Positions 1 through 64,000 of a stretch of 64,000 nt of DNA are shown in pieces; the first letter of the stretch is position 1; the number at the start of each line of letters is the position of its first letter. Made by a program: the position numbers and the translations under genes. The notes under the pieces were generated by a model. The model was not told the DNA's origin. It made no database searches and saw only the letters and a list, made by a program, of their open reading frames with translations. This DNA comes from Pezizomycotina sp. ARF18 (taxonomy: Eukaryota; Ascomycota), in assembly GCA_002224055.1 (NCBI GenBank), contig AZLU01000064.1, positions 86,163-150,162 of the forward strand. The letters run 5' to 3'.

Positions 1-1066
1 ACTAGTATTTGCTGTGGCACTTCGCTTGATTAAGCTATAAGTATATGGCTTGGGGTCCTACACAAAGAAATGAAGAGAGATATCTCGATAAAGGGCTATT
101 TGATCCATCCCTAACGAAGGGGATTCCATCCCACAAAAGGAGCAACCGATAAATAATATCAAGACCATTTATTGTCACTCAGAGGCCCCTTCCTAACAGG
201 CTTATTGAAACTCGAGGGATTTCGTAATCGATCATAAATCGCGGAGGTCTGAAAGTGAACTCGCAGATTTGTAGCGTGTAGCTCTCTTATTTATCTTTGT
301 CCAATCTCTAGCCTAAAAATATATATATACATACATATTAACTCGCCATTCATTATTTTTATTTTATTTTTTTATTTTTTATTTTATTTATTTTTTTTTT
401 TGTCCAACGTCCTTAATTGCCGTATGGCCTGGAGTTCCTCCTCGATTGGAACTTAGAGGAGGCAGGGTCGATTTGCTCAGGGAAGATTGTTACTTAATTG
501 TTCTTCCACCATATAATTATCTATACCTATACAACTACTTCATATATACCAACTTACCTAAAGTACTAGTACCTATCATATACCTAGGTGCTCCATCCCT
601 GCAGACTTCATACAGAACGGTTATTTCGCTGAATGTATAAATGTGTATACATATACTTATGGTCTTAGGCCGTGTGCAAGAGAAAATCAAAAAAGATTTA
701 GCTTTGTTAGATATAGAAGAGAATCGCCTTTTTTTTTTTCTTTTTAACACAGCTATGCACTTAAAGCGCCTTTTAGAACTAGGTGGATACGTACTGCCCC
801 GTAGGCAGCCTTTTTCATACATCTTCGGACGATATTAATCGCTTAAAGCTTGTCAGGATGTATAGGTGGAGAGTACCTAGTGATCATTTGTCTCAGACGG
901 AAGTCGGGGGGAAGTCGGGGAGTTGAAAAAAAAAAAAAAAAATAAAGCTTCCCCCACTTTATTAAAACCTCTTCATGATCACTTCCACACAGTATTAGTG
1001 ATAGTACCCCGCTAGTTACCACTAACATACCATCTATCTCTGAGCATCGACGTTCAACAGTGTCAG
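1..1066. other. gene-free 5' stretch
   Basis: No coding region is supported here; open frames are under 100 codons and show no family motif. The sequence is AT-rich, with a T-rich tract around 350-403 and an A17 run at 926-942. A direct repeat of the form GGGAAGTCGGGGAG-like lies near 902-921. Confidence 0.6.
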
Positions 1067-1073
1067 TGACTCA
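1067..1073 (+). promoter_or_regulatory. GCN4/CPC1-type site TGACTCA (distal)
   Basis: A perfect TGACTCA lies about 755 bases upstream of the proposed rvt start. This is the consensus bound by the bZIP activators Gcn4 (yeast) and CPC1 (filamentous fungi) in general amino-acid control. A single 7-mer is weak evidence, but a second perfect copy lies at 1451. Function is inferred. Confidence 0.4.
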
Positions 1074-1395
1074 CGATACTTCACATTGATCTGCTATTGC
1101 TTCTTTTCTTTCTATTTTGTCTTCTGTCCTTTCTAGTACTACTATTCTAGTCGAAAGGACAAAAAAAGGGCTTAACTGTATATACATCCCTCTATCTCTG
1201 CTTTCAGGATTCACTCTTAACACCATTGTCCTACAAAACCCGCTATTACACAGCTTCAAAAAATCCTCAATTGACAAAGGGACGAAGTTGCTTGCTAGTT
1301 GCTTCTGCGCGGCGGACCTTAGTCCGGAGTATCTTCCCCGGAAGCTTCAAGCGCAGCAGAACTAGCTCCCAGGATTCACGCAAAAGCCTGATGTG

Positions 1396-1400
<5 letters not shown>

Positions 1401-1428
<28 letters not shown>
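1401..1428 (+). repeat. A28 homopolymer
   Basis: An uninterrupted run of 28 A lies between the two TGACTCA sites in the rvt upstream region. Runs of this kind recur across the window and here may act as a nucleosome-poor promoter element. That role is inference. Confidence 0.7.
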
Positions 1429-1431
<3 letters not shown>

Positions 1432-1450
1432 TTTGAGGTCTTTCTTTGTA

Positions 1451-1457
1451 TGACTCA
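1451..1457 (+). promoter_or_regulatory. GCN4/CPC1-type site TGACTCA (proximal)
   Basis: A second perfect TGACTCA, about 370 bases upstream of the rvt ATG at 1828 and just downstream of the A28 run. The position is typical for a fungal promoter element. With the copy at 1067 it suggests control by amino-acid starvation, which I recall being reported for the Neurospora rvt gene; I have not checked that. Confidence 0.45.
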
Positions 1458-1827
1458 ATCGTTCTTTTGAAATCCGGAGGCTCTTAATCTTTCTACTGGA
1501 TTCTGTCGTTTTGTACTGCGTCATTCTTTAGCTTTCTAACTTCTAGATATTTCAAATTTTGGGGTAGTTGGGGTTTCTATATAAACCTCACTTCCCTCCC
1601 CTCATCCGGAAGAAATGTTCAGAGCATCGATACCAATCTCTAGCAGACTCCTGCATATATGCAATAAATCACCTAGAAAATCAAAAACTATCGGTCCCAT
1701 TAACTTGGTCCCATAAATCACAACCATCTTCACCATCACGACTCCAAAAGTCGACATTTGCAAAGCTCATCTGCACCTCGCACTCTCATTACTCTACTGT
1801 AACTACATCTTCAGAAGTCACAGCAAC

Positions 1828-4595
1828 ATGGCTCCGGTAACAACAGCTCTAGCTCGGCTACAGCAGCCTTAGCGAGACCCTGCACGCTGTCACCTCCATC
1901 AAGCTCGGCGAACTCGCCCGCCAGAAGGACAGGCTTAACGAGCACTACACCCCAGTCCTCGAAAACCTACCCTCAAAGTCCTCCGAGAAGCTCAAGACCC
2001 TCTACGAAGCCCTCAGGAAGGCCAAGCGCCAAGAACATTGAGCTCAGCAGCGCCGAGGTTGACGTCTCGCAGGTTAAAAGCGTGCTCGCGGCGTCCGAAG
2101 CCGACCCTTCGATGGGGCCGAGGTGTACGAGACGCACTGCCGCGCCATAAATGCTGCGATCAGCAGGCGCAGAGGAAGTACGAGTACGCGTACTCTTCGG
2201 GAGCATTTTCAACGACTGGCTGAAGAGCGACGGCAAGACGGAGATGAACGAGTCCGAAGCTGCGAAGCCGATAGCCGCAAGTGAAGACGGCGAGGCGACC
2301 GAAGCGTATGAGGATACGGGCAGGCCGGAGCTGCAGAAGCAGAAGCAGTTCCTCGAAGCGACGATATTCGAGAAGCGCGAATCCGCGGACGCGGACGGTT
2401 GATACGCTACGTGGAAGCTCTGTTCCGTCGAATGAGCAGAAAAAGGTCGGTGCTGAGCCGAAGGATGGTTCGCTGGAGTGGATACGCCGCCGCTTGAAGG
2501 TCTTCGGCGATAAACTTCGCCAGGAAGAAGATATTAGCGTCAAGGACGTTAAGCAGAGCGTCCACAACCTTATGAGCGGAGATACGTTGTCCGACAGCAA
2601 GAGGGCGGCGTGCAAGGAGATCCTGCTGTCTGAGACTATCCTCTCCGAGATCGCCAACGTTCTCACATGACGCTGCGCAACATCGAAAACTGGGCCTGCC
2701 GCAGGACGAATCAACGTCAATTTCCGCCGCCAGCTGAACGGCAAGTACAGGGCATACCTCGATGCCGCCCTCATCGACGCCATCTTCCTGCAGCACGTTG
2801 GCGTCGCGTGGGTATCGAGCTTCGGTACGTGCTTTCGGTAGTTCTCACTTCCGAAGTCGGCTGGAAGAAGCCGAGGACCCTCTCGATGCCAGGAAGATTG
2901 AGCTGCGCAAGCAAATGCTCGGCGAGAGCCACTACGCCTCGAAAAGTCTCAGGCGTAAGAGGGAGGCTGAGTTCAGGGATCAGTTCTTCATGACGATGTG
3001 CCGGAAAACCTGTACGATTTCCGCAACTACAGGGAGGACGGCGCGGAGGAGTCTGATGACGAGGCGTACAGTCGTAAGAACCGCCGCGGTGGGAACAATA
3101 CCGCCGGGTACAAGGATGCGCGCGCCGGAGGTCAAGCAGCGGCTCCTGCAGAGAATCCTGTGCGACGTTCAGAAGACGCAGGCGATCGACCCGAAGGCGC
3201 CATGACTGTCGTGCACGTCGACCTCGAGCAGTACGGCCCGTCGATCTCCACGAGGTCATGCTGGCGCTCTGCGAGTTTGCCGTATCCAAGAGGAGTGGAT
3301 CACCTTCTTCAAGGCCTTCCTGAGCGTCCCCTCGAAGATGTCTGAGAACGAGGACCCGCGGATCAGGAAGTGCGGTGTTCCAATCAACCACAGCTTGAGT
3401 TCTATGCTCTCGGAGTACATTCTCTTCTTCCTTGAGGCGGCGGGAACCGCAAGACGGAAGGGAAGCTGCAGATGGTCAGGCTGCACGACGACTTTTGGTT
3501 CTGGTCGACGGACGAGAAGCTCTGCCAGACGGTTGGCAGACGCTGCGGGAGTTTGCCGACCTCGCAGGTCTCAACTGGAACGTCGAGAAGAGCGGAAGCG
3601 TCAAGATTACCTCGGATGCACTGAAGGAATCACCAGGGCGCGAAACCGCTACCGCAGTCGCCCGTCAAGTGGGGTTTCCTGTGCCTCCACGGCGACGGTA
3701 TCTGGAGGATCAGCAGGGAAATGGTCGACGAGCACATCACAGAAATGAAGCGGCAGCTCAAGTCCCAGCGCAGCATCTAGGCTTCATCAAGGCCTATAAC
3801 CGGTACATGCTCTTCTTCGTCCAGAACTTCGCCGCCGCAGAACCCGCGCGCGCGTTCGGCCTGCAGCATGTCAACCAGGCCATCGCGGAGCTGAACTACA
3901 TCCACGCCAACTTGTTCTCCGACGCCAGCGTCTTCGAGGAAGTCCGCGGCTTGATCCGGGACAAGTTCCCGAACAACAAGGAGCACCACATCCTCGACTC
4001 GTGGATTTACTCCCCATGGCGCTCGGCGCCTCGGCGTGAAAAACTACATGCTCGACCTGCATGCCTACAGGAAAGCTACGAGCGGAGAAGAACTCGTCCA
4101 GAAGGCTCACATTCGCAGACTGCGTCGAGGCGGACAAGAAGGCCTACGAACGCTTGAAAAAGACGTGGGACGAGCGCCTCGAGTACCCCAAGATCGACCA
4201 CCTCATACCCGAATCCGACTACGAAAACGTCAAGACGATCTACGGCACCACCAAGCGCAAGCCGTTCTTCATGACCTTCGACGAGTACATCCTCGGAAGG
4301 GAGACGTACGCGGGTAACTGGTGGTCAGAAGTATGGACAGGCTCGCCGCCGCACCCGCACCGGCCGAGCCCGTCGCTCCGGAGAAGGTGAGGAGGAATCT
4401 GCGCGCCGATTCGAGCGAGATTAAACCGCTGCACAGGGACTGGGACAGCAACAATTGCTACTGGCAGTGGATGCTGAGCCTCTACGGCCCGCAACTGCTC
4501 GACGAGTTTGGCCGCTTCGACTTTTTGGATAAGAAGCTGATCCCGCTGGCATGATCGACTCGTTTAACAGCAAGAAGATCAAGTGGGACCAGTAA
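1828..4595 (+). CDS. rvt: rvt, domesticated cellular reverse-transcriptase gene (frameshifted copy)
   Basis: Member of the single-copy rvt class of reverse-transcriptase-related cellular genes known from fungi, rotifers and some bacteria; these are not mobile elements and their biological role is unsettled. The start at 1828 follows a purine-rich context (CAACATGGC) and leads into a charged, probably coiled-coil N-terminus (LSETLHAVTSIKLGEL, QKDRLNEHY). RT motifs are visible: motif A VHVDLEQYGPSI with Asp codon 3220-3222; motif B CGVPINHSLSSMLSEY near 3370; motif C RLHDDFWFW with Asp codons 3487-3492. All three catalytic aspartates are present. Downstream are GDGIWRISREMV and FMTFDEYI. The last codons read KKIKWDQ before TAA at 4593. 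The length, about 920 codons, is plausible for the fungal class. At least a dozen single-base indels break the frame, for example a short T run near 2212 and a C run near 3250, while conserved blocks continue across them. I favour sequence errors over a decayed gene, because the motifs are intact. Flanks carry no LTR or endonuclease. Confidence 0.82.
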
Positions 4596-4682
4596 TTCAT
4601 ACATCTACTAAGAATGGTATCATGGAGGAGGAGTGAAGTCGATACGTCTTCTCAATAGGCGTTGTATATTATCATTTGCATC

Positions 4683-4760
4683 TTTTTTTTTTTTTTTTTT
4701 TTTTAGGGGTTTTCATTGCATCTCTACACTAGCAAAAGAAGGAGTTTGGGGGGGGGGGGG
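4683..4760 (+). repeat. T22 run followed by G13 run
   Basis: T22 occupies 4683-4704 and a run of 13 G occupies 4748-4760, about 90-165 bases after the rvt stop. No gene is seen from here to 5512. The T run could lie in the rvt 3' untranslated region. Confidence 0.6.
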
Positions 4761-5142
4761 AATAAAAGGGACGTCTTTGTGTATTTTGGAACAATTCCAC
4801 TCATAGAAAGAATAATCATGTATATTATTATTAGATACCAAACCACTCTCGTCGAAAGAACAGGGAGACCGAGGATATATTTAACGGAATATCGAGATCT
4901 CCACGTTTCAAAAAAGTAGAGCATCTACTTCTTGTAATATAATACTGTGCGAAAGAAAATGCGACGTGACTTGAATTTCGCCTTCATGGGATATAGAGCT
5001 GGAAAAGAAAGGGTATAATGATTGATAATGTGCTTGCAAGTGGTATACAGGACAAATTTTGGTCCGTTTCTCTTCTGACCTCCAGAGGACCCCCCTAGTT
5101 TAAAAGAAGGGTTCACGGCAGGTATTCCCTCATTCTGGTTAT

Positions 5143-5160
5143 TATATATATATATATATA
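5143..5160 (+). repeat. (TA)9 microsatellite
   Basis: Nine TA units in an AT-rich intergenic stretch. A T24 run lies further on at 5292-5315. Nothing else is recognisable between 4761 and 5512. Confidence 0.8.
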
Positions 5161-5512
5161 TCTGATTTTCTGCACAGGTGAGAAGACATTTCGTAGAGAG
5201 CCATCAACGAAAATTACATATATACTTCATATTAATACTGAAATTTATTTATTTTTACCTTTCTAACTATTAATACATTTCTTCAAGCTTATTTTTTTTT
5301 TTTTTTTTTTTTTTTGTTTTCATTTCATTTCATTTCTTTTCTTTCCTTCTTCAAGTCCAAGATGGCGCTAAATTAGCTTCTAACTTTGTTTCGTTTCGAT
5401 CACCGCACGTCCAATACCGCACCAATCCTCCGATCATGACGTGGTTTCGGAGGAGATTTAGCTTCAAGGTTCATGTAAACCATTTTCAACCCTCCGCTTC
5501 AACCAAGAAACG

Positions 5513-5668
5513 GCCGTTGTCGTATAATGGTTAGTACACCACGGTAAATACCCCCGCCTCCTCCGTTCAATTCTCGGATCGTGCAATTCGAATTCTAACA
5601 AATTATCCAGTTGTGGCAATCATCGATTGAAAACCGTGGCAATACAGGTTCGATTCCTGTCAACGGCA
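5513..5668 (+). tRNA. split tRNA-like gene, anticodon unresolved
   Basis: Acceptor strands GCCGTTG (5513-5519) and CAACGGC (5661-5667) pair perfectly over 7 bp, with discriminator A at 5668. The D arm is GTAT (5522-5525)/GTAC (5534-5537) around a GG-containing loop. The T arm is ACAGG-TTCGATT-CCTGT, and GGTTCGATTCC is a perfect B box. The anticodon-stem halves CCACG (5539-5543) and CGTGG (5635-5639) are separated by 91 nt instead of 7, implying an insert of about 84 nt. Read at the canonical intron position (after base 37), the anticodon would be AAA, which is very unusual. The halves extend to 7 bp (CCACGGT/ACCGTGG), so the loop cannot be assigned. The D arm resembles fungal His, Asp and Glu tRNAs. 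It may be an intron-bearing tRNA with a base error or a tRNA pseudogene; a Pol III-type T run follows. Confidence 0.6.
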
Positions 5669-5681
5669 TACTCGAATATGC

Positions 5682-5694
5682 TTTTTTTTTTTTT
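5682..5694 (+). terminator. RNA polymerase III T13 terminator
   Basis: Thirteen T residues begin 14 bases after the tRNA-like discriminator base. A run of four or more T close behind a tRNA is the usual Pol III stop signal. Because T runs are common in this window, the position rather than the length supports the call. Confidence 0.6.
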
Positions 5695-5757
5695 CTTCCT
5701 CGTTCGATTATATAGTTAAGAGATGTTAGGAGGAAATTCCTTCTCTCTTTTTGCTTC

Positions 5758-5834
5758 ATATATATTGGCCAGTCTGGGACCCTACGAAGTAGTGACTATA
5801 TATTGGCCTAGTATCCCCTCCGAAGTAGTATATA
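5758..5834 (+). repeat. imperfect tandem duplication, two copies of about 38 bp
   Basis: Two neighbouring copies each begin ATATATTGGCC and end CGAAGTAGT, with diverged centres. No coding content. Confidence 0.6.
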
Positions 5835-5840
5835 TTTATA

Positions 5841-5867
5841 TTTTTTTAAAAAAAAAAAAAAAAAAAA
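5841..5867. repeat. T7-A20 junction run
   Basis: A T run passes directly into a longer A run. The same T-to-A arrangement occurs at 20509, 27180, 56708 and 59934. Confidence 0.8.
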
Positions 5868-5869
5868 GA

Positions 5870-8800
5870 ATAGGGAAAAAGTAAAGCTAACACGAGCGAG
5901 GGTATTATTCTAGGAATAGCGTACGATCTTTTGCGCTGAGTGTTCAAGGAGAAATCGCGGTGCGCACCGTACTATCGTGGAATAGCAATCGTTTGGGGGC
6001 GCTCTCCGCTACCAATGTATACACACTATATGGCATTTAAAAGCCCTGTTGAGGATGAGTGCACAGGGTTGCAACAGCCAGCATATAAAGTACATTTTGG
6101 TTACTACTAACTTTTTAGCGAATCACTATAATGCAAGCGAGGCGCTTAAAGAGGGAATCAAGGACGTAGCGATCTACCCATAGTTTACGTAGTCACATTG
6201 CGTTTGATGCGGTACGAATATTTACTATAATTCTTCGTAGCGCCAGTTTTCCGATGCCTCTATAGAGAAGTGCATCAAAGGTCTAGCGTACATGAACACT
6301 CACACAAAACGTATGCACGTGTGATCCCCATTCTTCTTGAAAGTCCCATAAACCACTTAAAGTATGCTGGTATAGAGGGATAAACATGCTCAATAATGGT
6401 ATGATGCACTACTGGAATTGATATACCCTAACCATTCAGCCACTACGCGTAGCGAATGCAGACGCGACATAGACGTTTACTAGTACGTTATAAGTGGAGT
6501 TGACGTTCCTAGACCCATTACACAAAAGCAGCAATCACGATACGAGAATCTTCCTATCGGGTATCTGCCGAGAGCAGAGGCTGCTAACGACTTATATCTC
6601 TCGTATTGGAAGAGTTTATGTACACAAACTTCAGTATGCAGGGGAACGTAACTAGGATCCGTCCATGTGATATTTTGGAAGAAATAAGTAGCGCTTAATT
6701 AACCTTCGTTTGGAAGCCCTGGTATTAGACTGCCAGATCCACCGATGACTCCTCGAAATTATCGCGCAAGAAATGAGGAAAGTACAATATTTTTTAGGCT
6801 AAACTACACCGTAAATGCTAACGCGACAGTTATGGAAACGATTCCGGTTACAAGTTGAAAAAACTACCGCTCAATAGATGCTCAGGATGAAGGAGACTTA
6901 TATTATATAGCACACGCACACACACGCACACACAGACCGCTTAAACATATGTTTAGGATCAAGCATCGATCGATGCGAGATGCAAAGATATATCCCTGGA
7001 CTCTCCACACACCTTAACCAGCAAAAAAATCGCAGCGTACGGGCCGTATCCTCAAGGCTAATTTTTTCATATTTGAAATATTTATCCGATATCTTTCTGT
7101 TTCCCGCAGCAACAGTTGAAATGTACGCCCCACCCGCACATGATAAACGGTAAATGATCTACGGTCTATAACTTCTGGACTCTGTTTAGGATATTGCAGA
7201 ACCGAACCTCAAAAGAAGCATATACGTAGTTCGTGAATAACTAAGTTTTAAGGTATATGTATAGTGACTACAAATACCTAGTGGGACTTACACGGAATCG
7301 TACCATACGATACGAGACATTCACGACCGCTTCTCTAAGGCGTCTACATGAACGGATGATCTATTCTGGATCCATAGATCAATACGTATATTCTGAGAGC
7401 TACATAGAAAGGTAAAGAAACGAAAAAGAACCAGAATTGTGGCCAATATATATATATATATATATATAGCATATCGACCCGAAGTCACAGTTCTTTTATG
7501 TTTCTATTTTCTCGACCTTCCCAACTCGATTGTCTACTTCACACCACAGCGGAGACATATATGAAGCCGGACGACTTTTATTTGCCCTAAAAGATTTCAA
7601 AATATGACAAATACCCTTTTCGAACGTCAACGCTGCGAAACAATTCATACGTTGTCGAGGCCCTGAAGGACCGATGAACCACGCAAATCGAGATAGGCTA
7701 TTACCAATGAGAACCAATGTGCATTTACAGGTATTAGAAGAGCTCGACTGGATTTATCCTGGCGCCACCGTTCCGTACCCTAATAAATAGGGGCCCTGTC
7801 ACCGCCAGATGCGACAGATAGCTAGCTATGCTATGTCATGCTGTGCTATCAGCCCATCGTTGTGGTCTGTGACTCCGGCCTGAAAGCTACATAGCCCTCT
7901 CATAAGTGCGAAAGCATCCGCAGTAATCATTTAAAAAGAATATATGTACCCTATCAGTCTCGGTTTACGCTTTCGCCCATTTCGACCTAACTCGATAAGG
8001 AGGCAGACTGCTACTCTCGCTACTAAATGAAGCAGAAGCCATAATACAAATAAATTTGTTTTTTGAATCAATATTATCCACGCACAAACTATGACTTGTA
8101 GCCCACGATATTGTACGATCATACTATCCGCATGAATTGGACATTACACTGTTACATGCGTCAGGTGATTACAACGCTAGGTGGAACATAAAGCTCTGCC
8201 ATTCTCCGAAGCTTCACGTATGAAGTGCATATATTTCCGTTCATACATGAGTCGCGATCTAAGAGATCGTTCAACATGAACGACAACAATATACACGACG
8301 CCTGGAAAGCTTAGTCAATGCAGCATGTAATTTGTCAGAATCGAAGAAAGAGATAAGGCACCAGACTGCTTAGGTCAAGTAGGCTACCATTACGTATCAG
8401 GAATATATCGAGCGTTTGTAGTGAGAGGCGAATAAGCATCGAGGGCTCCGTTAAAGCGCATGTACATATATCAGTTATGAGTTGAACAATCCAATCGCCA
8501 AAACTCACCAGTAGCTGATTTGAATGTTATACCGGTAATCCTAATACTCAGCTGATCTCGTGAAACCTTTTCACCGATTCCTTGATCGATCCTTCAAAAT
8601 TGTATTCATGTATGTAGCTTCCTCAGCTAATTCTTAAGCAATTACCCAGTAAAGTTGAATAGTGCACTAGTCTCGAGAACGATCAGGGTATTGTAGATAT
8701 CTGGCGACATATGGTCTTTGAGATTTGAGGCCCCTCTTTTTTCTGTTTTGTGAATCAAGTATCGAGCGTTAGCTGTTGGTGATGCTTTTTAGTGGTTTCT

Positions 8801-8890
8801 AACATATCACGATTGTTGAACTTCAGGAAATTCAAACTCCCAACAACCCGTTTCGTTTTCTAAGACAAACAAATAAGAAAATAAAATTGC
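5870..8890. other. gene-free AT-rich block with RIP-like dinucleotide bias
   Basis: No open frame above about 75 codons and no family motif on either strand over 3 kb. A hand count of the 60 bases from 6181 gives 9 TA against about 6 AT, and 5 CA+TG against 9 AC+GT, in the direction expected after repeat-induced point mutation, whereas coding sequence at 42301 gives 7 CA+TG against 5 AC+GT. CG is not depleted. Simple repeats inside are a CA-type repeat with G interruptions at 6911-6934 and alternating AT at 7446-7468. Likely decayed repeat DNA; the original element is not recognisable. Confidence 0.45.
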
Positions 8891-10979
8891 TAAATAAAAA
8901 TGATTGCATTCGTTTCTTTCTCTTTTCTTTTTGGTCTATGTATTGTTTTTCTTTTGGAGAAAATTCCTTCTCAATCATTCCACGCCAGCTTTTCACACCT
9001 TACTACCAGACCATGCAGCCGCACTTTGATTGTTGAACTTTCGCCGTCTGATGTTGTACGCCCCGTTGACAAGTCAGAGGAAGCATGGGTGAGGGGTTGA
9101 AATTCCAAGACTGCGGTGCCACGAGGCCCAAGAGACATTGCGGCGGGACTGCGGCGGGACATACCGCACGGGGGATCTGCCAAAAAAACGTCATGAGACA
9201 GCGCACAAATCCCGCTTCTTGTGTTCCGTGATACAAAACGCATCTCAACGTACGGAGATCCGGGAGCCGCCCTGTTGAATCCTTTGTGTCTCCCGAGAAC
9301 CGACGATATCCCCTCAAGCCCTTCATTGCTCAATTATGGATCCCAATTGACGGAAAGAAGATGGACGCGTGGTTCCGAAAGCAGTCGTTAAGTCTGTTGA
9401 CGGCCATTTTTTTTTTTTTCGATCTTACAAAAAACGGCTTTGTATCGGCGTTATACGGTCTCGGGAGTCACTCGCCTAAATGGGCCGTGGCGCTCTAATG
9501 GACGGCCACGTATCACGGGGATGGGATTCGACGGGCAAAAATAGTAAGGGAAATAGCAATTGAACAAAGGGAATATCCTTACTGACAATCCATTTTGTGG
9601 TCTACACTTTCTTTATGAATTTCTACTGGGTTTCTGGGCCATTTGGATTGATTTGAAGATGACCTGATTCCCTGGCTTTCAACCTTCCCATCGGATAGGC
9701 TGGCCCAGGTTGTTCTCCAAAAGGGCGAAAATAACCAACGAGAGGCTGCATATACCTTGCATTAGCTTCCCCAACTGCCAGCTAGCATGTTGTGGGAAAA
9801 GGGAAAAAAGCAACGAACTTCCCAGTCTGAACTCAACGAACCAGAGCGGCGATATTTACGATCTCCATATCGATAAGATTCTGCCATTTTCAATCAATCG
9901 GAGTAAGAACAATATCGCTTGAGCCCATGTGGTTTTTGAGCGTCTTTCTGCTATCGTCAAATTCAGCCCCAGAGGGGGATTTCTGAGCAATTTTTAATAT
10001 CGCTCTTGCTGACAGTTTAAGAAGCCTAGTCGTTTCATTCATATTAATGCCTCTATATCTACGATTGACAAGATGTGTCCAGCAGAGCAGATAATTGGCA
10101 CTCCTGGGGGTGTCCCACACGACTCAGGAACCTCAAAACTGTTACTAAATAGAGATTCGATTACCTATAGGAATATCTATCTGTACGAATACTGTACACT
10201 GAGCTGGTAGATTGCCTAGTACAGAAAATAATCTAGACCCACAGCGTACTACTTGCATTGCAAGCAAGGTAAGTACAATAATCGAATGTCGTTAGTATAA
10301 CGACAGTTAGCATGCCTATTCTTTTCTGGCATTTATTCCATGCAGTGTATCTGGCGGCATTTCTGTGGACAAGGTCAGACCTTACCTTTTTCTTACATGG
10401 TTCATTGCCAGCCAACGCGACGCCAGAGCTGTATATCGCCGTGGCATTGCGTTTAGAGACGATCGAGTAGTTTCTTTTCTTTCCTTTTCTTTCCTTTTGT
10501 TCTCCCTTGATTGATCAATGATCCGCAGTGTGAGGGGTTCTCTACCATCGTGTACTTCCAGTTGTCCAAATTATATAAGACTCCTCCCGCGTGGGAGGAG
10601 TATCCGTTATCTCCAATCCCTCACGAGATACATCTACATTTCGCTTCCGACAAAACTTCTGAAAAAACCCAAGGCTACTTCAAGTCAGCTGCAGTAACTC
10701 TTTTTAGCTCTTACTCCACGTTTCTCAACTCCATTGCTCAATTGCAAGGTATACTGCTTTTGCCGTCGCATACGCTGTCTCAAACCTACTTGGTGAGCTC
10801 TCTTTGTTCTTTGCCTTCCCGTCTATTAAATTTTTCATATGATCATGAAGAAAACCGGTGTACTGACGATTTTTTAAATTACCTTCAAGCTTGAATCGGA
10901 GCTCCACGTAGTTAAGCTACCCCATATTTCAAAAACTCAAAAATCATCTATATATACCTCCTGTCGTAGCCCTTCAACC
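8891..10979. other. gene-poor stretch, nothing recognised
   Basis: Base composition is more balanced than in the preceding block and several open frames reach 100-127 codons (for example 8971-9333 on the minus strand and 10511-10894 on the plus strand). None shows a domain, repeat or fungal family motif I recognise. A 10-bp direct duplication (GCGGCGGGAC type) sits at 9139-9161 and a perfect GC-rich hairpin at 10580-10601. A pyrimidine tract around 10470-10500 could belong to a promoter. Confidence 0.4.
10580..10601. repeat. perfect 9-bp hairpin, loop GCGT
   Basis: ACTCCTCCC pairs with GGGAGGAGT across the 4-nt loop GCGT. It lies about 400 bases upstream of the small membrane-protein gene at 10980. 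No downstream T run makes a Pol III terminator reading likely. Function unknown. Confidence 0.7.
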
Positions 10980-11389
10980 ATGGCACCAATTCGTCTTCAC
11001 ACTCTCTCATCACCGGCACTACATTCACCACAAACCTGCCTCGAAACCTTCAAAAGCTTCATAGAATCCTTCCCACCATGCTATACGTTATTCCCGTTCT
11101 CGCTGTTCACCGGCGCCACCAGCACCCCAAATGGCACCTGCAGCGCCGCGGCCTCGGCCCGTCAGAGTCCCAGTCCGTAGCGCTGATAGTCAGCCTGTCC
11201 GTCGTCGGCGTGGTGGTCTTCCTGCTCGTCTTCGGATGGTTCCGCTTGATTTTGAATCGAGAATACAAACGGGAAGCACGCAGGCACCAGAGGAGGGTTG
11301 CTAAAGAAACCGAAAGCAGTAGCGCCCCCGCTGCCGAAGGTGCTGCTCCTGCTGCTGAAGGCGGCGAAGCGGAGAAAGCTGAGGGCTAG
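10980..11389 (+). CDS. small single-pass membrane protein, Ala/Glu-rich tail (frameshifted)
   Basis: Not recognised as a named family. The frame opens at 10980 in a CCATGGCACC-type start context after a pyrimidine-rich leader. About 55 codons include Cys residues and an N-glycosylation-type NGT (STPNGTCSA). After a one-base frame change near 11150-11165 the second frame gives SESQSVALIVSLSVVG followed by a strongly hydrophobic VVFLLVFGW segment, then a basic juxtamembrane stretch (NREYKREARRHQRR) and an Ala/Glu-rich C-terminus ending AEKAEG. The pattern of a possible lumenal N-terminus, one membrane helix, basic patch and acidic tail fits a type I or III single-pass protein of about 135 residues. 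The frame change could instead mark a very short intron, but an indel is simpler. Confidence 0.5.
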
Positions 11390-12190
11390 AGGCTCGCTTT
11401 CAGGATTGTTATTGGACAAGGCGTTTTGGAAGGACTTTGTTTATTGAATTCTTGTTTTTCAGAATTTTGGATCATGTCTGGTTTTCATTTCCCTATGATA
11501 TCTTACTTCGGCGGTTTAGTGCCTTTTACCCCCTAATTCCCATATGTCATCCCCTCGCGAATTCACTTCGGATCATGGCTCCTTCCTCTCGTTGTACAAG
11601 CCATTGCACTATCCCCAATTCCCCGAACCCGGCGTTTTTGGTAGGGCGTTCTTATGGTTTGTACCCCTCCAAGGCATTTCACGACCTTACGACTCCACGA
11701 CTGCATCCTCTTTCCCTTCATCTTTCCCTCCTCCCTGCACCTTCTCCCTCACGAGCACTAGTCGATAATTTGAAAGAGCTAAAAGGAGATGGATCTGCCA
11801 TTGGCGGTCCTGCAGGTGAAATAAATCCCCATTCCCACTATTGCCCCTTTTGGTTTCCTTTTCTGTTTGGCCCCCGGCGTTAGGCGTTTCTTTCCATGGG
11901 ATGCTGTGGACGTGGTCACGATCACTTCGGTTGGTGTTAGGTTTTTCCATTACTTTAACAGCTCTTCTAGACGGGCTGTTAACTATACGTAATGCTAATT
12001 TAACGACCAATTACAATTTGCAACTTCCTTAAAAAAATTGTAATGCCTTCTTTTGAATACTTTTGAAAGTCATTCTTTTTAATACTGTACTCTTCTTCAT
12101 GTAAATATTACAGTAGCAATACTTTTTATAATTAATTCAATTCTCTCGTTTTTTGGAATGATTATACTGAAAAAATTGAGTGAATACGTG
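11390..12190. other. intergenic, no gene seen
   Basis: Pyrimidine-rich and then AT-rich sequence between the small membrane-protein gene and the convergent TatD gene. Open frames at 11437-11883 and on the minus strand at 11687-12010 carry no recognisable motif; the region probably holds the two 3' untranslated regions. Confidence 0.5.
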
Positions 12191-13509
12191 TTACCGCTTC
12201 CTAACTTCCATTCTCTGACCTCTTCCATCTTTACCAAAGACGAAAGCTCCCCAATTTGCGCCGACCTTCTTTGCCGTTTCTTCCAGCGTCCATTCACGAA
12301 CCTTGCTTACGAGCACTACTATGCCAGCTAAATATCCCTCCATACGCTCGCCAGCCGCATGCAAATCACTCTCAACCAACAATCTATCCTCCGGTACATT
12401 CTTGAGTACCTCGAGAAATTTATCTCCGTACCGTGAATTGACGGCCGTGCTGAAAGAAAAGAAGACCTCGCACGGATGCGCCTCGTTCGTCCACTGCCTC
12501 AAAAACGGCGGAGAAGCAGAGAAAGAATGTAGACATACCCGCGGCGGAAATGGAAACGGTCCCTTTCTCCGCTTCCTCTTCTTCTTGACGTTGCTGTGAT
12601 TTTCTTCGTTTTCGTCTTCGTCGGAAGTTGATTCGTCGCCTTGGTAGTCGTACGGACCCCGCTTCTTAGTGCGCTTCGATACGACCTCGCGCTCGTAGCC
12701 TTTCCATAGCTCTTGAAATACTTCCAGCAGCACGCCGTGCGCACCGACGCCGTGCACGCTAACGGGTCTGTTTAGCGCTCCTGCGAGGCGTAGCTGTGCT
12801 TCCAGCAGCCGTTTTTGGTGCGCTGGTTGGACTTTGTACGGTGATAGCATCTTCGGCTTCTCGCCATCTTCGTGTTCTCCTTCCGCATCGTTATCGCCCT
12901 TATCTTCTTTGCGGCCCGATTGATCGCCCTCCAGATCCTCAGAAAAGCAATCCGCCCTCCACCCCGAGGGTCTTTCGGTAGTCGGAACGTCTTATCAAGC
13001 CCTACTTCCCCCACCAATGCGCTATGAAACTCCTCCAGGTACGCTTTCGTCTCCGCTATCAGCACCGACAGCGGCTTCGGTCGGTAGCTGCTCTACGAAC
13101 TCGTCCGGCGGACACGGCGTAAGCACAGCAGTGTAGTGTTCCTTCTTACTCTTCGCTTCCTTTCCTTTCCCTTCCATTTCTCTCCGCCTATTATATGAGT
13201 GATGTAGTACTCCTCCAGCGAATCGGGTAGGTCGTCCGCGATCATATGTGAAACACGGGTGCCAGCCGAAGCTGGGCACGACCTTGCAGCCTGTGCCTTC
13301 GGAAGATTTGTCGATGCCGTGCTCTCGTGCGAGATCGGCGACGCGGTGTTGGTCCCACGCGCGCGTCGCCATGACGGTTAGCGTCCGCGCGTTCATGGAC
13401 GGGATGGTATGGAGGTGGTGGGGTGTCGGTGGGTGGCAGTGGGCGTCGTGTATGCCAGGTCCCATATTTCCGGTGGTAGGGAAGCTGTGTCCTGGATCTC
13501 TTCCTCCAT
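12191..13509 (-). CDS. scn1: TatD-family metal-dependent hydrolase, Cut9-interacting Scn1 type
   Basis: TatD proteins are TIM-barrel metallo-hydrolases. The fungal branch includes Scn1, found in fission yeast as a partner of the APC/C subunit Cut9. I chose the ATG at 13509 (MEEEIQDT) because it leads directly into the metal-binding HDAHCH, reached after one indel near 13460. Further signature blocks follow: FGWHPCF, the Glu motif LVGEVGLD, the first barrel His in PVSVHGV, the second in CLHSFSASP, and the catalytic Asp in [12 protein letters not shown]. The C-terminus WGAFVFG matches the fungal branch. A charged insert ([15 protein letters not shown], then KKKRKRRKG) sits between the two His motifs and may carry a nuclear localisation signal. 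At least three frames are needed. Family call is firm; orthology to Scn1 is likely. Confidence 0.82.
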
Positions 13510-15047
13510 TACTCTTTGAGCTGTATGTAGATCCTCACGTCAGTAGGAAAAGTCTGAAACGACGGGTTGGTTTGTAGGATAGAAGTAGAAACTGTTTATA
13601 GCTCTTTTTCACGTTTGTCAATTGATTTCGTTGGACAAAGGGGAGCAAGAGCGGTGTTGCGGTTTTTGGTGAATTGTATGAAAGAATGTACCGAATGACA
13701 TCAGTTAGGGAATTTGTGCCGCAGCCAACCGCCAAAAATAATATTTATGTACCAGTATTAGTAGCTTTGGAGCTTTGAGAGCTTTCCGATTGAACTTTTC
13801 TACTACTCAAAACACAACAACAACGCACCCCACTACAAAGACCAACATTCACCAGCAACCATAACATACAAAGGCAAGAAATCACATTGCCAAAACACGT
13901 ATCGACGGATTTCGATATCTTTGGTTCTTTTAAAATAGCTATAAAGAAAGCGGTTAGATATGCAAGTTAATCAAGGCGGTGGTACTCTCAACCGAGAATG
14001 TCCTCCTAGGATATTTATCCGGTATGCAAGGGACTGGAAGCTCTCCGAAGATCCCAATGGAACGAGATTGCTAATAAGAGGAAAAAACTTCAGCATCATC
14101 GCCGATACGAATTCCACTCTCAGGGCCCGGAGCTTGTATCCAGGTAACCAAAAATCAGAGAGACGGGCACTCTATCTGCATGGCGTTTTAAGCTCATTAT
14201 CTAGCGTCATGGAATCCAAAGCCACAGTAAACACCATAGGGATGGAGAAACTGTCCTTTTGCAGTATCTCCAAATAATTCGACGATCTATCTGCGAGGGA
14301 CCGTATCGAATTTCGATCCTTCCACGCGTCTATTTAGCAGAAATTCAAAGATTGCCATCGGTTTAAGCGATCGGAAGAAAAGCGTTGGAAGGTCGGGGAA
14401 TGTCAGATGCCGTCCAAAAGTTGAGATCCGAGGTGCCAATTGGGAGACAAGCTCAGCGAGAAATTCCGGGGTATGCATACTCATTTATATGCGTTCGTCT
14501 AGGCCCGATGACATCGAAGAATTATTTGGACAGTAGGGTCCTCGATATATATTATTTTCTATGCAAGGGACCCGTCTATCAACTGCATTCTTTTGACGCT
14601 AGTCAGACGCATCAGGGACGACATTAGGATTCTGCAGTTCGATTGAAGATTTCGACGAGAACTGGTTCAAATTGCAATATCAAATTGAGCGCTTGCAGAT
14701 TTGAGATTGCGAGCAAGTTTCGCGATCTGTGTCCATTTTGGATTTCTCAGGTTCGTTTAAAGCACTCAATCGCTTGATGGTTGATGAATGAGGTTGCTGA
14801 CCGACGCAGCAAGGAGTCTTGAATACCTCGCGTGATGATCGCAGTTCAACGACGAGGACACCTTTATTGTGCGCGGAACGAAAGGCCGAGAAACTGCACA
14901 TTGATTGTACTAATCACCTCTGTAAGAGGTAAGAAGAAGCTCTCCATTACTGGCCCCAATAGGAAAATACGCTTTTTAAAATTAAAATGCTACAACAAAT
15001 AGAGATATTTACAAGAATAGTGATGATCGTCAGCAGCGACATCGATA
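13510..15047. other. intergenic, one unassigned 105-codon frame
   Basis: The shared upstream side of the TatD gene, followed by AT-balanced sequence. The longest frame, 13960-14277 on the plus strand, has a CPPRIFIRYARDWKL-type start but no family I recognise and no clear gene context. The rest shows nothing I can support. Confidence 0.35.
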
Positions 15048-17145
15048 TTACCAAAAAGAAGAACAAAGAAATGAAAAGTTAACTCTATTATGCCAGGGAT
15101 ATCCAAAACTTCCTTGAAGAGGACCAAAATCTATTTGCTTTTTATCTTTATCGTTTGACAATAACCAAAATTCACTGTCCAAGCCCGATATACGACTTTT
15201 CTTCGATATCTTAGCCGTCCTCAGCTTAACATCGCACACGGCAAGGTGGCCGTGCGGATCATTCGGATCCCCAATGTCGCCGAAGCAAATTTCTCGGTCC
15301 TGCATCGCTTTGGTCCTGTTAAGCCCACCCAACGTGGAGTTGACTACGGGCCCTTCCGCAGATTCAATGTAAGGGTTGTCCCTGGTCAGTGCCGAAACGT
15401 AGCCCAAAACCTCGATACGGCAAGTTTTGAACTTGAGCGTGGAGGCATAGACGCTAACGGCCATGGGTAATATGGAGGAGAGTATCAGCACGGCGACCCA
15501 CGGTTTGGCGACTTTGTACCGCATCTCGAGGTGTCCAGTTTTACCCGTCGTCGTCGATTTCATCGTCCAATTGCCGTGTTCATAGTGCTATGGCCGTGGG
15601 GAATTTGTAGGCGAGCCCGTAAGACTCCCAGTAACCGGCAAGGTAGTAGGTGTTAAGCAGCGTCTCTATCCTCCTGGTCAGTGTCTCCCTGTCGAGATTC
15701 TTCAGCAGCGAGATATTATTCTCTCTATACAGCGTCGCATTTTCAGCAGTTTGGGTCATCACGGGAATCAGAGGCATTCCGGTGATCAGGTAAGCTTCGG
15801 CCTTCGTCCACAGCTCCACCCGCACCTCGCCATCCGAGCACGGCAACTGCATGAGGAGATTCAGCCCGTCGTGCCGAAGAGCTGCGAGGTCTGCTTCCCT
15901 TCGTCGATTATGCGATGCGCTATGGTCTTGCACAGCGTAGCAGACTCGCAAGCCACATCAAACTCAGCGCGCTGCGTTCAACGGTGAGGTCTATCGTCGT
16001 TCCTTTGTTCGTAGGCAGCGCCCCGATTATCATCTGCATGGTAGTACTCGTGGACGAGCCTTTGGTAACATTAAAGCCAAAGTGAGACGGGTACCCGCTC
16101 GGACAAGACTGGTTCAAATTGATTGGACCACTTGTCATGCGTGTATATCCACTTTTATATAACCCGCTTTGATCGTGAAAGAGGTGTTCCCTCTCTCGGG
16201 AATGTCGGCGATAGGAATACCGACTAGCGATATCCAATCGGATATATTAGTGCTGCTCCCGGTTGGACTTCACGGATCGCGTGCCCGTATAAGGCGAGGG
16301 TTTCCCCAGGGATCTTGGTCGGAGGTAGCGTTGGCGACGAACGCGGCGTTGAACAACGTATTCGTTACTGATAACGATGAGGATTACCGTCGAGGCACCT
16401 ACGAAACTTGAAAACATCCTGGCTCGGAGTCGAAAGTGTTCACGTATTCAGCGTGATGGGATTTCCCACAAAGGTCTCCCTCATCTGGAGCAACCTCAGC
16501 GATGCCTGGCCGCCGATTCGGCGATATACCCACAGCAATATTAAAAAACCGAGATGAGGGAAATCCTACGGAGCATGAACAAACGTCGTGACCGTGCTCA
16601 TTATCGTTCTACTTCCCATCAGGCTCTCCAGCGATCCGATGGTGTCCCTTGCTCCAGCTTCCAATTCGCAATGTTCCATAGCGCGTGTCCTATCACGCCC
16701 GCGAAGAATATCGGAAAGAAAGTAGGGCCGAAGTTCGTCGCCGATTTCACCTTATCGCCCCACGCCGATTCCTTTCTGACCGTCGATCTTGGTCACGAAC
16801 ACAACCAGGATAAGAAAGGGTAACATCAGCAGAGCTATGCCTCGCCTCGGTTAGGATTTCGATGACCAGCGTGACCCTGGACCGCCGGAATCTCTGCGGG
16901 TCTATCCGCGAAGGCATTACTCTGGAGCTTGTCGTGTATGATTTGAAGGTAGTTGACGACGCAGCAGCGGCCGGCGAGTTGAACATTACCGCTGTCCGAG
17001 TATGAGTTGTACGGACCATTGTTACTACTGCCTTGGCCATTGTACAAGTCTCCAAGTTGATATCTCCAAACTCTTTCGATGGGAGTGAAGAGTAAGAGCT
17101 TAGTCTGTACGGTGGGTTATATTTTGGAGGCGGCGGCGTGGCCAT
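15048..17145 (-). CDS. large polytopic fungal membrane protein, uncharacterised family (frameshifted)
   Basis: Matches a widespread Pezizomycotina membrane-protein family of unknown function. It opens with a Pro/Tyr-rich cytosolic N-terminus (MATPPPPKYNPPYRLSSY). A block typical of the family then reads GPTFFPIFFAGVIGHALW followed by NWKLEQGTP, then a hydrophobic ISLISVFLILLWVYRRIGGQASLR, an extracellular-type region with FGFNVTKGSSTSTTM, and later PWVAVLILSSILPMAVSV followed by VLGYVSALTRDNPYIES. The last blocks (membrane helix, then GYVSxLTRDNPY) are the strongest family marks. Several frame changes are needed throughout, so the exact stop is uncertain; 15048 is the end of the last open frame. 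The usual proteins are longer than the roughly 690 codons here, so the C-terminus may be shortened. Probably plasma or internal membrane; no enzymatic motif seen. Confidence 0.6.
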
Positions 17146-17297
17146 GATCTATAATTGGCACGCTGGCCCTTGCTTGACCTTGAGACCCCAGTTCAAAAAA
17201 CAAGATCCTTCTCCCTTCAACTAACAAGTCGCCAAAGGAAAACTTGGTCCTTGAATACCACCTCAGAATTGCTCCCGTACTTTTGGCGAGAGAAAGG

Positions 17298-17327
<30 letters not shown>
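17298..17327 (+). repeat. A30 homopolymer
   Basis: Uninterrupted A30 about 150 bases upstream of the membrane-protein gene start, read as T30 on that gene's strand. Confidence 0.8.
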
Positions 17328-17328
<1 letters not shown>

Positions 17329-19393
17329 GTATCGCGAATCGCGACGAAAATCCCTTTTAAAAAAAGACAATCAATGAATGAATAAACCTGGGAAATCCAA
17401 GAACAGGTAATTCTTTTTAACAGGAGAATATACGGAATAATCGACATTTATTCTTCTTTTTCGAGTATTATATCGGTAGTATTTTATTAAAAACCCCTAT
17501 CCATGCTTTTGATGAACAGATGAACAGGGTTGTAAAAATAGGCACACTTCGTTGGAAAAGCTCATGCTTGCGAGAATTGGGAAGCCCGCTAGAGCTTCCT
17601 TAAATCCTATAGCGTTAAAGCCGAATCATTCTCTCCTTTGGGTACAGCAAGAGTCAGGTTTCATGTCGCACTGATAGTATGTTGAGGCACTTTTTTAGGG
17701 TCAATGCTTTGCTGGCGCCGGTACCCCCTTCTGGATCGTAAGCTGCGTATTGGTCAATGGTCGGGTAAATTTCGATTCGAGAAGTCCCTAAAATTGCCTC
17801 CAATCGTATACTGGATTCTTACGAAATATATCGATCGATGCCTTCTATCTCATCCTCGTCCCATTTCCGGTTCATTATTGGTAGGCATGTAGGTAGAACT
17901 CATGATATCTCGTCTTTACGTCTTATCAATACATCGCTGATCAATTTGATTTTAAAACCCGTTTAATAATAAGAATATTTATTTATATTAAAAGCGAATG
18001 AAACTACTCGTCGCTTCTCCCCGTACCTGCAAGATTTTCTCCCCGCTATTCTATTTGATTTTTTGAGCCTGGTAGATTTTGGTTTTTAGTATACGAAGCT
18101 CTAATTATCTTTGCTCTCGAATACGAAGCCCCTTGCATATTGATATAATACTAGTAGTATCAGGAAGTAGTAGTAGTAAGTAGCTTCAGGCTGAACCAAG
18201 TAGCGGGCAAATCAGAGATATTGTTTAACGAGCGCTAAAAGTGAGCAGTATCGCTGTTTGACCCAGTTCAAAAGAGGTTGCCGCAACAAAATTTCGAGGC
18301 CCCCGCCAAGCGAGCAGCTAGTATTTTCATCTCTTCTTGGGAACCTATTCAAGCAATTCATTGGAAGTCGAGGAGTTGAGACTGGAAAACCGACGATAGA
18401 TCTTCAAGATGAAATGAACACTGGTTACAGGCTATCGTGTCACAACGTCTTCCCACCCTAGACAGTGCTTACTTCGAGTATTTACACAACGTTCTATTGC
18501 CTGTCAATGAGCTGGCGAATTACTCTTGGCACGATATTCGAAAATATATATATCACCTTAAAGAAAACCTGATATGTCACTCATATAGGAATAAAATTAT
18601 TGGACACAGGGGCTCTTTTCGAGGCTCCCCGTGATCGTGGAACAAGGAGATCAGGGCAGCCTACCAAGTAATTTTTGTTTTCTATTTTTGATTCAGAAAT
18701 TTAGAAACTTGGAGAAACCCCCCTTCCCTGAAAGCAAACAATGGTAAGCGATCTCCACAAGCGAACAAAAACCTACCCCCCCGGGCCGCCGGATTCCCCG
18801 AAGCCTCATTGACTTATATAGCGGTTTACCGTTTCTAAACTTCGGGTCTCTCATACATATTTTCGCGGTCGCTAACGATTAGGGCTCTTTAGATTCCCAG
18901 TCTACCGCGGCAAGCTGTCGTCATGATTTGAGCCCTAGTGCTATTTTTATGACCTAATTTACAACCAAGAGAAAGAGAGAAAGTCGCTGCAATGCAAGCG
19001 CTATAGCGCTAAAGCAAGGGCCCAAGAGGTTTTCTCTTTACCAAGATACAGGTTATTAAGTCCGTTTCAGTTAGGCGGATAAGCATCGCTAATGTTAGAA
19101 AGAGGGCCTAGTAAAAAAAAAAGAAAAAGAGCCATTTCGATTCTCAAGCCACGCTAGAAAACGTTGACAGTTCTTTCCGGGCAGGACCGTGGGGATCCAG
19201 TAATCGGTGATAGAAGACACACGTCAGAACTTCAAAAACACCAAAAAAAAAAAAAAAAAAAAAAGGGATATAGGGCGCTGTCGGGTCCAGAAAAAATTAA
19301 AAAATTTCTCTTCTTGTGCGAGGCTTTCGAACTGTGGCTTATCTATAGCTTTCGATTCAGGTTCAAGGAAGATTCGTAGGGAAAAGGATTAAA

Positions 19394-19482
19394 ATACCAC
19401 GATTTCCACATTTTTTTTTTTTTTTGTTTAGGGTTAATACCACGATTTTCCACATTTTTTTTTTTTTTTTTGGATTTAGGGT
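19394..19482 (+). repeat. 43-bp tandem duplication carrying T15/T17 tracts
   Basis: Copy 1 (19394-19436) and copy 2 (19437-19482) share ATACCACGATT, TCCACA, a long T tract and TTTAGGGT. They differ by one base in the TTT/TTTT run and in T-tract length (15 and 17). Recent slippage or unequal exchange is likely. Confidence 0.8.
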
Positions 19483-19938
19483 ATATCTCTTCTCCACGAG
19501 TCGGGAGACGACAATACTTTATCGCTGCGTGTCCCAATAGCGTATGACGTAATGATCGTCGCTTTTACGTCGACTCAGACTGCTGCAGACGATTCGTCGG
19601 GGGTTTTTTTTTCTCCCCCACCATGCGACTGCCTGCAGCGCGGGTCCTAATTTAAGCTGGGTGGGAAACGTGTGCGAACATTCCTAAACAAAAAATATAT
19701 TTTGTTGGATATCATTGACGGACGATGTCCCCGCCCTTGACCACCCCTCTAATCACCGGTTCACAGCTCTTTAGAAGAAAACACATGTATGCATGAAAAA
19801 TTTTTCCCATTTCATTCCTGGGTGGTATCACGTTGCCTGCCATTCATCACTATGATATTTAGTGATGTAAAGTTAACTGTCCCCATGCCCTTTGAAGGAA
19901 GAGAAGCCGTTCATATCACATTGCTATCGTTCCACTCT

Positions 19939-19942
<4 letters not shown>

Positions 19943-19970
<28 letters not shown>
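19943..19970 (+). repeat. (TC)14 microsatellite
   Basis: Fourteen uninterrupted TC units in non-coding sequence. Confidence 0.85.
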
Positions 19971-19973
<3 letters not shown>

Positions 19974-20508
19974 GGCTTCTTCTTGATTTCTTACTCGCTT
20001 GGGAGATGGACAGCGCATGCTGTAGCTGTAGCTTTCTACTAACTCTCTTTTTTTTCATGCACGTTTCGTTCATAGTGCGGTTTCTTCCTTCAAAGCGAGA
20101 GAGTAAACACCAGAAGAACCCCCCCCAAAAAAAAAAAAAAAAAAGAGGACCTTTTATATGTGGAGAGAACGGAGAGATTTTACACCTATTGCTATTATTA
20201 TTACCTTGCATGGGTAATTTGCGAGGGTTCAAGAAAGCAGGCCATACGGCATTTTACTTACATGAGGTTCGTGAGGCAATGATAAGAGAAAGAAAGAAAA
20301 AAAAAAATTTTTTTTTTCCTTCTGTTTTTACCTTTCGTCCTTCTATCATCGTACATGACAGGACGGACAAGGGCACGAACTGGCGCTAAGAGTAGAAAGA
20401 AAAAGCGGCAAATGCACTGTAACTGCGAGCATGCATATGCCGGTTAACCCTTGGCTTGGCTACCTTTGGAAGTTCACGATGGTATGTACTTCGGTAGATT
20501 AAAGTGAA

Positions 20509-20536
20509 TTTTTTTTTTTTTTTTTTAAAAAAAAAA
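20509..20536. repeat. T18-A10 junction run
   Basis: Self-complementary T-to-A run in gene-free sequence, one of five such junctions in the window. Confidence 0.8.
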
Positions 20537-21268
20537 TATACTGCTGATAAATCCCTTGGTGTACGTCATATAATATTATAAGTATACTATTTATCGCGAG
20601 ATTGCAGACTGCAATTACCAAATTAGAAAAATAAGAGCGAAAAAAAAAAATTTCAATCATATGTTTCTCGTTAATATACTTGACTTTGTATATTGCTTTA
20701 TGATATAGTAATGACATTAAGTAAATAGTACATGCATTGACTTGAAGGAAAAATAATAGTCATCTTTTGTTTACTCCGTAAATGTTGCTCCGTGATAACG
20801 CCAATATCCCAAAAAAAATACAGTCCTAGTACATGTCCTTATCGTGTGTATCCCCCAATCTACCACAACACAAATGTAATAAAAAAGACCACATAGATTG
20901 CCTTGTATAAAATATATATAATCGAAAAGAATGTTACGAAATGAGAATGAGTTCTCAGGTAGTGATATAAAAAGGCAAAAAAAAAAATAATAAACCCCAG
21001 TAAAACGCGACCAAAAATGAAATGACATTGAGTAAAATGCGCAATTCATGAGAAAGGCCGACCGCCAGTGACGGCTGAACAATGTCGTGAATCAAAAGGG
21101 ACATTATATAAAAAAAAAAGGAAACATATACAAAACAAGAGATCAAAAAGTATATGTCCAACCGACTGCGGTGAATAACGTCAGAGTACGATTTGTGCTG
21201 CCGGAGCCCGATGTCGTTCAAAATTTTTGGGTTTTTTTAAAAAATGTTTCAGGATAATGAACCGTTTC

Positions 21269-21476
21269 TCACGGCTCTTCGGGAATAAACGGAAGGTCGT
21301 CTTCGCCCTCGAACGAGGACCTAAGGACCTCGCGACCGCTTCTCGTGCGTCGTCTTCGGCCCGGATGTACGCTGCGCTGGCGAACGTCGACGAGTACTCT
21401 CGTACGCTGCTATGTATTCCGTCCACGGAGCTTCGACTTCGGGTTGTACCGGTATGTAGGTGCTGGTAGGCGCCAT
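21269..21476 (-). CDS. candidate small protein, about 69 codons (frameshifted)
   Basis: Not recognised. On the minus strand an ATG at 21476 (MAPTSTYIPVQPEVEAPW) follows a plausible splice acceptor (TTTTCTTATAG) a few bases upstream, so a 5' leader exon may exist. The first frame gives TEYIAAYES, a second gives SAAYIRAEDDAREAVARSL, and a third gives SSFEGEDDLPFIPEEP followed by TGA at 21269. All three pieces look like ordinary protein: acidic, Ala-rich and helix-prone, without low-complexity runs. Two single-base indels would join them, as in the larger genes of the window. The alternative is that this is the last exon of a longer gene. GC content is clearly above that of the surrounding sequence, which supports coding. 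Confidence 0.4.
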
Positions 21477-21489
21477 TCTCTGCAGAACA

Positions 21490-24000
21490 CTATAAGAAAA
21501 GGAAATGTTTAATTACATATTTTTATAATTGAACTGCTTATGATTTATATGTATGTAGGGTAAGTAGTTACTAACAGGCTAGTCTTTCCTGCTTGTTACT
21601 ATCGCCTGTCACGGTCGAAGTCAGGAGTAGGTCGTAGGGGATTCGAGTGAAGCATTTTTGCTTATATATGTATGTTTTTATGCGTAGAAGGTAGTCGATT
21701 AAAAGCCGCGAATTGTGGTCCGTAGTGGGGTTCTCTTAAGTTTTTTCTTGTCGAGTTCGAGATGGTGATATTCGAGTAGAAGCTCGCAACTTTGAAGAGG
21801 TTCCTTTTCTTAAGTTGGTATAGATGGATAGTATTGCGATATATATTATACCAGTTTTAAAAGGGGTAGCTTAACTTTGTCGAGAGATAGGTTTTTTTTG
21901 GGAATAGGAATTCTGGACTTCGTAGGTTATAAAGAGGATATATATGGAAGATGAGAACTAATAATGACGAAGAAGAAGAACTTGAGGTTTCTTTTAAAGA
22001 TAAGAAAAAGACAATAAGGGAAAGCTTTGGATAGGTGTGTGATATAATAATTTTAGAAAAAAACGTAGGGAGAAAAAAAAGAAAGAAAAAGAATGGTAAC
22101 TAGTAAACCGGTGAGCTATATTATCAACAAATAGAATTGTATAAAACTCCCTTTGCGATCTTTCTCGATTATAATAGGGATGAGAGCAAGAGATGTCGAC
22201 GACCCGCAAGGGAAAAAAAAAAGGTGTACGAAAATGTTCGGTAGTGGGGTGGTGATATGGTATTTGTCTGGCAATCGGACTCCAACGACGTAATCTAACC
22301 TCTTAGCGATTTCGATTACCACCAATTCTGCGATCCTATTCTTGGTTACTATTTTATCCAAGATAGGCAGGGAAAAGCAACCGCCGCTTACCTGAAGAAT
22401 TTATATATATTATTGTATAAAAGCCACAGCAAGGGGGTCGAATCGAAGGAAGGAAGAGGTCCAGGGATCACGCTGGTCTTAGCCGCCAGTTGCTTCAAAT
22501 GCCCTTCTTTTTCTTCTTTCTTTCCTGATAGATAATTATTATTTATAAATAATTATTATAGTATTAATTTTTATTTTTTTAGATATTTGTTAATTGTTCC
22601 GTGTTTTTTTTTTTTCTTTTTCTTAAAAAATTTTTTTTTTAATATTTTCCTTTATCTCTTTTTAAAGATCTCGATGCCTGTTCGGTTCAACTGCCCTTTG
22701 TGTAGAGCGGTCTAAAAGCAGAATAGAAACGTATCGAAGAAAGTGATCCTCAACACTGATGATAGAAAGGTAGTTCAGGAATGCTGAGCTGAGAGTTGTC
22801 CGACGATGATCGAATTATTGTCTCCTGCGTACGTATGGAAGTCAGGAGAGGAAGATGGATAGGAGTCTGTTGGTCTTTTCTGTAGAAGTTTCGAAAAAGG
22901 TCTCCAGCCTTGATCTTTATATCCCCTAGTTTTGAGTCTTCGTAGGTCGGCAAGGAATTAGTAGAGGGGAAAAATTTTTTTAAGGCTTGCGGGGAGCTTG
23001 CTCGTATCACACACTACAGCTATCCGAAATCCTCCATGTGGACACTCTAGACCCTTAGAGAATAAAGTTATCTCGTGTGTTCTGAATTAGCAAAGCCTTG
23101 AAGAACTTAGAGTCAATTGCAAGGGAAAAATGTATTATTTTGGGTATAAACCTACTTACCCTTTGAAGCCTTTGGCCATTAATTTTTTAATTTTAAAAAC
23201 AAAATCCCGGCCCCGGACCGGAACGAACATTCGTCGGACAATGCGAACATCTTGTTAGCTGCACCGCGAAGATAAGAAGTTCAAGGAAGTAAGAAAAGGC
23301 TGTAGGGGGCCGTTTAGAGAAAGCCTTGTTCCTGGTACCTAACGCTAGTATCCTGCACCAGTTGCTTTGCCCGTAGAAGGTAGCTAGACACGTTTCATTG
23401 ATATTGAAAATCAGGGCATGGTACTTTTACCTATAGAATAATAAACAACAATTCGTTTTGTAGCCCCGTCGAGTAAGTTTTAACCAAGCTGTACGACGGA
23501 GCAAATAAAGAAAAGACTTTTAAAAATAGCTGTGCACATAAAATATATTATTGCGCGATTTTGCAGGGCCTGTTATACGAGAGTACACAGGCCCCAGGGT
23601 CCTCGGTGCAACAGCGCACCCGCAAGGGTGCCTGCAACGGCCAATGGTTTGGAAAAAGCAGCCGCGCGACCTCGTATAGTCCCGTAGTGATACCGAGCTT
23701 ATAGCTGGTTAACTGGTTTCTTCTATTTGACAATCCAAATAAATTACCCTTTCCAACAAGGATTTGCAGTGTAAGGCAATTGTATTATTCGGATTCCCTT
23801 AATGCAAAGACGGCCGAACCAACGAGAAGCCAGCAAAAAGCACGCTCCTCTCACAAATCTCGATCCATCGAGTAAAATATTCTCTAAGAGTAATGATATT
23901 CGTGAATGGAATACGGGAAGGAAAAACGGCCGAAATACTTGGAAAAAAAAAAAAACGTCCCGAGAGATTTTCAGCCCCAAAAGGCGGAACACACAAATGG
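21490..24000. other. gene-free AT-rich stretch
   Basis: No supported gene. A minus-strand frame at 22750-23010 has 86 codons and no motif. An AT-rich palindrome lies at 22538-22553, and T-rich and A-rich runs surround 22600-22650. Confidence 0.4.
22538..22553. repeat. perfect 16-bp AT palindrome
   Basis: ATTATTTATAAATAAT equals its own reverse complement. It sits in a longer AT-only tract, so it may be chance. Confidence 0.7.
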
Positions 24001-24002
24001 GT

Positions 24003-24134
24003 AAAAAATTGATGGGAAATTGTCGATCTCTTCAGTGGACCACTCTAACTACCCCGTTACATAAATCGTCAAAAAATCGTTTGTTGATTAGAGTGGGTCC
24101 GCTAAAGAGATCTGCAATTTCCCATCAATTTTTT
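24003..24134. repeat. long inverted repeat, two arms of about 48 bp
   Basis: The left arm (24003-24050) and right arm (24086-24134) are inverted near-copies. Both arms carry AAAAAATTGATGGGAAATTG, then a block differing at few positions (CGATCTCTTCAG against AGATCTCTTTAG), then ACTCTAA at the inner end. The spacer is about 35 nt. The whole 132-bp unit could fold into one hairpin. It may be a MITE-like element, a hairpin-RNA source, or a palindromic duplication. Target-site duplications are not obvious. Confidence 0.75.
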
Positions 24135-24441
24135 CATCCACTTGACATGTTACGCGCGGCCTGTGTTGGTTTGTCGGCTCACAGTTCCCGAATTCGTAGG
24201 ACGACTTGAATGATTTCGTTGAGAACTCGCACGTCCGATCGAATATCATCGACCGGATCTCAAAAATGAAGAAAGGCGCTGAGAGCGCGCATTCAGAACA
24301 CATTGGTCGTCTGTATATTATATGAAACAACAAAAGTCTCAAACACACCATTTCTGGGTGGAATTTTGGAAGCCAAGTTCCAGCAATCAAGTTAATCCTC
24401 CATTGAAGATTCTGAGCCAGACTCTGCTGTGAAAGCTTGTT

Positions 24442-26055
24442 TCACAGAGAATTTACCAATTGGGTTTTTCGATAGTGACAGAAAGCACTGATTCGCCTAA
24501 CAGTACTGCCAGAGAATAATGGATAGAGTTTCGGTGTCTCTGAATTAAAAGGCATGCTAGGTACCACAGCAGACTTCAGACTCGACCGCTCCTTGATCTC
24601 GGAGCGGGGACAGATAATGGAGCTAATCGCTGCATCTCGCGCCGTCTCCTCGATAAAATGCTTGAAAGAGCTCTGGAGCGTATTAATAGCATGCATCTGT
24701 ATATCAAGCTTGAGCGTGGAGAGGCCATCGGGTCCATCCCCTCGCTGCTAGCGCCCTTCTGCCACGGATTTTTGCTACTTTCACCTGCCGTAGTTGTCTC
24801 GCGTCTCGCGCTGCTGGGTAGGACGGCAAAATCGGTTCAACAGTCCTCGCTTGCCGTCATTCTCCTCTGACTTCTTCCTCCCTTCGCACTCTCTGTAGGA
24901 CAGAAGCACAGAAGCACAGATGTACAGAGGTTCAACTAGTGCTGCGTAGGTGATACTCTAGTTCGGAGTAACGCTTATCTCAAGCTCCAAAAAGGAAAGA
25001 GATTGAGCTTTTCATTCGCTTCATCGCGAAGATTGAGTTTCCATGTTGTGAATGATCGCAAAGTAAGATTTGGCCATCGGGAAAACTGTGGATCGATCGA
25101 AGATTGTTACCCGAATCAGTCAGTGTTCGGATATATCTTCTTACAAATAATTTCTCCTGACTTTCCTGAAACCGCCAGCGAGTAGTGATGATCAGTCACA
25201 ATGATCAATGGCTGTGAAACTGTATGATGATTATGTAATTTTCTTCCCGCGATATCTTGGACGACGATGAAAAGGAAGTGTTCTCGAAGGGAGACGGTCG
25301 CAATTAACTGTTCTCGAGATAATCCTTTAACTGCCCGAATTGAATTCAGATAAGCAAAGAACTTACAAAGAAGGGTATTGATATAAAGTATACTCCTGAA
25401 TTAGAAGCATGGTATGATTCCTGCTCGGGTGGTCCTTATTGACGGTGGGGTTCTAGCCTCGGTTTTTTTTTTTTTTTTTGAGGCTTTGGTGGGGAGACAC
25501 ATACAAAGTTGTTGTGTGTCAGAAATTGGACCATTAAACATTCTAGAACCTGCTCCGCGGAGTGAGCCTATTTGCCCTAGAAGTTCGCATGCCCAGCAGC
25601 CTCGAAATTTTGTTTTCAAAAAAGAGAATTGATCACGTTTCGCAGATAAGAAGATTTAAAATAACGTTTAAAAGCAAGGCTTTCACGTACCATAGTGCCT
25701 GTATCGTAGCCTTCCATAGCTTGAATTTTAACGCAAATATATCAGTAGATGCTCCGAATTCAGCTTGATCTGAGTCAGTGGTCTCTCATTGGTCGTTTCT
25801 GAGCCTAACCTTGATGGCGTTTCAGGCTTCGCGACGCACGAGGCTTTGCTTCGCACGACTGCGCAGCCATCTCCTTGTCGCTTGTCTCGGGCTTTCAGCA
25901 GAGCAGCACAGATGGCATAGAAAACCTGATAGATGAAATACAGTGAAGATGAAATCGCCTCTGTTTCCAAGCTCCAATACCTTCGCTGGACTGCTTCGAA
26001 GGTGTAATTGACAGAACGAACAGCTTTTCGCAGCAGCAGCGGTTAATTCTTCCAC
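24442..26055 (-). pseudogene. possible remnants of a decayed multi-exon gene
   Basis: Two minus-strand stretches look protein-like but are not connected by any convincing frame. The upstream one begins at 26055 (MEELTAAAAKSCSFC) and, after one frame change, continues with FYAICAALLKARDKR and ends at 25731. The downstream one, 24442-24710, reads LSTLKLDIQMHAINTLQSS then FKHFIEETARDAA, which resembles helical N-terminal regions of fungal regulatory proteins, though I cannot name a family. The roughly 1 kb between them has stops in all frames. This may be a broken gene, an unrelated pair of exons, or chance; I give it low weight. Confidence 0.22.
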
Positions 26056-26224
26056 TTTTGAGAAAGCTTACTGGGAGAGCTGGCGTAACGAGTTGCTATT
26101 GGCAACCATCACGCCCAGGGGGCTTGCATTATTATTATGCCCACATTATAACCCACCAGCCACAGCGAAAACAGCAGTAACTGCCAACCAGAAGAAACAA
26201 ACAAAATAAAAAAAAGCTTAGCTC

Positions 26225-26248
26225 TTTTTTTTTTTTTTTTTTTTTTTT
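26225..26248 (+). repeat. T24 homopolymer
   Basis: Uninterrupted T24 in gene-free sequence. From 26249 to 26839 I see only a Lys-rich frame (26348-26692) without motifs. Confidence 0.8.
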
Positions 26249-26839
26249 AAACCATCTTCGAGCACTGTATGGTGCGGCCCCTCTTTCGAGCTTCGAGTAC
26301 AGCTTCAAATTAACTCCTTCGAAAAATTTTCGTCTTTCATCTTTCGTTTGAAGAACTGGGCACTCCTGGGATTCAGTTTTGATCCGTTTCGATTCGTAGA
26401 ATACCCGTCGTTCGTTTCGATTTTACCAGCGACTTCTTCTCCGGTGGAAAAAGCGGGCCGCCGTATATACTTCCAAATCGAGCTGCAAGCAAAAAAAGGA
26501 AAGAGTCATCTGAGGTATGTTAGCCGGAAGCTCAAGTCGAAGAGGGCAAACAAAGACAAAAAGTCTCAAAGACCTAATCATATCCCTTTGATCAAAGGAA
26601 GCCAGGCGTTGTTTAACATTGCATTACAAGCCATAAAGCATTTAGCCGCCAAGAAAAGAAAAAAAAAAAAAAAACAAGCGGCCCTTTGTTGAAAGGCTCA
26701 GACGACCAAGCCGCATCTTTTCCCCGCCGTCAAGACCTAAGCCTCAGACACATACCTCCCGCGCTTTTTTTTCCTTGTCGCTGCAGCTTTTTTGGGACAT
26801 CGAGTGTCCCGTCTTTGTTTTTTCCTCTCTCTCTACCAG

Positions 26840-26985
26840 ATGAAACCAAATGAGGTTGTGGTCCTGGTGGTAGTGCTGCTGCTGCTGTTCTTCGCGTTCG
26901 TGGCTTGGGCGCTGGTGACGTATAATGCATTCGTGGGGCGATGTTCACGAACTGGCGGCGGAGGACGTACATCGTGGAGGAGTAG
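26840..26985 (+). CDS. very small single-pass membrane protein (48 codons, one indel)
   Basis: Not a named family. From ATG 26840 the frame reads MKPNEVVV followed by a continuous hydrophobic helix (LVVVLLLLFFAFVAWALV) and TYNAFV. After one missing base near 26938 it continues MFTNWRRRTYIVEE and stops at 26983-26985. The 146-nt span is one base short of 48 codons plus a stop, as a single deletion predicts. The layout, a short acidic or neutral head, one helix, and then Trp plus an Arg cluster, gives a clear positive-inside topology. A TCTCTCTCTACCAG stretch immediately before the ATG could be a splice acceptor, so an upstream leader exon is possible. Candidate roles are small subunits or regulators of membrane complexes; nothing in the sequence decides. 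Confidence 0.45.
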
Positions 26986-27179
26986 GGCACGGGCATGTCG
27001 TTTCGTTTTCTTTTTTGAATGTTTCGGTTTTTTTTCCTGGTCTTGTCCTTTTTTTTTAGGCTGTTTTTGTCATGGATTCTGCATTCTGGTTTTGGGCTTT
27101 GACGGTTGATGATTGTGATGAACTGTTGTTGTTGGGGTCGGGATTTTCAAGGTAGTGGTTGGTTGTTATTAAGACTCAG

Positions 27180-27216
<37 letters not shown>

Positions 27217-27217
27217 C
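27180..27217. repeat. T20-A18 junction run
   Basis: A nearly symmetrical, self-complementary T-to-A run in the stretch between the small membrane protein and the Cld1-like gene. The rest of 26990-27727 shows no supported gene. Confidence 0.85.
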
Positions 27218-27727
27218 CAAGCATGTATACCTGAGTATTTTCTTTTTGCTCTTCTGTATAACGGCACATGTATCTTCTCAACTTTTATATACTCACGATT
27301 TCTTCACCAATTTTTAGTCCAGGCTAGTAGCATCTTGTTCGTTTCAATATATATGTATATTTACCGAGTATGTAATCACAAAGCATGTAAGTTAGCGAAA
27401 AACCGCAAGGGAATATTTGGATATAATGTCATCTACTCCATTTCAATCGATTGAATACTACGCCTACTCTATTACAACAGAATTAGGGGGGAGGGAAATA
27501 GTGAACTATGTGACAGTGATGTGTGATTGGATGCGAATGGGGGGAATTCCTGGGGGTGCAAAAAGAGGGAAGAGGGAATACATGAAAAAGGTTGAAACCA
27601 GAATCAGCAGACAACTGTATGAACATGCACCATACTTCTATACATGCCATTTACAATAAAAAGAAAGAGGAAGAAAATAAGTGCTCAAAAAAACAAAACT
27701 GTGGACAATAACATCAAAGTAAACTAC

Positions 27728-29595
27728 TTAATCATGGGACTTTGTGGCCTCCTGCACGGCTAGCTTTGCCTTCTCCAACTCGACAGCCTTCTGCAAACCG
27801 CTGACGACGTCGTTAAATTGCTCCCACCCGTCTAGGTAGACGTGGTGACCGGCTCCCTTTATCGTCCCGATCTTCGCTTTCCTCCGGCGGCGTTGACCTT
27901 ATCCACGGCAGCCTTTCCGGCCTTTCCGTCCATCCAGTCGTTCTCGCCGTACAGGAACAGCATCTCGACGTTCTTCTCGACCTTTTCGATCCTCCGGATC
28001 AGGGGGTCGCGAGCATAGGCACCCGGTGCGAGTAGGTACGCCAGAGCATACTCTCCGGATCCCCGCTGGCGGAAGAGGAGTACGCGTACGTGTGTAGCGC
28101 CTGCGCCTCGGCGCTGGGGAGCATCGAAAACCGCCGCGACGTCCAGCCCGACGTCAGCCTGGGGCCCAGCGGACCGGACCACCGCACCAGCGAGAACGGC
28201 GAGATGTTAGCGTCCCACAGGTACGTCAACCATCCCGGCATCGGCCTCCGCGGCGGCGGCGTGCTCGTACCCGCTACGTTCGACGGCGGCGTCGACGTGC
28301 CCGACCTCGTCGAGACAGACTGATCGTCGTTGAACTCGCGGCTGACGGCTGCCATTTCGCCGGAAACGTCGGAATGTCCGAATTGACGGCGTACGGATCC
28401 TCGGGGATACCGACGGGCGAGGCGAGGATGAGCTTCTCGATGCGTCCGGGGTACTTGAGGGCGTAGCAGACGGCGAGGTAGCCGCCCAGCGAGTGGCCCA
28501 GGAGCGTGAACCTGTCGAGCCCGCGCTTCTTGCGCCACTCCTCGAGGGAGTCTATGAAGAAGTCCTCCGCTTCCGTACCTTGGCCATCTTCTCCGTGGCT
28601 TTTATCTTGAACGAAGGGCGGGCGGAACGGCCCATGCCCAGCAGGTCGAGGGCGTACAGCGACCATCCGGGCCGCTTCGATAGCGCGTCGAAGTTTTTGT
28701 AGAAGAAACCGAGGCCGGCGCCGTAGCCGTGGACGATAACTAGGTTGTTGGGGGAGGGGTTGCTGCCGTAGCTCGTCCTAGTGATGGAGAATTCGTTCAG
28801 GTAGTGCTTCGGCTTGGGGAGGGGAACCTCGAGTGACGCGCACACCCGGTCATCGTCAGTTGTGAGGTGGGATACGGTGGCGGCGGGTTCGGTAAGCTCC
28901 GTGTGATCTTGCTTCCTGTGGCATTTGGTGGTGTGGTGGTGGAATCGTGGTGGAGGCCGAAGTGCGGATCGTGGTGGAGTAAAAAGGGATGAATTGGAGG
29001 ACGTTGGCTTCTGCTACCGCGGGTGAAACGGAAGACCACTGAGTAAATAGGGATCAACGTGTTAGCGCTTAGGAAACAAAAAAGGAATAAACTATTATCC
29101 CTGTTCTATGCATGAAATTTTGTGTTTTCAAAAAAAAAAAGCTGTAATTGGAAAGAAAAACCGTACCCATTGCGAGAAACCCTCCTTGTACGAAAGCGGG
29201 AAGAGGTTACTTGGAAGCTTTGGCCTCTCGTCCTTTGCTGCTGCCGCAACTTCTTTTTGCCTCTGCCTGGCCAGCGGACTCTGGCCGGAATCAGGGAGAC
29301 TGACGTCTTCGGTGCTCGAAGCCATCTCTCTATGATAACCTCTCCTGAGAAGAGCGTGTGCGAAAGGGTGAGGGTGGTTGTTTAGGTCGTGTGGTGAAGA
29401 ATTCGAGACTGGTAACTCGAGTGGTATTGCAGCTGTAGCTGCTGCAACGGTGGCGGTCGAAGCTGTGATCGATGAAGCGGTCGAGTAGAGAAGAGTGTGA
29501 ATCCAAGGTGACGAAGCCGACGATAACCTGCAAATATTCTGTGATGGCACCGCAAGAGCGGGCGTGAAAGATAGAGGTAAGGTGAATGGACGCAA
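27728..29595 (-). CDS. cld1: Cld1-like mitochondrial alpha/beta hydrolase (ABHD4/5 family), two exons, frameshifted
   Basis: Fungal relative of yeast Cld1, the cardiolipin-specific phospholipase of mitochondria. Exon 1 (29595-29167) begins MRPFTLPLSFTPALAVPSQ with Arg, Ser and Ala but few acids, as in a mitochondrial presequence, and ends FPLSYKEGFSQW. A phase-0 intron (29166-29039, donor GTACGG, acceptor CTCAG) joins it to WSSVSPAVAEANVLQFIPF. The hydrolase domain shows HGYGAGLGFFYKNFDAL, DLLGMGRSARPSF, the nucleophile elbow LLGHSLGGYLAV (Ser codon 28490-28492), FLYGENDWMDG near the acid residue, and catalytic His in GAGHHVYLDGWEQF. The C-terminus reads VQEATKSHD before TAA at 27728. Several single-base indels split the second exon into at least four frames, yet the nucleophile, acid-region and His motifs are all present. 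Expected role: deacylation of cardiolipin for remodelling. Confidence 0.8.
29039..29166 (-). other. spliceosomal intron of the Cld1-like gene
   Basis: 128 nt, donor GTACGG and acceptor TTTACTCAG on the minus strand. Splicing joins SQW to WSS and restores a family-conserved FSQWW motif, which is the reason for choosing this pair. Confidence 0.75.
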
Positions 29596-29599
29596 CTTG

Positions 29600-31100
29600 G
29601 CGGTATTGATAGGGGGACGAGGGGAAAAGGTCTATATAAATAAAAAAAAATAATGTTCTAAAACAGAACTCTAGGCTCTTCGAAAAAGAAAAAAGAAACG
29701 TTTTTTTGAGCCTAAAAAGAGGACGGCATTAAATGTTTCCCTTGTTCAAATGTTGTCCCTTCAGCTGCGCCTTGACAATGTACCAAGCAGTAAGTACCGT
29801 ACAATTCGAAACCGGCTAATAGACGAAGTGGACGAGGAATGTTAAATGTGTGGGAGTAAAAATGGGACAACTACTATGCCGAATGAAACAAGCAAAGTAC
29901 ATACAGTAATACACTGTGGTGCAAGGACGGAAGTATAGGGTAAAAAAGGTGAAGGAGGAGAAGGAGTTTAGGTCTCGATATCGCCGAAATGCATCCACAC
30001 TAATAAAAAGGAAAGGAAAGGATAGGATGGATAAGATGGAAAGAAAGGAAGAAGAAGAATTACGTCGCACAGGGAGGAGGAGAGAAGTAGAAAGGGGTCC
30101 TTTTTTTACTGGCTACTTTTTATCTTCATTCAATAATCTCAATTGCGAGGCATATAGGTGGCCAAATTTGGTTATTATTATCGAATCTCTACTATGTTTT
30201 GATTTTTGTTGGGAACTTGAAGAATACAAGATCTGTCCCCTTTTTCACAGCTCATTTCAATGTCTCGGATGTTCCTCCAGATCGGTATCCCCAGCCCTTT
30301 TTTTCATCCTCAACCCCAAAAGAGAACACTCTTTATGCATCCAGCCCTGTGGCCATGTGCTGAGTGTCCTCGTGATGCTGGAGTAGAGTATTCTCGGATG
30401 TCTCTGCCAATCGCAAGATCTGCCGGTAAGTTTGAAACCGGTGGAAAGTCATCTCCCTATTGTTTTTTGGAGGCTTAAAGAGGAGTTCTCTCTCTTTCCT
30501 TCTTCCAAAAGAAGGGTAAGGCCAAAGACGCATCTGGGGTAATATTCTCACGAATTCTGGTCTAGCTAACGGATTTCTCATATTACTAGTCTTAGGGTTT
30601 TTTACAACACCTAAAAAGTCGTCAATGAAGCTGTAATCGAGATGGATGGACGGAGCACAGCTGCAGAGAACTTTCTCCCGGTTCTTGGATCCCTGGGAGG
30701 ATTCTCACATGTAGCTGTTTAGCTTTCCCCTGTTCCTGGCTTAAGCAGATCGCTTACGGACTTAAACAGCGCACCAAGCTTCTTACTTCCGAGAGAACCT
30801 AAAAGTCGTCGTAATTTCTCTCAGTTCAAAACCCCTCGGCAACTCCAGCAAGCGAGTGTGCATACGAAAAGAAAAGTCGATGCCTGCAGCCTGCGGCCAT
30901 CTGCGATTCCCGAATTGTCGAATTAAAAAGCTCGACAGGTGGAAACTTGAAATTTTCTGCAGCGACGACGTAACCCACGGAACCAACCGGTCTAAACATT
31001 TATCCGTCCCCGCCGTGAAGATTCGCCTAGGTACAGGGTCTTGTCGTAATCGATATTCGATGGGGATCTAAATTTAACTAGTAGTATCCCACCTGCAACT
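29600..31100. other. intergenic, nothing recognised
   Basis: Upstream side of the Cld1-like gene and further non-coding sequence. The longest frame (29916-30386, plus strand) is Lys/Arg-rich at its start and Phe/Cys-rich later, without a motif. A minus-strand frame at 30333-30581 has 82 codons and is also unassigned. Confidence 0.4.
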
Positions 31101-34100
31101 GCGACCGATCTGTAATATTCTGAACCTGATTTTATTCATCTTCAACTTTACTTGATAGCACAATTTCATCATCATTATTTTTCGACTGTGAGGTTCTTTT
31201 AACCGAATTTGACGATGGTGTTCCACAAATTCAATTCCTTTCACTGCTCCTTGGTTGGTACATCGTACTATATATCAACATATCGTCAGTATGATATTTA
31301 GCGCCAAAAGACCCCGCGAGACTCTGATATTAGTAAATTCAAAGGTGACAACGATTCATTTTTAGACGCATTCTTGCCTTTTCATTAGAAGGATATAAAA
31401 TCGTTTTTTCGACTATCAGAAGTTGCGATCGCATTTTAGGCCTGTCAAACTATATTCTAGTTGATCCAATAAAAATAAATCCGTCGGTATAGAGGCGATG
31501 CAAGACATGAAAATTGGTTCCTGGGAAACTGAGGGCGTCTTAAGCTCACTCACTTTCGCCGGCTAAACTGAAGGTGTTTTAGGATCGATTGCGCCAATTG
31601 CAGCAATTTGGTGTTCAATGAACAGGTTCTTTTTTCTTTTTCTTTTCTCTCTTTTTTTCAATAAGAACTCTTCCTGTTCATAGAGTAGCAAGACAGTAGG
31701 CTGTCTACTATTTGGGAGAAGGTAAACCGGTGACAGCGACTGTTGTGACATCCTTTTATCGAAGTGCGCGAATGTTCCCGCGCTTACGAGTCACTTTCTA
31801 GCACGATGTCCTGTTTAATATTACCAGAGACCTCTATCTATTTTAAGCGCGTATACGCTCGTCGCAGGGTTACTAGACCAACTGCAGCGGCATATTCAAA
31901 GCCTCGTGTAGATGATTATTATTATTTATTATTTATTTAATTTAATTTTTCTTTTTTGTCCACGTGGGAAATATATAAAATATCTCAGCTATTCTTATTT
32001 AATCCTTTCATCAACCTCAATTGAACCTAGTATCAGTTCCCTGGCTCGTTACGTCCTCTAGCAACATCCCTCAAATACGTCCCTAACCACGTAGTGATAC
32101 GATGCTGCTAGGGCTCGCGTCTCAACACTATTGAAAACAATTCTAGGGATATGATATAATCACATATAGACACATTACAGCAACAATATGCCGGTCTGGG
32201 AACAAATCTGTGCTTGGAGAAACATACGGTATCTACAGAAAAGGAAGCACCTAGCTTTTCAATATATAATCACAAAGACGTCCAGGAGCTTCACGTAGAA
32301 TCAAAGATGTTCTAAAATTATACGAATAATCACAGCATTCGTTGGTGCCTCTGGCAGCAAATAATGGCGAGGACACCGATGATAAATTACAGGATGAGAA
32401 AGCACTTTATAGAGTGCTAATAGACTTAAACACGTTCTCACACAGATTTCATAAACCAGGTTGCGGGGCGTAGAGGAGCTTGTCGCATCTATGGATCCTT
32501 AAGGCACGAGCCGCAGAAGGTGCCTCAATCACGAGCATGCACAATAATGTGTCCGCTACCTGGCAGCAATAAGACGCATGCCCCATATCCTCGCACGGCC
32601 GCTACAAACCGGGATAAAGATATACTTCGGTGAAGGCTCTATCGAGTATTGCGACGCAGCGAAGATATTCATTTCGACGTATTTGGTTGTCCGAAGGTCC
32701 GCTGGCCATAATCTAGTCTCCAAGGCATCAAAAAACCGACATATATCCAACACCTGCAAAGAAGTATCATCTCATAAACAGGAAAATGGATTGCGAATAT
32801 CAAGGCATAGGTGAAAGGAAATACGGAACAGCACTACTGAAGAGGATATTATTGCCGCTCAAGCTACGAAGTGCCATAACCTTTCATCTGGATGCTTCGG
32901 CAATCCGTTTATTTCTCGAAATGCAGAAATTATAAACTTCTAAATATGAATGAAAGATATGCTCGATTAATCTTGGAAACGTCCACTGGGATATCATTGG
33001 TCATGCACGCAAGACAGATATTAGAGCACTCATTAGGAGAAAGCGAGAGACAATGCGAATTGCCATAGCTTACATCGAAAGCAGCGTTTGAGCTTTGCGT
33101 ATAATGAACGACCAACGAGGAGAACATAAGTATTACATTAACCAGACTGATCCACTACTCGATGAGCAAATGCGGAAAAACAGACATACCGATGCAGCCT
33201 ATAAACGTAGTATTTGCAGGCTGCGATGCTCCGGGAGGGATAGAGTTGTTTACTTCAATGAGTATGAAGAGTCATATCAACGGTTTCGCTTCCGACAACC
33301 GAGTCGGAATATACCTACACGATGGATACCATTAAAGGAGTTATTTGGCTACAAAACGTCACGCACAATATTGCGACGCTCTCATAACAATGGGCCAAGC
33401 AAAGGACCTTATATATAACGGCTCCCAAGGGGCATTTGTTTTAGACGGAAGCCTTCGTTGCTATAGTCGAATAAAAATATTAAATGGTCCGGCTATCTCT
33501 ATTTAAACGTTCTTTATCTAAAGAAGTTTACGAAATTCTCGGACACAGAAGTTTCGCGCCGGAAGACTATGATAAATTCCTTACCTAGATAAGAATCATG
33601 GGTGCTGAGAAGCATTATCTCCATAGGCAATGATTGATCCAGGAAAGCAGCGACGCGGGTCATAGTCGAGAAAACACCCTCTACTCGTCGCGTGGTACAT
33701 AGTATAATCTCTCCAACTAAATCAAGTTTAAGGCACCATTTCGATAATTGCTGTACAGATGATATTTGCCGCAACTAACCCTGGCCGAACATCTATCATA
33801 CGCATTGAGAGCGCTTAAGAAAGTAAATACGCAAAATGCCGGGTGGATGCAAGCACTACTGATGTACTTCTCCTGTACCAAAGCCTGCCATGTGTAGAGG
33901 CCCGATAACCCACCTTAAACCCGGTCCAGTTGCTCACCATATGCCATAGTGATTTTATCCTGTACAACTAAACCAACTACATTCAATATGGCTACGCATT
34001 TCGAGAGTGCTTTTGTGGACTAGCAGTTCGCAAACGGCGCGGCAGTTCGCTTATATAGAAACCCCAGCGATGCCCATCACTCCGGGGCTAAAGGAAACAT

Positions 34101-36762
34101 GATAAATTACGCGCCTCGTGATGCAATATACAGCAAAGCCTTGGGAATTTACTTGGAAATTCCGAGCGCTGCTGGATAATTACTTAAGTAGAGCGTCTAT
34201 CTTCAATGCCACCAATGCCTATTTGGGATACTTCCTTCGACATTCAGTCCCTTACATCAATCCTAACTTTCCCCTAATTAAGCTAGAGCTATTGTCGTTC
34301 TACACTCGATATAAGGATCAAGTCGCGCGACGATAGCATACGAAATGCTGTTATATGAAATGTAAGAGCCGTTCGAAAATTGAATGATTGACAAAAAAAG
34401 GGCACTTCACATAAGCGTTATGTTGCTGGATTCTTCTCGCCCTATAGCGCCCAATTACGCATTGTAGTGAAATCTAGCAGGCTAAATGCTCGGATCAGAA
34501 AGAAGTCCAACATAAACATAGCATTGCGGCCACTTCCGTAAGACGTCGGAAATCTCGACTGGATAGCTATCTTACTTTGCGACTTGCCGTGCGATAGTAT
34601 ATTAAGTCTAACGCAATCCGACTGATAACTCGTAGGAAAACGATAGCGTCTCTACGAACGTTACATAAACAAAGAACAAAGAATGTATGTGGGTAGCGGT
34701 TTGTATCAAATATGATTTCAAAAATTAGACACGCGTCTTATCTTAAGCTCCCGATGTTTCCATTTAAACCAAGCGCAGTAAATAAGGATAAGAAGTAGAC
34801 CCAATCGCTATAGAATCTAGCCTACCGGTTGATAGTGATTGGGAACCAATAATATACATTCGGTGTAAAATAACTTCAAGTGTGCACGGATTCCCACCTG
34901 TATATACCATTAACTTGGCCATTCGAAGACTACAAATAAGAGTTGGACTTCTCAATATAAACAATATCTACTACACCCGCGTCTAAGAACTCCATATATC
35001 TGATACTTCGTCAATCAGCGAATGCCTTACTTCCGGGCCATACGCGAATTAAAGACGTACAACTCATAGAAGGCCACCATCCTCGGAACCTGAACTCGGT
35101 TATAGTTACGAAGTTGTGGACAGTGACTAACTTATATTGAGCAGCCTATGACCTCTTAAAGACCATAGATAATGCCCTTTTCTATGATTTTGAATGCTCC
35201 TTAGCTATGGATAGATTAACGATTAGGTTTCGCGATGCAGCAGTCATATCTGGAAGAACCGAGCCGGAAATATTCAATACCATACGAAACAACGCCATTG
35301 TCCGTCAGCAAAAGGCGCAGGCTCCGACCCGTTATAGAGTTCAATGTTGGGCTAAGTTGCGACATTTATGTGGAATGTCACAGGAAGAGTCTAACTAACC
35401 TTGCACCCCTCCTATGTCAAAGAGATACCCCACCGGCCGATACTTGTAGCGCAGTTTCTCAGAAGTGTAGGGTTCCGCTATCCAAAATATACAAAAGAAA
35501 ATCCCAGATCTCCAAACTGTTCACGTATACGACTTGATCTGGAACGTCGGAAAAAAGATGGTAGCCGGATGACAGGAGTATTTCAGGGAGCGTAAAACCG
35601 AGCGCGGAGTGACCGTTGATACATGTTATATTGCCTATAGCTATCGGAAAAGAAACACTTTGGAACAACAACGAGCAGTCTATAGCCTCAAAGACACAAT
35701 ACGCGTTGATGTCCCGGATGATAGGACATGTTTAATCCGAGTGACAACTAATAGCCAATCTGTATTCGGCCGTTCGCTGGGAATGTACCGTACCCTTATA
35801 TAAGCTAATGTCTCAATCAGCTAGGACTCCCTCATAGTCTAAGCCAGAGATGATCAGAAATGGAAACAGAAGGCCTACTATAAAGGAGAAGTTAACCACC
35901 TAAACTAAAAAACTATAAAGGGTTTTGAACGGGAGATGAGTATCGGGAGATACAGTCTCCATGTTAAGTATCACTCCTGTTTATTGCCCGGGCTGTCGAG
36001 AGGGTACCACGATACATACAAGGACGCGCGAGCTGCGTTAAAGAAACGTACCGGATGCCAGACTTTCCAGACTTCCCCTACCAACTCGAAATTCACGGTT
36101 CTACTCTGCTTGTTTTACGCAGCCGTCAAAGGGATCCAGATATAGGAAGTTGGTAATCTAGAAGGAAATTGGTTCACCGGAGATAGAGCTAGCCTTTAAT
36201 ATAAATATCCAGTCGAAAGATAATTCGTAGTCCGCCCCCGGTGTGAATTGCTATTGATGTGCCTGTTTCCATCAGTCTAAACTCTGAACATAACTCTAAA
36301 GCAAACATAGACCACTGATACTTGAGTGCGACGTTATCTAATCTCTCGTATCATAGACGGTGGAAATCTCTTCTGGCATACCGCATGGCATACTGCAATA
36401 GTAGTCATCTATCAATGAAGCAACATCGGTGCTTTTGGGATACGAGGTGGAAGAGAACGGAATAACTTCGCAACTAATTATCCTTCCTAATATTTGATTT
36501 TGATATATATCGGACTTCAAAGTCGTCTGAAAAACGAACTATTTGTCTCGATCTAATCCTCCGGAAGGGCCATCCACCATCCGTAGGAGCTAGAAACTCA
36601 ACAATGGCACCGTGTCGAGGTGTACTGCAGCAATCAACCTTTTTCCGGGTATACTTGTACTTCTGCATGGAAACATTCGATTTCTTCAGGCTGCTAGCTT
36701 TTGGTTTTTGTCTAATAGCTTATAAAAATATATAAGATCTTTCTTTTATTCTTAAGTTGCTT

Positions 36763-36764
<2 letters not shown>

Positions 36765-36801
<37 letters not shown>
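36765..36801 (+). repeat. T37 homopolymer, longest in the window
   Basis: Thirty-seven uninterrupted T. The composition downstream is similar, with no sign of a transposon tail or target duplication. Confidence 0.85.
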
Positions 36802-36802
<1 letters not shown>

Positions 36803-37150
36803 TATATATGTACTTAAGTGATTTTATTCCTTACATAAGTGCTTAAAAAAATCAATTTAAACGCAACAGCAGTCTTCCAGCTTGAGTTCGAACTAAAGGA
36901 GTGGCCAACAGCTTCTCGCACTTGATCTGTCCTCAGGAGCGCGCAGAAATGGCGTTGCCCGCGAATCTAGCGTCGACTTCGTGCATCTCAGCGGGGCTCA
37001 CCGCTTTCGCAAATGTCGACTTTGAATAATGCTCTACTTCAGATCCTCCACCTGCCAATCTCCAATAGGCCACTCAGTAGCCTTCCTAGATAACATGATC
37101 TCATACCCATCCTGTAAGCTTTCGGAAAGAATTCTCGATCTTGAGCAGTT

Positions 37151-37192
37151 GAAGGCTATTTGGACCCAGTCGAAGGTTATTTGGACCCAGCC
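37151..37192 (+). repeat. 21-bp tandem duplication
   Basis: Two copies of GAAGGNTATTTGGACCCAGNC, differing at two positions. In one frame this encodes a KAIWTQS/KVIWTQP repeat, inside a 77-codon open frame (37029-37262) that I do not otherwise support. Confidence 0.8.
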
Positions 37193-39185
37193 GACATTTG
37201 TGTATATAAGCGATTCATCATTGACCTGGTTCGAAAGGAAGATAGCTGTTCTTGGCTTATAATTGAAACGCGATAGCGCATTCTTTTCGAATTGTGTTAC
37301 GGTAATACAATATAATCAGACCCGTTACAGCGTTCCGGAAATTGCAAACCGCTAGTAGGTGCTCCTCCGTGAGATCTCGAGGAGTTTTAAGAGGGTTTCT
37401 GTCAAGAAGTATGTTAGCAAGTCCTCGTCCGTCGTCCCATCGAGTCTGATTAGATTCTAACCTTGAAATATCGGCTGCTCGAATCATAGTCCTAGAGTCA
37501 AAGAGCCGGCGTAGATTGAAAATAACTTCCTCCGCAGAGACTGTTCGGTTAGAGGTGAAAGGATAGAGCGAGAAGGAAAGTACTGCAATGGCGTCGGTGT
37601 GGTGTTCAGGGAGCGTCGGGGGCCAAAGACTTCAATATGACCAGCTAGTGTTCAAGTGGAGTTAATGTTTAGACTGTGGATAGTCCTAAATGACAACTAG
37701 CAATCACTTAAGTAAGCTTGTATTCGAATGATATTGATATATATAATAGTCATCGTAGTCGTTTTTTATAGTGCTTATTCAAGTGTGTCAACTAGACAGA
37801 ATAAGTACACTAAGTATAGGTATGAAGACGCAGCTAAAGAGTGTAGCTTTATGGTTATCTGAAGATGAACTCAAATACGTACATTTTCTATAGGGTATAT
37901 CTGTTTGAAGTGTGATACAGTAGTATATACATCGGCGTGGAGCTCAAAGTAATTGGCAAGGTTCAAATCATTACAAGAAGATCATGATTGTTATACCACA
38001 CACTAAAAGGCCGGATATTGGCTCCAAAGGGTCAAGATGAGGCATGAAGGAAATCTTAATATATCATTATTGCGAAAGTTTGCTATTACGATGTCTGCGA
38101 AAACGTAAAATCTTGAAGCAATACTAGAGATCACGGAACCTAATATGCTAATTAGACAGCCAAAAGTAGAACGTTAGCCCTAAATTTTACAATCTATATG
38201 ATATGACCTAGTAATCATATTGGCAGTTCTGAAAAAAAAAAAAAAAAAATCCAAGGTAAATAAATGCAAGCGTACTACTAGGTAATTATACGTAGCGGGA
38301 GAGTTAGCATTGACATGAGCTTAAATCGTATATGTATCCTTGAGGGGACAGGCGTCCGGCTTATGGTCTTTTCTTTCTGACCTTTAGCAGCAATACGTTT
38401 CCGCGCTATAGTGACGTCTTCCATCGGACCCTTAGACTAAGACCCCGTTTATCAAATGCAGGTGGGTTTGAAATATTTGTTGAGAAAACGGATCTTTTGG
38501 GGGTCTCGGGGGGTTCGGTTCCGGCGGCCGTCTCTCCCCTTGTTTCTATATCAGCAGACCCACATAACGGCTACAAGGGGGAGGAGAAACGTTCCCTAGG
38601 GGCCCTTCTCCATTCTCAAAGACCGTTGAGGCAGGCAGCCTCTGAGGCCAGATAGTTCCATTGCAAAAGAAGCACGGTGAAGATATTTCGTAAGTTTTCT
38701 AAGATAACAGTCTTCTTATTCTATCCCATAGTCGTATTGATAAACAAAAAGTTCCCGGTGGAGTTTCCTGTTATTTCCTTTTTTTTTCCTATTGCCTTCC
38801 CAAAAGCCGCCAACACAACCCTAGACGGGAGCCAACAAGTTCGGTCCAGACTCAGGGTCCCCCGATCTCGCTTGACAATTGGATTGTTGGCCTCTTACTG
38901 CAATCTTTCTGTTGTTAAAATATCTCACCGCTTCTTTGTTCCTTCTTTCTTGCATTATATACACCGTTATCCTCTTTCGCGACATGATTTAGGCGCTTAC
39001 TTGGCTTAGGGTCCTTTTCCGGCGTCGTCGTTTTTGGTCAGCTGTTCACCGTTCTATCAGCCTCTTTATTTGTACAAGCGCTGTAGTACTTTTTCGAATT
39101 TGCGACATAGAGAAAGACCTTGGATGTAGGAAAGAGAGGACAAGACTATCTTCGATCTGATTACTGAGAGGAAGAGATAGGAGAT

Positions 39186-39188
<3 letters not shown>

Positions 39189-39219
<31 letters not shown>
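39189..39219 (+). repeat. T31 homopolymer upstream of spo7
   Basis: T31 ends about 146 bases before the spo7 ATG, in its presumed promoter or leader. Confidence 0.8.
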
Positions 39220-39224
<5 letters not shown>

Positions 39225-39365
39225 AATTTATCCGGTGGTTAGCATTTGCTTGGTCCCTTTAATAAGTGTTTTTTACGAAATTTACACATCTCCAAAAAAA
39301 AACTCTCCCAGAATTCTCAAACGACCCTTTCCGCCGGGACCACTTTTGATGGGACGAGGGTCACG

Positions 39366-41116
39366 ATGACGGCGACACCCGAACAGAAAACGACTCTATC
39401 TCCACGGTCCCATCGTACCCGCTCCTCCTCATCCTCCGCTTCTGCTGCTGCTGCTGCTGCCGCCGCCGCCGCTTCCTTGTCCTCCTCTGGCAGCTCTCCC
39501 ACGCCTCCGACTCGTCCCTCTCCAGCATCAGCAATAGACCAGCTCATCAAAGGCCACCCTGACCCAACCTCCCAAACAGCGCAGAATGCCTCGGCGCAGG
39601 TCCAGCAACCGTCGATAACGACAACAGGTGCTACTCCCCCGCCTTCACCACCGTCCGCTACCTCCCAACAACAACCTCCATCCTCTGCCACAGCCAGCCA
39701 CGCACCGGGCACGGCTCCGGCCCCTCCAAAAACCCGCTCGAAACGCACCCCACATCCCGCCGACGATTTACCTGAACCTCCTGATCCTCGAAGCCTCCCT
39801 GCGCTCGCAGTACCTGAAACTACTCCTCCGCAAGAGAAAGTACACCGTTTCCTGCTGATACTTACGCTATGGACGTCCTACTTCTTCTACGCCGTATACG
39901 TCGTCGGCCCTTCGCCGTACTCGTTCGTCTCGACGTTCCAGAAGTTAGGTTTACTAGGAGGTATCGTTACGGCATTACTATTCTGGATGAGCGGGCTGTA
40001 CGCGAAGACGATGATATGGCCGCGGCGGTTCATCACGAACGCGAAACAAAGGTCTCCGAAATTTCAACGTGAAGCTGGTCATCGTTAAAGGAGGGTTTAA
40101 AGAGAGGATGGAGGGTTGGAAGGAGGTTTTCGTACCGAAGCATCCGTTGGGTTGGAGGTACGGGTTGGGGATAAAGAAGCTACCGACGGAGCAGCTGCAG
40201 TTCCGGGTGGGCGGGCACGCGCATACGCCTTCGCTGACGGGCGGCGGGAGGTCGCGGCAGAATTCCGCGGCGAGCCTATTGCGCCGACCTACGCCGCCGC
40301 TGCAGAGCGCCGTGGAGCTGCTCATGCCGCACGCGCTCACGTCCAGTACGAATAACAGCCGACCCACTCACCGTTCTATCTTCGATAACGAGTGCCGGTG
40401 CAGGACTAGGGGGCCGGTCGCGGTCGCAGTCGCTTTCAAGGAACGCGGAGCCGACGTACCAGTACGACCCGGACGACTTCCTCCCTTCGGGAGCGCACGT
40501 CAAGCTCGTAATCCTCGCAAAGAACTTCTCCGCTGACTTCCGCGAAGGTTGGGAGCTGTACAGGACCGAATACTGGGAGAAAGAAAACGAGCGGCGGGTG
40601 CGGGAAGTCGACGCCATCAAAACCGCTTTAGACGAGACGGCCACCTACCGCCGATGACGAGCACGGGTGTAGTAATGGGCGCGACGACCCCTTCGGGCGG
40701 TAACACGCCGATGAGGGCCGGACGAGCCGCGGTCAGTGGGTCGGCGGTAGTCCCGTGATGACCATGACCACGAGCAGCAGGAGGAACCGCAGCCGGTCGC
40801 GGAGCTCGAACGCGCCGGAGCAGCCCGAGTTTGGCATGAGCAGCATGGCTTCGTCGTCGATATCGGGTCCCGTAGGTCCGCGGGAGCCGGCGAAGAAGCG
40901 GGCGAGTCCGCTGCTGCGGATGCCGATCCCAGGGACGATTTGCCGGAGAGCTCTCACTCGACGCCCAGCGTATCTAGGAGGTCATCGCTGAAGGTTAATC
41001 CAAAGCGGCACTCGATGGGACCCGACGTCGCTAAGCGCGGCGGTGGTGGTGGCGAGCCTAAGAGGCTGTCGTTCCACGAAGGAAGCTTACCTAGCGGCAG
41101 TGGCCCCAGCCCGTAA
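39366..41116 (+). CDS. spo7: Spo7-like regulatory subunit of the Nem1-Spo7 phosphatase (frameshifted)
   Basis: Spo7 anchors and activates the phosphatase Nem1 in the nuclear/ER membrane; the complex dephosphorylates lipin (Pah1) and so controls phospholipid against triacylglycerol synthesis. From ATG 39366 there is a long Ser/Ala/Pro-rich disordered head, then the family core: YLNLLILEASLRSQYL, RKRKYTV, membrane helix LLILTLWTSYFFYAVYVV, second helix LGLLGGIVTALLFWMSG, then GLRNFNVKLVIVKGGF and HPLGWRYGLG. The C-terminal family block is HVKLVILAKNF followed by FREGWELYRTEYWEKENERR. A Ser/Gly-rich tail ends GSGPSP with TAA at 41114. Yeast Spo7 is far shorter; extended tails are usual in filamentous fungi. 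Frame changes near 39766 and 39850, then near 40052 and again in the tail, include both apparent insertions and deletions next to short homopolymers. Confidence 0.85.
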
Positions 41117-42140
41117 AGTCATACCAAAAGCATGATATATCGCGTTAAAATTCGCAAAAATGATTTTCAAGACATTGTCAAATAACGGCGTCAAAAGTCC
41201 ACATGATTACCATTAATTTCCATTTCTTTTTTTCCTCTATCATCGCTCGGATTGCTTCATAATTTTCAATTTTAGGACATTATTCGGGGGGAGTTTTTTT
41301 TTTATTTTTTTTTTTGTATCAATCTTATTTAAGTATTTTAGAGGCTCCTATTTTAACAACTACTAGTAGTAAATAGGTTACATTCAACACTAAGTATAAT
41401 ACGAAAGGCGGTATACTATTTTTGCTACATACGAATTTGCTGCGAGGCTTCAACATTGACAATATGGTAGACATTATGGCTACATATAGTCCAGTATGTA
41501 CTCTGATGACTAGACTGTGCAGTCTATCTGCCATGCGAGTTTTGGCGATATACCTGGTTTTTTACGTGGTCGCTTGCACATCCATCAGATTGCAGTTTCT
41601 CCAGGGTGTCACGAAGGAAACAGATGCAATCACGTTTTGCCAATAATACATTATACGTTGAGCCCTGAAACCCACTCAATGAAGGCAAAGGCGAACAGTA
41701 CTCTATGAAACAAAAATCGGCTTCGAAAACTTGATATTGAAGATATTGAATACAACCTGGTTTGCGCATGCAGTTGTTTCAGCATTTGAACTTTTCTATG
41801 GAAACTCGACATCTGCCGTCAAACACGATTATCCTCAAATAAATATTGAACATGTTTTACGATCGTTAGGATCGTGATATAGACCGACCAACCAGCACCA
41901 TACTCTATCAGAATGTAATTTATTTTGGGTGATTATTTTTTTATTTGTACTCTCGTTTTTATACATAAACATTCATCTTCGACTATATCCTTGGGCACTT
42001 TCTACTTTCCCTAGATTCTGCAGAGCATTGGAAAATTTCGAATTCGTTTTTCTTATTCTAAAATAGTTGGAATGAGGAGCAAGAGGCCGGGTCGCAATGG
42101 CGATAAAGAAATAGCGGCGGTATTCCTTTAAATATCTCAG
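41117..42140. other. intergenic between spo7 and the protease gene
   Basis: AT-rich, with frames under 82 codons and no motif. It probably contains the spo7 3' untranslated region and the protease promoter. Confidence 0.5.
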
Positions 42141-42241
42141 GTCCGACGACGGCGGGGCCTAGCGGTAGCGGACGAACACCGCTTAACGGTTTTAATGGCG
42201 GCAGTGGTCCACGCTCGCCTCTATGTCGCTCTACGACTCGC

Positions 42242-45200
42242 ATGAACAGGGACATCCGCGCAGAGCTGCGCGCGGTACGGTCCGGCGAAGTTCAACGGAA
42301 GAATACGCACGAAGCCAAAGAGAAAGGAAGCAAAGAGGAAACAGAGCAAGTGGAAGTGGAAGACATACCTGTTGACATAGAAGACGGAGACGCAGAAGAG
42401 AGCGAAGAGCCTTTGTACGATCAGCGACCCAGTCTAAGGACTCATCTACGTACCAAAAAGCTACGAGAAGACAATGACGAACTTGACTCCCCAGTCTCCA
42501 TGTTTTCCAAGCGCCCTAAATCAAAGGTACCGAACAACGAATGGGAACGAGTCCCATACACCCATGACGATTTCCGACCTTCAAGGCGGCTACACGAGCA
42601 TTTCGGACTCGAACCGGATGACAGAGCAGCGACATACCTCGTCGCCGAAGAGGAGAAGCTGTACAACCAGCTCTGCCTGATCCCTCCGGACCTCGAGTCA
42701 AACCCGTACATCCAACGCGCGAAACACTGCTTCGATGAAGTCCGGCTGGACGTCCTGAATCTCCTCCGAACAGAAGAAAAATACCAGAACTGCGGATATG
42801 CTCTCCTCTTCTGCGAGTTTGCGTGTTTTTCTTCGATGAGAGACGGACAGAACGGTGCCTGTCTATACCTCATGAGCGACTGCGAGCATCTGAAGAAGTT
42901 ACTACACGATGTGCGAGGTATCGTCTCGGGATATGCGTACGGGAGGCACCTCGATGTTATAGTGCAGAGGGGTACGCCGACGTTATACGGTATGAGAAAT
43001 GCCGGCAGGAAGATCAGAAATCGTATGTCAGCTTTGCTCGGGCGGAGACCGAGGTTCGAGGCAGTGTTTGAGGATTTCGGTGAGGTCTTCGAAAATGCAC
43101 CAGAGGTCCGCGGTTTTAATGCTTCGTTGTACAACCATGCGCCATCGAGCATCGCTAGGTCGACTGGCGGTCGGTTATCAAGCGAGGCAGAAGAGCATTT
43201 CGAGGACGGGGCATCCCTAAGTGATCGCGAAACCACTGCGGAGTATACATCAATCCACAATGACGCGAAGGAATATGATACTGAAGTAGATATCAAAGCC
43301 CTATCCGCCAATGATCCCGAGCATGTCGAGTATACACCCTATGATGTATATGACGACATCGATGACGTTCTGGCCGATCCTGATGCTTCCATGTTCGTAC
43401 ACTTTCCGGCAGGAGATGATGGGTCAGTGTTTGACTCCGATCACGATAACGATCTGGTGTACCCTGCTGAAGATGAAGACGACGATGCCGCTCCCGAAGT
43501 CACGATCAGGTCAGGAAATGATGCCCATATAAGCTCGAACGAAAGCCTCTTCGAGTTCCCGCGCGCTGGTCTGCCTTTCGAAATATACGACGAGAACGAA
43601 GAAAATGAGCCACTCGAGTTCCCAACGCCAGCATACGTTCCCAGCGGTTATTCGGACAAAGAGAACATTCCTCCGCCGCAAACACCCCCTTCGCGAACCG
43701 TACGACCGAATTCATCACCACCCTCGCTACGTGCGCATATAACAACGCTGAGAAAAGGCAGCCTCCAGGAGCCTTCGCTGCTCAAACAACCGAAGGCTAC
43801 AGCCACTGCTACCAAAAAAGCAACAAAATCCGAAGCGAATTATTTCACCGAGTTCCGCGACAGCATCATCAAGACGGACCGGTACTGCAGCTACAACCGC
43901 ATCGACCGCGGGTTCCATTACGGCCTTCGGTACATCTCCCACCTCCCCGTTCCGTCGAGCACCGAGGGTGTCTTAACAGACTACCATAAACGTCCGAACA
44001 TCGGCGAATCCATCAGCCACGGGGACGACGACGACAGCTGCGGAACTTTAGGCGGCTACCTCGTTGACGACGAAACCGGAGAGCAATACGTCCTTACCGC
44101 GTTTCACGTCGTAAACACAGACGTAGAGCTTAGTCGGCCGGTTATAGACGGCGTAAAGAATAGGCAGAGAGTCGTTGCTCCGGCGATAGTAGACTTTCAA
44201 AGTAACCTGGACGGCGTAGAGCACCACAGACTGGGCATCACGGGTGAATTTTATAGAAGCGTTGATTACCGTGACAAAGCTACAGCATCAGAATTGAAAA
44301 GGAGTTGATCAAAATCGAGGACGATATAGAGAAATATCGGGAGGCGAAAACGATATATTTCGGTGAGATAGTGGCATCGGCGTGGAGAAATCGCCGTCGC
44401 GTTAATGACGAGCGTTGTCTGATAGATCTTGCGCTGATCAGGCCAGATCCTGGTGAGTAAATATCTCGTTCATGGAGCTCAGCGCTTTCTTGCTCCATGA
44501 TGCATTGTCATATCATAACAATCTCCATCGATGCTATTTTTTTAATCTCTTTTCTAACAACCTTTTAGGTCGAATCGGGCGGAACACTTTCACCTATTTA
44601 GGTCCCGACAACGCCCACGCAGCACGATACCGTTTAGAAGCCGACGGCTGGGCCAAGCCAACCCTAGGAGCTAAAGTTCTCAAGGTTGGAAGATCGACAG
44701 GTTTGACGAAAGGCACAATAATATCATCAAATGCGGATGTCCGACTCCACGTCAGTAACGACGACAAGGAAACGACGGGTACCGGTCGTGTTCACCAGTA
44801 TTATTGGGAGGTCCAATGTCAAATTGCCACGGCGGGAAGTGAGCCTTGGTTCTCTCAAAGTGGTGATTCGTAAGTTTTTTTTTTTTCTTATCCTGATTTT
44901 TATGATGCCCTCCGGCTAACTATTTGTTTTTTTTTTTTTTTTTTTTTCCTTGTATTGCAGAGGAGCTTTCATACTCAAAGCTCCAACGAGGAAGGGAATG
45001 GCTAACTGGGAAGAGCAGATGCCGCTTGTACCTGTTCCCGCACCCGTTGTTGGCCTCCTATTTGGAGGAGCGGACAGTGTCGAAGGTGTAAGTTTCCTCC
45101 ACATCCAACATACCCAAGTTCACAAAATTAGACTGGCAGTAAGCTGACCAAGAGGATGCTTATTCAGGTCCACCTCACCTTTTTCAACAGCTCCGCAGTC

Positions 45201-45976
45201 GTCAGAGAAGAATTGAAGCGCATGACCGGCCGCGACCTCACCCCAGGAACGTATGTCGCTGGTTCGGAGTGGGACTCGCGTGAATTTGTGCGGCACAACA
45301 AAATCGCGCCAATTCCAGGATTAAAGGCTGACGAATCGGAGGGTAGATGGGCAGTGGATCATCCGTATAGAAACACGAATTCCTTAAGGCAGGCTACGAA
45401 AGAGGTTCCGTCGCCGCATTTGAAAACCGTGCGGAAGCCGACAGAACCAAAATCGGGACAAGAAAAGAAGGTCATAGACGAGCCTAGCGAGAGAAATGGT
45501 AGTAATCCTGACAGGAAGCATACGCTATCGCCTAGGCCTCCAACCCGATAGCACGCAAAGCGAAAGGAAACACTCTAGCAACAAAGCACCCTGCAGGCAA
45601 TAAAGCTGCCGAGCCATCGGTTGGTAAGGCTTCAACCTCAAAGGATGCCATAAGCGGAAAAATGATATTGCTACCAGAGAAGCTCCCTGCTACTCAAAAG
45701 ACCACGAAGCCAGCGATCTCGAAGCGAAAGGCGACTCAACCGGACTGCACAACTGGCAAGAACACCCGGTCGGGGGGAGCTCAGCAAAAGAAGGCTATAG
45801 ATACGTCAATAACTTCTGCCGGAGTAACAGCAGCCAAGAGCACCAAAATCCCTTTACCTTCCAGAAGACAAGTTCCACTGTCGTCACAATCGCCAGCAGT
45901 GTCGGATGATGACACTCCGATTTCCAAACGAACTAGATCGCAAACAAGCCTGGCAAGTGGATATCGTCAAGTATAG
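42242..45976 (+). CDS. trypsin-fold serine protease with long acidic N-terminal region, four exons
   Basis: Secure catalytic triad of a chymotrypsin-fold protease: His622 in VLTAFHVVN (codon 44105-44107), Asp in LIDLALIRPD (44425-44427), and Ser in SQSGDSGAF, whose codon is split TC|A by intron 2. LKVGRSTGLTKGTI is the usual strand before the Ser in trypsin-like fungal proteins. The first 600 residues are novel to me: acidic and disordered at first, then a compact part (YNQLCLIPPDLE, GYALLFCEFACF, GACLYLMSDCEHLKKLL), then an acidic linker. Introns: 44453-44568, 44870-44960 (with T21 near its acceptor), 45088-45167. Exon 4 encodes HLTFFNSSAVVREELKRMTG and a basic Ser/Lys tail; I extend it past the frame change at 45551 to 45976 (KRTRSQTSLASGYRQV). 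A one-base indel near 44285 separates His from Asp. The frame is open upstream to a possible acceptor at 42140, so an earlier coding exon may exist. No signal peptide is seen. Confidence 0.72.
44453..44568 (+). other. protease intron 1
   Basis: Donor GTGAGT, acceptor CCTTTTAG, phase 1. Splicing joins RPDP to GRIGRNTFTYLGPD in frame. Confidence 0.8.
44870..44960 (+). other. protease intron 2, splits the catalytic Ser codon
   Basis: Donor GTAAGT, acceptor TTGCAG; a T21 tract occupies 44927-44947, 13 bases before the acceptor end. The exon ends GGTGATTC and the next begins AGGAGC, giving GDSGAF. Confidence 0.85.
45088..45167 (+). other. protease intron 3
   Basis: Donor GTAAGT, acceptor TTATTCAG, phase 0. 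It joins SVEG to VHLTFFNSS. Confidence 0.8.
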
Positions 45977-48140
45977 CGACAGCAGGTCTTCTCTAGCATC
46001 GAAAGAGGACGAACGGAGAAACGCAATTCCAAAAAATAAATGAAAAGAACAAGATTCTCTATAATAATAATCCCTGTAAAGGCCTCAAGCCTTGCAGCCT
46101 TATGTCTCAACCATCTCGACGTGTCGTGCCAATAAGCGAAATCGAGATCCGATTTTAGCTTTAACGGTGACTTCGCCTGACGATTGGAGAATAAAAGCGA
46201 ACAGTTTTATTAAATACTTAGTATTGTTATTGTTCGGTTATTGTACCTAAATTAAAAGTCAAGAAAATGTGATAGAGGCTTGCTCAACAGAAACGAAAAA
46301 TGATCAGCCAATGTTCTTTAACTCTTCTCGATCTTTCTTCATCTCCTCTATCTTCGCTCGTTAAATTAGTAAAGCAGAAGAAAATTTTAAACCTCGCTTC
46401 TGTAGATGATTAAATTAATTAAATATTCTGTATATTCAATCAGAAATCAAGGCTCACCAGGGTTAAAGATGAAGATAAACACCGAAATATTTATCAGAAC
46501 TAGAAATTGTCGTAGCCTTACGTTCTGAACTTTAACAACCCAGGTTTTCATTCATAATGCAGTAAGGCGATGGCGACAGTAATAATACTTTGGCGAGTAT
46601 AGATAGCAGGAATAATATTATCCATTATTTCCCTACCCGCTGAGAGGGGTCCAACAGAAAGAGAAGGAATATTTGCTGTTGAAGATCGCTAAGATGGAAG
46701 AGGGCATTGGTCTTGCGCATCATTAAGCCTCAGCAGAAGACGAGTGGCAGCCTTCATTTACGCACTGAAAGAGTTCGCGACATTTGGGAGAAGCCGTGTG
46801 GGCGGTTTATTCCCGCATCGCACCGCCGGTGTTTAGCGGCGTCAGTTTTGACATCCGCAACTCCGACGCGTGTCTCTCATGGCTTTTTTTTTTTTTTTTT
46901 TTTTTTTTTTTTCAAGCCGGCTTAAGCCTCAATCCCCCAATCCTCCATCGCCCCTCAAGGCTTTGTATTGGTCAGTCGAATGTCAATATTGGCAATTTCT
47001 TTTTCTCCATCCAACTCGACGTTTTACTCTGGCTGCGTCCTTTCCGAGCTGCAGTATGATGGGGGGATCTGCACGTTTTTTCAGGTCCTTTCGATATTAG
47101 TTCGTTTCCCGACTTTAATAACAACGCCCTCAAATTCCGGGGGGCTTCAGTGTGGGCTTTAATTTCTCTTGCGGCGACCTCTTCTCGCCCGCTATTCGCT
47201 CGTTTTTTGAGCCAACTGGAGACCAAATGAGGCAGATCTCGAAGGGACCTAGATCTCGAATTATATTGGGGTTAGCGTGTGCTCTTTTGGGTCACTTTTT
47301 TAATTTTAATTAAAACATCCCTCGACCGTCGTCCGTGAACAATGACCTGTTTTTTTTGTCCCTTTCCTTTTCTCCAAGCGTGATGAATCAGAATTTCAAA
47401 CCTGATGAATTGGAAAGACCTAAAAGACTCCTCTTGCTGGAAGGCATTGCCACAAGACTGCTGAATCATTGAAGAGGGGAAGTTACCGCCTCCTTCTCTT
47501 TATCGTGAAGAATCCCTGGAAGTTGAACGGGTCCTTATTCCGTTCTGCTCTTATCTTCTCAATCAATCAAACAAACCTCGTCTTCCTTCTTCGTATGATT
47601 TTTATTTTATTTTATTTCGCTATAGGCAGAACAAGGGGGCCACCCATGAGAAACTAAAGTTAGAAAAGTTACCATCTGGAAGGAGACAATTGCAAAATTG
47701 AACAATAAAGGAGTGAGAAGAAGAGAAGGTGTGCACTGTGGATACCCTTTGTTTTGAAGATTGAAAGACAGCCCACTTCGCCTCTAAAACAATCCGTCTT
47801 TCTAGATATCTTCATCCCCATCTCCCTCTCCTCTTTATCTACCTACTTATCTCCATTCGTTTTCCTTCCAGGTATTACCCTGGCGAAGTCCCCTAGAGGT
47901 ATCTTTTCGGAGATGGCGTCTGGTGATTGTGGCACGGAATATTTTAAAAAAGATACGACCACGGTAATAATATCAATTGATAGGCAGTATTATATTCTCA
48001 AAATCGCGGCAAGGGCCGGAGAAAATATCTCCAAGGATCACAACAATCCTTATCCCTACGGGGCTCTCTCTCTCTCTCTTCATTTTGACCCGCACAAATT
48101 TGCAACACCCACTTCTGTAACGGATTCGACCATAGCAGAA
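45977..48140. other. gene-free stretch
   Basis: The protease 3' region followed by AT-rich and pyrimidine-rich sequence. A T29 run occupies 46884-46912. A 145-codon frame (47754-48191) includes MASGDCGTEYFKKDT but runs into the AAT repeat and has no family match that I recognise. Confidence 0.4.
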
Positions 48141-48143
48141 ATA

Positions 48144-48174
<31 letters not shown>

Positions 48175-48657
48175 TAAAACAACGACAATAATAATAATAA
48201 AAAAAAAACTAATTCCTGGATTTTTGTTTCCAAGGTGTGATTAGAAATAGTCGATTGACAATGATGAAAACAATAAGTAATAATAATAATAATAATATAA
48301 TTGAAGGCAGCTAGCTATAGTGCGTGATTGTTGAAGGCAATAATGGATTGCTATTGGACGGGGGAGAGGTGATGTAGTTAGTGGATGTGGATGGTAGTTA
48401 CTAGTAGGTAATAATAAAGTATTAGGGGGGGAACTTTGGGGTGGTGGTGTGGGACACTAAAAAAGTGAAAAAGCCACCCCCCGACACGCCTTACCAAAAG
48501 GACAAAAAAATCGCTCCCTCCCTAATAATAATACTAATAATAATAATAATATTTTATTTATTTATTTTATTTTATTATTTTTTTTTTAATTATTACACCA
48601 TTATTTATTATTATTATTATTATTATTATTTATTTATTATTTTTCTCTGTTCCTTTT
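48141..48657. repeat. AAT/ATT microsatellite cluster on both strands
   Basis: Four blocks of the same trinucleotide: AAT-type at 48141-48174, 48279-48298 and 48521-48550, then ATT-type (complementary) at about 48601-48632. The third and fourth blocks are only about 50 bases apart and could pair as a hairpin. Confidence 0.75.
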
Positions 48658-49771
48658 AACTGCCCCCTCTCCCTGAAATTACTTTCGTCTCCAACTTTGT
48701 GACCGTTGTGACAAGTCTGTTCGACAAACTCGAAGGGAGAGGGACGCGGGAGACGACCATCTTATCCCTCAATCATTCGACCCATCGCGACATTCAAACG
48801 AACGAACGACAATCAGCGTTCGTATCATGAATCATCGAAACCGGCGGCTTGTCAACTAAACACGGAGCTGTTAAGTAGAATCGCCAAAGGGAATTCCTCG
48901 CGCCTCTTTTGATATATCGTTTGGTTCGGAAACCCGCGGGAATCTCCTTTCCCTGACACGGATCCGGAACACTCGACGCGAAAACGGAACAACAAGCATA
49001 AAGGACGTAAGACAGGAACAGAAAAGAAAGGATAAAAGACGGATACTTCGGCAGCGCCAAGAGGAAGAAGCAAAAGGGGCAAGAAAGAAGAAGAAGAAGA
49101 AGAAGAAGAGGAAATTCAGAGTGACACTGTTACCGACCTTTTTCTTCGAATCTTGAGGGAAAAGAAAATCGTCATCATCAACTCTTTATAAAAGTGTATC
49201 GCGAACGGCGTGCTGCTGCCTTTCCGCTCCACTGCCTCGACCGGTTTCTATTTCAAGGCCACGCTGCATGCCCTTGCATTAGCCCGGATTTTCTTCCAAC
49301 TTCAGCCGCGGGTTTAAGGACGTCAGCACCCCAAAGGGAAAAGACCGGGGAATCGAAAGATTCGTCGAAAGAATTTTCTAAGACCAAGTTCGCATTCGTT
49401 TGGGAAGGGGAGTAGTATTCTGGAAGCCTTCTGTCAGAATTTTTTTTTTTTTTTTTTTTAATACCCAACCCTTGGTCAACTTTTTTAAAACCTTTCTCCC
49501 GGGTTCTCTCTAGTCTCCCACCTTTTCTCGATATTCTTGTTCTTCATCAGGGAATCGACCCGTACTTATCTTTTTTTCCCCATCGTTTTCACTATTCGTT
49601 TTCGTTTCTTTTCTATTTTTTCTTTCCCTTTGATTCTCATCTATTTCGCATTTTAACGCATTGACGACTTGCCGACTGTTGTCTCCCCTCGGAATTGCGC
49701 GCGTTTAGAGAAATCGTTTTGCAAAGGAAATTTGGCCATCCTGGCATTACTTCTCCACCCTCTTTCCTTCA
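48658..49771. other. non-coding stretch with GAA repeat
   Basis: No supported gene. A (GAA)n-type repeat occupies about 49086-49111 and a T run 49441-49459. The pyrimidine-rich sequence at 49440-49770 is what a fungal promoter or long leader for the following candidate gene would look like. Confidence 0.4.
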
Positions 49772-50840
49772 TTGTTTCCGTTTTTTTTTTTCCCTTCTAT
49801 ACCGGTTCGGTGCCCTAGCCTCCGAAATAAACACCACCCTCCAAGGGTCGACTACGTAATCGAATTTTCCGTTTCGACTTCTGGACCTGGCAATTTGCTT
49901 TTTGCCTTTGTTCAAGGTAAGTGTCGCATTACTTTTTTTGATTCCATGTTTGGTTAGCCACCTTTTCCTCCAGAGGGACTGCATGTGGTTGCAATCTTCT
50001 GGGATTCCCCCTTATCATCATTACGGAGAATATGTGTAACTGACTGTTGGATTCCTGCCCGTGCCTGAAGACAATTTAGCGCATATACGAAAAAAATTCG
50101 TTTTGATATATATTTTTTTTTACGGCACTGGCTTTTAAAAGTAGGGCCGTTCGCAAAAATGCCAAAACCAAGCTTAAGTCTTAAAAGCCTTCGGCTTCTC
50201 CATCGGATCGCGATTAAGCTTCCTCCATTCATCCTCTTCGACGGCTTCCTTATCTTCGACCCTTACTTCCTCCTCGTCGTCTTCTGCGGCTTCCCTCCCT
50301 TCCTCATCTTCTCCTCAACCCGTCCCCGCCAACGTCCTTACCATTAGCGCTCTCGCTCATATACCCTCCCCGTCACCTTCACCGCCGCTCCTGGAAGTCG
50401 ACGAGGACCAGGCATTTCAGCTACACCTTACACAAATGGATTCGCCTTCGGTCTCGTCATCTCACCACCACGGTGGTCCTTCCATCTCAGCAGCAGAAGC
50501 AGCGGCCGCCATCGCTGCCGCCGCCGCCGCACTCGAAAATGTTAACCGTCTTTCGAGTGCTTCAGACCACATAAACCGGCATTCTACAATGTCCGCGGTG
50601 GATTCGAATTACTCTTACGACACCGCATCGTCGCCTCCTGCGTCGCCCGTCTTCTCGCCAGCGCCTTCTGTTATCTCAAGAGCAAGCACGTTCTACTACA
50701 CAGATCAATTTGGTATACCAGGCCAGGCCACGACCAATACTGCAATCCCAATTAACCTGATATTCGCTAGACAAAGGCGGAGAGTACCTCCTAACTTCAG
50801 ATCGAGATTTCCGGTCAGAGTTCGTGGAGAGTCTCTGTAA
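49772..50840 (+). CDS. Ser/Ala-rich protein candidate, two exons
   Basis: Not recognised. Exon 1 (49772-49916) opens MFPFFFFPSIPVRCPS and ends at a strong donor GGTAAGTG. The proposed intron, 49917-50178, ends at GCTTAAG; joining CAAG to TCTTAAA keeps the frame. Exon 2 (50179-50840) is continuously open: a Ser-rich stretch, LEVDEDQAFQLHLTQMD, HHHGG, an Ala tract (AAAAIAAAAAALENVNRL), SPPASPVFSPAPS, then ASTFYYTDQFGIPGQ and a basic C-terminus (ARQRRRVPPNFRSRFPVRVR). The composition is that of disordered fungal regulatory proteins. The first exon may be non-coding leader, in which case translation would start at the ATG at 50436 (MDSPSVSSS). No frame break is needed, unlike its neighbours. The acceptor AAG is less usual than CAG or TAG. 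Confidence 0.4.
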
Positions 50841-52381
50841 TTTCTAATATCCACTTACTAAACTAAAAATTTGTACATTATTTCCTTGATTGTTCTTAAT
50901 TTGTGTTTCTATTCCTTTTGTTGCTTTTTATCCGAAAACACCATCCAACCGATACGTCACTCATTTAACGTGTTCCTTCTGGGGAGTTCCTCTATAATCT
51001 ATTTACCTATCCTTTTCTACCTTCATAGCCTTTGGTTATCCTCTCTTTTTAAATTATCAACCTCACCTCACCACCTCGATCCATGCGAATCGAGATCCTA
51101 CAATCATTTGTAACCACTTTTGCTTTTTTCTTTGTCACTTTCACTGGGTGGAGTTCTATCCTTTTTTATTATTCTTTTAGCTATTTTTTGTTTCTCTCTC
51201 ACATATACCGTCGTTACCTTCATCCTTTCCCTTTGTAATTTTATAGTTTTTGGTATTATCGGGCTAGACGGGAAATATTTTACAATTTCATACAAAGAAA
51301 GAGGTATATAACAATTGTATATTTTGAAAAAAAGATCTTTCGGGCGCATATAGTGCTCCTTTGCCATTCTGTCGGAAAGAGTAGAGTTATGATGGCTTCA
51401 TCATTCAGATCTCTCTTTACTACCCTACCGACTGTGTACTTTTACTTTTCAATGATAATTAACCTTCCCAATTATCCAAAACTTCTCTATAAACATTGGA
51501 AACACCATGACTATTCGTTTCTTAGACTTGATCCCAGCAAAGGGAAATTTAAGTAGAACGTGTACAGTTTTAACAATAATAAATATAAAACCTCCTTGTC
51601 TCCAGCCTTCACGATCATGATGAACCTCCACGAAAAATTTAAAACGCCTAGATATTATTGTACTCTAGAATTGCGCCCAGCCGCGAAAGTTTGTGAACCC
51701 ATGTTCGAGTCTGAATCCCAAAAGGTCGTAAAGAAACCCCCCAAGGAACACATGTACACTTCACACTCCGCATTCTCCGCCGGAAGAAAAAGTGAAAGAA
51801 AACATTACCTCCGCCAAGGTACCGGTAAATTAAAAAGGTCTCTTGTCTTTCAAATAGTAGTATATAAAAATGGCGACAAAAGTAAATAAAACCGCAATGC
51901 TCCAAGACAATATCATTATGACCAACCCGTTCTCTTGAGGAAAAGAATATTTTACAATACGACATCAAAATACCGGACTAGAGAGAGCGAGCGATGTAAG
52001 ACGATATCATGCGACGTGTTGTCGAATCGTGAAAGTGTTGCGTTCGCGTTAGGGTAGTAATTTTTTAAACTTTTTAATCTCGCCTCTATCTCATGCACGG
52101 CCTACATTATCGCCGTCCTTCAACGCATAGATCCGTAAAAATCATCTAACTATCTTTCGCGGAAATAAAACAAAGCATTCACTTGCGTGTGTGTATATAT
52201 ATATCTTATATCATTTCCTTACTATTCAAAAAGAGGATATAATAATGAAAGAAAAGAAGAATGCTTAATATCAGACACCTAGGAAGAAGTGCTCGTTATA
52301 CTTACTAGCATCAATAAAAAGAATATAGCAATAATACCGGGAGTAAAAATGAGGAGGGGCATGAAAAGGAAAGAGTAAAGG
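50841..52381. other. intergenic, no gene seen
   Basis: AT-rich and pyrimidine-rich sequence between two convergent genes, with a short GT then TA repeat near 52189-52203. Frames at 51560-51889 and on the opposite strand at 51648-51968 have no motifs. Confidence 0.5.
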
Positions 52382-55300
52382 TCATAGCGTAACAGTGCTC
52401 AGCAGCAATTGCTTGATATAATGCCTTATAGCCGGCACAGGGTCCGCCGCAGCCTCCGGCCCCAATAACGGCGCCGCGAGCTCCCTGAGAACATTGTACG
52501 CTTCCGTCCCCTCTGGTCCGATCGCCCCCCTAAACCAACTTTCCCCCCGTCTGTATACTGTCACCAGGACATCACCACTCACGTTTCTATCCTGCGGCGC
52601 CAACTCCTCCCCGCCAATATCTGTTGGTAATAACCACGTGCCTGCTCCTTTCCCACCCTTTATCGCTGCCGCTGCTGCCGCTTCCTTGAATAAAGTTGCA
52701 GCTGTAGTAGATCGCCTGCACGACTTTGAGAGGTGCAGGGCGTCGAGCGTGAGGAGAGTGAAGTGGTATATCGCCCCATCAACACCGGCGCCGATGATAT
52801 CCTTATCGAAGGGGCTAACCCGGGGGGTGGGCTGTACGAGGAGGAGGCGTTTGGGTTGTGCCAGAGTTACGGACTTGGCCGGTTTAAACTTGCAGATGGA
52901 GCTGAGCATTTCGGTTTCGAAGACCATCGACATGTCTCCTTTCGTTCTCCGAACTGTACGAAGGTTGAGTATCAGTCTCAGCTGAATTCTTCTTTCTTTT
53001 CCTTTTCTCTCCTAAAAAAAAAAAAAAGGAAACGAAAAGAAAAGTGAAGACAACAGGGAATCAAGCTTTTACACTTACTTGGCGGTTGCCACACCTTGCA
53101 CCGCAACATCCTTATCAGATACAAGGAATAGGTCGTCGCTTATCGGTATATGGCTGAAGCCGCTTCTTGATTCAGAATCACTAGGGTAAACGGTTAGAAC
53201 ATACCAGGGTTGCAATCCTTGGGAAAGGTAGTTATAGAAAGCCGGGGTGAATGATGGTGTTCCATACCTGCAGAACATCGTAAAGGCGCCGTTCTCGACC
53301 TTGAAGACAACCAGCGAGTCTTCTCTGCAGGACACGGTCACGTAAGGTTCGTTCACGGTTATATGCATGGCTTCGCTTCGGAGACTGTACTCGATGTAAT
53401 CTTCCCACCTATCACTGAAACTCTTTAGTTCTGCAATCAATGGATCCGAGTCCGGGAAGTCTTAAGGCCAACTCAAGCCCCCGAAAACAAAGAAGATGAA
53501 GAGAAAAAGAAAGGGCAATGGACACTCACTTCCTAGTGGTCATGTTAAGTGTTTTCATACACAAGACCTTTCCTGCCGCATATACCAGAGAACTGTTTTG
53601 GATGTTAGCTGTGACTTCAATCAATCTTGAATATCGCCTTTGAAAAAAAAAAAAAAAAAAGTACATGAGATATACCTGTCACCGAATCCAGCAATCGCAG
53701 TAACCGGCCCTTCGCAGGGGAATTGATACTTCTTGCGGACTTGGACCTCCATCTCCGCACTTGTATCTCCGGCGTCCAACTCCGGTATCCGCTGTGACTT
53801 AGAGATTGTAAGGACGAGGAGGCGCCCTTTCATCGTGGGCGGACCGCTCGCATTTACGAAGCCAGTACCCACGAGGATGAATCTATAAGACCTCGCATCT
53901 TGCTTGACTTCCCAATCTTAATTTTATAGATAACATAAACATTAGCGCAAGTTTACAAGCAAACTCATGCTCTTCTAAAGCGGAAGCAATATGTTCTAGA
54001 CTCACTTTCAAGAGCATAAATCCTCTCGCGTGTCTTGGGAAAAATGAGTTCAGCCTTCGTGCAGTCTTTCAGGTCTCGTTCGGTCGTGGAGTCACCACTC
54101 CGTGGGTTGACAAATTTGAGGGTTGACGTTGGCGGTTGAAGGCCCCTGGGTCCCCTCCCTCCTGTGGGCGAACGGCTGATGCCGGTTGAATCCATAGGCC
54201 CTGATTTCCAACAGGCTACAACAAGCAAGTCCAGTGGATCGTAGTATAGTAACTTCCGCGGTGTTTCGTTTAACGGCATGCTCCTTTTACACACGCCATC
54301 GAGGCGACTAATTGCTGCTATGATCGTACCGGTTTTGGTGAGACATAGAATCGACTCAGTGAACGGCTCGAAGTTCACTTCGTTATCGAAGTAGGCGACA
54401 GCCTCTATTATAGGCTGTGAAACGAAATCGAACGTCAGTTGACAAAAAATCAAATATTATCGGTGTTTTCTCTAGTTACTAGCCTCAGGCAGTACCTGGC
54501 CCTGGATGTCGGTCGTGAAGACAACTTGGGATATCTTCACATCATCACTATCCAGCTCCAATTCATAAAGCTCATTGTTAGAGTGGGCCAGCGCTTTGTT
54601 CGGTAGATCGTCCTTCTGAACGAGTCGCACAACAATCTTTCCAATCTGAAAGTAGGCAGGATTAGGAGAGATCTCGAGTTCGACTTCAAAATATTTAAAG
54701 GTTAGTAAATATGCCCTTTGGCAACATCTTCCATCGCTAGGGAAAGGGTGTATTTACATTCTTCATTCCACCGTATGTCTTGACTCATGATCATACCGTT
54801 GCGTAATCCGAGGACTAGCTTTTGCACGTTATTGTTCGATAATATCACTGCAGATTCGCACAAGTTTGCAGTTTCCTCATCCATATGCATGGGAGGCTCG
54901 ACTAGGAGAAGCACTAGATCAGCAATCGCAAGAGGATCTTGGGTCCTGTATGAAGGGATTACTTACTCATGAATGCGCCGATATACCGTAAGCCCGCATA
55001 ATGCGCAGTATTTAGCTGGGATATGACGACTTCAGAATTGTGCATCCCACAAGAGCGAGGTGTATACCATTCCTGGGATATGGCCCTGTTGCGTTAACCT
55101 CCTACCCTCCTTTAACCAAAGAACTTTAATAACTTCCTTACAGTTCTAAAATCTCAACGAAAGAAGGCTCGCTAGGCAGAATCATCGATTCACCGATACG
55201 ACTTAGTAGTGGATGTCTATATTTAGGTTAGCCGTAGGATTTGGAGGGTTGTCAGCTAGTAAGCTATTAAACATACCCCGGTTCGTCAAATATTGTTCCA

Positions 55301-56707
55301 TCTCAACGCGTAACTCTTCAATTCCTCGGCGAATCAATACTACACATTGTTTCGGACAGCAGCCATAACATATCTCCTTCGTCATCAAGTACCCTTTTTC
55401 ATCACTCATCCCTCGAACCTATTGCGTGAGAGAGATACACGCCTCGTCTCGTGACCTGAATGATTTTGTTCTCCAGCAACTAGCTGCTAGAGTTACTTCT
55501 TTGGACAAGCCGATGCTCAGGGCATTTACGGCCTCCATATCTTGAACAGTGGTCAACTGTTTGTCATGCTTGGGGTTTGAGTACTGGATCTTCAGGTATT
55601 CGGTTTCCATGAGTGCAGAAGTAACGACGTAGTGAATGCGGCGCGAAGAGAATAGCCACATGCGGTTTGGAAATACCATGTAATCAATTGTATCTGTTGC
55701 TAGGGCCTCTTTCCATATCTTATTTCCGAGACAGCGCCATAGTTATCACGACCTGTGCATGCAAAGACTCTGTCTCTACAGGACATGGAATGAAACTCGT
55801 CTGGACCTTTAAGAGTGACAAGCTCAAAATCCGTAATCTGCGACCAGTTGGGTAGAAGCTGAAGGCACCTAAAGCAATCTGCTTTGAGCTATGGAGCGGT
55901 TAGAATCGCGAAGGCCATAAAGTGAATACTGAATAACGGGTATTTCTTGTAAGAGATGGCTTATGTGGGAATGTCTGTAAGTTGGGATTGTACTTACCAG
56001 CACTGTTCTGCCGTCGCCGAGTTCTCCCGGGGCGCAGAGAAGATCGCCTCTAGATAGTCCGTATCCAAGGCTGCAAAAGCCTTCCCCACTCTGCATTGAA
56101 TATTGCCTACCGCAGAGGTTGTTTCGATGGCTATCGGCCCGCCACTCGTGATCTCTAGGTAGAATAAATCCCCATTTCTTTTACCAGAAATAAATCGTCA
56201 TGATGAGAAGCGTACGATGGAGCTCGAAAAGGCCGCGACCAAGCTGTGATAAGGCTCTCTATTTTGTCCAGAAACCCATCAGAACCCTCTATTATTAACC
56301 TTGGTTAGGGGACAAACCATTATAGGTCCTTGGTTTCCTAGTCACCAGCGGACAGGAAAGCTGGCAAAACAGTATTTCCAGATACTATGTCGTTTGCAGA
56401 GACGATGTAGATCATGTATTCGCATACAAGAATCACAGAGGTGCATCTTTTACTAGGGATCATCAAGAGAGGCACGCTGATGTCTGGATAAAAGCTTCAA
56501 TATAATTCTTCAGGAACGGAAAAATGGTGAGACAGAGAGAAGGGAGTATATATTACCTCGAGGCAGCATTAACCATCCTGTCCATGTTGTCTCGCTGTAT
56601 CCAAAGGTCTGGACTCCGTCCATTCAATGATTCGTAGGCGAGAATTTTTTCGAGCACTAAATTGTTATTAGAATGATCTTCTCTTCCCCCTTTTTGTTTT
56701 TTCATTC

Positions 56708-56747
<40 letters not shown>

Positions 56748-58463
56748 ATGAAGAGAGGGAAATACTTACTCGACAAGATAAACAAGTAAGATGACCGGGC
56801 CTTTCTGTTCCTCCTCTGGGTACAGAAACTCCATAAAGCATATCGTGCCACTTACTTTGAACGTATGATCCTTTGATTTATTTTAAGGAAACAGTTAGAC
56901 TTCGAGAAGATTGACCGACGAGGCAATACGGTGAGAGCTTACGCTATCGAGTGGCATCAACTCGAGACCACTCTCCACCTGTTCCTTCATCTCAGCTGTT
57001 TCCGTACAGAGTAGAGCCGGATATATCCGTCCCAAGATGCTAGTGCTATAGCACGGGAGCTATACATCAGATAGTTAGAAAGAAAGGAAAAAGAGCAAAT
57101 ATTCTGATAGACATTCGGAACAGATTGTTGTGATCCACAAAATGTACTCTTATCTCAAAGAAGGAAAGGGAGAACGATAGTAATAGAAAGATAAGGTTCA
57201 ACGTCTATGGAATTGGCTACTTACTGAGGATCTATAGCCAAATGAGATCCAAGCTGCTGAAGGTACGACCCTTCCTGGGCAACCTTCTTGGTAGAAACCA
57301 CCATTCCACCTCTGACCCGACATTCTTTGGCGTATAGGAACATTAAATTTCCGGAACCTAGAGTGAGGACAACTATCTGGGGCGGAAGTTTATCATCATC
57401 CTTGAATAATTCATTAGACAAATGCTTATGACACATCTTTGGGTCCACTAATGCGTACGGGGTTTAGCCCATCGAGATCAAATTTCACCTGTTCCCCGTC
57501 CACAAAACCTTTGCGCAACGTATATCGGAGCCGAAATCTGTCTTGCGGGCAACTGTCTCCAGCAGACCGCTAGGTTTAAGACCCGGAGCTCGACGTAGTT
57601 CTCCTAATTATAAGCCACACACCACTCGTTAGTAAAATATATGTCTTTGATCGAGCAGAGCGCTTTCTGTTGAAAATGTTTTCTATTCGCCAGTTGGTAA
57701 GCTATCTCTTCCATCCGGCGAACCCGAAGTCGATGAAACACCCGAGACAGTCGATAACAGAGCGCGCGGTAAATCTTCACATACCGCAACAAATACGACA
57801 TCTCGCTGCAATTTACTTCGTATTCTGGCTGGAAAAACGTCCGGATGACCGACGAGTTTGCGACGTTTGCGTGAGGAGTCCGTACTCTGGCCGCCCTTTA
57901 TCCCTCTGTCCGGTAGGTGCCTTGCGTTTGCATCCCGCATTATATTCGGTTCTGCAGAAATTCGTGCGGCCAAAGACTCGTTCTCTCAGCTCACCGTTCT
58001 CGTCAATGACGTGTGCTCTGATGCCGTCTATTGGATCCATTTGCGCTGGCGCAGAGTGCAAGAAAATTCGTCTCCAAAAATCCGCAGAAGAAGCAAAAGG
58101 TTATTGACGACGCTCTGCTGCTCTGAATGTAGAGCTTGCTGTAAGCGTGGAGGCCACCAGCCGGGGAAAAGCGACTCGCGGATGGTGATTTCGCGCTTTG
58201 GAGGCAGAGGATCGCGCAGATGGAACGGAAAAGGTTCTAGAGAGGAGCTGACCTGGAGACGTTTGATGATAAGATAGATGAAACTTCCGTCTCTTTGTTT
58301 CAGAGCAATAGGAAGCTGCAGCCAGAAACTCAGAGCGCCAAAGATCAGACTGTGACGCTAGAACTGAATAAGAAATCGTGTGGGCGTTGCGTAAAGCGGC
58401 TCTCTGGAAAAAAGATGCTTTTATCTGCTGGTTCTGGAACAGGGAAGGACTCGAGGCGGTCAA
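52382..58463 (-). CDS. MMS1_N / CPSF-A family beta-propeller protein, many exons (frameshifted)
   Basis: Member of the DDB1/Rse1/Cft1/Rik1/Mms1 superfamily, built of three seven-bladed propellers that act as scaffolds in ubiquitin ligases or RNA-processing complexes. Visible blocks from the N-terminal end: PARIRSKLQRDVVFVAV, then LPPQIVVLTLGSGNLMFLYA (57390), IALASWDGYIRLYSVRKQ (57050), TICFMEFLYPEEEQ then VILLVYLV (56800), WIQRDNMDRMVNAAS (56590), and AWSRPFRAPSYASHHDDLFLV. The CPSF-A part has VGTGFVNASGPP, GRLLVLTISKSQR, SLVYAAGKVLCMKTLN, RTVRRTKGDMSMVFETEM, and the end IRHYIKQLLLSTVTL at 52382. There are at least ten exons with short introns; one contains a T24-A15 run in + orientation. 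Length of about 1,300 codons is usual. The paralogue is not settled; the fungal Mms1-like branch fits best. The start is uncertain: 58463 is the first ATG of the most upstream open frame. A missing G at a GG next to the intron near 53078 and other indels break frames. Confidence 0.72.
56708..56746. repeat. T24-A15 junction run inside an intron
   Basis: The run lies between the coding blocks WIQRDNMDRMV and FMEFLYPEEEQ of the MMS1_N gene, so it is intronic. It is self-complementary. Confidence 0.8.
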
Positions 58464-59932
58464 TGCGGTGCAAGACAGAAAAAAGAATCAAAAAAAAAAA
58501 AAATGTGGACCAGAGCTTTTTTTGCCCCGGCTCTTAGATGGCGGCACGGCACGGACGGTAGGGAATGGATAACGGTGGATAGCGGGGAGGGGCAAGACAA
58601 GAACCTCTTCTATTTAACTTTGCTCAGCATTCGGAATGCAGAATGGCCGTGATATAAGATATAGATATAACACAAAAGATAATAATGATATTATTGAATA
58701 AGTATGGATGATCGATGATATATATTATAAAGACGGAGATGATTTGTTGTATGTATATAGACAATTGTTTTTTACTTATTTTTTATTTCGTTGTTTTTAC
58801 AGAGTAAGTAGCGTCGGAGTTTTTTTTTTTTTTTTTTTTTTCTGGAACGGTTTATCGTCAAACTACAGAGGCAGAGGATGGAGCAACTCGACTTGAAAGT
58901 TTTAAAATAAGAATTATAATAATAAAATAAAAAGGGACAAGGTAGAGGAAGATGAAAGGATCAGCAGTGATATATAGCAAAATATATCAAGCAGTAGCTA
59001 TAGATTGGGTCGAATGTAGAGAATATTGCTCCAGAAGTAATCTGGATGACGAAAAATTCTTTTTTTCTTTTTCAGTTCGACAGCCAAAAAGAGTGTCGGT
59101 TTTGTTAAAGCCGTACATCTATTGTTCGCAGTTTGCAGTCAACTTGAGAATCGACCTAAGACTGTAGCAAACATGAAGGGCAATCCTTGGACTCCGCTTT
59201 TTTTTCTCTCTACATATACTGTCTGGGCAGTGAAAAACTCGCAGAGCAGGAATGGGCAACAGTACCGGCGAATTGAGAGGTCAAAAGAGAGGTGAATTCA
59301 CAAGACCTCGAGTTGACAAGGAAGCTCAGCTGATGGATACCGGATCACGGTGTTCGAATATATTTACTTCTCACCATGAACCCGCAGAGGGCCGACTATA
59401 TCGCGGAAAAACTGAAAAAATGCCTTCGTACGTAGGTGGCGTGGCGTCGGTTAGAACAGGTTCCCTTGAAAGTGGTGACCACTAGACGTAGAAGAATCAT
59501 CAAAATGGTGGCTGCTTAGCATCATCAATTGCTCCCTTTGATCAAAAGAAGTAGAGGTCTGGGAACCGAAAAACACAATAATAATAATAAAATCAGATAT
59601 AGAAAAGATGTTTGTGAGCACATGCGAAGAATCAGCGCGCTGCTGTAATAAGAAGCTATATACGTGAGAAGTTAATATAAGAAAATGGAAGCGGTGGTAG
59701 TGGGGATAATATCTTATAATGCCCCTTTATCTAGCTCCGAGGAAGGGGATCGAAGATTGAGTGTACGCAGAGGTTCCAGAGTGATCTCCCCGCAGGATAT
59801 CTCCCCCTTCGGCGTCCACTTTCCTTGAATATTCGGTAAGGCAAAAAGTGGAGTAGAAGGAGGGAAAAAAGCGTCATACGAGGTCAAGTATGTATGACTG
59901 CTGAAAGACTCCTCTGGGATGCGTATCCATGC

Positions 59933-59983
<51 letters not shown>

Positions 59984-61978
59984 ACATCTCGGAATGTAAA
60001 TAACCGTCATGTAAATATCAGCCTCTCTTGTGCAATGTGGCATAGCGATCGGTGGTGGGGCCTGGAGTTTGGCGTGAGAATGCGGTAGCTTTGTAATTAG
60101 AACCTGATGGTGCAAGGAGACGCTCTTGTGAATAATCTTGATGATCAATTAACATATTCTTCTATATTTCTTTGTTAGTTTCATCTCACCTTCGTATCAT
60201 TTCCCTCATTGATTTGGCTCTGAATCCTTTCCGATTACAAGATCGGAGAGCTCTGTCGTACTGATCCGCCGCTTGTTGTGGTTGCGCTCAGACGACGTGG
60301 CCAGCCTTTTAATCAGTAGACATGACGACTCCGCTGAAAGATTTAGATTGATATTCACCTCTTTGATCAAGCTACCATTACCTGGAGTTATACCGACCTG
60401 TCCGTGCAGAGAGTACAACATTTCATGCAGAGAGTGTAATGCACGAGGAAACACTTTGGATGAAAGGAATTTCTTTCCTTTTTCTTCGCTTTTTCCCTTT
60501 CCCCTCTTCTCGATCGTGAAGAATAATTCTTGCCTAACGCCTGACGCTGACTTCTGATGTTAGCCGCCCAATAGCCTTTTTTTCTTCTTCTTTGGCCTCC
60601 GCAGTAGAAAGCTACTTAGGTAGTAAGTTCGATGGCACTCGATTGCGAACACGGACAAGATGACGGTCTGATGGCCATTTCTGCGAGGCTGCCATTCGCC
60701 AGACTCTATAATCTTGCCTTTCGCGAAAGTTTTTCAGGCTGTTAGGTAGATTGCATAAAAAAATAAGTATCTTGTCTGTATTGAAAAAATTAGCAAAGAG
60801 CGTACCGAAAAAACGCATCTCACTGAGCTCCGTCGAGATTTTTTTTTTTTTCCCACAAACCAGAGAGAAAGATATCGAATAGACCACGCGGGTCAACCTG
60901 TGTGTGGTGGGCCTAAGAATCCTTCTGGTCAATGGATGAAGGCATTGAGTTTTGTGGATTTTCCGGCGACACTCGCGGCAAATCCTTGAAACCCCGCGTT
61001 GAAGCTATTGAGCTAGAGCTCTGCGCCGCTGCTGTCACCTTGCAGTACAGGCTAGCAAATTCGAAGGCTTGTTGTCTCCCTCTTTTTGTTCTTTGTTCTA
61101 ACAATTGACACGTCAGTGGAAAGTATTCTCAAAGCTCAAACAAAGGGACTTGCAATCTTACTGTATCTTATACAAGCTAGAGGGAAACATCTGGCATCCT
61201 CTTGAAACCGACAGCCCTCGACTAACTTCCCGTGAAGCTCCTTTTACCGTGAGAACAATTATCAGGAATCGTTCTTTTATTTTTTATCCCACGGGGAATA
61301 CCGAATTATTCGAGCACCGAAGGGGGAGCTCGACGGCTTCCTAGTGAGGCTTCTCGGTTTGCATCTGGCGGCTAACTGCAGGCTACAAGGCTGCTTAAGC
61401 GCTCAAACCCACAGATTTTTTGCATTGGTTTCGTTCGTTTCCCGAGTAAATCCGACCAGGTTCTTGCTTAACAAGCGATCTGCGAGATGATACACGATGA
61501 TCATGTTTTAGAACAGCGATTTTCCTTGAAAACGACGCAAAAAAGATGATAGGCCAATTGAAGGAATACGTGCTGTAGTTTGATTAGTTTGATTGGTTGT
61601 TTGTTGAAAGTCCTTACAATGAAGAAGTAGTTATCGACAGCCATTCTGGATCGAAAAACTCATTAAACAGCTTTGGTTGTTAGTTACACGATAATAAATA
61701 ATTTAAGGTTTAGTGTTAGTTTGCTTGCGGTTAAGCTTGCCGTACATCAGACAAATACCTCGCTCTGCAAAATAACACGCACAACGCACCATGGCATCAT
61801 TGGTCATTTCAGCCACATGGCCAGCGGCGAATTTCGTCACCTGGCATCTTCTTCCATTCCTTTCGCTCTATTCTCCATGTAGCTTCATCCCTTACTCGGC
61901 AGCAGATGAAAGAAAAACAACATCAACAAAGAAAGACCGCCTTGCGCTGCTGCAGGAAGCTAAGAGTTCGACAAGATT
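58464..61978. other. gene-free stretch
   Basis: No supported gene in 3.5 kb. Frames of 60-145 codons either run through homopolymers (59714-60148) or lack motifs (60206-60454, 60913-61104, 61105-61344). Simple repeats include T22 at 58820-58841 and T36-A12 at 59934-59981. Confidence 0.45.
59934..59981. repeat. T36-A12 junction run
   Basis: Longest of five T-to-A runs in the window, in gene-free sequence. Confidence 0.85.
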
Positions 61979-63770
61979 ATGCCGGGAGACGAGCCTTCTC
62001 TATCCACGGATAGGGCGGTTGCTAATCAGGATGGAGACCAAGGCACCTTTTCAGCGGAATCAAACTCGAAAAACAAACCTGCACCATCTGAAGAGGACGT
62101 ACCCATTAAGCAGGAGCCTGAGGATACAAAAGAACCTACGAAGGCGATATACATTCGATACCTAAATCCAACATTCCAATAAAGAGCGAAGATGAGGACG
62201 AACCAGCTATCAAACACGAAAAGGAAGAAGATGATGACGCGACGATGGCGTCCTATCCGAAGCCCTCGAAGACATGCTAGACGACGAAGTGAAAGGGGAG
62301 CCTGAGCAGACAACGTACGCGAGCTGGAGAAGCGCCACATGTCGCCCGAAGAAGACAGGATGCAGTACGAAAAGGAAGCGGCGGCTAAAGCTGAAAAGGC
62401 GGAAATAATACGGAGGGCTTGCGACGATGTAGACGAGATGAGCTACGGGTGCATGCGAGGTCAGAGTACGGGCTAGTGGATGACGAGATCCGTCAGGTTG
62501 CATGTAAGGTGGTTGCTTGAATTCCAAACTTCTCAATCCCCTACCTTCTTCCTCAACACCTTTTTTCTGCGACGGTTTCAAGCCTACAATATATTCTCAA
62601 TGCAATCAACGAGGTTGCGATGTATCAATACTAGATCAACAACTAACAAACTCACAGGGCCCTCCTCCTAGGCTACAGCAGCACTACACCGACAAACTCT
62701 CCCACCATGGCGCGACCTTCCCCTCACGCCGACGAGAGCAAGTCCGATAGACGTAAACCGCTCCTTCGTATACTACCCCCCAACCCAACGAAACAAGAAC
62801 TCCAAACCTACCGCTCGGAACTCTACGAGCTCATCGCCGCCGTACTCCGCAAGCACCCTTGTCTCTGCTACTTCCAAGGCTCCACGATATTCTCAGGTCA
62901 TCCTCCTCGTACTCCGACCCAACTCGCTGTAACGGCGCTGGAACATATTTCGCTACTGCGGATACGGGATTACATGCTACCGTCTTTACAACCCGCGCTG
63001 GCGCATTTAACGCTTTTTACATCCCATCATCGAATTATCGGATTCTAAGCTCTCCCAGCATCTTTCGGCGACGCAACCGTTCTTCGCGCTGGCTGCGATG
63101 CTGACGCTCTACGCGCACGATATACGACGTACTCCGACGCCGCGCGGTTATTCGACGTTTTCCTCGCCGAGGAACCGATATATTTCCGATATACTTCTTC
63201 GCGGTAATAGTACTCGAACGAAAAGAAGAGCTATTCAAATACCAGAAGAGGAACGGAGATGTTACACCACGTGCTCAGTAAACTACCGAACCGTTACGGT
63301 TTGGAAATTGTACATCAGCAAAGCGATAGAGCTTCGTGAACGGTACCCGCCGGAGAGTCTCGGGGTCCGTGGAGGGATGTTCGAAGTACAGCGTTCTCAA
63401 AACTTGTCATCAAGTCGATGAAGACGAGGAGGAAGAAAAGAGAGCGATGAAGATGTTCGCGCTTCGCTGGAGTTAGGCGAGACGTACTTCCGCCTGCAAT
63501 CACGGGAATTGGACCGGCAGAAGCTCAAGAAGGACATTACTGGAGCGTTTGTACGGCTGTCGGAGCACAAGATCATGATAGGGTGGACTTCGCTGCCGGG
63601 GTCGCCGGTGGCGCTGGGGCTGTACCTCAACTCGGTGGAAGGGCGGAATCTCATTTACAGTACGATGCACTGGGTAGGAAGATATGGGAGTTTAGGCGGC
63701 GGAAGTGCTATTTGCTTTGGTGTCGTGCGAGACACCCGGCGTTTTTTTTTTTTTTTTTTGGATATATAAA
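61979..63770 (+). CDS. gyp8: TBC-domain GTPase-activating protein, Gyp8/TBC1D20 type (frameshifted)
   Basis: TBC proteins stimulate GTP hydrolysis by Rab GTPases; the Gyp8/TBC1D20 branch acts on the early secretory pathway (Ypt1/Rab1). The start MPGDEPSLSTDRAV is followed by an acidic head (EEDVPIKQEPEDTKEP). Then come HMSPEEDRMQYEKEA, a TBC opening (SEYGLVDDEIRQVAW), HYTDKLSHH, ELYELIAAVLRKHPCLCYFQG with the family's Gln-Gly pair, LAVTALEHISLLRIRDYMLP then LQPALAHL, a block (SDSKLSQHLSATQPFFALAAM) before LTLYAHD, and later EEPIYFR. The usual Arg finger (IxxDxxR) is not clearly visible, being in a frame-broken part between 62690 and 62780. The C-terminal hydrophobic part (SPVALGLYLN, then KIWEFRRRKCYLLW) suits the tail anchor of this branch. 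At least eight frame changes occur. The end is approximate: the last frames run into a T19 tract at 63741-63759. Confidence 0.72.
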
Positions 63771-64000
63771 TCTAATATGGTTTGAGTATTAGAAGTTTCT
63801 TTTTTTTTCTTTTTTTTTCTCTTATATATTCTATATATATATATATACTAAGCGTATGTAGACTTTTGCCTTCCTCCATACCGACTATTTATTGATTCCT
63901 ATATGAGCGTAAAAGGAATTACTATGAATCTTCTCTATGTTTGGTGAAGATCGTATGGTAAGAGATACTTAGAGGATTCTTCTCAGGCCGGTCAGATTGT
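63771..64000. other. 3' flank, no gene seen
   Basis: T-rich sequence with a short TA repeat around 63834-63846. Probably the TBC gene's 3' untranslated region and the start of an intergenic stretch. Confidence 0.5.

Follow-up and report, generated by a model that had tools for sequence, protein, structure and literature searches.

The window, the stretch of 64,000 nucleotides that we analysed, carries on its + strand a gene predicted to encode a cellular reverse transcriptase (RT) of the rvt type (Table 1). An earlier reading made without database searches (the sequence-only reading) had placed its bounds correctly, with an ATG start codon at 1828 and a TAA stop codon at 4593-4595. Motifs A, B and C and the catalytic aspartates, which that reading had named, were all located on the translation. 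Motifs A and C lie in frame 0 and motif B in frame 1, a splitting already implied by its expression 'joined frames'. The frame is broken in the assembled sequence: the protein can be read only by crossing 24 frame changes within 2765 bp, 17 of −1 and 7 of +1, which in a by-eye reading gives 924 residues. No stop codon occurs within the 25 pieces (924 codons).

Table 1. Features of the rvt gene, numbered from the first nucleotide of the window.
Feature	Position	Strand	Remarks
rvt gene	1828..4595	+	25 pieces in three frames, 24 frame changes, ~924 residues; RT_UG37 match
N-terminal piece (SSLSETLHAVTSIKLGEL...)	1859..2026	+	aligned to the bacterial rvt N-terminus (KLxEL...R)
Region before the RT core	2401..2667	+	best RT_UG37 stretch starts inside, at read-through residue 230
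Conserved pre-insertion block FRRQLNGKYRAYLDAALIDAIFLQHVGVAW	2710..2811	+	RT motifs 1-2 by position
Insertion between pre-insertion block and motif A	2812..3201	+	position and size of loop 2a
Motif A VHVDLEQ	3211..3231	+	frame 0; first catalytic Asp codon at 3220-3222
Motif B CGVPINHSLSSM	3371..3406	+	frame 1; GVPxxH
Motif C RLHDDFWFW	3478..3504	+	frame 0; catalytic Asp pair
Rest of palm and thumb-like region	3531..4080	+	GWQTLREF..LNWNVEKSGSVKIT; LPQ..W; GFIKAYNRYM..; W..P..LG..LG; thumb by position alone
C-terminal part, ending YW-W...YGPQLL-FG-F-FL...LIPL	4082..4592	+	aligned to the bacterial rvt C-terminus

The 25-piece reading was picked by eye out of the three frames and was settled once a paralogue on contig C55 had been seen; the read-through protein derived from it carries X at every break. 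A Viterbi path through codon usage, for which no homologue was used, placed 22 frame changes in the gene, and separate stop-to-stop fragments of the window matched the C55 locus in the same order (tblastn). We consider the reading to be beyond chance because of these ordered fragments, a match of the read-through protein to the PADLOC profile RT_UG37 (PDLC03776; 218 bits, E 4.2e-65) and its alignment with 12 intact bacterial genes.

Several regions of the predicted protein are shared with its relatives. The block preceding the insertion, in which motif 2 was assigned by position and not by structure, is identical to the paralogue at 22 of 31 residues (2719-2811). The insertion itself is about 127 residues long in the window gene; its paralogue has 126, and the range among 12 bacterial rvt proteins is 121-141. 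The available part of PMC5718144 describes a long insertion ahead of motif A (loop 2a) as a mark of rvt genes. Both fungal copies have an RT core with three catalytic aspartates; motif A of the paralogue reads IAHADIEKF, and its motif C (RLHDDFWFW) is the same as that of the window gene, with RxxDD found in all 12 of the bacterial rvt proteins examined. The usual form of RT motif B is GxPQG. Toward the C-terminus, positions 731-767 of RT_UG37 also matched 4444-4554 of the window gene.

Sequence comparisons support assignment of the window gene to rvt, a known family of cellular RTs. The sequence-only reading had proposed this identity, and it was borne out by a near-full-length match to RT_UG37 and the Chloroflexota proteins together with the insertion before motif A. 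The paralogue was matched by RT_UG37 as well. Other collections gave little. Pfam returned no match to the read-through protein at E ≤ 5, RVT_1 included, and none of 10 separate pieces of the window gene rose above its cut-off. For the read-through proteins NCBIfam gave no match and PHROGs gave one weak match alone (E 0.33), and apart from RT_UG37 PADLOC matched one member weakly to Drt3a (E 0.024). In the PDB nothing was found for one 80-residue piece, and a profile search there yielded two weak matches to retron-type RTs and one unrelated match.

RT_UG37 was detected at E ≤ 1e-20 in 15 of 400 Chloroflexota genomes, 12 of which contain a full-length and intact protein. None of 395 Bacteroidota genomes reached E ≤ 1e-20, and as no match of any kind was registered in them, absence from this group is not implied. 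Weak cross-matches of other RTs to the profile, scoring 24-51 bits, occurred in 3 of 12 genomes. The fungal proteins and all 12 bacterial proteins could be aligned nearly end to end, and hhalign of the two fungal proteins against 8 of the 12 full-length Chloroflexota proteins gave a probability of 100 and an E of 3.1e-44 over 760 columns at 22% identity. A palm-core tree split the two fungal and 12 bacterial rvt proteins from six other RTs with support of 95/87, on an alignment that was fitted to the rvt profile and favours the rvt grouping; this tree was built without L203 and without three RTs of the same genome that offered too few columns (L002, L003 and L004). We infer that UG37 in the PADLOC naming is bacterial rvt, taking as the basis a family that spans both domains and a Chloroflexota host. 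According to the portion of PMC5718144 available, rvt is the only RT group with both bacterial and eukaryotic members.

An RT core could also be left over from a retrotransposon, be it a LINE, an LTR element or another type, and RVT_1 matches do occur elsewhere in this genome. However, neither RVT_1 nor any other Pfam family matched the read-through protein or its pieces, whereas bacterial RT_UG37 was matched over nearly its full length. Pfam found no integrase, RNase H or endonuclease in the window gene and nothing above cut-off in 10 flanking ORFs (538 to 7753), and the only repeats in 1-9000 were A/T runs and low-complexity DNA, none of them LTR-like. The earlier statement that no LTR, integrase or endonuclease lies nearby thus held for the gene, these ORFs and this interval. 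Together with the finding of two genome loci among the best candidates scored, these data make a retrotransposon origin extremely unlikely.

Searches were also made beyond the genome. No tblastn match to 571 residues was found among 72,556 plasmids, and viral contigs searched with the bacterial rvt alignment yielded no relative. The exact motif-C pattern found nothing in the genome or the viral contigs; a looser pattern gave 59 and 92 stretches, on whose ORFs the rvt profile did no better than E 0.065.

Some other features of the window and genome were recorded. The rDNA of this genome reads like that of an ascomycete fungus. A tRNA-Phe (GAA) gene at 5513-5668 of the window contains an 82-base intron and was seen only when introns were allowed (ARAGORN); fungal tRNA introns are usually shorter. 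Further along the window lie, as ordinary neighbours, matches to a TatD-type DNase (12191-12991), an alpha/beta hydrolase (28274-28777) and a Spo7-like protein (39243-40088). RVT_1 matches in open frames elsewhere comprise 498 codons on contig C132 (L003) and 328 codons on contig C209 (L004), both with motifs that we take to be Gypsy-like. Contig C50, of 231 kb, contains RT ORFs (L001, L002), one of which is open for 672 codons under table 4 (TGA = Trp); the contig is therefore perhaps mitochondrial, and unusually large if so.

The genome contains a second rvt gene on contig C55, at 2789-5819 of locus L008 (C55:138300-148200). In a copy search that scores the best candidates only, the same two places, the window on C64 and the C55 locus, came up with the gene DNA, with two protein pieces and with the RT_UG37 profile; RT_UG37 gave four matches, which fall in these two loci. 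The paralogue is 42% identical to the window protein over the alignment and is likewise broken, into 27 pieces whose 26 junctions comprise 9 of −1, 13 of +1 and 4 in frame; at one point two pieces are separated by an in-frame stop. Gaps of 123, 85 and 74 bases between its pieces are three putative introns, and a frame change obscures where the second of them ends on its 3' side. At none of these three sites could the window gene accommodate an intron. Beside the C55 gene, we read a frame at 8626-9901 of the locus as resembling an aspartic protease; its piece 8626-9144 matched no Pfam family.

The sequence-only reading had described rvt genes as single-copy and non-mobile, and the literature likewise calls them single-copy. 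A second, diverged rvt gene removes the first part of this description for the present genome; the two loci, at 42% identity, are low in copy number and old, and do not amount to a mobile family. Multiple copies per genome had been named in advance as evidence against an rvt gene; taken to the letter two loci are multiple copies, but a mobile family does not follow from them.

Nine conserved blocks, which were picked for good alignment, are identical between the window gene and its paralogue at 149 of 256 residues. Differences at the three codon positions numbered 91, 62 and 146, and the NG86 method gave a dN of 0.38 and a dS of 2.14, the latter being saturated. From these data we conclude that purifying selection has acted on the rvt protein since the paralogues split, a result that has no bearing on the most recent past. 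The two genes could be old working paralogues with divided tasks, the intronless window copy having arisen when a spliced rvt transcript was copied back into DNA, possibly by rvt or a similar RT. We consider this combined history unlikely. If it were true, an rvt gene would have spread by retroposition and then been kept.

The breaks in the window gene are likely to be errors of the assembly (46.4 Mb in 408 contigs), because HSP70 and other genes of the same assembly break alike and the pieces contain no stop. In five HSP70 genes 21 frame changes, of which 17 are −1, were counted at junctions too tight for an intron; the count used 35 of 38 matched pieces and left out two on C44 and one on C10. 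One such gene (C49:53036-54818) is split into seven pieces with all gaps between them at or below 31 bases. As breakage of this kind is found across the assembly and affects conserved genes at frequent intervals, its gene calls will miss many proteins.

The density of breaks was compared with a Viterbi yardstick trained on HSP70 pieces and on a 733-codon ORF of the same window, with the proviso that undetected introns would raise the counts of the controls. One change was scored per 126 bp in the window rvt gene, 125 in the paralogue, 146 in the HSP70 gene on C70, 223 in that on C49, 145 in the ABHD-like and 144 in the Spo7-like stretch of the window, and 260 and 663 in two aspartic-protease-like stretches beside the C55 gene. 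The 733-codon ORF is unbroken and yet scored five changes, one per 440, indicating that the Viterbi counts run high. This frame (42107-44308) has no Pfam match at E ≤ 0.001 and lies in a window that contains other, broken genes.

These comparisons also bear on whether the window copy is a true pseudogene, in which case the changes would exist in the organism and either the C55 copy alone or neither copy would work. The 24 changes in so short a gene, the intact 733-codon frame, by which not every frame in the window is damaged, and the position of the two rvt genes as the most broken of nine stretches on this one yardstick are all consistent with decay. So is the lack of a tie between breaks and homopolymers, as runs of 3 or more were present in 7 of 24 junction windows compared to 9.1 expected. 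However, neutral decay would not be expected to leave zero internal stops in 924 codons beside 24 frame changes, all catalytic residues are retained, HSP70 genes of this assembly are also fragmented and the ABHD-like and Spo7-like stretches are broken at nearly equal density. A pseudogene is therefore unlikely in our judgement, and the frame is likely to be intact in the living organism.

With respect to the kind of assembly error, simple homopolymer undercalling was not supported as the cause, homopolymers not being enriched at the junctions. The changes lean toward −1 in the window gene and toward +1 in the paralogue, so that neither a uniform −1 signature nor any other single one emerges.

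Taken together, we think it probable that the window gene, like its paralogue, is an rvt gene of a domesticated, non-mobile, RT-like kind, that its breaks are assembly errors, that its enzyme is whole, and that this enzyme is a stress-induced non-templated polymerase. The enzyme would be made whole in the organism. To judge from what has been published for rvt proteins of other species, it would add nucleotides without copying a template, and polymerisation might start on its own protein. Protein priming reportedly appears in the title of a 2018 paper on bacterial rvt by Yushenova and Arkhipova. Failure of translation or of the amino-acid supply may induce the gene, and its product may help the cell to survive that stress. 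The same activity is our best guess here because the catalytic residues are all kept in both copies.

What rvt genes copy had been called unresolved in the sequence-only reading. This has been partly overtaken, as meeting reports, so far as their available text goes, describe terminal-transferase activity or non-templated polymerisation, and link rvt to the tolerance of stress (PMC3520738, PMC10680173). Given non-templated polymerisation, rvt proteins may copy nothing.

As PADLOC describes RT_UG37 as DRT, rvt might instead be an antiviral polymerase like the bacterial UG-type defence RTs, and the DNA synthesised by Abi-type UG enzymes is protein-primed and untemplated according to the part of PMC12632851 available. 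The DRT label is a matter of filing, however, and among the literature matches listed, none of which concerns RTs, no defence test of UG37 was found. Six related Chloroflexota loci (L223-L228) have a fixed gene neighbourhood in common, which the other six of the 12 do not have; two loci, L221 and L222, have one neighbour family in common. Since shared neighbours, apart from this last family, are those of close relatives, no fixed partner gene appears in these loci. Within the fungal window no Rfam family reached its gathering score, and the rvt phenotypes published in the accessible portions of PMC3520738 and PMC10680173 concern translation and nutrient stress. We consider an antiviral role very unlikely, and a polymerase acting in stress remains our reading of the two fungal genes.

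The window gene and its paralogue are members of the known rvt family and the kind is not new. Their interest is modest and lies in the two diverged paralogues, one of them intronless, and in the UG37 link. The job of rvt is only partly known, and two diverged copies with putative introns in one only offer a natural comparison. Through the UG37 link, intact bacterial proteins about 800 residues long become available for comparison with the fungal one. Genes such as this one are hidden by unpolished assemblies, and Pfam RVT_1 is blind to the window gene.

The window gene was also compared to known systems. With retron-type and group II intron-like RTs (PDB 5hhj), palm motifs A-C align weakly and without significance (E 0.49), and motif B of these RTs, unlike that of the window gene, is of the GTPQG type. 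The bacterial RT_UG37 proteins of Chloroflexota (L209-L220; 786-836 aa) resemble the fungal proteins in the N-terminal region, the insertion of 121-141 residues, the motif A Asp, a GxPxxR/H motif B, RxxDD and the C-terminal YW-W...YG block. They differ in motif C, where RxxDD is followed by I or L compared to RLHDDFWFW in the fungal proteins, and the latter have an extra stretch in their C-terminal part; the hhalign identity of 22% is a further measure of the distance. The rvt genes were reportedly presented by Gladyshev and Arkhipova in 2011 as cellular reverse-transcriptase-related genes. Common to these and the window gene are the RT core aspartates, a large insertion preceding motif A, a low copy number and the finding of no endonuclease or integrase, and here too bacterial and eukaryotic members were observed. 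Unlike the rvt genes described, the present genome has two diverged copies, one without the putative introns of the other, and the frame is broken in the assembly. The RVT protein of Neurospora crassa, also a fungal rvt, has terminal-transferase activity, is non-essential for growth and is strongly induced under inhibition of protein synthesis, as described in the available part of PMC3520738.
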